Below, in pieces: positions 1 through 54,256 of a stretch of 54,256 bases of DNA. A model generated the notes under the pieces. That model was given only the letters and a program-made list of their open reading frames with translations, made no database searches and had not been told where the DNA came from. Both the position numbers and the translations under genes were made by a program. Source of the DNA: Selenomonas ruminantium subsp. ruminantium ATCC 12561 (lineage in GTDB: Bacteria; Bacillota; Negativicutes; Selenomonadales; Selenomonadaceae); NCBI RefSeq assembly GCF_000424065.1, contig NZ_AUJE01000030.1, positions 1 through 54,256 on the forward strand, in the 5' to 3' direction. Every line of letters starts with the position of its first letter. Within the stretch, counting starts at the first letter, position 1.

Positions 1-216
1 CGGGTGAACCTCCAGTAGAAGATGCACATGGTCTGGCATGATTTCCATTTCGATTACATCGACTTGGATTTCTTCACAGATTGACTTGACCAGCTCCTTT
101 AGTCTGGTGTCAACGCCATTGACCAACACTTTTCTGCGGTACTTGGGACAGAACACGATATGGTACTTACATGAATATACGATATTGTGGCTTGAATGAT
201 ATTTTATTTCTCCCAT
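1..216 (-). CDS. tnpA: IS200/IS605 TnpA transposase (Y1 HUH), N-terminal 72 residues
   Basis: The reading frame is open from an ATG at 216 to the window edge. The visible residues contain the family hallmarks: an N-terminal HNIVYSCKYHIVFCPKYRRK segment and the HUH metal-binding motif HVHLL after MPD, residues 61-67. The family enzyme is a single-strand transposase of about 130-150 residues that uses one catalytic tyrosine, which lies beyond the edge here. It reads away from the superoxide reductase gene's terminator. No frameshift is visible in the part present, so the copy may be active. Confidence 0.85.
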   Translation of the reverse strand, partial: MGEIKYHSSHNIVYSCKYHIVFCPKYRRKVLVNGVDTRLKELVKSICEEIQVDVIEMEIMPDHVHLLLEVHP

Positions 217-353
217 ATTTGTATCATACAACTTTAAGAAAGATAATACAACACAAGTTAAAAAGTAATTGTCCACCTTCAATTACTTACGTAAATACGG
301 TGGACACGCCTTATATCCCCATAACTAAAGTTAGGGGTTTTACGGCGTTTTGG
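1..353 (-). mobile_element. IS200/IS605-family insertion sequence, left end (partial)
   Basis: The element runs off the window edge. Its transposase starts at 216, and upstream of it is a typical IS200/IS605 left end: an imperfect hairpin at 317-337 (four C/G pairs, a bulged A, then TAACT/AGTTA) and a longer inverted repeat, GTCCACC at 271-277 with GGTGGAC at 299-305. Elements of this family have no terminal inverted repeats; subterminal hairpins are recognised by the Y1 transposase as single-stranded DNA. The outer boundary near 353 is my estimate, chosen because a TTAT tetranucleotide precedes it on the minus strand, the kind of target these elements use. The right end is outside the window. 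Confidence 0.75.
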
Positions 354-357
354 ATAA

Positions 358-388
358 AATCACCAGTATGTTCGACATACTGGCGATT
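358..388 (-). terminator. Terminator of the superoxide reductase gene
   Basis: An 8-base-pair perfect stem, CCAGTATG at 363-370 with CATACTGG at 376-383 around a 5-base loop, is followed on the minus strand by a T-rich run. It starts 18 bases past the stop of the desulfoferrodoxin gene. T runs on both sides suggest it works in both directions and also insulates that gene from the insertion sequence. Confidence 0.7.
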
Positions 389-405
389 TTTACACGATTT
401 TTATT

Positions 406-795
406 TTATTTCATATCCGCTTTCCACAGGCCATGCAGGTTACAATATTCAAAGACCGCTACGGGTTCATCCCCCTCGGCAATCTTAAACACTGCTTCCG
501 GCTTATCCTCAGGCGTCAAATGACGCATCATCCCGCCCTGCTTCGTCTGCACATGAATCCACTCAATGAGATGCTCCGCAGTCATGGGATGAGCCACCGA
601 ACCTACCGTAACCTTCAACACACCTGCCTGCCGGTCAAAGTCAATCACCGGTACATGCTTTTCCTGTGCTGCATCCGTAGTATTGGCTACCAGCTCATTC
701 ATCGGCTGCCCACAGCACATCATCTCTCCTTTGCCATCATGAATCAGGCCCGTAAGGTTACCACAAACACTACAACGATAAAATCTGCTTGCCAT
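406..795 (-). CDS. dfx: Desulfoferrodoxin (superoxide reductase)
   Basis: 129 residues. The N-terminal desulforedoxin-like domain has the rubredoxin-type iron ligands in CSVCGN and CCGQP. The C-terminal domain has the superoxide reductase iron ligands: H in EKHVP, two histidines in HPMTAEHLIEWIH, and Cys and His in CNLHG. The enzyme reduces superoxide to hydrogen peroxide in the cytoplasm without making oxygen, a typical protection of strict anaerobes. I start at the ATG at 795, with GGAGGAAAAGTT just before it, rather than at the earlier in-frame ATG at 822, which has no ribosome site. It is a single gene with its own terminator. Confidence 0.93.
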   Translation of the reverse strand: MASRFYRCSVCGNLTGLIHDGKGEMMCCGQPMNELVANTTDAAQEKHVPVIDFDRQAGVLKVTVGSVAHPMTAEHLIEWIHVQTKQGGMMRHLTPEDKPEAVFKIAEGDEPVAVFEYCNLHGLWKADMK

Positions 796-954
796 AACTT
801 TTCCTCCATTTTCATAATACACAAAACTATTTCGACACCCTCATTGTACAAAACGATAATGAAAAAAACAAGGAATCCATTTTTATTAATATTCCCCTAT
901 GCGGTTACTTCCCGGCATGATATGATAGAAAAAAATAGTTTAGGCGGTGATTTC

Positions 955-1467
955 ATGTCCATAATCAATAACCATTGTGAGGGATTTTCTCCCAGCATTG
1001 ATGAAAACTGTACCCATCTGATTCTCGGCTCCATGCCCAGCGTCGCTTCGCTCGGCGCCCAGGAGTATTACGCCCATCCACAAAACCGCTTTTGGCCCCT
1101 TATGGCCCGCATTTTAGAGCAAAACGACGCACCAACGGTCTATGCAGAACGCTTGAACATGCTGCTGCGCCATCATATTGCCCTTTGGGATTCCATCGCC
1201 ACCTGTGAACGCAAAGGAAGCCTTGATGCCGATATCCACAACGAACGAGGCAATGATTTTTCTGCCTTGCTGAAACAATTCCCCCATATCCATACCATTT
1301 GTTTTAATGGCGGAAAATCGTTCCAATGCTTCAAAAAATACAATCAAGCCCTCCTAATCCGTCGTGATATCCATTTTTATAAACTGCCTTCCACCAGTCC
1401 CGCCAATGCCCGCTGGACAATCGAGCGTTTGGAAGATGAATGGAAAATCCCTTTTACACCGCAATAG
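955..1467 (+). CDS. DNA-deoxyinosine glycosylase (UDG family 6, HDG)
   Basis: 170 residues from the ATG at 955, preceded by GGCGGTGATTTC. Motif 1 reads LGSMPSVASLGAQEYYAHPQ followed by NRFW, which is diagnostic for hypoxanthine-DNA glycosylases, and the FNGGKS and LPSTSPANAR segments form the later active-site loops. The family removes deaminated bases (hypoxanthine from adenine, and uracil or xanthine in some members) to start base excision repair. The frame stays open far upstream of 955, but that part is antisense to the superoxide reductase gene and looks like no protein. It is transcribed alone, divergently from that gene. Confidence 0.85.
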   Translation: MSIINNHCEGFSPSIDENCTHLILGSMPSVASLGAQEYYAHPQNRFWPLMARILEQNDAPTVYAERLNMLLRHHIALWDSIATCERKGSLDADIHNERGNDFSALLKQFPHIHTICFNGGKSFQCFKKYNQALLIRRDIHFYKLPSTSPANARWTIERLEDEWKIPFTPQ

Positions 1468-1528
1468 CAAGGATAATTCCGGTTATCGTTGAATTATACA
1501 GATAAAAATTGCCGATAGGAGAATTATT

Positions 1529-2101
1529 ATGCGCAAGACATGGATACCTTTATTACTCGCTGCTTGCCTGTTCAGCCCGACAACCACTTATGCCGGTTTT
1601 GGCACAGGCATTGGCATCAGCTTTCCAGCTTCAGGCTCAAGCACAGTAAGCAGTGGCAATACCTATGCCGCCCTGCAGTATGAAGCGCTGACCGAAGAAC
1701 TTTCTCTATCCGAAAAAAGCGGCCGCCTGCTGTTGGAACTCAAAGTCAGCAACAACGGCGACACGCCTTATACGGCCAGCCATCGCACGGGCCAAATCTA
1801 CGATTTTATCATCACCGACAAAAACGGCAAAAAAATATGGCAATGGTCGGATGGCATGGCCTTTACTCAGGCACTAAGCACCACCACCATTGCCCCGCAC
1901 AGCTTTGAAGTCTACACGGCCGAACTCGACAGCAAGGCATACCGCAAAATCAAGGAAAACGCCGTACTGGCTACCGCCTATATCCTTGATACTCCCTGCC
2001 GGCTGTCGGCAAAACTGCCCACCCGCACCGCCTCCAAAAGCACACCGGTAATGATTCATGGCGGTGTGATATTCGGCAACGGCCGCTGGGTTGATGACTA
2101 A
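1529..2101 (+). CDS. Secreted BsuPI-domain protein (proteinase-inhibitor-like)
   Basis: 190 residues. Residues 1-22 form a signal peptide (RK, hydrophobic core LLLAACLF, cleavage near TYA/GF). The mature part resembles the BsuPI intracellular proteinase inhibitor fold: a beta-rich stretch with LLLELKVSNNGDTPYTA, GQIYDFIITDKNGKKIWQWS and a late EVYTAELD strand. In the family the domain was named for an inhibitor of subtilisin-like proteases, but many exported homologues have no known role. GATAGGAGAATTATT precedes the ATG. Its stop overlaps the stop of the convergent lipoprotein gene by four bases. Confidence 0.7.
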   Translation: MRKTWIPLLLAACLFSPTTTYAGFGTGIGISFPASGSSTVSSGNTYAALQYEALTEELSLSEKSGRLLLELKVSNNGDTPYTASHRTGQIYDFIITDKNGKKIWQWSDGMAFTQALSTTTIAPHSFEVYTAELDSKAYRKIKENAVLATAYILDTPCRLSAKLPTRTASKSTPVMIHGGVIFGNGRWVDD

Positions 2102-3087
2102 TCTTCCAACGCCAAAACGCCATAAGCCGAACAGCCGCCACAAAGCAGCACCCGGTCACCATCTAATGGATAAATATGTAAAGCACGAAAACCGTTTAAC
2201 GGTTCATTGAAAATTTTCTTGCCATTTACCCGGTCGAAAATCAGCAAATCGCCCTCTCGTCCCACCTGCAAAACATAATGTTTAGTTACAGCCCAATCCG
2301 CCGCTTTACCCAGCTTTCCCAAATAACATGTACGCAGTTCACCTTTTCGGTTAAACAGGCAAAGCATTTGAGGATGATTATCACCTAATGACAAACTGAC
2401 AAAAAGATCATCACCCTCCAAATGAATCGGACGCAAAAGAGCCGTAGGCTCCTCTAAGCTTTTTCTAGCCTCAGATAGTATGACCTGTGTTTCACCAATA
2501 GAGGTTCCTTCCAGCTTAGCCAGACAAATCGTGTCCGGCGCTTGCACCATAAGCAGTTCGCCATTAGGCGTTCCCACCATGCGATTGTATTTCACATTCC
2601 AGGGAACACTTCCCCTATATGATTTTTTCCCATCATATAAGCCTAACATACCGTCCTTGCGTTCAAAGAGAACATACTCCTTACAAACCGTCAGATTATC
2701 ACTGCGGCCTTTACTTTCTCCTATCTCCCTGCGTCTCAGGTACTTGTCACTCTGCTCAGGCTTACTGTATTGATAAATTCCCACATAATTGCCGTCATAG
2801 CCGCCAATGCCCGAGGGAGGACGATATTCCTCTCCCGGCTGATAAATCGCTCCATGGGCAAAGACAGCGAGCCCTCCCGTACCAACAAAATCACGGTTAG
2901 GCGGCGGGTCCGGCAATTTAAAAATCCGCCCCTGATGCCCGCCAAAGGAAAAGGTCATTGCCGGCTGTCCCATATCCTCCAGCAAAGAAACCGGCTTATC
3001 CGCCTCAACCGCCATTTCCGCACAGCCTCCTGCCAATAGCAAAACAGATAATACGCCCAGCAACACACTACAGAGAAAATTTTTCAT
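2098..3087 (-). CDS. Lipoprotein, predicted beta-propeller-like, function unknown
   Basis: About 329 residues. The N-terminus is a lipoprotein signal with hydrophobic stretch VLLGVLSVLLLAGGC, the Cys of LAGGC being the lipidation site, so the protein should be anchored to the cell envelope. The rest has short repeated strand-rich segments that end in dipeptides such as LYDG, LFNRKG and IFDRVNGK, the pattern of PQQ- or WD-like propellers with about five or six blades. I start at the second ATG (3087), which has AAGGGGG six bases upstream; the first ATG at 3093 is too close to it. I do not recognise a specific family. It ends convergently with the BsuPI gene. Confidence 0.65.
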   Translation of the reverse strand: MKNFLCSVLLGVLSVLLLAGGCAEMAVEADKPVSLLEDMGQPAMTFSFGGHQGRIFKLPDPPPNRDFVGTGGLAVFAHGAIYQPGEEYRPPSGIGGYDGNYVGIYQYSKPEQSDKYLRRREIGESKGRSDNLTVCKEYVLFERKDGMLGLYDGKKSYRGSVPWNVKYNRMVGTPNGELLMVQAPDTICLAKLEGTSIGETQVILSEARKSLEEPTALLRPIHLEGDDLFVSLSLGDNHPQMLCLFNRKGELRTCYLGKLGKAADWAVTKHYVLQVGREGDLLIFDRVNGKKIFNEPLNGFRALHIYPLDGDRVLLCGGCSAYGVLALED

Positions 3088-3177
3088 CCCCATCCCCCTT
3101 TTCCGTTTGCCAGATTTTTCATTTACAATTCTTATTCGCTAAAAAATAACATTTTCCTTCACTTTTTGCGCCAAAAA

Positions 3178-3201
3178 AGCCCTGACCTTTCGGTCAGGGC
3201 T
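3178..3201 (-). terminator. Strong intrinsic terminator, probably the original rplQ operon terminator
   Basis: A 10-base-pair GC-rich stem, AGCCCTGACC at 3178-3187 and GGTCAGGGCT at 3192-3201 around a TTTC loop, is followed on the minus strand by six T. It now follows the truncated antirepressor reading frame. The left attachment-like core lies 20 bases upstream. If the prophage is removed in thought, this terminator comes about 20 bases after the rplQ stop codon. Confidence 0.85.
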
Positions 3202-3382
3202 CTGCTTGCTGTAATATGAAATTACACGAGCTCATTTTTGAGCAAAAGTCCACACCTTCCACAAAACCGTACTCAACCATGCGCGGGAACCAATCTTTAT
3301 ACGCAGTTCCTACTTGCAAGAACTCATGCAAGCTCCGGCCATCCACCTTGTTTTCGTTGTTGATTTTGATAAGCTCGTTCAT
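3194..3382 (-). pseudogene. Truncated phage antirepressor (AntA/AntB N-terminal domain)
   Basis: The first 50 residues match the AntA/AntB antirepressor domain: an ELIKI start, GRSLHEFLQVGTAYKDWF and YGFVEGVDFCSKM. The family similarity stops there, and the frame runs through the attachment core into the terminator stem and ends at 62 residues, so the rest of the gene is gone. In intact phages this protein counters the repressor. It follows cro by 29 bases and shares its orientation, as an early lytic gene would. Product probably non-functional; a truncated DNA-binding peptide cannot be excluded. Confidence 0.7.
3221..3233 (-). repeat. Left attachment-like core of the prophage remnant
   Basis: On the minus strand it reads GAGCTCGTGTAAT. 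The right copy at 7058-7070 reads GAGCTCGTATAAT, and its bases are the rplQ codons for E-L-V-stop. Reading the left copy as the end of rplQ gives the same E-L-V-stop, followed 20 bases later by a strong terminator. The position fits an attL/attR pair made by site-specific insertion. Confidence 0.6.
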
Positions 3383-3411
3383 GCTTATACCTCCTTGTTA
3401 CTTAACTCCGT

Positions 3412-3609
3412 TTAGTTGTTAAAAACATCAGCAAAAAGCTCCTCCATAGGAATACCGCTATCCACTTCCAGCTTCTTCATTAAATATGGTCTAGGCGTTT
3501 TAGTGCCCAGTTCCCAACAGTTCCATGCCTGTTGAGTTACGCCATAAGTAATGGCAATATCTGCCTGCGAGCGTTTGCCGCGATATTCAATAAGCTTCTC
3601 TCTTTTCAT
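3412..3609 (-). CDS. Cro-like XRE-family regulator of the prophage
   Basis: 65 residues. A helix-turn-helix is visible at about residues 14-35: SQADIAITYGVTQQAWNCWE. Small size, position opposite the longer repressor gene, and the antirepressor fragment right behind it are the classic layout of a Cro protein that switches a temperate phage to lytic growth. I use the ATG at 3609, preceded by an AGGGGGGTGA ribosome site, rather than the TTG one codon upstream. The shared regulatory region with cI holds three operator-like palindromes. Confidence 0.75.
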   Translation of the reverse strand: MKREKLIEYRGKRSQADIAITYGVTQQAWNCWELGTKTPRPYLMKKLEVDSGIPMEELFADVFNN

Positions 3610-3624
3610 CAAGTCACCCCCCTA

Positions 3625-3718
3625 ACAATCTTTGGTAGTTATAGATTGTCACAACCGAAGGTTGTTGTCAACGTTTTTAACTACTTTTTTTCGTTATACA
3701 ATCACAACCTTGTGTTGT
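3625..3718. promoter_or_regulatory. cro/cI operator region with three palindromic operator-like sites
   Basis: Three 15-base sites share the pattern ACAAyC-N3-GGTwGT: ACAATCTTTGGTAGT at 3625-3639, the perfect palindrome ACAACCGAAGGTTGT at 3651-3665 and ACAACCTTGTGTTGT at 3704-3718. Centre spacings are 26 and 53 bases, close to whole helical turns. A TTGACA hexamer at 3666-3671 points towards cro, and TATACAAT at 3695-3702 points towards cI. The sites touch or flank these elements, as expected for mutual repression. Exact start points are not certain. Confidence 0.65.
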
Positions 3719-3743
3719 ATCATTATTCATAGGAGGTGATTGA

Positions 3744-4121
3744 ATGTCATTGTCGCAAAAGCTAAAAGACCTACGAGCCAAAAAAGGGCTTTCACAAGCG
3801 GCTCTTGCTGACATATTAGGTCTTTCTCAACAGGCCATAGGTAAATGGGAGCGTGATAAATCGACTCCTGATTACGAAACCCTGGTAAAAATCTCAAGCT
3901 ATTTTCAAGTTCCTGTTGATGACTTATTGGAAACTAAGTTCACAAGCGGGCTTCTTGGCAAATCGGAAAACTTCGTTCCGCTCGAAGATGGCGATGCCGT
4001 CCTGCAACAATCACCTAAATGCCGTGTCCTGGTTCACACCACAAAAGGGCTGCCAGACGAGGCAATGGATGACTTAATAGCAATAGCCGAAGTATATAAG
4101 AAGAAGTATGGCATTGAGTAA
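3744..4121 (+). CDS. CI-like prophage repressor (XRE family)
   Basis: 125 residues. The N-terminal XRE domain spans about residues 4-62, with the helix-turn-helix in LSQAALADILGLSQQAIGKW. The C-terminal part (EDGDAVLQQSPKCRVLV, then a helical tail EAMDDLIAIAEVYKKKYGIE) has no Ser-Lys peptidase dyad, so it is not a LexA-like self-cleaving repressor; inactivation by the antirepressor is likelier. A perfect AGGAGGTGA site precedes the ATG. It is divergent from cro and starts a plus-strand run of cargo genes, the genes expected to be expressed in the lysogenic state. Confidence 0.8.
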   Translation: MSLSQKLKDLRAKKGLSQAALADILGLSQQAIGKWERDKSTPDYETLVKISSYFQVPVDDLLETKFTSGLLGKSENFVPLEDGDAVLQQSPKCRVLVHTTKGLPDEAMDDLIAIAEVYKKKYGIE

Positions 4122-4133
4122 GGGAGGAATTCT

Positions 4134-4301
4134 ATGGATTCGGAACCTATAATATGTTATGACAAATTAGTTGACAAAGAAGATTACCTACTTATTGAAG
4201 GGTCAAAGCGGACGGTGGTTGTTATCAATAGTAGGTTACCTTTGGTAGAGCAAAATAGAATTTTATCTAAAATATTCAGAAGATTATTAAAGTTTTCTTA
4301 A
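4134..4301 (+). CDS. Small protein of unknown function downstream of cI
   Basis: 55 residues, ATG at 4134 with a strong GGGAGGA site, 12 bases after the cI stop, so co-transcribed with it. The sequence is acidic at the N-terminus (DKLVDKEDYLLIEG) and very basic at the C-terminus (RILSKIFRRLLKF). I recognise no family. Good ribosome site and operon position argue that it is real; a role as a repressor partner or immunity peptide is only a guess. Confidence 0.5.
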   Translation: MDSEPIICYDKLVDKEDYLLIEGSKRTVVVINSRLPLVEQNRILSKIFRRLLKFS

Positions 4302-4354
4302 ATTTTTATTAGTTTGCAATTAAAACTTTATGAGAATATGGGAGGAAACCACGG

Positions 4355-5680
4355 ATGGTTAAGAGACGAATATATATCTCTCTACTATCATTCTGTCTAT
4401 GCCTAATCTTATCTACTCCTGTTTGTTGTGCGGAGAAAGTTTATACATTTGTTGGCATAATTGTTGAAGATGGTATACCTTATTTCTTTTGCACTCCACT
4501 ACAATGTGCCCACCTTGTAATACTAGAATTAGAAGACATGCCTTATGCGGAAATATATATTGAAAATGATTCAGATGTAGAATCTCTATGCTATATTGAT
4601 GAAATTCCTTCGGAAGAATATATAAATCAACTACTTATATATGGCAATATTTCCTATAGGAATACTCACATTTCTGGCACAAACAATATTACATCAGGTA
4701 ATACTGTAATACCAGGGCATGGCAACATTAGCATAGGCAATGAATATATTGGAGGTGATAACAACGTTTCATCTGACAACACCATAATTCAAGGAGATAA
4801 TAATCTCTATATTGGCAATAAACACATAGCAGGTTCCAATAATGAGGCAACTGGCAATACTTATTATGGAAAAAGTAATCAGGTAAAAATTGGCGAAACT
4901 ACCGAAGGACAAGATAACAAAGTCTCGCACAATAAGGTATATGAGGGAAGCCAACAGGCATCAAGACGCCCCCAATCATCAGATAATAGCGGGGGGTTGT
5001 TTATTTTTTGTGTTTTAGTAATACCAGCATTATTGAAATTAGTTTCTTATATAATAAGAAACTTTGTAGAACCTACGAAAAAGACGACAATACCCCCAAA
5101 AATCACTGTTTCACCGATGCCAGAATCACCAACAAAACCTTTTCCAAAAGCTCCACTCAATCCAACACCAATGCCAGCACCACCGCCAACAATACATCAT
5201 CGTGTACACAAAGAAAAATATAATCCACCAAAAGCCGCACATGGTTTTGCCTTAATAGACAATGAAACAATACCTGATGTTTCTGTAGAAGTTTCCCCTA
5301 AACATAATAGGGTTTGGATAAATGTTTCATTTAGTTCCTATTCCAAAAATTACAGTTACTTATTAGGTAATATTCCTGATTTACACATACATGATTTTGT
5401 ATGTGTTAAAGCGCATGACAAATATGATGGATATAAACTTAAAACAAAAATCGTTAGAGTTGAATACATTAGTTATCCGGGCGAATATTCAGCGTGGGCA
5501 AGGTCACCTATTTTAGGTAAAGCAGATTCTCGCATTGTAACGCTTCCGAATAGTAATACGTTTCATTATGCTTGGTGTCACGAAATAAGAGATGCAAAAG
5601 AAATAATAGTATATAAAAATGAAACCGACGCTATTAAAGATGGGCTTAAACCATGCAAGCATTGTCGCCAAAAATGGTAA
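4355..5680 (+). CDS. Exported or membrane-anchored 13-residue-repeat protein with Cys/His C-terminal domain
   Basis: 441 residues, GGGAGGAAACC before the ATG. In order: a signal peptide (residues 1-26, ending TPVCCA); a small domain (27-95); eight tandem 13-residue repeats (96-199) of the form x-N/G-N-hydrophobic-x-x-G-N-x-x-I-x-G, as in TNNITSGNTVIPG and HGNISIGNEYIGG; a transmembrane helix (about 213-235); a proline-rich linker (239-285); and a C-terminal domain. That last domain ends with H404, C408, C434 and C437 in the pattern FHYAWC...GLKPCKHC, typical of a small zinc-binding tail found on nucleases and surface proteins. I do not recognise the whole protein. It is AT-rich and lies in the lysogenic run after cI, so it may be a prophage-encoded surface or exclusion factor (inference). 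Confidence 0.6.
   Translation: MVKRRIYISLLSFCLCLILSTPVCCAEKVYTFVGIIVEDGIPYFFCTPLQCAHLVILELEDMPYAEIYIENDSDVESLCYIDEIPSEEYINQLLIYGNISYRNTHISGTNNITSGNTVIPGHGNISIGNEYIGGDNNVSSDNTIIQGDNNLYIGNKHIAGSNNEATGNTYYGKSNQVKIGETTEGQDNKVSHNKVYEGSQQASRRPQSSDNSGGLFIFCVLVIPALLKLVSYIIRNFVEPTKKTTIPPKITVSPMPESPTKPFPKAPLNPTPMPAPPPTIHHRVHKEKYNPPKAAHGFALIDNETIPDVSVEVSPKHNRVWINVSFSSYSKNYSYLLGNIPDLHIHDFVCVKAHDKYDGYKLKTKIVRVEYISYPGEYSAWARSPILGKADSRIVTLPNSNTFHYAWCHEIRDAKEIIVYKNETDAIKDGLKPCKHCRQKW
4640..4951 (+). repeat. Eight tandem 39-base coding repeats
   Basis: These encode the eight 13-residue units at residues 96-199 of the cargo protein. The protein pattern is kept (paired Asn, Gly-Asn, Ile and final Gly), while the DNA copies have diverged, so the array is old and selected at protein level. 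The regular turn spacing suggests a beta-solenoid or a YadA-head-like stalk. Confidence 0.7.
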
Positions 5681-5700
5681 TTATAAAGGAGGGATTGGGG

Positions 5701-5886
5701 ATGGCAAACTTCTTTGAACGATATGTTATTCTTTGGATAGGTTGTATAGTAGGGCTAGGCTGGGATTTTACTTTCTTTACTGATGATAAAGGCTTTAATA
5801 TGACCATTCTGTCGGTAATTCTTGTTGCTATTGCTGGTGCAATTGAGTATTTAGAATATAGGTATGGCAACAACGACAAACCATAA
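5701..5886 (+). CDS. Small two-helix membrane protein
   Basis: 61 residues with an ATG at 5701 behind AAAGGAGGG; the upstream in-frame ATG lies inside the previous gene. Two hydrophobic helices, about residues 7-22 (YVILWIGCIVGLGW) and 35-49 (ILSVILVAIAGAIEYL), are joined by a short acidic loop, and the tail is charged. It lies 20 bases after the repeat protein gene and ends just before a hairpin terminator, so it closes the cI-led operon. No family recognised. Holin-like size, but position in the lysogenic run argues against lysis. Confidence 0.55.
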   Translation: MANFFERYVILWIGCIVGLGWDFTFFTDDKGFNMTILSVILVAIAGAIEYLEYRYGNNDKP

Positions 5887-5893
5887 GCACAGC

Positions 5894-5926
5894 AAAAAGC
5901 CGCCTCAACTTAATGAGACGGCTTTT
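5894..5926 (+). terminator. Terminator of the cI-led cargo operon
   Basis: Inverted repeat AAAAGCCG-C-CTCA with TGAGA-CGGCTTTT (one mismatch) starts 8 bases after the stop at 5886 and ends in a short T run. It would stop the plus-strand operon before the convergent membrane protein gene. Confidence 0.65.
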
Positions 5927-6009
5927 AGAAACTCCTTCCGCAAGTGCGGATGAGCTGATATATAGTAAGGAAAGGAACGACGATGAAAGGCAGGTGAATA
6001 CTACACCTC

Positions 6010-6402
6010 CTAAATGGATATATCATCTTTACGAATAAAAATGCCAAAAAACTGTAACATATCCTGAAACACTACAAGCACTATAGTCATAAAAAACAGC
6101 ATATTTAAACTAACTACTTTGCCTGTTTCTTTTTTCTTTTCCCTATATGCGGGAATGAACTCCAAAAAAAACTCTAATAAAACAGCTACGCAAAACCAAA
6201 TAAAGGCATAACCATAATCCGTAGCAGCTAAGAAATATGCAAAGGGACTATACTGTAATACTTTTCTTAACAGCTTTTTCACGCTAAATCCTTTAATAGA
6301 ACATAGCAAAGCGCCGACAATAGAAACGATAATCATCAATTCCACATTGCTGATATTGAACAATGACAATATAGCAGACAGAAGTATTAGTCCTATGAAC
6401 AT
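6010..6402 (-). CDS. Integral membrane protein of unknown function
   Basis: 130 residues from an ATG at 6402, which has a perfect GGAGGTGA site; longer starts upstream have none. About four hydrophobic segments: FIGLILLSAILSLF, LMIIVSIVGALLCSI, the FAYFLAATDYGYAFIWFCVAVLLEFF block, and NMLFFMTIVLVVF, separated by a basic loop (KKLLRKVL) and a charged stretch YREKKKETGK. No conserved motif tells me the family. It is convergent with the cI operon and divergent from the integrase fragment, so it is probably an independent cargo gene of the prophage. Confidence 0.55.
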   Translation of the reverse strand: MFIGLILLSAILSLFNISNVELMIIVSIVGALLCSIKGFSVKKLLRKVLQYSPFAYFLAATDYGYAFIWFCVAVLLEFFLEFIPAYREKKKETGKVVSLNMLFFMTIVLVVFQDMLQFFGIFIRKDDISI

Positions 6403-6420
6403 AGTTCTCACCTCCATATA

Positions 6421-6580
6421 TGGACAGTGCCCTGCCGATTCCGCGCGACAGGGCAAGTTTGTGGAGCAGTTGGCCGCTGTCACGCCCCCACCATTGATTG
6501 AACAGCCCTCGTTTAGAGTGTTCGCGGCCTAGTAAGGTAGCCGCATAAGCCGACACGCCTGAGCGCGTCAATAAACTCAC
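6421..6580. other. GC-rich, hairpin-prone patch of unclear nature
   Basis: Between the membrane protein gene and the integrase fragment the base composition changes sharply to GC-rich. The minus strand contains several short stems: GCCCTG with CAGGGC around a 14-base loop, and GCGGC-TA with TA-GGCCGC. Open frames exist here on both strands, but none has a ribosome site or a family I recognise. It could be an RNA leader of the membrane protein gene, a remnant of another insertion, or the scar of the integrase deletion. Confidence 0.3.
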
Positions 6581-6606
6581 TGTCTATAAGCAAAAGCTTC
6601 AAACGA

Positions 6607-6984
6607 TTGCACAAGAAAGATATATTAACATCCGGAAAAACAGCATCCAGTAGGCGCATCGTCATCATGCCGCAGTTTATAGCCGATATGCTAAAAGACT
6701 TTCGGCGCATGAACCTCTATAGCAGTGATAGAATATTTGATTTTTCCTCCGCAACACTGAATAACAAACTAGCTAGGTGCGCAGAGACAGCCGGAGTAAA
6801 AAGAATACGCATACACGACTTGCGACACTCTCACGCATCCATGCTTATCAAGGCCGGTTTTCAACCTATAGATGTTGCTGACCGGCTAGGGCACTCCAAC
6901 GCAAATATCACATTGAAAGTGTACAGCCACTTCTATGATACAAAAAGATATGAGCTCGCCAACAAACTTAATGATCTGCATTAG
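6607..6984 (+). pseudogene. int: Tyrosine-recombinase integrase, C-terminal catalytic fragment
   Basis: The residues include TSGKTASSRRIVIMP, box II HDLRHSHASML (His and Arg), LGHSNANIT and the tyrosine in KVYSHFY, so three of the four core signatures are present. The DNA-binding N-terminus and the first catalytic arginine are missing. Integrase-like codons can be followed upstream to about 6571, but an in-frame TAG at 6538 and unrelated DNA replace the rest. A TTG at 6607 is the first possible start and has no good ribosome site. The fragment lies next to the right attachment site, where the integrase of such an element belongs. The element can probably not excise by itself. Confidence 0.8.
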
Positions 6985-7000
6985 TACGCTTTTAGTACGC
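6981..7000 (+). repeat. Direct repeat beside the right attachment site
   Basis: TTAGTACGC occurs at 6981-6989 and again at 6992-7000, an 11-base period or one helical turn. The first copy contains the integrase stop codon. Tandem short repeats flanking the core are typical arm-type binding sites of tyrosine integrases; this role is an inference. Confidence 0.45.
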
Positions 7001-7009
7001 TGTAAACAA

Positions 7010-7055
7010 AAAGAACCCCGCACCCCTTATAAATAAAGGGGATACGGAGTTCTTT
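7010..7055 (-). terminator. Bidirectional terminator between integrase fragment and rplQ
   Basis: A long interrupted stem pairs AAGAAC, CCG and CCCCTT with AAGGGG, CGG and GTTCTT, with short mismatches between the blocks and a T run on each side. On the minus strand it ends the ribosomal alpha operon 4 bases past rplQ. On the plus strand it would end integrase transcription. It lies inside the inserted element, so rplQ would use a prophage-supplied terminator. Confidence 0.8.
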
Positions 7056-7057
7056 TT

Positions 7058-7070
7058 ATTATACGAGCTC
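7058..7070 (-). repeat. Right attachment-like core inside the rplQ 3' end
   Basis: GAGCTCGTATAAT on the minus strand, one mismatch from the left copy at 3221-3233. It contains the codons for the last three residues E-L-V and the stop of L17. A phage that carries the end of its target gene keeps that gene intact, which explains why rplQ is full length here. Confidence 0.6.
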
Positions 7071-7397
7071 GATGATAACCATCGGAGCTGCGTCACCGCG
7101 GCGTACGCCGAGTTTCAGGATACGGGTGTAACCGCCCTGACGGTCTGCGTATTTTGCTGCGATTTCGTCGAACAGCTTTCTTACTACATCTTCATCAGCA
7201 AGGGATGCGATTGCCTTGCGGCGGGCACTCAGGTCACCGCGCTTTGCCAGCGTGATGAGCTGCTCAGCAAACTTGCGGAGCTCTTTTGCCTTTGCTTCCG
7301 TCGTTTCAATGCGTCCATATCTGAAGAAGGAAGTAAGAATGCTAGTGAACAGCGCCTTGCGGGCTGCGGAGTTACGTCCTAATTTTCTGTAGCTCAT
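7059..7397 (-). CDS. rplQ: 50S ribosomal protein L17
   Basis: 112 residues, usual bacterial length, starting with [19 protein letters not shown], the conserved L17 N-terminus. It binds 23S rRNA near the exit tunnel. AGAGGGA precedes the ATG, and the gene lies 14 bases after rpoA as the last member of the alpha operon. Its final codons coincide with the attachment core of the prophage remnant, yet the ending IELV is normal. Confidence 0.97.
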
Positions 7398-7411
7398 TTA
7401 TTTCCCTCTTT

Positions 7412-8371
7412 TCAATCGTTGTTTACTCTCAGCGCTAAACCGAGTTCCTCGAGCTTCTTCTTGACTTCTTCAAGAGATTTGCGGCCGAGGTTGCGGACCT
7501 TCATCATGTCATCTTCCGTCTTTTCAGCAAGGTCAGCGACCGTGTTGATGTTAGCACGTTTCAGACAGTTGAAAGAACGTACCGAGAGGTCAAGGTCTTC
7601 AATGGTCATTTCGAGAACCTTGGAAGTATCGTCCTCTACCTCTTCGGGGAAGGTTGCCTCCTCCTCTTCGATTTCTTCCGGCAGGCCGTCCATGCTCTGG
7701 AACAGCTTGAGGTGCATAACGAGGATACCGGCTGCTTTGCTGACTGCTTCTTCCGGACGCAGGGAACCATCGGTCCATACTTCAAGAATCAGCTTGTCAT
7801 AGTCGGTTTCGTTACCTACACGCGTGTCCTGCACGGTGTAGTTTACACGCTGTACCGGGGAGAAAATCGAATCGATGGGAATTACCCCAATCGTGTCTTC
7901 CGGCTTTTTGTTCCGTTCTGCCGGAATGTAGCCACGACCACGAGCAACAGTCATCTCAATTTTGAGCTTGCCCGTTGCGTCAACCGTTGCAATGTGGAGG
8001 TCCGGATTGAGAATCTCAATGTCGGCATCACAGATGATGTCGGCAGCCGTAACTTCCTTTTCGCCCTCCACATCAATGCGGATAACCTTCGGCTCATTGC
8101 CCTGCATTTTGAGGCAGAGCTGCTTCAGGTTCAGAACGATATTGGTTACGTCATCCCGGACACCCGGAATGGTGGAGAACTCGTGGAGCACTCCATCAAT
8201 GCGAATGGAGGTAATTGCAGAACCTTCCAGAGAAGACAGGAGCATGCGGCGCAGGCTGTTGCCGAACGTCGTGCCATAGCCGCGTTCGAGCGGTTCGCAG
8301 ACGAATTTGCCGTAGCGGTTGTCTTCACTGATTTCCACAATTTCAATTTTCGGTTTCTCGATGTCTATCAT
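7412..8371 (-). CDS. rpoA: DNA-directed RNA polymerase alpha subunit
   Basis: 319 residues. The N-terminal assembly domain (to about 230) includes [21 protein letters not shown]; an acidic linker ([16 protein letters not shown]) leads to the C-terminal domain (about 255-315) with [16 protein letters not shown] and [15 protein letters not shown], which binds UP elements and activators. It dimerises to seed core polymerase assembly. Standard alpha-operon position between rpsD and rplQ, with an AGGAGG site. Confidence 0.98.
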
Positions 8372-8429
8372 CTGGAATGAACCTCCTCAATAATTAACAG
8401 AACACTATGCACACAGGCACAAATATTCA

Positions 8430-9023
8430 TTATTTGGAGTACAACTCGACGATAGCCTGCTCGTTAACAGGAACATCGATTTCATCACGGTTCGGGAAAC
8501 GCGTTACCGTACCCGTGAGGTTAGCCTGGTCAGCCTGGAGCCATGCCGGAGCGGACAGGGCATTGCTGCTTTCCTTCAGTTCTTTGAAGAAAGCGTTGGA
8601 CTGGCTCTTTTCGCTAACTGCGATTACATCGTTGGCATGAACCATTGCGGACGGAATGTCTACGCGCTGGCCATTAACGGTGAAGTGACCGTGACGAACG
8701 AGCTGACGAGCCTGACGACGCGTGTTAGCGAGGCCAAGACGATATACAACGTTGTCTAGACGGCGCTCAAGAAGACCAAGGAGGTTTTCACCCGTTACAC
8801 CCTGCATCTTCTTAGCTTTATCGTAGTATCCACGGAACTGCTTTTCCAGTACGCCGTAGATGAACTTTGCTTTCTGCTTTTCTTTCAGCTGCATGCCGTA
8901 TTCGGAAACCTTACGGTTCGTGCGGCGCGGCTGACGCTTGGATTCTTTGGAACGACCGATAACAGCCGGTTCAATGCCGAGGGCACGGCATCTTTTCAGG
9001 GCTGGTACTCTATCAATTGCCAT
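8430..9023 (-). CDS. rpsD: 30S ribosomal protein S4
   Basis: 197 residues, with the S4 RNA-binding domain (residues about 89-150: [33 protein letters not shown]). The N-terminus has a single Cys (KRCRALG) and no CxxC cluster, so this is the zinc-free form. S4 is a primary 16S rRNA binder and in many bacteria represses its own operon. It lies between rpsK and rpoA. Confidence 0.97.
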
Positions 9024-9043
9024 ACTTTTACTTGCACCTCCTA

Positions 9044-9436
9044 TTAAACTCTTCTACGCTTCGGCGGACGGCATCCGTTGTGCGGAATCGGAGTAACATC
9101 TTTGATCATGTTTACTTCGAGGCCAGTTGCCTGCAGGGAACGGATTGCGGCTTCACGGCCGGCACCAGGACCCTTAACGTATACTTCGACCTGCTTGAGG
9201 CCATGTTCCATAGCTGCCTTTGCAGCCGTTTCAGCTGCCATCTGTGCAGCGAACGGCGTGCTCTTACGGGAACCACGGAAACCAAGGCCGCCTGCGCTGG
9301 CCCAGGAAAGTGCATTACCGCTCTTATCGGTAAGCGTTACAATCGTATTGTTAAACGTAGAACTGATATGGGCTACGCCATATTCGACGTTCTTACGAAC
9401 TTTTTTCTTCGTGCGGACTGCTTTCTTAACTGCCAC
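9044..9436 (-). CDS. rpsK: 30S ribosomal protein S11
   Basis: 130 residues. Conserved blocks include [32 protein letters not shown] and the C-terminal [18 protein letters not shown]. It forms part of the 30S platform near the mRNA exit. It follows rpsM by 14 bases in the alpha operon. Confidence 0.97.
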
Positions 9437-9450
9437 CAGTTAACCCTCCT

Positions 9451-9819
9451 TTATTTCTTCTTGCCTGCTACGGCCTTTTTCGGGCCTTTACGGGTACGGG
9501 CGTTGTTCTTGGTGTTCTGTCCGCGAACGGGCAGGCCAAGACGGTGGCGACGACCACGGTAGCAGCCGATATCAACGAGTCTCTTGATGTTCATCTGACG
9601 TTCACGGCGAAGGTCACCTTCCACCAGAACGTTCTTATCGATGGCATCACGAAGTTTTACAACTTCATCCTCCGTGAGGTCACGCGTACGGGTATCCGGA
9701 TTGATACCAGTCTCCTTCAGTAAGTCCTTAGAAGTCTTCAGACCAATACCGAAGATGTACGTTAATGCAATTTCAATTCTCTTGTCACGGGGTAAATCTA
9801 CACCGGCAATACGTGCCAT
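9451..9819 (-). CDS. rpsM: 30S ribosomal protein S13
   Basis: 122 residues. It begins [20 protein letters not shown] and ends with the basic tail [17 protein letters not shown] that contacts P-site tRNA; the [14 protein letters not shown] motif is intact. It sits in the 30S head and bridges to the large subunit. First long gene of the alpha operon, after rpmJ. Confidence 0.97.
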
Positions 9820-9845
9820 TAATAAAGCACCTCCTTATTTCTTAA

Positions 9846-9959
9846 TTAACCTTGTCTCTGTTTATGCTTCGGATTTTCGCAGATGACCATAACACGGCCT
9901 TTGCGCTTAATGACTTTGCATTTTTCACAAATCCGCTTTACTGACGGTTTTACCTTCAT
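9846..9959 (-). CDS. rpmJ: 50S ribosomal protein L36
   Basis: 37 residues, [20 protein letters not shown] and onwards, ending HKQRQG. The zinc ligands CxxC, a later Cys (ICENPKH) and His are all present, so this is the zinc-binding form. It starts the run rpmJ-rpsM-rpsK-rpsD-rpoA-rplQ and has its own promoter candidate 44 bases upstream. Confidence 0.96.
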
Positions 9960-10002
9960 CTTGGTTTTGCCCCCTTTTCCTTATTGTCAGTCTCATTTTG
10001 CT

Positions 10003-10008
10003 AGTATA
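10003..10008 (-). promoter_or_regulatory. Extended -10 promoter candidate for the rpmJ-led alpha operon
   Basis: On the minus strand the sequence reads TGCTATACT, an extended -10 element, 44 bases before the rpmJ start. No convincing -35 lies 17 bases upstream, as is usual for extended -10 promoters. An AT-only palindrome at about 10043-10062 just upstream may end transcription from infA. Both are readings by eye. Confidence 0.45.
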
Positions 10009-10098
10009 GCATGTTTGTTTCCCTTTGCCTAGTGGCAAAATGAAATTTTTTATAAAAAATTTGAAATGATAACAAACATAGCAAAAGCGGAGATGACC

Positions 10099-10317
10099 TT
10101 ATTTGAATCGGTAGGTTATACGGCCACGCGTTAAGTCATACGGCGTGAGTTCGATAGTGACTTTGTCTCCCGGAAGAATACGGATGAAGTTCATGCGAAT
10201 CTTGCCGGATACATGCGCCAGTACAACATGACCATTTTCAAGTTCAACCTGGAACATTGCATTGGGCAGTGCTTCCAGGACTTTACCTTCTACTTCAATA
10301 ACATCTTGTTTCGACAT
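10099..10317 (-). CDS. infA: Translation initiation factor IF-1
   Basis: 72 residues from the ATG at 10317 ([20 protein letters not shown]); AGAGGAG lies upstream and the longer frame adds only unrelated residues. It is a single OB-fold with the conserved [19 protein letters not shown] and [14 protein letters not shown] ends. It blocks the A site during initiation. Preceded by adk rather than map. Confidence 0.96.
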
Positions 10318-10442
10318 GTTTTTCTCCTCTTGCAGATGTATAAATTGGTTGGGCCAAAAAGTCATCTAAGGAGCTTTTACATTTCTTAGAAATGCCATGC
10401 CCAACAACAGGTTGTTAATCAAAATTATTTAATCATTGTAAT

Positions 10443-10463
10443 GGGCGGCAGTGTCTGCCGCCC
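10443..10463 (-). other. GC-rich hairpin between adk and infA
   Basis: A perfect 8-base-pair stem, GGGCGGCA and TGCCGCCC around GTGTC, lies 47 bases after the adk stop. No T run follows it on the minus strand, so it is more likely an mRNA processing or stability element than a terminator. The 192 bases between adk and infA hold no gene that I can see. Confidence 0.4.
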
Positions 10464-10509
10464 TTACAACAACTTCTATCGCTGCGTGAATTTCACCAAC
10501 GGTTTTGAC

Positions 10510-11154
10510 TCAGCCTTTCAGAACTGCAACGAGGTCTGACGTAACTTTGTCAATCGCCTGTCTGCCATCTACTTCCGTATAAAGACCAGCCTTTTGATAG
10601 TATTCAATCAGCGGGCGCGTGGAATCTTCGTATACGGAGAGACGACTCTTCATCGTTTCTTCCGTATCGTCAGCACGCTGGAAGAGTTCGCTGCCGCACT
10701 CATCGCAGGTTCCTTCCGTCTTGGACGGATTGAACTTCACATGGTAGGTTGCACCGCACTTTTTGCAGATGCGGCGGCCCACAGCGCGTTCGATGAGGTC
10801 AGCTGCCGGAACATTGATGTTCAGGACACACGTCAGGCTTAAGCCGAGGTCCTCCAAAATACCTTTGAGGGCATCTGCCTGTTCAACGGTACGGGGGAAA
10901 CCATCGAGGATAAAACCTTTCTTGCAGTCATCTTTGGCAAGACGCTCACGGACAATGCCGATGGTAACTTCGTCAGGAACGAGCTTACCTGCGTCCATGC
11001 AGGCTTTCGCCTGCTTGCCCAGTTCAGTGCCTTCCTTTACCGCTGCACGGAACATATCGCCCGTGGAGATGTGGGGAACACCAAACTCTTTGACCAGTTC
11101 AGCCGCCTGCGTGCCTTTGCCGGCACCCGGGGGGCCCATTAACAGGATATGCAT
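10510..11154 (-). CDS. adk: Adenylate kinase
   Basis: 214 residues. P-loop [11 protein letters not shown] (residues 7-17), AMP-binding [10 protein letters not shown], the [10 protein letters not shown] motif, and a long LID domain with four cysteines ([14 protein letters not shown]) that bind structural zinc as in Gram-positive enzymes. It converts AMP and ATP to two ADP in the cytoplasm. It follows secY by 14 bases in the spc operon. Confidence 0.97.
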
Positions 11155-11168
11155 GTTTTTTGCCTCCT

Positions 11169-12425
11169 TTATTTCATGAACCCTTCGTAGTGGCGCATAA
11201 CAATCATGGCTTCAATCTGCTTCATGGTCTGTAGGGCAACGCCCACCACAATCAACAGTGCCGTACCGCCAAAGTATACACCCTGAATATTGGTAGCGGC
11301 TGCCACCATATTCGGCAGTACTGCGATGAAAGCCAGGAAAATCGAGCCAGCAAGCGTGATACGAGTCATGACATGATCTAAATAATCTGCCGTTGGCTGT
11401 CCCGGACGAATGCCCGGGATGAAACCACCGTATTTTTTCAGATTCTCTGCCATATCCGATATCTTTACAGTAACCGCAGTATAGAAGTAGGTAAAGAAGA
11501 TTATCATGCCTACATATAATGTAGTCTGTAACGGTTTACCCCACTCCAGATAACTGGCAACGGTCTTTACCCAGGGAATATCAATAAACTGGGCAATGGT
11601 TACTGGAAACATCAGCACGGATGACGCAAAGATAATTGGGATTACGCCCGCCTGATTCACTTTCAGGGGGATGTGGCTGGAATGACCGCCATAGGTACCT
11701 CTGCTGCCAACCCGTTTCGTATAGGAAATAGGAATGCGGCGGAAACCATTCTCCACATGTACCACGAACACCACCATCGCAATCGCAATGAGTGCAAACA
11801 TGAATACGGAGAAATAGCTGATTGTACCAGCCTGGACGTAATGATAAATAGTTCCGATATTTTTCGGCAGAGCCGCTACGATACCGGCAAAGATGATAAG
11901 GGAAATACCATTACCAACACCGTTAGCCGTAATCTGCTCACCGAGCCACATCAAAAACACCGTGCCCGCCGTCAGCGTGATTGCAATAATCAGGATGTTG
12001 ACGGGGCTTGGATTCAAAATAGCTGCCTTCAGGCCAATGGACATGCCAATCGCCTGAAAGAAAGCCAATACTACCGTGAGGTAGCGGGTAACCTGAGTGG
12101 TCTTTTTGTGTCCTTCCTGACCTTCCTTTGACCATTGCTCCAATGTGGGGATTACCACATTCAGCAGCTGAATGATAATCGCCGCGTTGATGTATGGAGT
12201 AATGGACATCGCGAAGATGGAGAACTTACTGAAAGCACCACCAGAAAAGAGATCTAACAGACCAAAGAGGTTGCCGTTTGCGAACAACTGCTCAATCGCT
12301 GTCGGGTCAACCCCCGGAACGGGGATATGCGTCCCCATCCGGAAGATGGCAAACATAATCAAAGTAAAGGTTATTTTCTGCCTAAGCTCCGGAATTTTCC
12401 ATACGTTGCCAAGGGCTGAAAGCAC
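11169..12425 (-). CDS. secY: Preprotein translocase subunit SecY
   Basis: 418 residues with ten hydrophobic segments; the plug and first helices include [15 protein letters not shown]-like [20 protein letters not shown], and cytosolic loop 5 has [14 protein letters not shown]. It is the channel of the Sec translocon in the inner membrane. Usual spc-operon position between rplO (one-base gap) and adk. Confidence 0.97.
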
Positions 12426-12426
12426 C

Positions 12427-12876
12427 TTACTTCACCTCAATCTTCTCGATCTGGCCGCCTGCTGCGGTAATCTTTTCCTCAGCGGACTTCGTGAAGCCAT
12501 TAGCGCGAACCGTCAGCTTCTTCGTGAGTTCGCCGTTGCCGAGAATACGGATGCCGTCCTGAACGTTCTTCAGGATACCAGCTTCAACGAGAACAACGGG
12601 ATCAACCGTCGTGCCATCTTCGAAGCGGTTCAGGGATTCAACATTCACTTCAGCGAAGGTCTTAGCCCAGATATTCTTGAAGCCGCGCTTCGGGAGACGA
12701 CGGTACAGAGGCATCTGGCCACCTTCGAAGCCCGTGCGAACGCCGCCGCCGCTGCGGGAATTCTGGCCCTTCATACCCTTGCCGGAAGTCTTACCATTAC
12801 CGGAACCCAGACCGCGACCTACACGGTTGCGAACCTTGCGGGAACCAGCTGCTGGCTGTAATTCATGTAATTTCAT
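12427..12876 (-). CDS. rplO: 50S ribosomal protein L15
   Basis: 149 residues. [20 protein letters not shown], the glycine-rich [19 protein letters not shown] stretch and the conserved [15 protein letters not shown] are clear. It is a late-assembly protein of the large subunit. One base separates it from secY, which suggests coupled translation. Confidence 0.97.
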
Positions 12877-12899
12877 CTGCGTGCACCTCCTGTCTTATC

Positions 12900-13085
12900 T
12901 TATTCTGCGATTTTTTCTACGGTAATCAGATGCTCAACTTTGTGGAGCTGACCGCGGATAGCCGGGTTGTCCGGCAGTTCAACAACAGAGTTGATCTTGC
13001 GCAGGCCAAGAGAACGAACAGTCTTGCGCTGCGTTTCGGGACGGCCGATCAGGCTTCTTTTAAGAGTTACTTTAATTTTTGCCAT
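12900..13085 (-). CDS. rpmD: 50S ribosomal protein L30
   Basis: 61 residues, [20 protein letters not shown] and the [20 protein letters not shown] block, the short bacterial form. It binds 23S/5S rRNA region of the large subunit. Between rpsE and rplO as usual. Confidence 0.96.
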
Positions 13086-13098
13086 TGTCGCGCCCTCC

Positions 13099-13605
13099 TT
13101 AACCTAAGATTTCCTGAACCGTCTTGCCACGGAGTTCAGCAACCGTTTCAGCACGCTTGAGGGCCTTGAGGCCTTCCATCGTAGCGCGTACCATGTTGTT
13201 CGGGTTGGAAGAACCCAGGGACTTGGTCAGAATGTCATGGATGCCGGCGAGCTCAAGTACGGCACGAGCCGGGCCGCCAGCGATAACACCAGTACCTTTG
13301 GCAGCCGGCTTCAGCATAACCTTACCAGCACCAAAGATGCCCAGCATCTCATGAGGAATCGTACGGCCATCGAAGAGAGCAACCTCGATGAGGTTCTTCT
13401 TTGCATCTTCAACGCCTTTGCGGATAGCTTCGGGAACTTCAGCAGCTTTGCCGAGACCTACGCCAACTTTGCCCTTCTTGTTGCCAACAACAACGAGAGC
13501 ACTGAACGAGAAACGACGGCCGCCCTTGACGACTTTCGCAACTCGATTTATGTATACAACTTTCTCCTCGAACTCTGGAGTTTCGTTGTCCATATTTCTA
13601 GCCAT
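13099..13605 (-). CDS. rpsE: 30S ribosomal protein S5
   Basis: 168 residues. The N-terminal double-stranded RNA-binding domain starts [20 protein letters not shown], the region linked with spectinomycin response; the C-terminal domain has [19 protein letters not shown]. It supports decoding accuracy at the 30S shoulder. It follows rplR by 27 bases. Confidence 0.97.
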
Positions 13606-13632
13606 TCATTTACCTCCTTCAGTATTAATGAT

Positions 13633-13992
13633 TTAGAACTTCAGACCTGCTTCGCGGGCAGCTTCAGCCAGAGCAGCTACACGGCCATGGTAAACATAAC
13701 CGCCACGGTCGAAAACAACTTCGCTGATACCCTTTTCGAGAGCACGCTTAGCAACTTCAGCACCGATAGCCTTAGCTGCTTCGATGTTGCCGCCGTAGTT
13801 TTCAAAGCCCTTGTCCTGAGTGCTTGCGGAAACGAGGGTTACGCCCTTTTCATCATCAATGACCTGAGCATAAATGTTTGCAAGGCTTCTGTATACGTTG
13901 AGGCGCGGACGAGCTGCCGTACCTGCAATATGGTTGCGGACACGCAGATGACGTTTCTGACGTGCCTTATTTTTATCTGCTTTAACCAGCAC
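13633..13992 (-). CDS. rplR: 50S ribosomal protein L18
   Basis: 119 residues with a basic N-terminus and the core [20 protein letters not shown], ending [20 protein letters not shown]-type helix. It carries 5S rRNA into the large subunit together with L5. Standard position between rplF and rpsE. Confidence 0.97.
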
Positions 13993-14022
13993 AGAGATTC
14001 ACTCCTTTCTCGAATCAGTACC

Positions 14023-14574
14023 TTATTTCTTGCCCTTAGCGCCGGCTTTACCTTCTTTACGACGGATATGTTCGCCAGCGTATTTGATACCCTTGCCTTT
14101 GTACGGTTCGGGTTCACGGAAGCTGCGGATTTCAGCGGCAATCTGGCCAACAACTTCTTTGTCGATACCAGAAACCGTGATAGCGTTTGCAGAGGGGCAT
14201 TCGAATTTGATGCCCTTCGGCGGCTCAACAACTACCGGATGGGAGAAACCAAGGGACAGGTTCAGCGCAGTGCCCTTAAGCTGAGCACGGTAGCCGACAC
14301 CATTGATTTCGAGGTTCTTGGAGAAACCTTCCGTAACACCAACAACCATGTTGTTGATGAGCGTACGGGAAAGACCATGAAGAGATCTGTGGGTCTTATC
14401 GTCGGAGGGGCGTTCTACTTTCAGAACGTTACCTTCAACGGTTATTTTCATTTCCGAGCTAATCTGGCGGGAAAGTTCACCTTTCGGGCCTTTAACACTT
14501 ACCAAATTGTCATCGCCAACAGTGACGGTTACGCCAGCTGGGATTTCAATCGGTGCATTACCAATTCTTGACAT
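14023..14574 (-). CDS. rplF: 50S ribosomal protein L6
   Basis: 183 residues, two tandem L6 folds: [20 protein letters not shown] and the C-terminal signature [20 protein letters not shown]. The basic tail (KAGAKGKK) is slightly longer than usual. It binds near the sarcin-ricin loop and the factor site. Confidence 0.97.
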
Positions 14575-14600
14575 CTGTACACCTCCTGACTACTTTTCGA

Positions 14601-14999
14601 TTACCAAACGTATGCAACAACTTCGCCGCCAAGGCCAGCTTTACGAGCCTGCTTGTCGCTCATGATGCCCTTGGAAGTGGAGATGATAGCGATACCCAGA
14701 CCACCGAGTACACGGGGCAGTTCGCTCTTCTTAGCGTACTGGCGCAGGCCAGGCTTAGAAATACGTTTGATACCGGAAATAACCTTCTCACGGTTCGGGC
14801 CGTATTTGAGGGAAACAGAGATCATGCCCTGCTTGCCATCTTCAGTGAAGGTGTAGTCCTTGATGAAACCCTCTTCCTTCAAAACTTCAGCGATAGCCGT
14901 TTTGATTTTGGAACCCGGGATTTCAACACTTTCGTGGTATACATTGTTTGCATTGCGCAAACGAGTCAGCATATCTGCAATAGGATCAGTCATTGCCAT
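14601..14999 (-). CDS. rpsH: 30S ribosomal protein S8
   Basis: 132 residues. [16 protein letters not shown] and the C-terminal [19 protein letters not shown] motif are intact. S8 binds the central domain of 16S rRNA and in many bacteria represses the spc operon by binding near the rplE start. It follows rpsZ. Confidence 0.97.
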
Positions 15000-15033
15000 T
15001 GAATCGATATCCTCCTTTTACTTTAAATCAATC

Positions 15034-15219
15034 TTACCAGCTGGCTTTGGTTACGCCAGGGATAGCGCCTTTGTAGCTCTGCTCACGGAAGCAGATACGG
15101 CACATATCAAACTTACGCATATAACCATGCGGACGGCCGCAAATTTTGCAACGGTTGTAACCGCGAGTGGAGAACTTCGGTTCTTTGCTCCACTTTTCTA
15201 CCATAGCTTTCTTAGCCAA
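15034..15219 (-). CDS. rpsZ: 30S ribosomal protein S14, zinc type
   Basis: 61 residues, the short zinc-binding paralogue: CKICGRPHG and CRICF give the two CxxC pairs. Together with zinc-form L36 it suggests a cell that relies on zinc-containing ribosomal proteins here; a zinc-free S14 copy elsewhere cannot be judged from this window. Confidence 0.97.
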
Positions 15220-15233
15220 GTTTCCTTACCTCC

Positions 15234-15773
15234 TTATGCTTTGAACGGCATACCCATGAGTTTCAGGAGCTCTCTGGCTTCTTCATCCGTCTGTGCCGTC
15301 GTAACGATAACAATGTTCATACCGCGGAGCTTGTCGATTTTATCGTATTCAATCTCCGGGAAGATGAGCTGCTCTTTCAGGCCGATAGCGTAGTTGCCGC
15401 GACCATCAAAAGCCTTGTCGCTTACACCGCGGAAGTCACGTACACGGGGCAGAGCCACGTTCATGAACTTATCGAGGAACTGGTACATGCGCTGACCGCG
15501 AAGGGTTACTTTGCAGCCGATGGGCATGCCTTCACGCAGTTTCCAGGCAGCGAGGGATTTCTTTGCACGGGTCAGGAGCGGCTTCTGGCCAGCGATGATC
15601 GTCAGATCAGCTACGGCAGAGTCCAAAGCCTTGGGGTTACCAACGGCTTCGCCAACACCCATGTTGATGATAATCTTTTCGATTTTCGGAAGCTGCATTA
15701 CGTTCTTGTAACCGAACTTTTCGGTCATTGCTTTGCAAACTTCGTTCTGATATTTTTCCTGTAATCTATCCAC
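15234..15773 (-). CDS. rplE: 50S ribosomal protein L5
   Basis: 179 residues. Signature [20 protein letters not shown] and the [20 protein letters not shown] end are clear. It binds 5S rRNA and contacts P-site tRNA. Between rplX and rpsZ. Confidence 0.97.
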
Positions 15774-15793
15774 TTATGCTCCTCCTTTCCAAA

Positions 15794-16126
15794 TTATTTC
15801 GTCTGGTCGATAACTTCGCCGCACTTCTTGCAGGCGCGAACCATCTTGCCATTAACTTCCTTATGCGCAACGCGGGTTGCTTTGGAGCATGCCGGGCAAA
15901 CCAGCATAACCTTGCAAGCGTGCATGGGCATTTCCTTTACGAGGATACCGCCCTGGGGAGCCTTCTGGTTCGGTTTCGTGTGACGCTTAACTTTGTTAAC
16001 GCCTTCCACAACAACCTTACCGTGCTTGGGCATAGCAGCTACAACCTTGCCCTGCTTGCCTTTATCTTTGCCGGACAATACAACGACCGTATCGCCCTTC
16101 TTTACGTTCAACTTAACGAATGCCAA
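15794..16126 (-). CDS. rplX: 50S ribosomal protein L24
   Basis: 110 residues. The KOW motif lies at about residues 9-35 ([20 protein letters not shown]). The C-terminal part has CPAC and CKKCGEV, a zinc-knuckle-like pair present in many Gram-positive L24 proteins. It starts large-subunit assembly. Confidence 0.96.
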
Positions 16127-16144
16127 AATCGCACCTCCTCACAA

Positions 16145-16513
16145 TTAAAGTACTTCAGGAGCCAGGGAAACGATCTTCATGAAGTCTTTATCGCGAAGTT
16201 CTCTAGCTACCGGTCCGAAGATACGCGTACCTTTCGGAGTCTTATCGTCTTTAATGATAACTGCGGCGTTTTCATCGAAACGGATATAGGAACCGTCTGC
16301 GCGGCGCAGGCCTTTCACGCTGCGAACGACAACTGCCTTAACGACATCGCCCTTCTTAACCGTGCCACCCGGTGCAGCGGATTTAACTGCAGCTACGATT
16401 ACATCACCAATGTTGGCGTACTTGCGGTAGGAACCGCCGAGAACACGGATGCACATGATTTCTTTTGCACCAGTGTTGTCGCCAACCTGCAGGATTGTTT
16501 GCTGTTGGATCAT
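16145..16513 (-). CDS. rplN: 50S ribosomal protein L14
   Basis: 122 residues, the usual length. [20 protein letters not shown] and [14 protein letters not shown]-type [20 protein letters not shown] blocks are conserved. It forms an intersubunit bridge. The spc operon begins here by convention, but no separate promoter is evident. Confidence 0.97.
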
Positions 16514-16542
16514 TGTTGGACCTCCTTCTTCTTTATTTTGGC

Positions 16543-16800
16543 TTATTTAGCGCGTTCGATGACTTCGACAACTCTCCAACGCTTCGTCTTGGACAGCGGG
16601 CGAGTTTCCATCAGGGAAACCTTGTCGCCTACGTGAGCATCGTTCTTCTCATCGTGAGCATGGAACTTTACAGTTCTCTTAACCGGCTTCTTGTAGAGCT
16701 TGTGCTGCTCGAGCTCTTCAACTGCTACAACAACCGTTTTATCCATTTTGTCGGAGATAACCTTACCGACCTTAACTTTACGTACGTTTCTTTCGCTCAT
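16543..16800 (-). CDS. rpsQ: 30S ribosomal protein S17
   Basis: 85 residues. I start at [20 protein letters not shown] (ATG 16800, GGAGG site close upstream) and not at the longer frame at 16824. The OB fold and [19 protein letters not shown] end are typical. Last gene of the S10 part. Confidence 0.96.
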
Positions 16801-16836
16801 TAGGGAGCCTCCTTCCTTCTGCATATCAGTGTGCGA

Positions 16837-17031
16837 TTAGGCCTTCAGTTCGGCTTCGCGCTGGATCGTCTTAATACGGGCGATCGTCTTCTTTACTTCT
16901 TTGATACGCATCGGGTTCTCGAGCTGGCCAGTAGCGAGCTGGAAACGGAGGTTGAACAGTTCCTCTTTGAGCGAAGTAAGTTTCTGGTTAAGCTCATCAG
17001 CGCTCATTTCACGGATTTCATTAACCTTCAT
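16837..17031 (-). CDS. rpmC: 50S ribosomal protein L29
   Basis: 64 residues, two helices: [20 protein letters not shown] and [20 protein letters not shown]. It lies at the tunnel exit beside L23. Its start overlaps the end of rplP by 11 bases, so translation is probably coupled. Confidence 0.96.
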
Positions 17032-17464
17032 TTACTTCACCGCCCTCTGCTTTTACATCTTCTTTAACAACGAACTTCGTCTTGATCGGCAGCTTGTGGC
17101 CAGCAAGACGCATAGCTTCCTGAGCAACTTCACGGGATACGCCGTCCATTTCGAACAGAACGCGGCCCGGTTTAACTACTGCTACCCAGTACTCAGGCGA
17201 ACCTTTACCGGAACCCATGCGGGTTTCAGCCGGTTTTGCCGTTACCGGCTTATCCGGGAAAATCTTAATCCAAACCTGACCACCACGTTTGATGTAACGG
17301 GTCATAGCGATACGAGCAGCCTCGATCTGACGGTTCGTGATCCAAGCAGGTTCCAGAGCAACCAGACCATATTCACCATGGCTAACGGTGTTGCCGCGAT
17401 GAGCTTTACCCTTCATACGGCCACGGAACTGCTTACGATATTTAACTCTCTTTGGTAATAACAT
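17021..17464 (-). CDS. rplP: 50S ribosomal protein L16
   Basis: 147 residues. [20 protein letters not shown] and the [17 protein letters not shown] loop near the peptidyl-transferase centre are intact. Its start shares one base with the rpsC stop (TAATG). The C-terminal [10 protein letters not shown] tail is coded by the overlap region. Confidence 0.97.
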
Positions 17465-18132
17465 TAAGCTTCGCTCCCTTCAGCTACAGCCTGACGCTGC
17501 TTTCTTTCCGGAAGAACTTCACCCTTGAAGATCCATACTTTTACGCCGATACGGCCATAAGTCGTATGTGCTTCTGCCGTACCGTAGTCGATATCAGCGC
17601 GAAGCGTGTGCAGAGGAATGCTGCCTTCACGATAAGCTTCCTTACGAGCAATTTCGGCACCGCCAAGACGGCCGCTCAGAGCAACCTTGATACCCTTGGC
17701 GCCCAGACGCATCGTACGGCCAACAGCCTGCTTCATAGCACGGCGGAAAGCAATACGGCGTTCGAGCTGCTGAGCAATGTTCTCAGCAACGAGCGTTGCA
17801 TCCATATCCGGCTGCTTGATTTCAGCGATATTGATGTCAACCTTCTTTTCCGTGTACTTCTTCAAACCTTCTTTGATCTGTTCGATACCGGAACCACCGC
17901 GACCGATTACCATACCCGGTTTAGCCGTGTGAATCGTGATCTTCAGACGGTTCTTGCTACGCTCCGTCTCAACACGAGAAACACCAGCTGCCTGAAGGCT
18001 CTGCTTCAGATAATCGCGGATTTTAATATCTTCATGCAGGTTATCTGCAAAATCTTTGTCTGCATACCACTTAGCATCCCAAGTCTTGACGATGCCAAGA
18101 CGAATACCATGCGGATTTACTTTCTGACCCAA
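17464..18132 (-). CDS. rpsC: 30S ribosomal protein S3
   Basis: 222 residues. [14 protein letters not shown] start, KH domain with [20 protein letters not shown]-type [15 protein letters not shown], and the C-terminal domain with [20 protein letters not shown]. It forms the mRNA entry tunnel. It follows rplV by 16 bases. Confidence 0.97.
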
Positions 18133-18148
18133 TCCGTTTCCCTCCTTC

Positions 18149-18484
18149 TTAGTTCTTCTCGTCTACGACGATGGTTACATGGGACGTGCGCTTCAAAATC
18201 TTGAAGGCCTGCCCACGGGAACGCGGATGGATGCGTTTCATCGTTGGGCCGTCATCAGCGAAAGCCGTCTTGATGACGAGCTTGTCAACGTCCATATCAT
18301 AATTGTTCTCAGCGTTTGCTACTGCAGAACGCAGAACTTTTTCAACTACTACAGCGCCAGCTTTCGGCGTGAATTTCAGAATCGCAAAAGCCTCTGCGAC
18401 GTTCTTGCCACGGATGAGATCCAGGACAACACGAACTTTGCGCGGAGTGATGCGAACGAACTTAGCTACTGCTTTAGATTCCAC
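18149..18484 (-). CDS. rplV: 50S ribosomal protein L22
   Basis: 111 residues. [20 protein letters not shown] and the tunnel loop region [17 protein letters not shown] are conserved. L22 lines the exit tunnel and is a site of macrolide effects; nothing unusual is visible in the loop. Confidence 0.97.
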
Positions 18485-18505
18485 AAGGATTCTCCTTTCG
18501 CAAAA

Positions 18506-18787
18506 TTACTTGAGTCCGGTCTTGCGCTCTTCACCAGCATGACCCTTGAAGGTACGGGTGGGAGCGAACTCACCGAGTTTGTGGCCAACCATGTCTTCCG
18601 TTACATAAACGGGAACATGCTTGCGGCCATCATGAACAGCAATCGTATGACCTACGAAGTCCGGGAAAATCGTGGAGCTTCTGGACCAGGTCTTTACAAC
18701 TTTTTTATCGTTAGCTTCGTTGAGAGCCGTGATTTTCTTCATGAGGCTTTCTGCAACGAAAGGTCCCTTTTTAATCGATCTTGACAA
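18506..18787 (-). CDS. rpsS: 30S ribosomal protein S19
   Basis: 93 residues, [19 protein letters not shown] and [20 protein letters not shown] followed by [11 protein letters not shown]. It forms a 30S head complex with S13. Preceded by rplB. Confidence 0.97.
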
Positions 18788-18839
18788 AGTGTATCCTCCT
18801 TCCGTCAGGCGGCGTTAAGCTGCCTGCCCGATTCTATCA

Positions 18840-19667
18840 TTATTTCGTGCGGCCTCTGACGATGAGACGATCGGAAGCTTTCTTGCGACGAGTCTTGGCA
18901 CCCATAGCGCATTTGCCCCACTTGGTAACAGGGTTCTTGCGGCCAACAGGGCTGCGGCCTTCACCACCACCATGCGGATGGTCGTTCGGGTTCATAGCAG
19001 TACCGCGGTTCTCCGGACGAACGCCGAGCCAACGGTTACGGCCAGCCTTACCAATCGTAATGTTTTCATGTTCCAGGTTGCCAACTTCACCGATGGTAGC
19101 ACGGCAGTTGATATGCACCTTGCGAAGTTCGCCAGACGGCATACGGAGGAGTGCGTAATCGCCTTCCTTTGCCATGAGCTGAGCGGAAGTACCAGCACTG
19201 CGAACCAGCTGGGCACCCTTGCCAATCTTCAGCTCTACGTTATGAATAGTCGTACCAACGGGGATGTTCTTCAAAGGCAGGGCATTACCAACCTTGATAT
19301 CGGAATCCGGACCGGATACAACTTTATCGCCGACTTTCAGACCGTTCGGAGCGAGGATGTAACGCTTTTCACCATCAACGTAGTTGAGGAGAGCGATACG
19401 AGCGCTGCGGTTCGGGTCATATTCGATGGTAGCGACGCGAGCCGGGATACCATCCTTGTTGCGCTTGAAGTCGATTACACGATACAGACGCTTGTGGCCG
19501 CCGCCCTGATGGCGAACGGTCAGTTTGCCCTGCTGGTTGCGGCCGCCTTTTTTCACCAGGCGCTCAGTCAGGGATTTTTCAGGTTTGCTTGCCGTAATTT
19601 CGTCGAAGGAAGCGACGGTCATGAAACGGCGACCTGCAGAGTAAGGTTTAAAACTCTTTACTGCCAC
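18840..19667 (-). CDS. rplB: 50S ribosomal protein L2
   Basis: 275 residues. The catalytic-centre loop [17 protein letters not shown]-type region reads [20 protein letters not shown], with the histidine important for peptidyl transfer, and [20 protein letters not shown] is the OB-domain signature. It is a core protein of the peptidyl-transferase region. Confidence 0.98.
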
Positions 19668-19690
19668 TTAAATTTCCTCCTTGCAAGGGT

Positions 19691-19972
19691 TTACGCTTCG
19701 AAAAGCTCAATGCTGTTGCCAGCAGCGAGTTTAACGATAGCTTTCTTATAATCAGCGCGCTTGCCAACGTTGCGGCCCATGCGCTTCGTTTTGCCAAGTA
19801 CGTTAACCGTATTGACCTTTTCAACTTTTACGTTGAAGATTTCAGCAACTGCTTTAGCAATTTCAATCTTGTTGGCTGCTTTCGCAACAACGAAGACGTA
19901 TTTGCCTTCAGCCATGAGCTGAGTCGTTCTTTCCGTAATCAGCGGACGGATCAGGATATCACGTGCTTCCAT
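19691..19972 (-). CDS. rplW: 50S ribosomal protein L23
   Basis: 93 residues. [20 protein letters not shown] and [15 protein letters not shown] are typical. It docks trigger factor and SRP at the tunnel exit. Its ATG overlaps the rplD stop by one base (TAATG). Confidence 0.97.
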
Positions 19973-20595
19973 TATGCGAATACCTCCTCGATACGGGTAA
20001 CGGCATCCTTCGTGATGAACAGCTTGTCATGATTCAGGATATCATGAACATTGAGGCCCATCGTGCTGATTGCCTTAACACCCGGAATATTGCGTGCAGA
20101 CTTTTCTACGTTTTCTGCTTCATCAGCAGTGATGAGGAGAGCCTTCTTCTCAACGGAGAAATCACTCATCATCTTAACAACCTGCTTGGTCTTGGCAGCT
20201 TCGAATTCGAGGCTGTCGAGAACTACCAGTTCGCCATTCTTCACTTTGTCGGAAAGAGCGCACTTGATAGCCAGACGACGCTGCTTGCGGGGCATGCTGA
20301 AAGCATACTTGCGCGGATGCGGACCAAATACCGTACCGCCGCCTACCCACAGCGGGCTGCGCGTGGAACCAGCACGAGCACGGCCGGTGCCCTTCTGCTT
20401 CCAAGGCTTACGACCGCCACCGCGGACGAAGCTTCTCGTCTTCGTAGCATGCGTGCCGAGACGCTGTGCTGCGAGCTGCATAACAACGGCCTGATGGAGA
20501 AGACCTGCGTTCATCTCTACGCCGAAGATATTGTCATTGAGTTCGATATCGCCAACCTGCTTGTTGGTGATGTCATAAACTGCTACTGTAGCCAT
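19972..20595 (-). CDS. rplD: 50S ribosomal protein L4
   Basis: 207 residues. The internal extended loop [20 protein letters not shown] is the tunnel-constriction segment. In enterobacteria L4 represses the S10 operon; whether this holds here is unknown, but the operon has a leader upstream of rpsJ. Confidence 0.97.
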
Positions 20596-20618
20596 AATTT
20601 AGGTTTTCCTCCTTCCAA

Positions 20619-21263
20619 TTAGTTTTTGCCCGGCTTAACGGTGTTCTTAATCACAACGAAGCTCTTCTTCGGGCCCGGAATAGCGCCCTTGATGAGAATC
20701 AGGTTGCGGTCTGCATCTACACGGACAACCGTGAGGCGCTGAACCGTAACACGTTCGCCACCCATACGACCCGGCAGCTTCTTGCCTTTCAGCACGCGTC
20801 CGCCAGGACCGGAAATCATCGCACCAGTGGAACCCGGTTCACGATGGGATTTGGAACCATGGCCCATGGGACCACGAGCAAAGTTGTGACGTTTGATACC
20901 GCCGGCAAAGCCTTTACCCTTGGAAGTACCAGTAACATCGACTAATTCGCCTTCGCTAAATATGTCAACGCCGATGGAATCACCGACTTTGTATTCAGAA
21001 GCATCCTGAAGACGCATTTCGCGGATAAACTTAACCGGCTTAACACCAGCTTTGTCGAAATGGCCCTTCATCGGTTTGTTTACCTTATGTTCTTTAACTT
21101 CACCGAAGCCAAGCTGAACAGCGTTGTAACCGTCGTTTTCAACCGTCTTGTTCTGGATAACGATGTTGTTGCCAGATTCTACAACAGTAACGGGGACAAC
21201 CTTGCCCTCTTCCGTGAAGATCTGAGTCATGCCCAGTTTTCTACCTAAAATTGCTTTAGACAT
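20619..21263 (-). CDS. rplC: 50S ribosomal protein L3
   Basis: 214 residues. [20 protein letters not shown], the [20 protein letters not shown] stretch and [17 protein letters not shown] are conserved. It is an early assembly protein near the peptidyl-transferase centre. Confidence 0.97.
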
Positions 21264-21281
21264 TTATTCCACCTCCTCGGA

Positions 21282-21593
21282 TTATAATTTGATTTCGATG
21301 TCTACACCAGCCGGAAGGTCGAGACGCATCAGCGCATCTACCGTCTTGTTCGTCGGCTGCAGGATGTCGATAAGACGCTTATGAGTTCTCATTTCGAACT
21401 GCTCGCGGGAATCCTTATTGACATGCGGGGAACGCAAAATCGTGTAGATATTTTTCTCCGTCGGGAGTGGAATCGGACCGGAAACCATAGCACCAGTCTT
21501 CTTTGCAGTATCCACAATCTTTACTGCGCTCTGATCGAGGGCTTTGTGATCATAAGCCTTCAACCGGATTCTAATCTTTTGGTTCTTAGACAA
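21282..21593 (-). CDS. rpsJ: 30S ribosomal protein S10, TTG start
   Basis: 103 residues. The frame is open upstream to 21701, but the S10 family begins where this frame reads (M)[19 protein letters not shown]. That residue is coded by TTG at 21593, which has a perfect AAGGAGG site seven or so bases upstream. No ATG lies near it, so a TTG start is the best reading. S10 belongs to the 30S head and also joins NusB in antitermination of rRNA transcripts. First gene of the S10 operon. Confidence 0.93.
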
Positions 21594-21720
21594 TTTGTTT
21601 TCCTCCTTATCGTCCGGACTCTTGGCCCAAACATTTCTCCGTAACAGTTCCCTCGGACAACGCCGAGCCATCTGCCACGTCATCGCGTTGGGGGGTACCA
21701 TATTTTATCTCAACCCTTAA

Positions 21721-21748
21721 ATAAGAGCGGCGCGAGCGCCGCTCTTAT
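21721..21748 (-). terminator. 12-base-pair hairpin between tuf and rpsJ
   Basis: A perfect stem, ATAAGAGCGGCG and CGCCGCTCTTAT around CGAG, begins 23 bases after the tuf stop. Its downstream arm ends TCTTATTT, only a weak T run, so it may terminate partly and let some polymerases from the str operon enter the S10 operon. The 127 bases from here to the rpsJ start form a leader with no obvious gene. Confidence 0.55.
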
Positions 21749-21770
21749 CATGGGTCAATCAAACAACTAA

Positions 21771-22958
21771 TTAGGCTTCAACGTCCGTTACGCGGCCTGC
21801 ACCAACAGTGTGGCCACCTTCACGGATAGCGAAACGCAGACCTTTTTCGATAGCGATCGGAGTGATGAGTTCAACATCCATCTCGATGTTATCGCCAGGC
21901 ATAACCATTTCCGTGCCAGCCGGCAGGGTAACTACGCCCGTAACGTCAGTCGTACGGAAGTAGAACTGCGGACGATAGTTCGTGAAGAACGGAGTATGAC
22001 GGCCGCCTTCTTCCTTAGTCAGAACGTAAACCTGACCTTTGAACTTCGTGTGCGGGTTGATGGAACCCGGCTTAGCCAGAACCTGACCGCGTTCGATTTC
22101 CTTACGGTCGATACCGCGGAGCAGAGCACCGATGTTATCGCCAGCAACAGCGCTGTCGAGCATCTTACGGAACATTTCGATACCAGTTACAACCGTGGAT
22201 TTCGGTTCTTCCTGGAGACCTACGATTTCAACCGTGTCGTTCAGCTTCAGTTCGCCACGTTCTACACGGCCCGTAGCAACCGTACCACGACCAGTGATCG
22301 TGAATACGTCTTCGACCGGCATCAGGAACGGCTTATCCGTGTCACGGGTCGGAGTCGGGATGTATTCGTCAACAGCATCCATCAGCTCATAAATCTTAGC
22401 CTGCATGTCAGCATCGCCTTCCAGAGCCTTCAGAGCGGAACCAGCAACAACAGGGATGTCATCGCCAGGGAATTCGTAGCTGGAGAGCAGCTCGCGAACT
22501 TCCATTTCAACCAGTTCGAGCAGTTCAGGATCGTCAACCTGGTCAACCTTGTTCAGGAATACAACGATTGCAGGAACGCCTACCTGACGAGCGAGCAGGA
22601 TGTGCTCACGAGTCTGGGGCATCGGGCCATCAGCAGCGGAAACTACCAGGATAGCACCATCCATCTGAGCAGCGCCAGTGATCATGTTCTTTACATAGTC
22701 AGCGTGGCCCGGGCAGTCAACGTGTGCATAGTGACGTTTTTCCGTCTCATACTCAACGTGTGCCGTGTTGATGGTGATACCGCGTTCACGCTCTTCCGGA
22801 GCCTTATCGATATCAGCGTAATCTTCGAATTTTGCCATGCCTTTTTCAGCCAGGCACTTCGTGATTGCAGCCGTCAGCGTCGTCTTGCCATGGTCAACGT
22901 GACCAATGGTACCAATGTTAACATGGGGTTTAGTTCTCTCAAACTTTTCTTTAGCCAT
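21771..22958 (-). CDS. tuf: Elongation factor Tu
   Basis: 395 residues. P-loop GHVDHGKT (about 19-26), [20 protein letters not shown] (G3), FLNKVDQ (G4; NKVD) and GSALKAL (G5) are intact, followed by beta-barrel domains 2 and 3. It brings aminoacyl-tRNA to the ribosome as a GTP complex. Last gene of the str operon, 17 bases after fusA. Confidence 0.98.
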
Positions 22959-22975
22959 TTGTGTTTTTTCCTCCC

Positions 22976-25054
22976 TTATTCGCCTTTGTTTTTAGCAATA
23001 ACCTTTTCGGCTATATTCTTAGGAACTTCATCATAGTAAGCAACTTCCATGCTGTAGTTCCCTCGGCCCTGAGTTTTGGAACGGAGGTCCGTGGAGTAAC
23101 CGAACATTTCGGAAAGCGGCACGAATCCGTTGATTACCTGAGCACCGTTGCGTGCTTCCATACCATCGATACGGCCACGACGGGAGTTCAGGTCGCCGAT
23201 TACGTCGCCCATGTATTCTTCAGGAACAACGACTTCGACTTTAACGTACGGTTCAAGAAGAACCGGGTTGGCTTTCTCTGCACCGCTCTTGAATGCCATG
23301 GAACCGGCAACCTTGAACGCTGCTTCAGAGGAGTCAACTTCGTGGAACGAACCATCGTAAACGATAGCTTTGATGTCCACCATCGGATAACCGGCAACAA
23401 CACCAGTTTCCATAGCCTGCTTTACGCCGGCTTCGATCGGGTTGATGAATTCCTTCGGAATTGCACCACCAACGACCTTATTTTCAAAGCTGAAGCCTTC
23501 ACCCGGTTCCTGCGGAATGAGTTCAAGCCAGCAATGACCGTACTGACCGTGACCACCGGACTGACGTACGAACTTACCTTCGGACTTAACCGTCTTGCGA
23601 ATCGTTTCACGATAAGCAACCTGCGGTTCGCCAACCTTGCAGTCCACTTTGAATTCGCGGAGCATACGGTCAACGATAATCTGGAGGTGAAGCTCACCCA
23701 TGCCGGAGATGATGCACTGACCAGTTTCCTGATCGGTACGTACACGGAAGGTCGGATCTTCTTCAGCCAGTTTCTGGAGAGCTACGCCCATCTTTTCCTG
23801 GTCGTTCTTCGTAGCCGGTTCAACAGCAACGGAGATAACGGGATCCGGGAATTCCATGGATTCGAGGATGATGGGATGTGCTTCGTCGCACAGCGTGTCA
23901 CCAGTCGTGGTGTCTTTCAGACCAACAGCAGCTGCGATATCACCGCTGTAAACCTTTTCGATTTCCTTACGGTTGTTAGCGTGCATCTGCAGGATACGGC
24001 CGATACGCTCTTTCTTGCCCTTCGTGGAGTTGAACACGTAGGAACCAGCATCGAGCACACCGGAGTAAACGCGGAAGAATGCCAGCTTACCAACATAGGG
24101 GTCGGTCATGATCTTGAAGGCCAGTGCCGAGAACGGCTCAGAGTCGCTGGACGGACGATGGTCTTCTTCACCGGAATCCGGGTTGATACCCTTGATAGGA
24201 GGAATATCTACCGGAGCCGGCATATAATCAACGATGGCATCGAGCAGGGGCTGAACGCCCTTGTTGCGATAGGAAGTACCGCAGGTTACCGGAACGAGTT
24301 TGCACTCTACAGTACCTTTACGGATAACTTTCTTGATATCCTCTTCCGTGATATCTTCGCCACCGAGGTATTTCTCCATAAACTCATCATCGAGTTCGGA
24401 AAGAGCTTCGAGCAGCTTTTCGCGGTACTCTTCAGCCTTTTCCTTCATGTCATCAGGAATTTCAACTTCGTCAGCAACTTTGCCGAGGTCGTCTTCATAA
24501 ACGATGGCTTCGTTCTTAACGAGGTCAATGATGCCTGCGAACGTATCTTCAGCACCGATCGGCAGCTGGATAGCTACAGCGTTAGCCTGGAGGCGTTCAT
24601 GCATCATGTTGATAACATTGTAGAAATCTGCGCCCGTGATGTCCATCTTGTTGACATAAGCCATACGAGGAACATTGTATTTCTCAGCCTGACGCCATAC
24701 GGTTTCAGTCTGAGGCTCAACGCCGCCGCGGGCAGTCAGAACTGCTACGGTACCATCGAGCACGCGCAGGGAACGTTCTACTTCTACCGTGAAGTCCACG
24801 TGACCCGGAGTATCAATGATGTTGATACGATGGTCTTTCCAATGACAGGTCGTTGCAGCAGACGTAATCGTGATACCGCGTTCCTGTTCCTGAACCATCC
24901 AGTCCATGGTAGCAGCACCATCATGAACTTCACCGATCTTGTGGTTTACACCCGTGTAGAAGAGGATACGCTCAGTAGTAGTCGTCTTACCGGCATCGAT
25001 GTGAGCCATGATACCGATATTACGAGTTTTTTCAAGGGAATACTCTCTTGCCAC
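22976..25054 (-). CDS. fusA: Elongation factor G
   Basis: 692 residues, five-domain architecture. G-domain motifs [39 protein letters not shown] and [12 protein letters not shown] are clear, and domain IV has [20 protein letters not shown]. It catalyses GTP-driven translocation and, with RRF, ribosome recycling. Between rpsG and tuf. Confidence 0.98.
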
Positions 25055-25088
25055 TTTTAATATCGCTCCTTATAAATCAGAGAAAAGA

Positions 25089-25571
<483 letters not shown>

Positions 25572-25600
25572 TTATCATAGTCTTCATTTACGAAGCTGTA

Positions 25601-25978
25601 TTATTTCTTCTTTGCGCGTTTCGCACCATACTTGGAGCGGCCCTGAGCACGATCCTGCACACCTGCAGTATCGAGAGAACCACGAATGATGTGGTAACGA
25701 ACACCCGGCAGGTCCTTAACACGACCGCCACGGATCAGAACAACACTATGCTCCTGAAGATTATGACCAATGCCCGGAATATATGCAGTAACTTCGATGC
25801 TGTTCGTCAAACGAACACGAGCTACTTTACGCAGAGCCGAGTTCGGCTTTTTCGGCGTAGACGTGTAAACACGAGTGCAAACGCCACGTTTCTGCGGGCA
25901 ATTCTTAAGTGCTGGTGCTTTGGACTTCTCCTGCATGCTCTTTCTGCTCTTACGAACTAACTGGTTGATAGTAGGCAT
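25601..25978 (-). CDS. rpsL: 30S ribosomal protein S12
   Basis: 125 residues from the ATG at 25978 ([20 protein letters not shown]) with GGAGGTGC upstream; the longer frame from 25999 is rejected. The decoding loop [17 protein letters not shown] keeps both lysines at the streptomycin-sensitive positions, and the second loop reads [11 protein letters not shown]. Essential for decoding accuracy. Confidence 0.97.
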
Positions 25979-26058
25979 ACATGCACCTCCTTCCTTCATA
26001 TTGAGAATTTATTATTTATTAAAACCGCAAGCAAGCTTACGATTTTTAACAAATAGAC

Positions 26059-26304
26059 TTACCTAACCGCTGCCGCCGCTGCCGCACCAACTTCAATGCT
26101 GCAAGCTGTCCCCAGCTCTTTCATCGAACCAACGCGGCTGACGGGAACACCATGTTCCGTGCAAAGTGCTTCCAGCGGTTCAACCACCTTCGCCTCTGCA
26201 TCATCAGCGATAAAAACTTCCGTTGCCGCATCGCGTTTTACCGCTTTGGCAACCTGTTTGATACCAATGACCCGCTTGGCTGTTTTCAGTGCTTCCAGTG
26301 TCAT
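26059..26304 (-). CDS. L7Ae/L30e-family K-turn RNA-binding ribosomal protein (YbxF-like)
   Basis: 81 residues. The fold's signature runs from KTAKRVIGIKQVAKAVKRDA through VFIADDAEAKVVEPLEALC to GSMKELGTACSIEVG. Homologues at this position in Firmicutes (YbxF) bind kink-turn RNA but are not essential core ribosomal proteins. I choose the ATG at 26304, with AGGGGAG 8 bases upstream; the GTG at 26313 is too close to that site. It leads the rpsL-rpsG-fusA-tuf operon. Confidence 0.9.
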   Translation of the reverse strand: MTLEALKTAKRVIGIKQVAKAVKRDAATEVFIADDAEAKVVEPLEALCTEHGVPVSRVGSMKELGTACSIEVGAAAAAAVR

Positions 26305-26358
26305 TGTTTTCACTCCCCTGTATCACTAAAATCATGCCCTCGAATCAGGCACTCCTAT

Positions 26359-26387
26359 ATATTAGCACCCACTAAAACCCCTGTCAA
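26359..26387 (-). promoter_or_regulatory. Sigma-70 promoter of the L7Ae-like-rpsL-rpsG-fusA-tuf operon
   Basis: On the minus strand TTGACA (26387-26382) and TAATAT (26364-26359) are separated by exactly 17 bases, 55 bases before the first ATG. A perfect palindrome, CGTGTACACG, lies about 25 bases upstream near 26409-26418 and may be a regulator site. Confidence 0.8.
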
Positions 26388-26471
26388 CACTTATTTTTCA
26401 AAGTTTTTCGTGTACACGTTCCCTCGCGTGTCAAAATGCAAAAAAAATTATAAAATGCCCTGTTTTCACGA

Positions 26472-26675
26472 TTAAACACTTGCTGTTTTCACGAAAATCG
26501 AATCAATCAAGCCGCAATTCCAGATGAAAACTGCGCAGCGGATTGGGAATATATTTTCATAGCATTTAACAGGACTGTCCAAGTGAAAAAAACTAAGCCA
26601 GCGGGCTGATGATGTATTTCCGAAACGTTTGACAAGCCTGTCTAAGTGAAGGAAATATATCATCAGCCCGCTGGC
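26472..26675 (-). repeat. 63-base tandem repeat ending in a 25-base inverted repeat
   Basis: Two good copies and a decayed third share blocks such as CTGTCyAAGTGAA (26575 and 26638, period 63). One copy lies between inverted arms 26597-26621 and 26651-26675, which pair over 24 of 25 bases. The minus strand stays open through all copies in one frame because 63 is a multiple of three (about 21-residue units such as FHLDSPVK), but there is no start signal, so I read this as non-coding repeat DNA. No other gene lies in 26305-26692. Confidence 0.7.
26597..26675 (-). terminator. Large stem-loop terminator behind purD
   Basis: The two 25-base arms (GCCAGCGGGCTGATGAT core) flank a 29-base loop that itself contains GACAGG/CTTGTC-type complementarity. 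Going leftward on the minus strand the stem is followed by TTAGTTTTTTTC, a strong T run. It begins 18 bases after the purD stop and should end the purine operon. Confidence 0.7.
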
Positions 26676-26692
26676 GTCTTTATATATCGATG

Positions 26693-27964
26693 TTAACGCT
26701 CTAATGCCCTGTGCGCAATATCTTTCCGATAGAACGCATCTTTAAACGCAATCTTCTCTACACCAGCATAAGCCTTATCCACCGCAGACCGCACATCTGC
26801 CGCCTTGGCCACCACACCGAGCACGCGCCCGCCATCGGTCACAATCTGCCCATTCTTATGCGCGGTTCCGGCATGGAACACCTGGCAGCCTGCAGCTTTG
26901 GCATCGTCAAGCCCGGTAATGGCATCGCCCTTGTTATAGGCTTTGGGGTAGCCGCCCGCTGCCATAACCACGCAGACAGCCGCTTCTTTTGCCCACTCCA
27001 CCTGCTGTTCAGCCAGTGTACCATCGGCACAGGCCACCATGATATCCACCAAATCGCTGTTTAAGAGCGGCAGCACCACCTGCGTTTCCGGGTCGCCAAA
27101 GCGCGCATTGAATTCCACAACCTTCGGCCCATCTGCCGTAATCATCAGACCGGCATAGAGACAGCCTTTATAGGGCTTGCCTTCCTTTTCCATCGCCTGA
27201 ATCGTGGGCAGGAGAATCTTATCGTAGGTTTCCTGCACCATTTTATCCGTCATGACCGGCGCGGGTGCATAAGTTCCCATGCCGCCAGTGTTAGGTCCTT
27301 TGTCGCCATCGTAAGCACGTTTATGGTCCTGCGAGCTGATCATGGGGCAGATAGTCCTGCCATCGGTGAAGCAGAGCAATGACGCTTCTTCGCCTTCCAT
27401 AAATTCCTCAATGACGACGCGCGAGCCTGCATTGCCGAATTCTTTATCTTCCATAATATCCGCAACTGCCCGCAGTGCTTCATCTTCCGTCATAGCCACG
27501 ATAACACCTTTGCCCGCAGCCAGGCCGTCAGCCTTGATGACGATTGGAGCGCCTTCTTTACGAATGTACTCCCGAGCCGCATCTGCCTCGGTGAACACTT
27601 CGTACTTAGCTGTGGGAATCCCATATTTTTTCATCAGGGATTTGGAAAATGCCTTGGAGCCTTCAATCTGTGCCGCAGCCTGCGTGGGGCCAAAAGCCTT
27701 GATACCTGCCGCCGTTACTGCATCCACGAGCCCGTTGGTCAGGGGAACTTCCGGCCCGACTACGACCAGCTCAATCGCGTGCTTTTGCGCAAAATCCACA
27801 ATCGATGCATTATCCGTAATGGCAATGCCTTCCACACACATCGCCACATCAGCCATCCCCGGATTGCCCGGCAATGCATAAATCTTATCTGCCTTAGGCG
27901 ACTGCGCGAGCTTCCACGCTAACGTATGCTCCCGGCCGCCGCTGCCGATTACTAAAATGTTCAT
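26693..27964 (-). CDS. purD: Phosphoribosylamine-glycine ligase (GAR synthetase)
   Basis: 423 residues. N-terminal VIGSGGREHTLAWKLAQSP, ATP-grasp centre with IVIKADGLAAGKGVIVA and EEASLLCFTDG, and the metal site FNARFGDPETQVVLPLL. It makes glycinamide ribonucleotide, the second purine step. Last gene of the purC-E-F-M-N-H-D operon. Confidence 0.97.
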   Translation of the reverse strand: MNILVIGSGGREHTLAWKLAQSPKADKIYALPGNPGMADVAMCVEGIAITDNASIVDFAQKHAIELVVVGPEVPLTNGLVDAVTAAGIKAFGPTQAAAQIEGSKAFSKSLMKKYGIPTAKYEVFTEADAAREYIRKEGAPIVIKADGLAAGKGVIVAMTEDEALRAVADIMEDKEFGNAGSRVVIEEFMEGEEASLLCFTDGRTICPMISSQDHKRAYDGDKGPNTGGMGTYAPAPVMTDKMVQETYDKILLPTIQAMEKEGKPYKGCLYAGLMITADGPKVVEFNARFGDPETQVVLPLLNSDLVDIMVACADGTLAEQQVEWAKEAAVCVVMAAGGYPKAYNKGDAITGLDDAKAAGCQVFHAGTAHKNGQIVTDGGRVLGVVAKAADVRSAVDKAYAGVEKIAFKDAFYRKDIAHRALER

Positions 27965-27975
27965 GGTTTCGCCCC

Positions 27976-28569
27976 TTATTTTGCCAGCTGTTTTGCCAGA
28001 TAATCCTGAATCATCGTGTCGTAGGCCGCCGTATGCGCAAAGGCCTCCTGCGCCAGCTCCATGCGGGTACGGTCATCTACGCCGCCATTTTCCTTAATCT
28101 GCGCAATTACTTCATCATATTTAGCCGGATTGGTCACAATGGTCACGAACTTGAAGTTCTTGGCCGAAGCGCGTACCATAGCCGGGCCGCCGATATCAAT
28201 GTTTTCAATGGCTTCTGCCAGCGTTACATCCGGCTTGGCAATGGTTTCCTTGAACGGATAGAGATTTACCGCCACGAGGTCAATGCCCTTAATGCCATGC
28301 TTTTCCATCTGTGCCACATGTTCGGCATTGTCCCGCACCGCCAGGATACCGCCGTGAATATAGGGATTCAGAGTCTTTACGCGGCCATCCATGATTTCGG
28401 GGAAGCCCGTCACATCGCTGACATAGGTCACAGGAATTCCCGCTTCCTTGATGGCTTTCATCGTCCCGCCCGTGGAGATGATTTCCACACCGGCTTCGTG
28501 GAGCTGGCGGGCGAACTCAACCACGCCTTCTTTATTGGATACGCTAATCAGGGCACGCTTAATCTGCAT
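27976..28569 (-). CDS. purH: IMP cyclohydrolase, free-standing N-terminal PurH domain
   Basis: 197 residues, only the MGS-like half of bifunctional Pur[57 protein letters not shown]-type motif, VNLYPF and [18 protein letters not shown]. The enzyme closes FAICAR to IMP. The AICAR formyltransferase half (about 310 residues) is missing: the frame ends cleanly with LAKQLAK and purD starts 11 bases later, with no debris. The formyl transfer must be done by a separate protein elsewhere in the genome, as I recall for other Negativicutes. Confidence 0.9.
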
Positions 28570-28592
28570 TTATCTGTTCTCCTTTACGCGTC

Positions 28593-29210
28593 TTACGCTA
28601 AAATCGTCACCTTACGGCCTTCAACCTTTAATTTTCCTTCACAGTACAGGCGGATACATTCCGGATAAATCCGATGTTCCTCTTTGAGCACGCGAGCGCC
28701 CAAAGTTTCCTCCGTATCATCATCAAGCACCGGCACAACTGCCTGCATGATGATGGGGCCGGAATCCGTACCTTCGTCCACAAAATGCACCGTACAACCG
28801 CTGACTTTCACGCCATAGGCCAGTACATCCCGATGCGCATGAGCGCCAGGGAAACTAGGCAAAAGCGCCGGATGAATATTCATTATACGCCCGGCAAAAT
28901 GCCCCACAAAGTACGGGGTAAGTATCCGCATAAAGCCCGCCAACACCACCAGCGTTACGCCTGCGGCTTCGAGCTTTTCAATCAGCGCTTTTTCAAAGGG
29001 CTCACGGCCGTCAAACTGCTTACGGTCAACGCAGACCGCCTCAATGCCAGCCTTTCTTGCCCGTTCCAGCGCATAGGCTTCCTTATCCGTCAGCACGATG
29101 GCAATTTCGGCAGGAACCTGCCCTGCTGCAATGGCATCAATGATGGACTGCAAATCCGTACCGCGGCCGGAACAAAGAACACCTAATTTTTCCTTAGCCA
29201 ACGAACACAC
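28593..29210 (-). CDS. purN: Phosphoribosylglycinamide formyltransferase
   Basis: About 205 residues. [19 protein letters not shown], the catalytic [16 protein letters not shown] (Asn and His) and the [18 protein letters not shown] motif with the catalytic Asp are intact. It transfers a formyl group from 10-formyl-tetrahydrofolate to GAR. The start is uncertain: GTG at 29210 or TTG at 29201; AGGGCGG fits the TTG better. Both overlap the end of purM, so translation is coupled. Confidence 0.93.
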
Positions 29211-30246
29211 CGCCCTGCAATGTTACATCATGGCCACCTTTGACGACCTTGCCGATTTCATAAACCGTCTCATCAGCCGCCTGCAAATGTGCTTTGACCG
29301 CTTCCGCTTCTTCCGCAGAGACAATCAGAATCATGCCGATGCCCATGTTGAAGGTGCGGTACATTTCCGGCCAATCCACATTACCCCACTGCTGCAAGAG
29401 ACGGAAGATAGTCGGCATTTCCCATTTGCTCGTGTCGATTTCCACTGCCAAATTCTCGGGCAAAGCGCGGGGGATATTCTCATAGAAGCCGCCCCCCGTG
29501 ATATGCACCATGCCGTGAATATCGAAGTTTTCTATCAAGGGCAGGCAGGATTTCGGGTACAGGCGAGTCGGCGTCAGCAGTTCCTCCCCAATGGTCTTGC
29601 CCAGTTCTTCCATGTATTCATCGCCCTTGAAGCCCTTATGGTCAAAGACAATGCGGCGCACGAGGGAATAGCCGTTGGAATGTACGCCGGAAGACGGCAG
29701 ACCGAGAATCACATCGCCTTCTTTTACCTTGGCGCTGGTGATGAGCTTGCTCTTTTCCACCACGCCTACGGCAAAGCCGGCAATATCGTATTCCCCTTCG
29801 GGATAAAAGCCGTTCATCTCTGCCGTTTCGCCGCCAATCAGGGCGCAGCCGGATTCCTTGCAGGCGCCTGCTACGCCGGTCACGACATCGGCCACCTGTT
29901 CCGGCAGGAGCTTGCCTACCGCCAGATAGTCGAGGAAGAACAGTGGTTCTGCCCCCTGCACCAAAATATCGTTGACGCACATGGCCACGGCATCCTGACC
30001 AATGGTATCGTGCTTATCGAGCATAAAAGCCAGTTTGAGTTTCGTACCCACACCGTCCGTACCGGATACCAGCACGGGCTCCTTGTACTTGCCGCTGTTC
30101 AGGGCAAACAAGCCGCCAAAGCCGCCTAAGTCACCGAGCACTTCCGGACGGTACGTTGCCCGCACACTGTTTTTTATGAGTTCTACCGAGCGGTTCCCCG
30201 CATCAATATCCACACCGGCATCTTTATAGGTAAGTTTTTCCGTCAT
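29194..30246 (-). CDS. purM: Phosphoribosylformylglycinamidine cyclo-ligase (AIR synthetase)
   Basis: 350 residues from the ATG at 30246 ([20 protein letters not shown]), preceded by AAGAGGAT; the frame opens six codons earlier without a better site. [35 protein letters not shown] and [16 protein letters not shown] are PurM signatures. It closes FGAM to AIR with ATP. Its stop lies inside the purN start region. Confidence 0.96.
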
Positions 30247-30260
30247 TATCCTCTTGTTCC

Positions 30261-31700
30261 TCACTTTTTGCGCTGTTCAAACACATACTTGCTGTCGCCG
30301 GCCGGCTTTTCGCCATCGGCGATGGGATAGGCACTATTAAAGCAGGCATAGCACATATCGTCGGCATTGACTTCCGACACACAGGATTTCAGCCCTTCCA
30401 GGGAAATGAAATGCAGGGAATCCGCACCGATAAACTCGCGGATTTCCTCCACGCTCTTGGTGGCGGCAATCAATTCCTTGCGCACCGAAGTATCAATCCC
30501 ATAGTAGCAGGGATAGCCAATCGGCGGGCTGCTGATGCACATATGCACCTCTTTGGCGCCAGCCTGCTTGAGCATATTAACAATCTTGCCGCTGGTCGTG
30601 CCGCGAACGATACTGTCATCGACCATGATAACGGATTTCCCCGCCACCACGGAACGGATGGCATTGAGCTTGAGCTTCACGCTGGTATCGCGCTTCTTCT
30701 GTGTCGGCTGGATAAAGGTACGGCCAATATAGCGGTTCTTAATCAACCCTTCGACAAAGGGAATCCCCGACTCATAAGCATAGCCCGTAGCTGCCGTGGT
30801 ACCGGAGTCCGGCACCGAAATCACGATATCGCCCTTGAACTTTGCCTCGCGCGCAAGTACCCTGCCCATCATAAAGCGGGCATCATGGACGCTCTGGCCG
30901 TCAATCACCGAATCCGGACGGGCAAAGTAAATGTATTCAAAAATGCAGGAAGCCTTTTTCTCGTTCATTGCGAACGGATAGGACTTCACGCCGCTGTCGT
31001 CAATGACCACCATTTCCCCCGGCGCAATATCGCGGACGAACTCGGCACCGGCCACATCGAGGCCGCAGCTTTCCGAAGACAGGATATAGCTGCCTTCCTC
31101 CGTCTTACCCAGGCAAAGCGGACGGAACCCCTGCGGGTCACGGGCACCAATCAGCTTATCCTCCGTCATAATCGCCAGACAATAGGCACCGCGAATCTTC
31201 TTCAGACTCTCGATAATCTTTTCTTCCACGGTTTCTGCCCGGCTGCGGGCAATGAGGTTCACAAAGACTTCCGAATCAATGGACGTTTGAAAAATCGTGC
31301 CCTGCTCTTCCAGCTCATGACGGATTTCGGCCGCATTGGTCAGATTGCCGTTATGCGCCAGCGCAATCTTGCCGCCCGAATAATTCACCATCAACGGCTG
31401 GGTGTTGCACAAAAGACTGGAGCCGGTGGTGGAATAACGTACATGGCCGATGGCAATGCACTGATTTTCCATATGGGGCACCTGATGACGGAACACCTCA
31501 TTGACCAGCCCCATGCCACGGGTCACATCCATCCAGGCGCCATCGGTAATGGCAATGCCTGCACTTTCCTGACCACGGTGCTGCAGGGCATAAAGCCCTA
31601 AGTAGGTCAGCCCCGACACATCTTCCGTGCGGGAAAACACGCCGTAAACACCGCACTCCTCTTTCCATTTCGGTTCTACATTATAGCCATTTTCATACAT
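30261..31700 (-). CDS. purF: Amidophosphoribosyltransferase
   Basis: 479 residues. After a short propeptide (residues 1-16) comes the catalytic nucleophile in ECGVYGVF, so the enzyme is of the type processed to expose Cys. PRPP-binding [11 protein letters not shown] lies at about 360. Four cysteines near the C-terminus (SCV, CYACFNS) and C-rich spacing fit the iron-sulfur form known from Bacillus. First committed step of purine synthesis. Confidence 0.96.
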
Positions 31701-31753
31701 GGTTATATCAATCTCTCACTTTTCTACTAAAAAACAGTCCGGTGCCGCGCATC

Positions 31754-32239
31754 TTAAAGCTGCGCAGCAACACGGGCTGCTTTCTTTTCCACTTCTTCAA
31801 CCATTTTTTCACGATATGCCGCAAGCTTTGCCGCAAGTTCAGCATTACCCACTGCAAAAATCTGCACCGCAAAAATCGCTGCATTCTTGGCACCATTGAT
31901 TGCCATCGTCGCCACCGGCACACCGGAAGGCATCTGCACCGTGCTCAGGAGCGCATCCATGCCATTGAGTGCCGTCGCATTGATGGGCACACCAATAACC
32001 GGCAGCGTCGTATAGCTTGCTACTACACCTGCCAAATGCGCCGCCGCACCAGCCGCCACAATGAACACAGAGATACCCTTCTCCGGTGCCGCGAGCACAA
32101 AATCACGCACCTTGCCCGGCGTGCGATGGGCAGACGCCACCACGACTTCAGCTTCAATGCCAAAGGACTTCAAAATATCCACAGCCGGCTTCAAAATCGG
32201 CCAATCCGAATCGCTGCCCATAATGATTGCTGCTTTCAT
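31754..32239 (-). CDS. purE: N5-carboxyaminoimidazole ribonucleotide mutase
   Basis: 161 residues. [34 protein letters not shown] and the [20 protein letters not shown] loop are the PurE class I signatures. It moves the carboxylate from N5 to C4. No purK follows; the ATP-dependent partner must lie elsewhere or be replaced by CO2-driven chemistry. Confidence 0.96.
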
Positions 32240-32255
32240 TGCGCTCTCCCTTTCG

Positions 32256-33125
32256 TTAAAATTTCTTACCCGTCAATACTTCGTATGCTTCCTTGTACTT
32301 GGCAATGGTCTTGTCAATGATATCCTGCGGAAGCTCATAATCGCTGTCCGGATTTGCCTTCAGCCAGTCACGGACAAACTGCTTGTCATAGGACGGCTGG
32401 CTCTTGCCTGCTTCGTAGCCTTCCAGCGGCCAGAAGCGGGAGCTGTCCGGCGTCAGCACTTCATCGCCCAGAACGATATTGCCTTCTTCATCCACGCCAA
32501 ATTCAAATTTCGTATCGGCAATGATGATACCCTTGGTCAATGCATATTCCGCGCACTTCTTGTAGATAGCAATGGTGTAGTCGCGAATCTTCTCTGCATA
32601 TTCCATACCATGGCCGGGGAATTCTTTTTCCAAAACCTTGGCGCCCTGCTCTAAGGAGACGTTCTCATCGTGGTCGCCCAGTTCAGCTTTCGTGCTCGGC
32701 GTGAAAATCGGCTCAGGAAGTTTTTCCGATTCCTGCAAGCCTTCCGGCAGCTTGATACCACAGATCGTACCATTTTCCTTGTAGCTTTCCCAGCCACTGC
32801 CCGTGATATAGCCACGTACAATGCATTCCATCGGAATCATATGCAGCTTCTTGCAGAGCATGGTGTTGCCCTTGAACTCTTCCTGCTGGAAAAATTCCGG
32901 CATATCCGCATTGTCTACAGACAACATGTGGTTAGGCAGGATGTCCTTCGTGAAATCAAACCAGAACTTAGACATCTGGGTCAGGACAGCGCCCTTGTCC
33001 GTAATCTTATTCTTCAGAATGTGGTCAAAAGCCGAAATACGGTCTGTTGCCACCATGATGATGCGGCCATCAGCCTCATACACTTCACGGACTTTACCAG
33101 ATTTGAAAGGTTTGTAGGTTTTCAT
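32256..33125 (-). CDS. purC: SAICAR synthetase
   Basis: 289 residues, the longer type. FKSGKVREVYEADGRIIMVA, TDRISAFDHILKNKITDKGA, the IPMECIVRGYITGSGW motif and FEFGVDEEGNIVLGDEVLTP are conserved. It joins CAIR and aspartate. First gene of the operon, with a promoter 71-99 bases upstream; the ATG follows GGGAGACG. Confidence 0.97.
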   Translation of the reverse strand: MKTYKPFKSGKVREVYEADGRIIMVATDRISAFDHILKNKITDKGAVLTQMSKFWFDFTKDILPNHMLSVDNADMPEFFQQEEFKGNTMLCKKLHMIPMECIVRGYITGSGWESYKENGTICGIKLPEGLQESEKLPEPIFTPSTKAELGDHDENVSLEQGAKVLEKEFPGHGMEYAEKIRDYTIAIYKKCAEYALTKGIIIADTKFEFGVDEEGNIVLGDEVLTPDSSRFWPLEGYEAGKSQPSYDKQFVRDWLKANPDSDYELPQDIIDKTIAKYKEAYEVLTGKKF

Positions 33126-33166
33126 GAGTTATATCGTCTCCCATAAAAATATAAAGTTGTTGCGGA

Positions 33167-33184
33167 ACTTTGAAAAGTTCCCTT
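33167..33184 (-). other. Palindromic hairpin in the purC leader
   Basis: The leader of the purine mRNA contains GGAACTTT-TC-AAAGTTCC, an 8-base-pair stem about 45 bases before the purC start. No T run follows, so it is not a terminator. It may stabilise the mRNA or bind a regulator. I see no purine riboswitch core here. Confidence 0.5.
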
Positions 33185-33195
33185 CCGACTATTCC

Positions 33196-33246
33196 ATAAT
33201 AACGAGATTTTTTTGACCTGTCAATGATTTTTAGGACACATGTCCT
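33196..33246 (-). promoter_or_regulatory. purC promoter with upstream GGACA-CA-TGTCC palindrome
   Basis: TTGACA (33224-33219) and TATTAT (33201-33196) are 17 bases apart, a near-consensus promoter. Nine bases upstream of the -35 lies the palindrome AGGACACATGTCCT (33233-33246), placed where an activator or repressor could act. I see no PurBox-like direct repeats that I can claim. Confidence 0.8.
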
Positions 33247-33304
33247 TGAATTCTGCAGTAAACACATAATAGAAAATTCCTTAGAAGAACGTGTTCCCAA
33301 TTGT

Positions 33305-36300
33305 CTAACGCTGCAAACTATCTATCAAATCCTGACAAGTCTGCTCTTTTTTCTTCTTATGCTTGGCAAGTTTGCTTGAGGTTCTATGACATAGTGCAAT
33401 AGCTGCCCCAACCAGTAGAGGTGTCGTACAAATATGAGCTCTTCCGCCTGTTGAACTTATCGTAAATAAAGTTCTGTTACGATATTCCAGCATTTTAACA
33501 GGCAGTTCAAGCGTATATGCCTTGCGGGGATGTTCTTCTAATTCCTTGATAGCCTGCTGAGCAGACTCCATCCCTGTCTTTTCCAATAAAGCAATCGCCA
33601 CATACTTAACCAACGCTCTATGTATCAAAGCATATTCCTCATTTATCTGTTTGTTTTTTTCTCGTTGCTCATAAAACTCTTGCTCTTTGGCAACCAAATT
33701 TGCCAGCTTTCCCTGTGCTTCTTCTATATCCGTTGTCGTAAGCGGCACCTGTGCAATGTTTATCTGCGACAACATATCATAAGATGTAACCAGCAAAGGA
33801 CCACCATTTGCAGCTACTAAATATCCCACAGCTTCTCCGTCAGCTAAAGGAACGTTGATACGTCGTACATACGACTGATATTTCTCCAGCTTATCGGACA
33901 TCTCACTTAGCAAAGAATCTATCGCCTTATTCCCCCAAGTCACATACGGCAATGCGGATGATGACATTTGTCTGTTGGTCGTTGTCTGCCAACCAGAAAA
34001 ACCTTCATTTGCCGGCATTTCTATCCTATAACCACTCTCTGCTTTCAGAACTTTCATTCCCATAGATTTCAAATAAGCCGAGTTGATGATCGCATTATGC
34101 AAATCCTCCACTTTAGCAGGCTGCGGCTGTTTAGCCATCAATTCATGCTCCTTGTGATAAATATCATATTGTGCTTCAGCATCCAGTTCCATCTTCTTCG
34201 CATTTTCCATTTGCTTTTTCAGTCGCTGCCTAGCCTTTTTTTCTAATTTGACTTCATCAATCTTGCCCGAATGTAAGTCAATGAAATCCTGCGGCTCAAT
34301 CGGCAATATAGAAACCTGCTGGCTGCCCACAATCTGACCTGCCTTTTTCAAACGATTCGTCAGTCTGCCATAGACAATTTCCTCGGTACTTCCTTGATAA
34401 CACATATTGAGCACGAATATGTCTTTATGCTTCTGTCCGATACGGTCAATACGACCTATGCGCTGCTCAATTTTCATTGGATTCCAACCCATATCAAAGT
34501 TTATCAACATATCAGCTGTTTGCAGATTCAGACCTTCAGCCGCTGCATCTGTACAAAGAAGCACATCTATTTTTCCAGTTAAAAAAAGATTTTTTATCTC
34601 CTCACGAGTTACGCGGCGATAGCATCGTGCTTCCGCATCATACCATTGGGTCTCCTTTCCAGAATACACACCTATGTGAAGTCCCGGTGCTCTAGCAGAC
34701 AGATATTCCCGAATACTCTGCAAGCTGTCAAAGAAGCGAGTAAAAATAACTGTCTGCTTCATACGATTACTGCTCCCCACAATACGTCTCTGCTCCAACC
34801 GATTAAGCAGTTCCTGAATTTTGGTCGGAGTATCATGTGACATAGACCCAAGCTGCGCCAGCATCTCCTGCAAGCGCTCCTGTTCCCAAGCCAAGTCTTC
34901 AGGCGAGCGATCTTTCAGTAGTGCATCCACGGATATTTCACTAATATCATTTTCATCTGTATCTTCCCCATCGTCTTCCAGCTCATTCAGATATTCCTGC
35001 AGCTCCTCTTGTGAAGAAAATTCATAAGCTCCAAATTTCAGCGTTACTTGTACACGCATCAAACGTCGCTCAAGCGTCTGCTGAATTGCAAAAAGGCTGG
35101 AAGCAAAGCGCAACTGTAAAAAATTCAGGTAGAAAGCCATCATTTGCTTGGAATCTAGCCGATGCGCATTGATTTGCTGCATGAGTCCTGCACAATAAAC
35201 CTCTAACTGCGCATAGAATTCCTTCTCTTTGGAACTGAACTCAATAATAGCCAAAGGCAACACATGTCGCTTAGCCAGATTACTTTTCAGTTCCCCATGC
35301 TTTCGATACTCCTCCAACAATTTGCGCGTATGCCGCATCATAACGCGAGACAAAGGTGCAGCAGAAAAAAGTGGTTTCAATACTTCCTTTGCATCGTTTC
35401 CTCGAGGCTCCCTCTTGGCCAATTCCTTCAAGGCCTGACGATTTTTGCCATTTACAACCGTCTTTTCCATTAATCGCAATAAATACGGGTCAGCAGCCTC
35501 CAGTGCCGCATAACTTCTCCCCAGGAGCCGCCAATTATCTAGTTTCAACTCCTTGCCTTGAGCAATATAGGAAAGCAACTCATAATATTGTTCCAGCAGG
35601 TAAGGCTCATAACGAAATGCCGCCGTCCGTCCCATAAGCTTGGTCAGATCATAAACCTCAATGGGATCTATCTGCATAGGCGTAGCCGTAGCCAGCCACA
35701 AACTTTTTGTGCGTGCAGCAAAACCATGTTCAATACAGTCATAAAGCTTGCCATACTTTGGTTCTTCCCAATAGCCCTTTTGCGGATTAGAACGGCGAGC
35801 ATAATGTGCCTCATCCACCAGTACCACATCAGCCAAAGCTGCCATTTTCAGCATACTACGTCTTTCCTTGCGACTGGCTAGTCCTGTGGATACTATGTTT
35901 AGTTCTGGCTCATAAAGGTCTTGATCCGTATATTCATTCTCATTCAAATCTTTATGCAGGATTTGGCCACTCTGACCAGCTTTTGGCTTGCTGCTATAAA
36001 AATCCAGCATAGCCTTCTCCGCCAATTCCCGCTGCCACTGTGCCGTTAAACTGGCTGGTGCAGCAATAAGCACACGCTTTATTCTGCCAGAAAGCAGTAA
36101 GCTTCGCATAGCCAAGGCAGATTCAATAGTCTTTCCCAGCCCCACTTCATCACACAACAGATAGGAATAAGGCCAGCTTTCCACCAAATGACGACTGACC
36201 ATTTCTTGATGTGGCCAAGGTTCTACTGGAGCAGAATACATACCAATGTAGATTCCCCCCGGCATCCTAGGAGCGTCTTTCAGAACGGCAAATTTCAGCA

Positions 36301-37102
36301 ATTCCTCAAGACTCGGCTCCAAAGTTTTATTGAGTTCAGCCGCACTTGTACCATCAATTTCTGTCAATTTCCCCTTAAGATTCCGCAGCTTCACCAGTTT
36401 TTCTCGCACAGCCTGTGGCAGAGACATCACTTTCATATGAGGATTTTTATTATTCCAAAGCCTGTCAAAATCTTTCCTAGCCTGTTCAATACGTTGTGCC
36501 TCCCTGCCTCCTTCCCAGGAACAGTTCACATCGATATTTTCAGCATTCAGCTTCAACGCTTGACGTGATTCATTAAGCGACCCCGCTCCCCGCAGACAAT
36601 GCCCTTCTCTATCCTCCATGAGGAACCACTTTTCATGGACATAGCCATCTTCCGTGGCCTCCACTGAAAGCGGCTTCCCCGTCTGACCATGGAGACGAAA
36701 GGCAACCTTCACCTCCAAGCGCCCTTGAGCCACCATATATGCTAAAAGTGCTACACCTGCTTTAATATTTTCTGGCCAAGCCTCACTGTTTTCCAATTCA
36801 CTGAGCAACGCATTATCGAATCGTGCCTTATCTCCAGCCAGAATTGCCTCAACATCTGCTAGTGCCATATCCGCACCAACGATAAGCCTCATTTTTCCTT
36901 GATTATTCAGAAAAGCCGTGTAACCTTCTGAAGCGGCTGCCAAAGATGTGGAGCGAAAATACCCTGCTACTCTGTCATATTTTTCAGCCCGCTGCAAGGC
37001 TGGAATGTAGAAATCATGCAAGATATCTACCGCACGGCCATCATCTTTTAAGGAAGATGTCTGATAGCTTACCTGCCAAGGATAATCCATAAAATCTGCC
37101 AT
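33305..37102 (-). CDS. PLD-nuclease/SNF2 helicase fusion of the defence island
   Basis: 1265 residues. The N-terminal phospholipase-D-like domain (about 25-215) has the HKD signature H156-E-K-W-F-L-M-E-D164 followed by GSLNESR. The helicase has motif I DEVGLGKT (318-325), DEAH (430-433), SLWLATATP, EGLNLQTAD (856-864) and motif VI IGRIDRIGQ (882-890). The C-terminal third (about 950-1265) is helical and basic and resembles nothing I can name. Family knowledge: SNF2 translocases with a PLD domain occur in DISARM-like and other phage defence loci. It starts 22 bases after the Abi_2 gene and ends the island. Cytoplasmic, DNA-acting (inference). Confidence 0.85.
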   Translation of the reverse strand: MADFMDYPWQVSYQTSSLKDDGRAVDILHDFYIPALQRAEKYDRVAGYFRSTSLAAASEGYTAFLNNQGKMRLIVGADMALADVEAILAGDKARFDNALLSELENSEAWPENIKAGVALLAYMVAQGRLEVKVAFRLHGQTGKPLSVEATEDGYVHEKWFLMEDREGHCLRGAGSLNESRQALKLNAENIDVNCSWEGGREAQRIEQARKDFDRLWNNKNPHMKVMSLPQAVREKLVKLRNLKGKLTEIDGTSAAELNKTLEPSLEELLKFAVLKDAPRMPGGIYIGMYSAPVEPWPHQEMVSRHLVESWPYSYLLCDEVGLGKTIESALAMRSLLLSGRIKRVLIAAPASLTAQWQRELAEKAMLDFYSSKPKAGQSGQILHKDLNENEYTDQDLYEPELNIVSTGLASRKERRSMLKMAALADVVLVDEAHYARRSNPQKGYWEEPKYGKLYDCIEHGFAARTKSLWLATATPMQIDPIEVYDLTKLMGRTAAFRYEPYLLEQYYELLSYIAQGKELKLDNWRLLGRSYAALEAADPYLLRLMEKTVVNGKNRQALKELAKREPRGNDAKEVLKPLFSAAPLSRVMMRHTRKLLEEYRKHGELKSNLAKRHVLPLAIIEFSSKEKEFYAQLEVYCAGLMQQINAHRLDSKQMMAFYLNFLQLRFASSLFAIQQTLERRLMRVQVTLKFGAYEFSSQEELQEYLNELEDDGEDTDENDISEISVDALLKDRSPEDLAWEQERLQEMLAQLGSMSHDTPTKIQELLNRLEQRRIVGSSNRMKQTVIFTRFFDSLQSIREYLSARAPGLHIGVYSGKETQWYDAEARCYRRVTREEIKNLFLTGKIDVLLCTDAAAEGLNLQTADMLINFDMGWNPMKIEQRIGRIDRIGQKHKDIFVLNMCYQGSTEEIVYGRLTNRLKKAGQIVGSQQVSILPIEPQDFIDLHSGKIDEVKLEKKARQRLKKQMENAKKMELDAEAQYDIYHKEHELMAKQPQPAKVEDLHNAIINSAYLKSMGMKVLKAESGYRIEMPANEGFSGWQTTTNRQMSSSALPYVTWGNKAIDSLLSEMSDKLEKYQSYVRRINVPLADGEAVGYLVAANGGPLLVTSYDMLSQINIAQVPLTTTDIEEAQGKLANLVAKEQEFYEQREKNKQINEEYALIHRALVKYVAIALLEKTGMESAQQAIKELEEHPRKAYTLELPVKMLEYRNRTLFTISSTGGRAHICTTPLLVGAAIALCHRTSSKLAKHKKKKEQTCQDLIDSLQR

Positions 37103-37124
37103 AGAACAAGCCTTCCTTTCAATT

Positions 37125-38087
37125 TTACGTTGTTAATTCCATCACATCTAAACTCTGCCAATCACTCTCCAACCCCATAATCTTGCGTATATCATCACAA
37201 CTGATTGATTTTAAGCGATAATTCAATTTCTTGTTTAAGGCATAATCGATATGATGAATCAGATTCTTATAACGGGTGGGTTGCAAAAAATATTTCATAG
37301 CAATCAGCAAGGCTAAAATATCCTGCGTACCATATTTATAGCCCTTTTCATTGCGGGGAATATCCAATAATTCATGTAAAGGTAAATTATTTATTGGGGT
37401 CGGCCTCTTTTGATCCCTTATATGGCAGTATACACGTTCACCATGCGCACATTTATTTCTAAATACGGCTATGAAGTCAATTAAAGACTTAAATTCTGCC
37501 GAAGATAAATGAAATGCACCTGCGACCTTTTCCTTATCCTCTTTGCACATACATGCATAAAACGAATTGATTTTACCAAATGTCATAACTTTGGATAATA
37601 CCCATAAGGGGACAGAACCATACTTGTCCATGTAATGCTGCACCGCATTATGATGCTTCCGTTGTTTATCGATAAGCTTCAGTAAATCAAAAATAAGTGC
37701 ATTGACACGCTTAAAATTACTAAACCCTTTGGCATTAAAAGCTTCCGGACGCAGATATGTAGTATGATCCTCACCATGATGTTTCGAAAACACATCAATA
37801 ATCATCGCTTTCACACAATGCTCGATACGCAGCAGTTCCGGCAACAATAATTCCCTAAGTCTGCGGTCAAAAGAATACAGCGCCACGATTTCATAGAAGG
37901 AAGTCCCTGGTTTATAAGCATCCCCATTATTTGTAGAACTTATAAATGGTGTCTTATATCCATTCACTACATAATAATAGTTTTCATAAGTCAGAACCTG
38001 TCTGGCAAATTTTTTATTGCTTACAACGATATTACGACTTTCCAAAATAGCTATTTGCTCATCTACTGTTTTAAAGGGTTTATTCAT
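37125..38087 (-). CDS. Abi_2 (AbiD/AbiF-like) HEPN abortive-infection protein
   Basis: 320 residues. The Abi_2 family pattern is clear: YYYVVNGYK (37-45), LYSFDRRLRELLLPELLRIE (about 70-89), VPLWVLSKVMTFGKINSFY (159-177) and FRNKCAHGERVY (209-220). The last contains R210-N-K-C-A-H215, an Rx4H HEPN ribonuclease signature. Family members stop phage growth by shutting down the infected cell, and AbiF-type proteins have been described as RNA-controlled toxins related to Cas13 ancestors (from memory). AAAGGAG precedes the ATG. It lies between methyltransferase and helicase, behind its own promoter and a structured leader, so it can be expressed apart from the upstream genes. Confidence 0.85.
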   Translation of the reverse strand: MNKPFKTVDEQIAILESRNIVVSNKKFARQVLTYENYYYVVNGYKTPFISSTNNGDAYKPGTSFYEIVALYSFDRRLRELLLPELLRIEHCVKAMIIDVFSKHHGEDHTTYLRPEAFNAKGFSNFKRVNALIFDLLKLIDKQRKHHNAVQHYMDKYGSVPLWVLSKVMTFGKINSFYACMCKEDKEKVAGAFHLSSAEFKSLIDFIAVFRNKCAHGERVYCHIRDQKRPTPINNLPLHELLDIPRNEKGYKYGTQDILALLIAMKYFLQPTRYKNLIHHIDYALNKKLNYRLKSISCDDIRKIMGLESDWQSLDVMELTT

Positions 38088-38190
38088 GCCTATTGCTCCT
38101 TTACATACGAATAGCCCCCAATGCCATAAGCAAAGGGGGCTATCGTTTGTCCGGGGGTACGGCTGCGAACACCGATTCCCGAATCGCTCT
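38088..38190 (-). ncRNA. Candidate structured RNA or leader before the Abi_2 gene
   Basis: If transcription starts 7 bases after the -10 element, a 103-base RNA precedes the Abi_2 start. It folds into a short hairpin, CGATTC-GG-GAATCG (38173-38186), and a long one, ACGATAGCCCCC with GGGGGCTAT-T-CGT (38107-38146), 12 pairs with one bulge. A second C run (TACCCCCGG) between them could compete for the same G run. Such a stable fold is unusual for a 5' untranslated region. AbiF-type genes are known to pair with a nearby small antitoxin RNA, so this is a candidate. It may end at the long hairpin or run into the gene. Confidence 0.5.
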
Positions 38191-38226
38191 GTCCATATTA
38201 TAATCTTGATTGGACAAAAATGTCAA
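38190..38226 (-). promoter_or_regulatory. Strong internal promoter for Abi_2 and helicase, with flanking inverted repeat
   Basis: Both hexamers are consensus: TTGACA (38226-38221) and TATAAT (38202-38197), 18 bases apart (17 if TTATAA is taken). The -35 begins 8 bases after the methyltransferase stop codon. TGTCCA (38190-38195) and TGGACA (38211-38216), an inverted repeat, flank the -10 and could be an operator. Confidence 0.8.
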
Positions 38227-38233
38227 GAAAATC

Positions 38234-41200
38234 TTATGCTTTCAAGCCAAAGATAAGTCTCTGCGTTTCCTTGCGCAGGTCTTCACGACCACAATTATCT
38301 GCCCAAATTTGCAAAATATTAAGCAACTTGTTTTCACTGCCCGTACCGTACTTCTGCATGTAGGCTCTAGCCACAGGGATATCACCTTCACGATAAGCCA
38401 TAATGATTCCCTGAACCATATCCCACTCCTGCTGAGGATTAGCCAAGCGGCGCGCATTGCGCTCCTCTGGAAGCACCAGCCGCAATTTGCTCCCCTTCTT
38501 CACCACAGGAGCATAGTAACCTTCGTCTTCCTCATCCCGCCTGCTGCGCTTATTGACTTCATCATTGATGCCAACCATGGCATCTTCCTCGTGATAGCCC
38601 CCCACTTTATTCTCCAAACGAATATTGAGGGACTTGGAAAGACTCAGAGCATCATCATAGGCAAAACTGCCCGTGCCGTATATCCCAAGCATAGTCAGTA
38701 CAATACCCGCCTCCGGCTTCAAGTCATTCACAGACATCTGCCCACCGCTGATACGGCTCATCTGATACTGCGCCACCACTGTACTGGCCTCCCGCATGGC
38801 TGTGATTGGGGAAACAAGTTCATCCCCATCCATAACAGGCCAATGCTCTGAGAGGACTTTCAAGGCACTGCCATAACTGGCCACCATTTCATCCACTGCA
38901 TTCAGCTTCAGCACTGCAAAATCCCTCAAGCTCTGCTCCACCGCCTGATGAATCAGTTGGCGTACGCCCGTACCGCCAAAACCTGACCAAATAGAAGGCT
39001 CTCGCTCCTCCATGTCACGTTTACGGCAGGCGATGAAGATGGAGCTGGCTGCCGCAGCTAAATCTTTCTGGTTCAAAGCAGCTGCAAATTCTGAATCTAC
39101 CGGGAAAGTTGCCGATATAATCCAACCATTTTCAATAAGTGCTCTTGTCAAAGTCTCCCATGCCGCCTGTGTCTTATGGGTGAACATCATCGTCAGCACA
39201 CCATCATCTTTCAAAACACGACGACATTCAGCAAAAATCTCGCTCATTCGCTGTTCATAAGCAGCGTTAGCTTCCTTAGCAGAACCATCCCTTACGGGAT
39301 TAGCAACGGCCTCATCCCGCTTATTGGTCAGCCTTCGATTGAAAATATCAGGATAAAGTCCTTCAAAAGTTCGTTTTTGCCATACATAGAAGAAATCCGA
39401 AAGTTCCGCGTATTGAACATTGTTATAGTATGGGGGATCAACACATATGACATCTACTGTTTTATCATCTACATCCATATTAGCCGCTGAACCATGAAGC
39501 ACTTTGGCCGCCTTTGCATTACTGCTTTCAACCAATTCACATATGCCCTTATAGGCATCCGTAACCTGTCCTTTACCCCAGGCTAAGCCAGAATTTTCCC
39601 CACTATATATAAGTTCGCCAAAAGTCCATTTCAAAGAAAAGTCGTGCCTGCTAAATGTACCTGATACACTGCCACGTTGAGGAATCCACCGTGTCTGCCG
39701 ACTGTTATAGTCTATGCACTTATCCACCATATACTGCAAATAATGGATAATAGCCGTCCCCTTTTCCTGTCCCTCTGCCGCCAGAATCTCCTTGCTCATA
39801 TTTCTCAGAGTTTCCATAGCGATGAGATGGCCTAAAAGCTGACGAGACGTAAACATATCACACCAACGTTCCATACCGTATATTCTAGGTCGATTGTCGT
39901 TCATCTCAGGAATCTTCTCCGTAGGAATCAAATCCATATCTTCCCAGCGGTTCCAATTCTCCTGTAGTTTCTCCTCTGCCCGTTGCAAAGCAGCAAAATC
40001 GGCCTCAGTAGGCTCACGGAAGAAGGTCACTTTCTCTGTACGGATTTCCCCCTTATGAGCACCGCTGGCATAGCATAGGATATTTCCTGCCTTATCCTTC
40101 TTCGGCTGGAGGCGGACACCTACCACGCAGTAAAGCCTATCCTGCCAGGTACCATGGTCGGACTCACCCCTGGCCTGACGCTTGATTTCCTCGCTGTCAA
40201 TAGCCTGACCGCAATGCAGACAACGCCCAGTGCCCTTATTCACCGTACCTTCTTCGGGATTTTCCCCATTTGGTCCCTTGCCATTCACTAGACGTACAGG
40301 AATAAAGCGAACTTTCTTATTTCCCGCCATCCCTTCAATTTTCGGAATTACCATCCAACCGTCTTTTTTCTTGGCCAGCGCAAAAGAATTCAAAAGCGGC
40401 GCACGTTCACCACAATGCGGGCAGGTTACTTCACGGTAGTAGAGATAACCTTGATGGTCAAATTCAGGGACATTAAATTGCTCGAATATATCTTCTCGAT
40501 TATTGCATTGTTCCTTAAGTTCCTGTAACTGAATCCCAAAAGGTTTTTCAAAATTGTAAAAATCTGCTGTTTTATCCGCTACATCTTTAACCAGTTTATC
40601 TGCATAATTTTCTATAGTTCCCAATAAGTCATTGCCAAATCTGGCAGGATAATCCAAGGTTGCCTTCTGAATAGCAGTAGCCACTGGATTAAGATCGTTG
40701 GCAATAACATTGCAACCTAATCTCATAGCTTCAAACGGAATTGAACCACCACCAGCCGTTGGATCAAGCACTGTGATATTGTTAAAATTCTCGTTTACAG
40801 GGTTGCTATATGCCCTGCCATAAGCATATAAATCCTCTGGGTCTATTTTTATTTCCTGACCAATTATATTCTTAACCTGAGTACTGGCTGCAAAATCAAT
40901 TCTCTCGTTAGTCAATGCCGGATTAGCAACAACCGTCACCACCTCTATAGAATTTGACAACAATCCCAAGCTTAGACTTGCATTGTCCCTCAGCCATTCA
41001 TTGACTAATTCATTTGACATAAGGCTTGTGTCACTTTGAATCAATTCATTAAGCAATCGGCGAACCGTTTCTCTCCGTTCATTTTCCTTTTCAAAAGCCC
41101 TCCAAAACTTATCTGTAACAGGAATGTACTCCCTATTTCCATCCCGCTTAACAAGCTCAAGATTCTTCCCCACCAATGTCCAGCGGTTGTCACCTATGAT

Positions 41201-41434
41201 GGCTTGTTTCTTCACAATCCCCAAATCTTTCAAAAACACCTCAGGATCAGTATCAGCAGGCAAGATACTTCCCAACACAGCAGCCCGGCTAGGGGTAAGG
41301 GGACGGCGTGCCCACCATACATGCAAGAAATACAATGGCGGTAAAGCCGAACTTGCCCCACGTTCTCGTTTTGTCTCCGCCCCTACCTGTTGGCAGGGGA
41401 ATTTTCCTTCGATTAGCTTCTGCTGGTATTCCAT
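38234..41434 (-). CDS. DUF1156-type adenine-specific DNA methyltransferase with zinc ribbon
   Basis: 1066 residues. The N-terminal DUF1156 domain holds the HVWWARRPLTPSRAAVLGSI block (38-57). SAM-binding motif I is LDPTAGGGSIPFEAMRLG (223-240) and catalytic motif IV is DPPYYNN (666-672), far apart because of an insert that carries CPHCGE (338-343) and CLHCGQ (405-410), a zinc ribbon. The family makes N6-methyladenine and occurs in several phage defence loci, including some BREX types. GGGAGAG precedes the ATG. Probable role: marks self DNA for the island's helicase and ATPase (inference). Confidence 0.88.
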   Translation of the reverse strand: MEYQQKLIEGKFPCQQVGAETKRERGASSALPPLYFLHVWWARRPLTPSRAAVLGSILPADTDPEVFLKDLGIVKKQAIIGDNRWTLVGKNLELVKRDGNREYIPVTDKFWRAFEKENERRETVRRLLNELIQSDTSLMSNELVNEWLRDNASLSLGLLSNSIEVVTVVANPALTNERIDFAASTQVKNIIGQEIKIDPEDLYAYGRAYSNPVNENFNNITVLDPTAGGGSIPFEAMRLGCNVIANDLNPVATAIQKATLDYPARFGNDLLGTIENYADKLVKDVADKTADFYNFEKPFGIQLQELKEQCNNREDIFEQFNVPEFDHQGYLYYREVTCPHCGERAPLLNSFALAKKKDGWMVIPKIEGMAGNKKVRFIPVRLVNGKGPNGENPEEGTVNKGTGRCLHCGQAIDSEEIKRQARGESDHGTWQDRLYCVVGVRLQPKKDKAGNILCYASGAHKGEIRTEKVTFFREPTEADFAALQRAEEKLQENWNRWEDMDLIPTEKIPEMNDNRPRIYGMERWCDMFTSRQLLGHLIAMETLRNMSKEILAAEGQEKGTAIIHYLQYMVDKCIDYNSRQTRWIPQRGSVSGTFSRHDFSLKWTFGELIYSGENSGLAWGKGQVTDAYKGICELVESSNAKAAKVLHGSAANMDVDDKTVDVICVDPPYYNNVQYAELSDFFYVWQKRTFEGLYPDIFNRRLTNKRDEAVANPVRDGSAKEANAAYEQRMSEIFAECRRVLKDDGVLTMMFTHKTQAAWETLTRALIENGWIISATFPVDSEFAAALNQKDLAAAASSIFIACRKRDMEEREPSIWSGFGGTGVRQLIHQAVEQSLRDFAVLKLNAVDEMVASYGSALKVLSEHWPVMDGDELVSPITAMREASTVVAQYQMSRISGGQMSVNDLKPEAGIVLTMLGIYGTGSFAYDDALSLSKSLNIRLENKVGGYHEEDAMVGINDEVNKRSRRDEEDEGYYAPVVKKGSKLRLVLPEERNARRLANPQQEWDMVQGIIMAYREGDIPVARAYMQKYGTGSENKLLNILQIWADNCGREDLRKETQRLIFGLKA

Positions 41435-41459
41435 AACGTCTCTCCCTAAACTTTCTTAA

Positions 41460-42035
41460 TTATTTCCGCATCTTATCTAAGATATCACGTATGACTTGCT
41501 TATCATCCTGCCGACCGGCCAGCATAAGCCGGAGGCCAGACTTAGCCCACTCTATGCCCCGACGGCCATATGTTGGCACGCTGACCTTGGTCAGCCAATA
41601 GAAGGTTTCCTCTCTGGTGAATCGCTCAATCCGCCAGGCCATCAATTCAACTCTGTCCGCTCTCCGCACCTGCGGATGAAGCTTGGCCAAGAGTGCCAGT
41701 TTTGCTCCAATGGTGTCATTCAGTGGCAGATTTCCCCGGTAAGCGATTTCTCCTTCCAGCAGCTTATCCAACCCCAGACTGCGCCCTGCTTCATCTGTGA
41801 CTTCGGATAACATAACCTGAATTGCCCGCCTGCAATGGCGCAAAGCACCATTATAGATACAGCCATACTCCCGCAGTTTCTCTGTCTTCTTTTCTGTGGT
41901 ATAACGCTCACTTAACACTAGCGCCGGACCCGTATAATCCTTTCTCACCGTAATCCGCATAATCCACGGCGCACTTTTCACGCGCAGGGCAGCCTCACTT
42001 ATTATTTCCTCCTGCCGCTTGCTCAGCTCTGCCAT
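41460..42035 (-). CDS. Conserved small protein between DUF499 and DUF1156 genes, unknown function
   Basis: 191 residues, one base after the DUF499 stop, so tightly coupled to it. Visible: a charged helix at the start (MAELSKRQEEIISEAALRV), a central YTTEKKTEKLREYGCIYNGA, and a basic C-terminal half with RIERFTREETFYWLTKVSVP, YGRRGIEWAKSGLRLMLAG. No catalytic motif. Similar small partners (DUF3780 and related families) sit at this place in other DUF499/DUF1156 loci; I cannot say to which it belongs. An adaptor or DNA-binding role is a guess. Confidence 0.6.
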   Translation of the reverse strand: MAELSKRQEEIISEAALRVKSAPWIMRITVRKDYTGPALVLSERYTTEKKTEKLREYGCIYNGALRHCRRAIQVMLSEVTDEAGRSLGLDKLLEGEIAYRGNLPLNDTIGAKLALLAKLHPQVRRADRVELMAWRIERFTREETFYWLTKVSVPTYGRRGIEWAKSGLRLMLAGRQDDKQVIRDILDKMRK

Positions 42036-42036
42036 C

Positions 42037-45000
42037 TCATTCTCCTTGTTTTAGTTCCTTTATCAATTCATCGTCCTCATTCGAAGTATCCTGTATCGTA
42101 ATATAGCCTTCCGTATGCTCCGATACTTCAGCCACTCCCAAGATATCCATGAACAATTCATCCAATTTTTTGATATCCCTTGACGTTAGCCCATCAAACC
42201 GGATACGCATGGTAGCACCACTTGGCAAACGCAAATTAACCAGCTCTAATTCTTCAATGTCCTGCTGTGCTTTGCCTCGATTGTACCAACCACTAATATT
42301 TTTGAGCACCTTGTAAATCTTATGCGCACGCTCATTGTCGCTTATGTTGCCCAAGAAAGTCTCACTACCAGGAAATTCAAGCCAGCCACGCTCACTTTTT
42401 TCTCGCTGCGTGATTATAATATCTGTAGGCTGGATATCATGGAACTGCGCGCTGTACCCCTCAATGATATTCTCCGGTTTTTCCTGCTGGTTCACATCAC
42501 CTACATAGCCACTGAAGCCTGCTGTTTTCAGTACCTCCCGCACGCCTTCCGTGATTTGTTCATCACTTACGTTAGCATACGTTGCCTTTACAGCTTCCTG
42601 TAAATCGCTGACAGGAGATGCACCACTAGCTGCCAAAACTTCCTTTATCCTAGCCTGAATCTTTTCCGGCGGCACATGGTCCTTTTCCAACCAGCCGGGA
42701 CGCTTCTTAGCGCCCTCAATAGTCATCAACGAATAACCGCCTCGCAAGATATCTGCGCCCATAGCTACAGGATTTTCCTGTGTGTAGATTTCTGCAGGGA
42801 CATCATCCGTACTATCGCCCATATGATAGATAATCCATACACCACTCGCAACGCCTTCCCTCAAGATGCGCTCAAGGACCCCCGTGTTGCTAAGCATTGG
42901 CCAGCGACGATTACAATAAAAACCCTTTGTCATTTCTGCCACAGGCAGCCGCTCACCATTCGCAAAGAATAGACTTTTCAAAGACTTTAATTCCGTGGTA
43001 TTAAACGCTTTATCGTAGATTAGCTTATTCGTCTCTATCAAAGTCTGTGCTATCTGATTAAGGATAGTTGCTCCCGAATCGCCAGAATCTGTCCTGATTT
43101 CCCGGCACTCAATCTGCATATTATTAGCAAAATAAACCTTTTTATATAGCGCTGCTACTTCTGTTGACAATGCCATTTCTCGTTCCCGGCTGGTTTCTAC
43201 AAATTCCGGGTCTTCCAATTTATGCGCATTGATGCCATAAGACGTAGGTTTATCCTTCAAATCATTTATAGCAATAACCTGCCGCGCCAAATCCTCTACA
43301 TAGCTTAAGGGACGCGTATTATCCATATCATTACCGAATAGATTTTGACTATCATTATCCAGCAATACTTTCACCGTGCTCGGAATCAACATGACCACCA
43401 TGTTCTGATGCAAACGGGTCATATTCGCTCCCTTCTCCTGCAAAAGTTTCATGGGATCGATTTCTTTGGCATCAAGAGCAATCACCGCTACTGTTGGCTT
43501 GGTATTGTTATCTGGTATATCCTGAGGCAAACGCACATCCTGCTGTACATTGAAAAGATGATTATCTGACAATAAGGTCCCAGCCAGACTTTTTAATTTT
43601 TGCTGGATTCTCTTGGTATTCACATTTTCACGAATCTGTGCCAAAACGCTATTGAGTGTAGGATCCTGATGTGCAAAATATTTACCATCCTCGCAACGCA
43701 AGTAAAAAGCACTGCGACCAATTTCCTCCAGTGCAGTGTTGACCTGAGATGGCGGCAATACAGGAGAACTGATCATGAAAAGTGCGTCCTGCTGATTTAT
43801 GCCAAAGGCTTTTGCTGTCTTACCTTCACCTCTCGCCACCAGACTATTGAGGAACACCGTTTTCCATGTCAGCTCATACATAGGCAGTCCATCGGGGTGC
43901 GGATTTTTCCTATCCGCACGCTCAGCCTGACTAAGACCGCTTCCCAGACTGGCTGTTTCCACAGAACCAATATCTGTATTAAGTGCAGTCTTAAGGTCGG
44001 CACTACCTGTTCTCCCCAAAATTTCATCCACTGTAGCTGCATTGCGCATATCCACATTGCAAGTATGGATTAGACTAATAGGCATGGATTTCTGCCAAAT
44101 ATTCCTAATGGTCAAAGCCAGAACACGTAAAACGCCTCGTGTACCTTGGAAATTTTCAGCCAAAGACAGTTTGTTATTTAAATAATCAATAAACGTTGGA
44201 TGAAACGGATAATTTTCCACCATACGCTGAGCAAAATTCGCCATATTGGCCTCTTCCGGCAACAACGCAGCATTCTTGGCATACATTTCCGCATAAGCAT
44301 GACTGACTTCTTGAGCAGCCGACATATCTATGCTTTTAAACAGTCTCTTGGCCAAAATGGGTGCAATCTCGCTGGCCTGCACTGGCGTGACAGGTTTTGC
44401 ATTACGACTGATGACACTACCGGCGCTCTTGCTTGCTCTCTGGGCAATGGCACCAGCATCATCCTTCGTAAATTGATTAGTACCTATAATATCATTAAGT
44501 TTCTGCGACAATGCCTCTGTTTGTTTAGCAAATGCATCACTGCTGCTAGCTAATGTTACAATAACGGCAATCCCAGCATGATTTTGTGCATAGTTATTAA
44601 GTGACATCAAAAAAGCACTTAGCTGGTCAGCACCTTTCCCTGGTAATACGACTTCCAAACGAGAAGCATATTGCGCCAACTCATCAAACATCAAAATAAC
44701 TTTACGTTCACCCAGTACTTTCTCAAAAAAAGTCAAGCCTGGCGCAGCGTATTCCTCAGCTTCATCCTTAACTTCCCGATAAAGTGATTCACCACCAAGC
44801 TGTAGAGCCATTTCTCCCCAAATAGTATATGGGGAAAGTTTATCCCCCTGTGTTTTGCGCACAGCCAGTTCGTCACCGGCAATACCAACTACACTTACGG
44901 TACCAGCCTCAGGCAAGTAACTACTATCAATCAGCCCCTGTGTAACATCTTTCAATTCTTTACCACGATAAGCAATATGTACACAGGAAATGAGCGAGTG

Positions 45001-45288
45001 CGTTTTACCTCCACCGAAGGCTGTTTCCAACTTCATTACAGAATCTGCCGTCATATCACCAGAAATACGGCGAAAAACATTGCTCAAAAGCTGTTTTAAG
45101 CCATCGGTAGGATAAGTGGCCTCTCGGAAGAACAGTTCTGCATCTGTATACACTTTATCAATATTAGCCTTCCCCTGTTTATGATAATAATCAATAACAG
45201 GCCTCAATGCAGCAGTAAAAACTTCCAGATTCAAGGTTCCGTCAATAATTCCTTGATGTGGTCTGCATGCTTCCAAAACAGTCTTCAT
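42037..45288 (-). CDS. DUF499 P-loop ATPase of the defence island
   Basis: About 1083 residues from the ATG at 45288 (MKTVLEACRPHQGIIDGTLN), where the DUF499 family normally begins; AGAGGAAGGA precedes it. Walker A reads AFGGGKTH (90-97), Walker B LMFDELAQY (199-207). The frame is open to an ATG at 45417, which would add 43 residues but has no ribosome site. DUF499 ATPases are large AAA-like proteins found in BREX (PglY/BrxC-like) and other defence loci; the partner methyltransferase here fits. Long C-terminal part with several helical and acidic stretches. First gene of the operon, with its own promoter. Confidence 0.85.
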   Translation of the reverse strand: MKTVLEACRPHQGIIDGTLNLEVFTAALRPVIDYYHKQGKANIDKVYTDAELFFREATYPTDGLKQLLSNVFRRISGDMTADSVMKLETAFGGGKTHSLISCVHIAYRGKELKDVTQGLIDSSYLPEAGTVSVVGIAGDELAVRKTQGDKLSPYTIWGEMALQLGGESLYREVKDEAEEYAAPGLTFFEKVLGERKVILMFDELAQYASRLEVVLPGKGADQLSAFLMSLNNYAQNHAGIAVIVTLASSSDAFAKQTEALSQKLNDIIGTNQFTKDDAGAIAQRASKSAGSVISRNAKPVTPVQASEIAPILAKRLFKSIDMSAAQEVSHAYAEMYAKNAALLPEEANMANFAQRMVENYPFHPTFIDYLNNKLSLAENFQGTRGVLRVLALTIRNIWQKSMPISLIHTCNVDMRNAATVDEILGRTGSADLKTALNTDIGSVETASLGSGLSQAERADRKNPHPDGLPMYELTWKTVFLNSLVARGEGKTAKAFGINQQDALFMISSPVLPPSQVNTALEEIGRSAFYLRCEDGKYFAHQDPTLNSVLAQIRENVNTKRIQQKLKSLAGTLLSDNHLFNVQQDVRLPQDIPDNNTKPTVAVIALDAKEIDPMKLLQEKGANMTRLHQNMVVMLIPSTVKVLLDNDSQNLFGNDMDNTRPLSYVEDLARQVIAINDLKDKPTSYGINAHKLEDPEFVETSREREMALSTEVAALYKKVYFANNMQIECREIRTDSGDSGATILNQIAQTLIETNKLIYDKAFNTTELKSLKSLFFANGERLPVAEMTKGFYCNRRWPMLSNTGVLERILREGVASGVWIIYHMGDSTDDVPAEIYTQENPVAMGADILRGGYSLMTIEGAKKRPGWLEKDHVPPEKIQARIKEVLAASGASPVSDLQEAVKATYANVSDEQITEGVREVLKTAGFSGYVGDVNQQEKPENIIEGYSAQFHDIQPTDIIITQREKSERGWLEFPGSETFLGNISDNERAHKIYKVLKNISGWYNRGKAQQDIEELELVNLRLPSGATMRIRFDGLTSRDIKKLDELFMDILGVAEVSEHTEGYITIQDTSNEDDELIKELKQGE

Positions 45289-45458
45289 AGCAAAAATCCT
45301 TCCTCTTCGAGCACAAAAATAAGACATTACAGCTGGTTTCCCCACTGTAAAGCCTTGTTTAGCTAATTCCCCCAAAGTGTACTTTATGGAACAGACATCA
45401 ATATTTTTTGCACTCATTTACAAATGGTGTTTTCTTACAAAAATATCCTCATCTTAGA

Positions 45459-45487
45459 AGTATACCTTTTAGAATATGCTTTGTAAA
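45459..45487 (-). promoter_or_regulatory. Promoter of the DUF499 operon
   Basis: TTTACA (45487-45482) and TATACT (45464-45459) with a 17-base spacer. Transcription would start near 45452, giving a leader of about 164 bases to the ATG at 45288 or 35 bases to the ATG at 45417. It lies just after the toxin gene's stop, so the toxin-antitoxin pair and the defence operon can be expressed separately. Confidence 0.7.
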
Positions 45488-45497
45488 GAAAACTCAC

Positions 45498-45821
45498 TTA
45501 AATATAAGGATCTACCTTCACCACATAATTCTCCAGCATATGAAATACGCCAACTACATATACCGTCTGTCCATCTACACGAAATACAATCCGATAGCGC
45601 ATCTTAGGCAAAAACGCTTCCCGATATCCCTGGCGTTGCAAAAATACATCCGGACTTTCCGGAAACTGATAGGGATTTTCTTCCAACCTTCGGTATACGG
45701 CATCTAAGCCATTCAGAAAATGTATCGCTGCATCGCGGTTATGCAATCGATTGATAAGATATCCCGTCAGCTTATCAATCTGATCGTTGGCTCGCTCTGC
45801 AATTTGCAAATTATAAGCCAT
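45498..45821 (-). CDS. RelE/ParE-family toxin
   Basis: 107 residues. The family fold is visible: AERANDQIDKLTGYLINRLH, FLNGLDAVYRRLEENPYQFP, then YREAFLPKMRYRIVFRVDGQ and VYVVGVFH. RelE members cut mRNA on the ribosome and ParE members poison gyrase; I cannot tell which from the sequence. It overlaps the antitoxin gene by 11 bases, the usual coupling. Confidence 0.85.
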   Translation of the reverse strand: MAYNLQIAERANDQIDKLTGYLINRLHNRDAAIHFLNGLDAVYRRLEENPYQFPESPDVFLQRQGYREAFLPKMRYRIVFRVDGQTVYVVGVFHMLENYVVKVDPYI

Positions 45822-46071
45822 ACTTTGCCCTCACAGATGCCAAACCTTCACGAGCAGGCATAGCCTGGCCTCTGGCAATCTCTGCTTCAGCTTGTTCTAT
45901 CTCGCTATACATATCCCATTTTTTCTGCATAGACTCAAAAACTTCCATACTCATCAAGACCATATCGCCATATCCATTTTTCGTCACAAATATAGGGCTG
46001 TCTGCCTGATGGCACATTTCAGAAATAGCCGCTGTATCCTTTAAATCTTTTATCGGTATTATCTGTGGCAT
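45811..46071 (-). CDS. Phd/YefM-type antitoxin
   Basis: 86 residues. The N-terminus has the Phd pattern: IIPIKDLKDTAAISEMCHQA, then PIFVTKNGYGDMVLMSMEVF. The C-terminal half is helical and acidic and should wrap the toxin. AAGGGGGCGG precedes the ATG. A perfect inverted repeat over its promoter fits autorepression by such proteins. Confidence 0.85.
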   Translation of the reverse strand: MPQIIPIKDLKDTAAISEMCHQADSPIFVTKNGYGDMVLMSMEVFESMQKKWDMYSEIEQAEAEIARGQAMPAREGLASVRAKYGL

Positions 46072-46090
46072 AACACCGCCCCCTTTCTAT

Positions 46091-46115
46091 GTGATAATTA
46101 TACCATAATTATCAC
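46091..46115 (-). promoter_or_regulatory. Operator and promoter of the toxin-antitoxin pair
   Basis: Two perfect 11-base arms, GTGATAATTAT and ATAATTATCAC, are separated by 3 bases and include the -10 element TATAAT on the minus strand. A weak -35 (TTGTAG) lies 18 bases upstream. The site starts 20 bases before the antitoxin ATG, the typical place for antitoxin binding. Confidence 0.75.
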
Positions 46116-46141
46116 ATAAACTACAAACATTATATACAAAA

Positions 46142-46169
46142 TTTGACCCGTCAAAATTGACGGGTCAAA
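46142..46169 (-). terminator. Bidirectional terminator behind the dehydratase activase gene
   Basis: A 13-base-pair perfect stem, TTTGACCCGTCAA and its complement around two bases, begins 6 bases after the stop codon at 46175. A/T runs on both sides allow termination in both directions. It separates the core gene from the accessory island. Confidence 0.8.
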
Positions 46170-46174
46170 TTAAC

Positions 46175-49100
46175 TCAGTGATTCATCACCGCATCTTTAT
46201 GCTCTTGTTTGTCCTGCTGCGGACCGCGCTCTTTAGATACGGCCAGCATGAGTTTGAGTCGGTTAAGCTGATTTACTTCACTCGAACCAGCATCGCAGTC
46301 GATGGCCGTGATATTGGCTCCCTTGTAGGCGTTGCGCAGTTCATGCATTACGCCCTTACCCGTAATATGGTTAGGCAGGCAGCCGAAGGGCTGCAGACAG
46401 ACTACATTGGGTACGCCGGAGTCGATGAGCTTGACCATTTCGCCGGTCAGGAACCAGCCTTCACCGGCCATATTGCCCAGGCTTACATGGCGTGATGCCA
46501 TCTCAGCTGTCTCATAAATGGAATGAGGCGGCGTGAAATGACGGCTCTCTTTGAGTGCCTTTTTCATGGGACGGCGGAAGAATTCGAGTATCTTGATAAA
46601 CATCTTGCCGAAGACTTCTTCCTTGTAGGAACCAGCGAGCAGCTGCCGCTTGGCAATGGCATCATAGCCTGAATAGAGGAAGAAATCCACAAAATCCGGC
46701 ATGACTACTTCGGCACCTTCGTCCATCAGGACTTTTTCAATATGATTGTTGGCCACGGGATGATACTTCACGAGGATTTCGCCCACAATGCCGACCTTCG
46801 GTTTCCAGAGCTGTTCATCAATGGGCAGGTGGTCAAATTCCTTGACCATGGCCTTGATGTTTTTCTGGAAACGGAAGTAATTGCCCCGGACGATTTCTTC
46901 CTTGGCGCGTTCCATCCACTTATCAAACAAGGATTTCGTGGAACCCTTGGTGATTTCATAAGGCATCATGCGGTTGCGCACGTTCATGAGCGTATCGCCG
47001 TACACGGCTGCCTTGATGGCATCTACGAGCATGCCACGGCCCATATGGAAGGAATCTGTTTCCTCCTTGAGCCCATGAATCGCAAACACCGGCACCTGCG
47101 GGAAACCGGCATGTTTTAACGCCTGCCGCAGAACACTCAAATAGTTGGTGGCCCGGCAGGCACCACAGGTCTGGAACAGCATGATACTTGTATGGTCGGG
47201 GTCGCAGAGTCCGTCCTTCAAGGCGGAAATCAGCTGACCGATAACCACAATGGCCGGATAGCACATATCGTTATGCACATACCGCAGCCCCGTATCAATG
47301 GCGTGCTTGTCCGGCATCGGCGGAATCACAGCCTTTAAGCCATGCTTGTTGAGCACGGTCTTAAAAAGTTCAAAGTGAATCGGCGCCATCTGCGGGGCCA
47401 GCACGGTATGGGTCTTTTTGCAGTCCTCCGTAAAGTGCGGCCGCTCGATATCCGGCACAGCCTGATAGGCAATGGGCTTTTTGCGGGCGAGCGCCGCCAT
47501 CAGGGAGCGCAGACGAATCCGCGCCGCACCGAGGTTCGATACCTCATCCAGTTTAATCATCGTGTAGATACGCTGATGTTTTTCCAGAATGTCCTTGACC
47601 TGCTCCGTGGTCAAAGCATCGAGGCCGCAGCCAAAGGAACTGAACTGAATCAGCGTCAGGTTGGGGTGCTCGGCTACGAACTGCGCCGCATGATACAGAC
47701 GGGCATGATAGCTCCACTGGTTGACCACCTGCAGATGCTGTGCCTTGACTGGCAGATGATAGACGGCATCTTCGGACAGGATGGGCAGTTTATAGGACTG
47801 AATCATCTCGGGAATGCCGTGGTTGATTTCCGGGTCCACATGATAGGGACGGCCCACGAGCATAATCGCCTGCTGTCCGGTGCGCTCAATATGCTCCAAA
47901 ATCTTTTTGCCATAATCGCGCACATCTTCGCGATAACGGGCAATTTCCACATAAGCTGCTTCCACGGCCCCGGCGATTTCCTGCTTGCTAATGTTTTCCC
48001 GCTTGCCAAGTTCCTCGTAAAGGCGGGCCGTCAGGCGCTTTTTATCGTTTATGGGCACAAAGGGCTGAATGAATTCCACTTTCTGCTGGCGCAGAACATC
48101 CATATTCCCACGGATATTTTCCGCATAGGACGCCACAATCGGACAGTTGAAGTGATTGTCCGAATCATGCACCTCGTCCTCCATGTTGTAAGGCGCGCAG
48201 GGATAGAAAATCTTCTTGATTCCCTTCTCCACCAAATCCATGATATGGCCATGGGTAATCTTAGCCGGATAACACAGGGAATCCGACGGTACCGTGGCCA
48301 TGCCCTTGTAGTACATCTTCGCACTGGACTTGCCCGACAGTTCCACCCGATAGCCCAAGAAGGTCAGGAAGGTGAACCAGAAGGGATAATCCTCGTACAT
48401 ATTGAGCACACGAGGAATACCAATCGTCCCACGGCTCGGATGTTCCAAAGGACGATAATATTTGAATACGCGGTTGTATTTATACGCGTAAATATTCGGC
48501 GTTTCTTCTTCGGTCTGTTTCTGGCCGCCCACGCCGCGTTCACAGCGGTTGCCTGTGAAATACTTGCCGCCATCCGGGAATTTCTGCATGGTAATCAGAC
48601 AGCTGTTGCCGCAGCCTTTGCAACGGTAAGAGCTGGTTTCTACATGGAATTCCTGCAGTTTATCCAATGGCAGAATAGACGAATGCTCCTGCCCGCTTTC
48701 CTGTGCCAGAATCGCAGCACCATAAGCCCCCATGAGGCCGGCGATATCGGGACGGATAACTTCTCTGTCCAGCAGTTTTTCCATGCAGCGCAGTACCGCG
48801 TCGTTATAGAAGGTACCGCCCTGCACGACGATATGGTCGCCAAGTTCCCGCACATCTTTGAGCTGCATAACCTTGAACAGCGCATTCTTGATGACGGAAA
48901 AGGCGATGCCCGCAGAAATATCGGCGACTTCTGCCCCTTCCTTTTGCGCCTGCTTGACCTTGGAGTTCATGAACACCGTACAGCGCGTGCCCAAATCCAC
49001 AGGCGCCTTGGACTTCAAGGCCTTCTGCGCAAACTGCGCTGGCGTCATGGACAGACCTTCGGCAAAGTTCTGGATAAAGGAGCCACAGCCTGCCGAGCAC

Positions 49101-50431
49101 GCCTCATTCAGCGTAATATTGCCGATGTTGCCGTCTTTGACGAAGAAGCACTTCATATCCTGACCGCCAATATCGAGCACAAAGGTGACTTCCGGACAGA
49201 ACTCCTGGGCAGCCCGCAGATGGGCAAAGGTCTCGACCTCGCCGCCATCAGCGTGCAAAGCCGCTTTGACAATGGCTTCACCATAGCCCGTGGTCATGGT
49301 GCTGGCGATATAGGCACCTTCCGGCATGGCCTTATAGAGTTCCTGCATTTCCCGCACAACTGTGGAAAGCGGCGAACCCTGATTACTGCCATAGGAAGTG
49401 TAGAGAATTTCCTTATCCCGGCCAATCGCCGTTATTTTCGTGGTGGTGGAACCGGCATCAATGCCCACGTAAACAGGCCCTTGATAACCTGCTATATCCC
49501 CGCGCTTTACCTTGTCCTTATCGTGACGAGCCTTGAATGCTTCATACTCCGCATCATTTTCAAATAAGGTGAAGTCGGCCTTGCGCGTTTCACTAGCGGC
49601 AGCAGTTTTCGCTTCCGCAATGCTCTTTTCCAGTCGTGCTACATCAATCTCCTGTGCTTCCTCGGAAAGTGCCGCGCCCATAGCCACGAAATAATTGCCG
49701 TAATCCACGTTGACCACATGCTCATTATCTAACTTTAATGTTTCGATAAAACGTTTGCGCAATTCCGGCAAAAAGTGCAAAGGACCGCCTAAGAAAGCCA
49801 CATGACCATCAATGGGGCGCCCCTGCGCCAAGTTGCCAATGGTCTGATTGACTACCGCCTGAAAAATGGACAGGGCGATATCGGCTTTTTCTGCACCGTC
49901 ATTCATGAGCGCCTGAATATCCGTCTTAGCAAACACGCCGCAGCGCGAAGCAATGGTATATATCTGTTTGCCCTTGGCGGCCAGCTCATTAAGTCCGCTG
50001 GCATCCGTAGAGAGCAGCGATGCCATATGGTCGATAAAAGAGCCGGTACCGCCGGCACAAACGCCGTTCATGCGCTGTTCCGGTGCTTCACCGAAGTAGG
50101 TTATCTTGGCATCCTCGCCGCCGAGTTCCACCACGGTATCCGTCTGCGGTATGAGATTTTTGACTGCCGCTGCGCAGGCAATAACCTCCTGCACAAAGGG
50201 CAGACCTATACGTTGCGCAATGCCCATGCCTGCCGACCCAGTAAGCGCGAAGGTAAACTTCTTCTCTCCCACCAGAGATTTCAGCTGCGTCAGATTCTCC
50301 TGCAAGGCATTGCCAATTTCTGAAAAATGCCGGGCATAGTTCTTGTAGAGAATGTTCTTCTCATGGTCAAGCACCACCAATTTAATGGTCGTGGAGCCCA
50401 CATCTATACCCACATTCAATAGGGACTTCAT
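46175..50431 (-). CDS. Giant 2-hydroxyacyl-CoA dehydratase activase-related protein
   Basis: 1418 residues. Two tandem BcrA/BadF/BadG-type ATPase domains: GIDVGSTTIK (8-17) and GIDAGSTTTK (323-332). Each keeps the two cysteines that bridge an iron-sulfur cluster: GVCAGGTGSFI and SRCGVFAKTD in the first, ACSAGCGSFI and TRCTVFMNSK in the second. After about residue 600 comes a DUF2229-like part (RCKGCGNSC, IGIPRVLNMYEDYPFW) and a dehydratase-subunit-like end. In the family such ATPases inject an electron into 2-hydroxyacyl-CoA dehydratases of amino acid fermenters; the substrate of this long fused form is unknown. It stands alone with its own terminator. Confidence 0.88.
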   Translation of the reverse strand: MKSLLNVGIDVGSTTIKLVVLDHEKNILYKNYARHFSEIGNALQENLTQLKSLVGEKKFTFALTGSAGMGIAQRIGLPFVQEVIACAAAVKNLIPQTDTVVELGGEDAKITYFGEAPEQRMNGVCAGGTGSFIDHMASLLSTDASGLNELAAKGKQIYTIASRCGVFAKTDIQALMNDGAEKADIALSIFQAVVNQTIGNLAQGRPIDGHVAFLGGPLHFLPELRKRFIETLKLDNEHVVNVDYGNYFVAMGAALSEEAQEIDVARLEKSIAEAKTAAASETRKADFTLFENDAEYEAFKARHDKDKVKRGDIAGYQGPVYVGIDAGSTTTKITAIGRDKEILYTSYGSNQGSPLSTVVREMQELYKAMPEGAYIASTMTTGYGEAIVKAALHADGGEVETFAHLRAAQEFCPEVTFVLDIGGQDMKCFFVKDGNIGNITLNEACSAGCGSFIQNFAEGLSMTPAQFAQKALKSKAPVDLGTRCTVFMNSKVKQAQKEGAEVADISAGIAFSVIKNALFKVMQLKDVRELGDHIVVQGGTFYNDAVLRCMEKLLDREVIRPDIAGLMGAYGAAILAQESGQEHSSILPLDKLQEFHVETSSYRCKGCGNSCLITMQKFPDGGKYFTGNRCERGVGGQKQTEEETPNIYAYKYNRVFKYYRPLEHPSRGTIGIPRVLNMYEDYPFWFTFLTFLGYRVELSGKSSAKMYYKGMATVPSDSLCYPAKITHGHIMDLVEKGIKKIFYPCAPYNMEDEVHDSDNHFNCPIVASYAENIRGNMDVLRQQKVEFIQPFVPINDKKRLTARLYEELGKRENISKQEIAGAVEAAYVEIARYREDVRDYGKKILEHIERTGQQAIMLVGRPYHVDPEINHGIPEMIQSYKLPILSEDAVYHLPVKAQHLQVVNQWSYHARLYHAAQFVAEHPNLTLIQFSSFGCGLDALTTEQVKDILEKHQRIYTMIKLDEVSNLGAARIRLRSLMAALARKKPIAYQAVPDIERPHFTEDCKKTHTVLAPQMAPIHFELFKTVLNKHGLKAVIPPMPDKHAIDTGLRYVHNDMCYPAIVVIGQLISALKDGLCDPDHTSIMLFQTCGACRATNYLSVLRQALKHAGFPQVPVFAIHGLKEETDSFHMGRGMLVDAIKAAVYGDTLMNVRNRMMPYEITKGSTKSLFDKWMERAKEEIVRGNYFRFQKNIKAMVKEFDHLPIDEQLWKPKVGIVGEILVKYHPVANNHIEKVLMDEGAEVVMPDFVDFFLYSGYDAIAKRQLLAGSYKEEVFGKMFIKILEFFRRPMKKALKESRHFTPPHSIYETAEMASRHVSLGNMAGEGWFLTGEMVKLIDSGVPNVVCLQPFGCLPNHITGKGVMHELRNAYKGANITAIDCDAGSSEVNQLNRLKLMLAVSKERGPQQDKQEHKDAVMNH

Positions 50432-50539
50432 AGTTTCACCACCTGAGTTGATTCCATTAAACCTCTTTTTCAGGTTCCTTTCATATTATATAAAATTCAA
50501 CCATGCCTTGCAAGTTCATTTGTTACAAAATGCACTTAA

Positions 50540-51316
50540 TCAATACTCAACACTGTATAAATATAGCCCACATGCAGGCGCTGTCGCACTGGCCTGATGG
50601 CGGTCAAGGCTCTCCATAATCTCCGCAAAGCGCTCCACGCTGATGCGTCCCAAGCCTACGTTTGCCACCGTCCCAATGATATTGCGTACCATGTGGTAAA
50701 GGAAACCATTGCCATAGATGGTAAATTCAAGCATATCCCCCGGCCGTTCCTCTACCTTGGCTTCATAAATCGTACGCACCGGACTCATCGGCGCGCCGCC
50801 TGCAGCCCGAAAAGCGCTGAAATCATGCGTGCCCTTGATTAAATCGAGCGCCGCCTGCATCTTGGACAGGTCAAGGCTGCGCCGTTCATACCAGGCATAG
50901 CGGGCAGTCAAGGGATTGGGCGTTGCGCCCTGCTGTATGCGGTAAATATAGGTCTTGGCCTTGGCACTATGACGGGCACTGAAATCCTCGTCAGCCTCCC
51001 AGGCCTCCTTGACCACGATATCATCCGGCAGCAGGCTGTTCACCGCCAGCGGCACGCGCTCAATGGGAATGCGGCCATTGGTAAAGAAGTTGACCACCTG
51101 CCCATAGGCATGAACACCGGCATCCGTACGGCCAGACGCCGCAAGTTCAATGCTGTCGCCAAAGATAACAGCCAGTTTCTGTTCCAAAACATTCTGCACC
51201 GCAACTACCGGCGGACTCTGCCGCTGAAAGCCATGATAGGCTGTACCATCATAGGCCACCTTTAAGGCGATATTGCGCGCCCGCGCCTTCATTTCCTCTT
51301 TATGTTCCGTTTTCAT
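50540..51316 (-). CDS. truA: tRNA pseudouridine(38-40) synthase
   Basis: 258 residues. The catalytic aspartate is D65 in SGRTDAGVHA, with AYDGTAYHGFQRQ before it and GNGFLYHMVRNIIGTVANVG after. It modifies the anticodon arm of many tRNAs. The ATG overlaps the ecfT stop (ATGA), so translation is coupled; an in-frame ATG at 51292 is the alternative start. Ends the ECF operon. Confidence 0.95.
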   Translation of the reverse strand: MKTEHKEEMKARARNIALKVAYDGTAYHGFQRQSPPVVAVQNVLEQKLAVIFGDSIELAASGRTDAGVHAYGQVVNFFTNGRIPIERVPLAVNSLLPDDIVVKEAWEADEDFSARHSAKAKTYIYRIQQGATPNPLTARYAWYERRSLDLSKMQAALDLIKGTHDFSAFRAAGGAPMSPVRTIYEAKVEERPGDMLEFTIYGNGFLYHMVRNIIGTVANVGLGRISVERFAEIMESLDRHQASATAPACGLYLYSVEY

Positions 51317-52110
51317 AAACCGTAACTAACTCCTAATCCGACACTCAATACGGCAAAGACACCGATTGCCACATAGTCCAGCCGGCCCAGCTTCATTTCC
51401 TTCATGCGGGTACGGCCTTCGCCCCCACGATAACAACGCGCCTCCATCGCCAAGGCCAAATCATCAGCCCGGCGAAACGCCGACAAAAAGAGCGGCACCA
51501 AAATCGGCACCATATTTTTAAGCCGTGACATGATGCTGCCCGTGACAAAATCTGCCCCGCGCGACTGCTGTGCCTTCATGATTTTATCCGTTTCACTGAT
51601 AAGCGTCGGGATAAACCGCAGGGCAATGGTCATCATCATCGCCAGCTCATGCGCGGGCAAGCCCAGACGCTTAAACGGCGACAGCAGGCTTTCGAGCGCA
51701 TCGGTCAGCTTCAACGGGCTGGTCGTGAACGTCAAAAGCGTACTCAAAATAATCAGCAGCATTAACCGCACACTGATTAACGCTCCCTGTTCCACACCTT
51801 CCTGTGTGATGACAAACTGCCAGATACGGTAAATTTCCCTTCCCGGATGGCTGAATAAATGCAGGACAAAGGTAAAGAGAATAATCCACCACAAGGGCTT
51901 TAGCGAACGCAGAACCATGCGCAAGGGCACCTTGGAAGTCATAATCAGCAGAAAGGTTATCCCCGTCATCAGGAGATATACCGGTGCGCTGGTAAAGACA
52001 AATACTTCAATGAGCAGAATGAGCAGCAGTAAAATCTTCACCCGCGCATCCAGCCGATGCAAAAACGAATCGCCGGGGAAATACTGCCCAATCATTATAT
52101 TATTTAACAT
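51313..52110 (-). CDS. ecfT: Energy-coupling factor transporter transmembrane protein EcfT
   Basis: 265 residues. About five membrane helices, and the two coupling-helix motifs: a KAQQSRGADF segment and a MEARCYRGGEGRTR segment, each with the Ala/Arg-Gly signature that docks the two ATPases. Part of the group II ECF complex for vitamin uptake. Overlaps ecfA2 by 11 bases. Confidence 0.95.
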   Translation of the reverse strand: MLNNIMIGQYFPGDSFLHRLDARVKILLLLILLIEVFVFTSAPVYLLMTGITFLLIMTSKVPLRMVLRSLKPLWWIILFTFVLHLFSHPGREIYRIWQFVITQEGVEQGALISVRLMLLIILSTLLTFTTSPLKLTDALESLLSPFKRLGLPAHELAMMMTIALRFIPTLISETDKIMKAQQSRGADFVTGSIMSRLKNMVPILVPLFLSAFRRADDLALAMEARCYRGGEGRTRMKEMKLGRLDYVAIGVFAVLSVGLGVSYGL

Positions 52111-52966
52111 GAAAGACCCTCCTGAGGGATTGCAACCCTGCCTCCGGCGTTATCACATTGCTGTCCACGGGCAGACCTGCCTGCGCTAAACGCTGCATGA
52201 TTTGCATAATCTGCGGTTGTTCTAACCCTGTTTCCTGCAATAACTGCGCATCGGCAAAGATATCTGCCGGTTTTCCCGCTGCCCGCAGGTTCCCTTTTTC
52301 CATAACCACCATCGTATCCGCCAAACGGGCAATATCCTCCATACTGTGCGAGACAAAAACGATGGTCAGCTTCCATTTTTTATGCAGGCGCTGAATCTCT
52401 CCCATCAGCTCATCACGCCCCCGCGGGTCAAGACCGGCTGCCGGCTCGTCAAGAATCAGATACTTAGGGCGCATGGCCAGCACGCCGGCAATAGCCACGC
52501 GGCGCATCTGCCCGCCGCTCAGGGCAAAAGGCGATACGTCTTTGTAATCTTTATAAGACAGCCCCACAAGTTCCATGGCCTCGCGCACGCGCTCCTGCAC
52601 TTCCGCTTCGTCCAAGCCTTGATTCTGCGGGCCAAAGGCGATATCTTTTTCCACGGTTTCTTCAAAGAGCTGCGTTTCCGCATACTGAAACACCATGCCC
52701 ACCTGCTGGCGGGCATGCCAGGCCTTTATCTTTGCCGCCTTATCCTTGCCCGACAGGTTTACGCCGTCCACGAGCACTTCTCCGGCAGCCGGCGTAAGCA
52801 GACCATTGAGATGCTGCACCAGCGTGGATTTGCCCGAACCCGTATGCCCGGCAATAGCCGTAAAGCTGCCTTTCTCAATGGTCAGGTTCACTTTATTCAG
52901 CGCGACGCGCTCATAAGGAGTCTTTGGCATATATATGTAAGTAACATCTTTTAACTCAATGGACAT
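52100..52966 (-). CDS. ecfA2: Energy-coupling factor ATPase EcfA2
   Basis: 288 residues. Walker A GHTGSGKST (40-48), LSGGQ (149-153) and Walker B ILDEPAAGLD (171-180) are intact, with the QYAETQLFEETVEKDIAFGP stretch typical of EcfA2. It pairs with EcfA1 under EcfT. Overlaps ecfA1 by 11 bases. Confidence 0.95.
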   Translation of the reverse strand: MSIELKDVTYIYMPKTPYERVALNKVNLTIEKGSFTAIAGHTGSGKSTLVQHLNGLLTPAAGEVLVDGVNLSGKDKAAKIKAWHARQQVGMVFQYAETQLFEETVEKDIAFGPQNQGLDEAEVQERVREAMELVGLSYKDYKDVSPFALSGGQMRRVAIAGVLAMRPKYLILDEPAAGLDPRGRDELMGEIQRLHKKWKLTIVFVSHSMEDIARLADTMVVMEKGNLRAAGKPADIFADAQLLQETGLEQPQIMQIMQRLAQAGLPVDSNVITPEAGLQSLRRVFHVK

Positions 52967-53798
52967 AACAAGCCTCCAAGGCGGTAATCAAATCATCTGC
53001 GCTCAAAATATCCGCGGGCAGCGGCAAACCGTCCTTGCGCAAATTCCAGGCAAGTTCCACAGCCAACGGAACATCAAGTCCCAGCTTATGCAGCCGCGGT
53101 GCATCGGCAAAAATTTCCTGCGGTCTGCCCATCTGCACCAGCTGTCCCTTTTCCATCACAAGGACTTTGTCGGCCTTAGCCGCTTCATCCATAAAATGCG
53201 TAATGCAGATAAGCGTCAGCCCACGCTCCTGATGCAAATGTTCCACCGTGCCCATCACTTCCCTGCGCCCCTGTGGGTCAAGCATGGCCGTAGACTCGTC
53301 CAAAATCAGACAATGTGTATCCATTGCCAAGGCACCGGCAATCGCAACACGCTGTTTCTGCCCCCCGGATAAGAGATGCGGGGCAAACTTGCGAAAATCT
53401 TCCATGCCCACAGCCCGCAGGGAATCGGTCACTTGCTGACGGATTTTTGACGGCTCCATACCGATATTTTCCGGGCCAAACGCCACATCATCTTCCACCA
53501 CACCGGCAATCAGCTGATTGTCCGGATTTTGGAACACCATACCCACCTGCCGCCGAATTGCCCAAATATCCTCCGGCTTTTTGGTGTCCAAACCATTAAT
53601 CATACACTCACCCTCGGTGGGCTGCAGCAAGCCATTCAAATGCCGCGCCAATGTGGATTTTCCCGAACCATTGGCGCCTAAGATGGCGACAAACTCGCCT
53701 TCTTCTATCGTAAAGCTCACATCTTTTAATGCACAAAACTCCTGTTCTGTGCCTTTTCCATATATATGTGTCAGATTGTTTACCTCTATAAATACCAT
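52956..53798 (-). CDS. ecfA1: Energy-coupling factor ATPase EcfA1
   Basis: 280 residues. Walker A GANGSGKST (41-49), QNPDNQLIAGVVEDDVAFGP, LSGGQ (143-147) and LILDEST, where Ser replaces the usual Pro, typical of EcfA1. GAGGAAGTCC precedes the ATG. First gene of ecfA1-ecfA2-ecfT-truA; no substrate-binding S protein is in the window, so the module probably serves several. Confidence 0.95.
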   Translation of the reverse strand: MVFIEVNNLTHIYGKGTEQEFCALKDVSFTIEEGEFVAILGANGSGKSTLARHLNGLLQPTEGECMINGLDTKKPEDIWAIRRQVGMVFQNPDNQLIAGVVEDDVAFGPENIGMEPSKIRQQVTDSLRAVGMEDFRKFAPHLLSGGQKQRVAIAGALAMDTHCLILDESTAMLDPQGRREVMGTVEHLHQERGLTLICITHFMDEAAKADKVLVMEKGQLVQMGRPQEIFADAPRLHKLGLDVPLAVELAWNLRKDGLPLPADILSADDLITALEACYVH

Positions 53799-53836
53799 TG
53801 GACTTCCTCTTTCACTAGAATCACAACACAGAGCCT

Positions 53837-53866
53837 ATTATACAACAAAATCCCTGCGCGTCACAA
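53837..53866 (-). promoter_or_regulatory. Promoter of the ecfA1-ecfA2-ecfT-truA operon
   Basis: TTGTGA (53866-53861) and consensus TATAAT (53842-53837) with an 18-base spacer, 39 bases before the ecfA1 start and downstream of the rRNA terminator, so the operon is transcribed on its own. Confidence 0.7.
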
Positions 53867-53901
53867 CATAAGCCGGCAGGGAATAAATCTTTGGCATAAG
53901 A

Positions 53902-53922
53902 AAAAGCACCCCGCAGGGTGCT
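53902..53922 (-). terminator. Terminator of the rRNA operon
   Basis: Stem AGCACCC with GGGTGCT (53905-53911 and 53916-53922) followed on the minus strand by TTTTT, 11 bases after the 5S 3' end. Confidence 0.85.
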
Positions 53923-53932
53923 CATCACTTAA

Positions 53933-54047
53933 CTGGCAACGCCCTATCCTCCCAGTCCGTCTCCAGACAAGTACTTTCGGCGTATGAGTGCTTAACTACT
54001 GTGTTCGGTATGGGAACAGGTGGAACCACTCAGCTATCGTCACCAGA
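53933..54047 (-). rRNA. rrf: 5S ribosomal RNA
   Basis: About 115 bases on the minus strand, from TCTGGTGACGATAGCTGAGT at the 5' end to the complementary GCGTTGCCAG at the 3' end. The universal block CCATACCGAACACAG and the GTTAAGCACTC loop are present. It follows the 23S gene by about 140 bases, with no tRNA in the spacer. Ends are estimated from helix I pairing and may be off by one or two bases. Confidence 0.95.
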
Positions 54048-54187
54048 TATTTAATTGAGTATATATGCTACACTCAAAACTATACAGAAGAAAAGCAGCG
54101 AAGCGCGCCTTTAGCCGCCCTGAGTCGCTTTGCCGTTTTGCGAAGCAAAACAGCTTCATTAAAATGTCGAACATTTTAGCTTTAGAA

Positions 54188-54256
54188 AGATAAGCCCTCG
54201 ATTTATTAGTATTGGTCCGCTGCATGCCTTACGGCACTTCCACTCCCAACCTATCT
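54188..54256 (-). rRNA. rrl: 23S ribosomal RNA, 3' end (partial)
   Basis: The last 69 or so bases of 23S on the minus strand: GGTTGGGAGTGGAAGTGCCG, then GCATGCAGCGGACCAATACT and the end AATCGAGGGCTTA. The gene continues beyond the window. The 3' boundary near 54188-54191 is inferred from the conserved ending. Confidence 0.93.

Follow-up and report, generated by a model that had tools for sequence, protein, structure and literature searches.

What placed a second copy of the last rplQ codons 3,837 bp away from that gene, and what does the DNA between the two copies represent? The window analyzed here, that is, the whole stretch of 54,256 bases, contains the gene and two putative att cores:

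7059..7397, minus strand: target gene rplQ (ribosomal protein L17), present in full; ORF of 112 aa
7058..7070, minus strand: rplQ-side att core, conventionally named attL; GAGCTCGTATAAT, with phage base A; the same as the phage end of contig C18 in the sister genome G017
3221..3233, minus strand: att core on the far side, attR; GAGCTCGTGTAAT, with host base G; the same as the rplQ end in empty-site relatives

As the first-pass annotation had claimed, both copies read E-L-V-stop on the minus strand. They are exact matches unique in the window: a search of its whole length found GAGCTCGT[A/G]TAAT at these two positions only. The rplQ-side copy completes the target gene. The pattern GAGCTCGTRTAAT had two exact matches in 54,256 bases and none in 100 dinucleotide-preserving shuffles; with two mismatches allowed it still had just two sites, for a chance mean of 1.7. 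It was composed after the copies had been seen, and the weight is carried by the exact match and the comparative data. The copies are short (13 bases, 12 of them identical) and two-mismatch matches are expected by chance, as would suit a resemblance that arose by chance or a duplicated rplQ end, with no integration; this reading is refuted by the absence of exact matches in the shuffles, by the empty sites in relatives and by the phage ends lying at the same core in a sister genome, and we give it practically no credence. Because the host copy has GTG and the phage copy GTA, the crossover is confined to the 8-base GAGCTCGT.

A strong terminator had been claimed 20 bases past the left copy, and a hairpin followed by T's on the minus strand was indeed found 19 bases past it:

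3178..3201, minus strand: original rplQ/alpha-operon terminator, displaced by the element; read as a hairpin and lying 3' of rplQ in 10 of 18 loci

An artificially joined empty site, made of 327 bp of rplQ and the 133 bp that begin with the left copy, was aligned to 18 rplQ loci of the genus. The annotation had predicted that relatives lacking the element would show the rplQ core followed by this terminator, and 10 of the 18 loci aligned through both the junction and the terminator stem, with identities of 97.1% over 448 columns (G013), 99.0% over 392 (G009), 98.5% over 394 (G010), 92.9–97.7% in five further loci and about 88% in G008 and G015. Seven loci kept the rplQ end, lost the alignment 8–31 bases past the junction and had other flanks; as these belong to more distant species of the genus, they do not amount to the refuting outcome named by the annotation, empty sites with a different sequence after rplQ. 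The rplQ flank of the 18th locus, G003, resembles a fossil of a phage end: it probably keeps roughly 60 bp of the same left phage end after rplQ, with an alignment score of 72, compared with maxima of 50 in 200 mononucleotide shuffles and 43 in the 17 other rplQ flanks. Of 22 genomes of the genus, the window's own included, 20 have matches to rplQ itself at 96–100% identity. Removing the insert, given by the annotation as 3.85 kb and measured as 3,837 bp, would restore the native terminator as claimed. The rplQ frame needs no restoring, since the window has it whole, ending in the synonymous Val codon GTA for GTG and the same stop that the element supplied.

Between rplQ and the body of the element lie the following features:

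6565..6984, plus strand: tyrosine integrase gene, 3' part (residues 208–346 of 346); PF00589 and homology to the G017 Int
6982..6999, plus strand: arm-type-like repeat pair TAGTACG-CTTT-TAGTACG, overlapping the int stop codon; the single such pair found in the window
about 7008..7057, strand not assigned: phage-borne terminator-like inverted repeat between rplQ and the int fragment, read from the sequence and likewise present at the G017 left end

An integrase fragment adjoining the rplQ-side core was thus confirmed at 6565–6984, with matches to Phage_integrase PF00589 (E 6.5e-13) and PHROG 1 (3.9e-27). It is 91–92% identical to the G017 Int over the shared part, homology beginning at 6565. 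Residues 1–207 are absent; the N-terminal domains are gone and only the C-terminal catalytic part is kept. Among the missing residues is the invariant R194, presumably the first catalytic Arg. In G017 the same TAGTACG pair lies beside int, and the other phage arm carries one more (C22:101); no far-side pair was found in the window, so that such repeats stand on one arm here and on both in G017. The TAGTACG pairs may be arm sites of Int, and the inverted repeat at 7008–7057 may terminate transcription.

In G017, it is at the rplQ core that the contig with rplQ and the two ends of the phage come together. The full-length int gene lies at the end of contig C18, which ends at the core; the rplQ contig C9 and contig C22 both end at GAGCTCGT; and contig C2 carries a phage end, then the core, then the native flank. 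The contigs are broken at the left junction, and the joint of rplQ and phage end is on no single contig. The core is the exact endpoint of three contigs, a pattern that excised and integrated forms existing side by side would produce; C2 is unbroken across the right junction, which an abundant attB form would not favor. Integrases of PHROG 1 and of the domain set Arm-DNA-bind_4 (PF14657), SAM-like (PF14659) and catalytic (PF00589) are a close known class; the G017 Int has all three domains, and the window copy is truncated to the catalytic part. C18 further encodes an SSB, a DnaB-like helicase, an HNH nuclease, a cytosine methylase and a divergent pair of HTH regulators. At the DNA level the window element matches C18 over 497 bases at the int end, with 87% identity, and over one stretch of 31 bases, and nowhere else; because this match is so limited, the parent of the window element is not seen whole. 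Four of five C22 proteins matched PHROGs with no assigned function and one had no match. The G017 element could be linked to no structural gene: PF04466, the single terminase family searched for, matched just the unlinked contig C4. The label "phage" therefore rests on lysogeny and replication genes.

The remainder of the window element comprises six genes:

6010..6399, minus strand: hydrophobic ORF between the int fragment and the cargo region, from the ORF list
5701..5886, plus strand: small membrane-like ORF, 61 aa from ATG, read inside ORF 5653–5886
4355..5680, plus strand: 441-aa protein between repressor and int, from the ORF list
3744..4121, plus strand: CI-like HTH repressor; HTH_3 at 6.7e-19, PHROG 8 and others, transcription regulation
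3412..3612, minus strand: small Cro-like HTH protein, encoded divergently to the repressor; weak PHROG 2328 match (5.5e-4) and position, no Pfam match
3234..3382, minus strand: AntA antirepressor gene, 5' part; AntA PF08346 at E 2.4e-12, cut at the att core via a GAGC overlap

The phage genes inside the element are thus the CI-like repressor and the AntA antirepressor. The latter is broken inside the AntA domain (profile positions 1–38 of 68) and fused to the core, and the match to an intact 243-aa homologue in G003 ends directly after AAAATGAGC. No structural phage gene was recognized inside the element with Pfam or PHROG, and replication, primase, rep and relaxase families had no matches in these collections among seven element ORFs scanned. 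The region between repressor and int is a frequent place of lysogenic cargo. The 441-aa protein in that position had no family in Pfam, PHROG or PADLOC, and its relatives in the genus cover the C-terminal 45 residues only; the ORFs at 6010–6399 and 5701–5886 had no match in the same three collections. When viral contigs were searched with the 441-aa protein, 79 pattern matches came up, none of them a relative. A defense role of the cargo was considered and dropped, as the three ORFs with no assigned family gave no PADLOC match; the 18 PADLOC matches of ORF 3744–4121 were all to HTH regulators.

We consider it very probable that the element is the remnant of a temperate phage or a very close relative of one that entered at the rplQ 3' end by means of a tyrosine integrase and later decayed in place. 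Integrase-driven recombination would have occurred within the 8-base core at the rplQ 3' end; the phage core would have recreated the last rplQ codons and the stop (Val GTG to GTA), bringing its own terminator-like repeat and leaving L17 unchanged. One deletion or replacement would then have removed the first 207 int codons, and another the DNA from the antirepressor interior to the far att core, joined at the shared GAGC. We infer this order of deletions, as we do the phage nature of the original element. What would remain is a 3.84-kb scar with a repressor gene and a possible cargo gene. Integrase residues 1–207 and the far-side repeats, which a mobile prophage requires, are missing in the window, and the remnant is presumably immobile on its own.

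The shortness of the element (3.84 kb), its two cores as exact bounds and the antirepressor frame continuing into the core would also fit a complete small satellite or integrative mobilizable element with its native attP within the antirepressor gene. Such an element would have an integrase without 207 of its 346 residues and an antirepressor cut within the AntA domain, while the intact G003 homologue has 243 aa; the right arm of the related G017 element differs and bears arm-type repeats; and a PICI-like identity is opposed by the truncated int and by the lack of any replication or relaxase match in the seven ORFs. We therefore regard this explanation as highly improbable. Within the preferred reading, a decayed prophage, Int itself may have made the far end: recombination of the attR core with a GAGC-containing pseudo-site within the antirepressor gene would have deleted the remaining phage DNA precisely to the core. 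The joint falls inside the 8-base core (AAAATGAGC|TCGTG) and cannot be explained by selection on rplQ, since rplQ is at the other end. However, the intact homologue shares just four bases (GAGC) with the core, which is typical of an ordinary microhomology overlap, and this is a single event with no replicate, so we hold the Int-made deletion only tentatively, as somewhat less probable than its opposite.

Decayed prophages keeping repressor and cargo genes are a general class. The window element resembles them in having lost its late genes and most of the integrase with the att cores in place, and does not differ fundamentally; what is unusual in detail is the fusion of the antirepressor gene to the att core.

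Literature searches turned up no attachment site reported at rplQ or ribosomal protein L17, and the accessible portions of PMC7556507, PMC1924603, PMC4131195 and PMC11124052 do not describe integration at rplQ; PMC7556507 does mention a mobile element of the same S. aureus region, but its locus tags put it about a dozen genes away from rplQ. Ribosomal-gene 3' ends are known targets: according to the text available from PMC4701971, streptococcal tyrosine-integrase ICEs use the 3' ends of rplL, rpsI, rpmG, guaA and lysS. Like these ICEs, the window element has entered a housekeeping or ribosomal gene at its 3' end, is flanked by short direct repeats and leaves the product intact or nearly so; unlike them, it is phage-like rather than conjugative and targets rplQ, which is not among the targets named in that text. 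The TIGER/Islander resource, as far as the accessible part of PMC12424338 describes it, may already hold such islands unremarked.

That the 3' end of rplQ genuinely serves as a landing site follows from related bacteria, which show both the untouched gene and, at the same place, a fuller element of this type. A second integrase at rplQ, in G164, is about 40% identical and is accompanied by 66-bp repeats. In the tree it groups with an integrase that targets rplL, so two separate integrase lineages have probably reached rplQ. Relatives of the window integrase also enter guaA and rplL, and the family includes an mltG-like target as well. All targets identified in this family are protein-gene 3' ends. 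The window contains no tRNA that could have been the target, and no tRNA was found downstream of any of the 23 + 80 integrases examined, a few of which had little downstream DNA. The 80 were the best loci taken from a scan of named genomes with the integrase alignment, which is no census; these had no rplQ in the DNA covered and no tRNA within 700 bases, some contigs being shorter and one ending almost at the integrase stop. The annotation's remark that ribosomal genes are rare targets compared with tRNA genes thus needs qualifying, given the targets of this family and the rplL, rpsI and rpmG cases in the available text of PMC4701971.

The locus adds rplQ, an essential gene ending the alpha operon, to the landing sites of integrases, and natural base differences narrow the crossover to 8 bases. 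With its rplQ, rplL, guaA and mltG-like targets, this one integrase family also forms a small natural data set on how integrases switch target yet preserve the gene entered. As one joint reading, the rplQ 3' end might be a recurrent hotspot in the bacterial family, at which two or more lineages of a single integrase family, hopping between essential-gene 3' ends, have arrived independently, and Int itself might have trimmed the window prophage via the antirepressor pseudo-core, leaving a lysogenic relic with a repressor and a novel membrane cargo protein that maybe still guards the cell against related phages; taken as a whole, we think this unlikely.

Among phage records, 1,046 matched the integrase fragment, all at less than 60% identity, and the best of 38 viral-contig loci was 48% identical; none of the 38 contains an rplQ. 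A search of the viral collection for rplQ-flanked proviruses gave 11 pattern matches, none of them a relative, and lent no support. G010:C2, considered as a sister remnant, proved to be a different decayed element adjoining another gene.

In the first-pass annotation, two copies of a core reading E-L-V-stop had been noted, one at the rplQ 3′ end and one at 3221-3233, with an integrase fragment beside the right copy and a terminator about 20 bases beyond the left copy. These elements were located in the window as follows.

7059-7397, minus strand: rplQ, whose gene end reads ATC-GAGCTCGTATAA-T
3221-3233, minus strand: second (far) core copy, reading GAGCTCGTGTAAT
6565-6984: C-terminal integrase fragment (PF00589, PHROG 1)
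6982-6999: TAGTACG-4 bases-TAGTACG pair overlapping the int stop codon, the sole such pair found in the window
3178-3201: hairpin with a T-run, read in the sequence

Written with R for its one variable position, the core pattern matched exactly twice in the whole window, at these two copies, and never in 100 shuffles; with two mismatches permitted, 1.7 matches are expected by chance. The integrase fragment ended 73 bases from the rplQ core copy, and the hairpin lay 19 bases past the far copy. The earlier finding of an attachment site at rplQ is correct in substance.

A match to rplQ was obtained in 20 of the 22 genomes of the genus, including the window's own and that of the sister genome G017, and the remaining 18 loci were compared with a model empty site produced by joining the window's two flanks by script. 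The direct rplQ–core–terminator join predicted for relatives was found: with the joined flanks as the query, the alignment spanned the junction and the terminator stem in 10 of the 18 loci, with identities of 99.0% over 392 columns (G009), 98.5% over 394 columns (G010), 97.1% over 448 columns (G013), 92.9–97.7% (G014, G004, G006, G005, and G002), and about 88% (G008 and G015). Seven other loci kept the rplQ end, but their flanks differed and the alignment ended 8–31 bases beyond the junction. The host sequence of window 2051-3125 recurred downstream in G009 and G010, lying 0.5–0.75 kb beyond the terminator versus about 40 bases in the window.

The integrase nearest to the window fragment (91–92% identical over the shared part) was full length and located on G017 contig C18 (346 aa from the chosen start; open frame of 358). 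Contig C18 terminates in ...ATTATACGAGCTC, the core on the opposite strand, whereas the rplQ contig C9 terminates in ...ATCGAGCTCGT and C22, read outward, in ...ATAGAGCTCGT. Since contig C2 starts with the final 95 bases of C22 and continues through GTGTAATTTCATATTAC into the native terminator, the right junction is visible on a single contig. The left junction is divided between contigs exactly at the core, as one would expect of an assembler if integrated and excised forms of the element coexisted; however, C2 runs unbroken across the right junction. At that junction (L112:1-105), the phage arm reads AAGGAAG...ATG ATA GAG CTC GTG TAA, in which the core creates a possible ribosome site and a five-codon frame, M-I-E-L-V, probably by chance.

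GTG was present in the empty sites nearest the window and in the far copy, whereas the phage-side core had GTA; immediately before the core, rplQ has C (ATC) and the phage arm of G017 has A (ATA). These two differences limit strand exchange to the 8 bases GAGCTCGT. Because both core versions encode E-L-V-stop, the L17 product is unchanged. The TAGTACG pair overlapping the int stop codon was also present in G017, which carried a second pair in the opposite arm (C22:101, about 90 bases from the core); no pair was found on the far side in the window. A survey of 103 related integrase loci, one of which had too little sequence, revealed a looser form of the pair adjoining 25 of 102 integrases. By analogy, we take these pairs to be putative Int arm-binding sites.

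The window int lacks residues 1–207, and the antirepressor gene of the element (AntA, E 2.4e-12) covers profile positions 1–38 of 68, its frame continuing into the far core. The one intact homologue found in the genus, a 243-aa protein in G003, matched the window gene at 143 of 176 aligned bases. Since this match ceased directly after AAAATGAGC, the deletion joint uses the GAGC common to the antirepressor gene and the core; either microhomology deletion or aberrant Int action could have made the joint, the latter being the less likely of the two. By our own reading, a 441-aa ORF at 4355-5680 (plus strand) begins like a signal peptide, contains repeats of the GNN/GDNN type and a membrane-like stretch, and has Cys in its C-terminus. 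Searches of Pfam, PHROGs, and PADLOC assigned it to no family, viral contigs yielded no relative, and only its last 45 residues recurred in the genus. A further decayed element of this phage type, in which the integrase is broken, was observed in G010 (C2; L218:2595-3950) beside a gene starting MEITGIIAEYNPFHNGHL; it and window 5887-6936 have short collinear blocks in common.

In G003, the last of the 18 compared loci, the rplQ end bears the phage-type GTATAAT, and the following ~60 bases, after which host sequence comes, aligned with the window phage end with a score of 72. The top scores of the controls were 50 (200 mononucleotide shuffles) and 43 (17 other rplQ flanks); the highest score of the G003 flank itself with these native flanks was 51, and the true phage end of G017 scored 139. 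This one short match suggests, with moderate confidence, that the G003 flank is a nearly erased left phage end.

In streptococci, elements inserted at the 3′ ends of rplL, rpsI, rpmG, and guaA are described as having 12–54 bp repeats and altering the gene product little or not at all (PMC4701971). Literature searches combining rplQ or its product L17 with integrases, prophages, attachment sites, or genomic islands yielded no report of an rplQ site. Within the reach of these searches, the kind of element is known, but rplQ has not been reported among its targets. The window element is thus a fossil, well documented, of an ordinary process at a target that appears not to have been described.

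When 380 genomes across the class were searched with the G017 Int, 23 had an integrase at E <= 1e-70. Three of these lie at rplQ: those of the window and G164 by direct position, and that of G017 by its contig ends. Others converged on the 3′ ends of rplL (G169; PF00542), guaA (G143, tested as PF00958; G144, G052, and G049, by similar C-termini), a YceG/MltG-like gene (G159; PF02618), an NUBPL-type ATPase gene 168 bases away (G217; PF10609), and a gene without assigned identity (G014). Three related integrases (G003, G015, and G023; L118, L117, and L119) lay at the 3′ end of a single unassigned conserved gene with a C-terminus like VTVIYFTEVHD, one tested copy of which had no Pfam match. The next gene downstream ran in the same direction for six integrases (L122-L127); no target gene was identified for these and a few more of the 23. 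No tRNA was found downstream of the 23, two of which had short downstream sequence. Among the best 80 named loci, mostly Firmicutes, 14 faced a guaA-like C-terminus by our own reading; the fetched DNA contained no rplQ, and no tRNA lay within 700 bases where the contig extended that far.

The G164 integrase was about 40% identical to the G017 Int (39.4% by tblastn; 41% in the class-wide search). In a small, midpoint-rooted tree of 24 integrases, in which 8 of the 21 inner branches had good support, the window and G017 grouped together (100/100) inside a six-row clade with G014 (100/100), and G164 joined the G063 integrase and the rplL integrase of G169 (97/99). The simplest reading of these sequences is that two integrase lineages reached rplQ independently. 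In G164, one copy of a 66-base exact direct repeat lay beside the integrase at rplQ and the other at a distance of 14.2 kb (43344-43409 and 57543-57608); within the repeat are a terminator-like hairpin and the final bases of rplQ, so the terminator is duplicated. This phage-like 14.2-kb element (C2:43344-57608; L220:5345-19609) carries genes for a phage-type primase and a terminase small subunit, an HNH gene, and what we take to be insertion-sequence-like ORFs: two nearly identical transposase-like ORF pairs and another transposase-like ORF.
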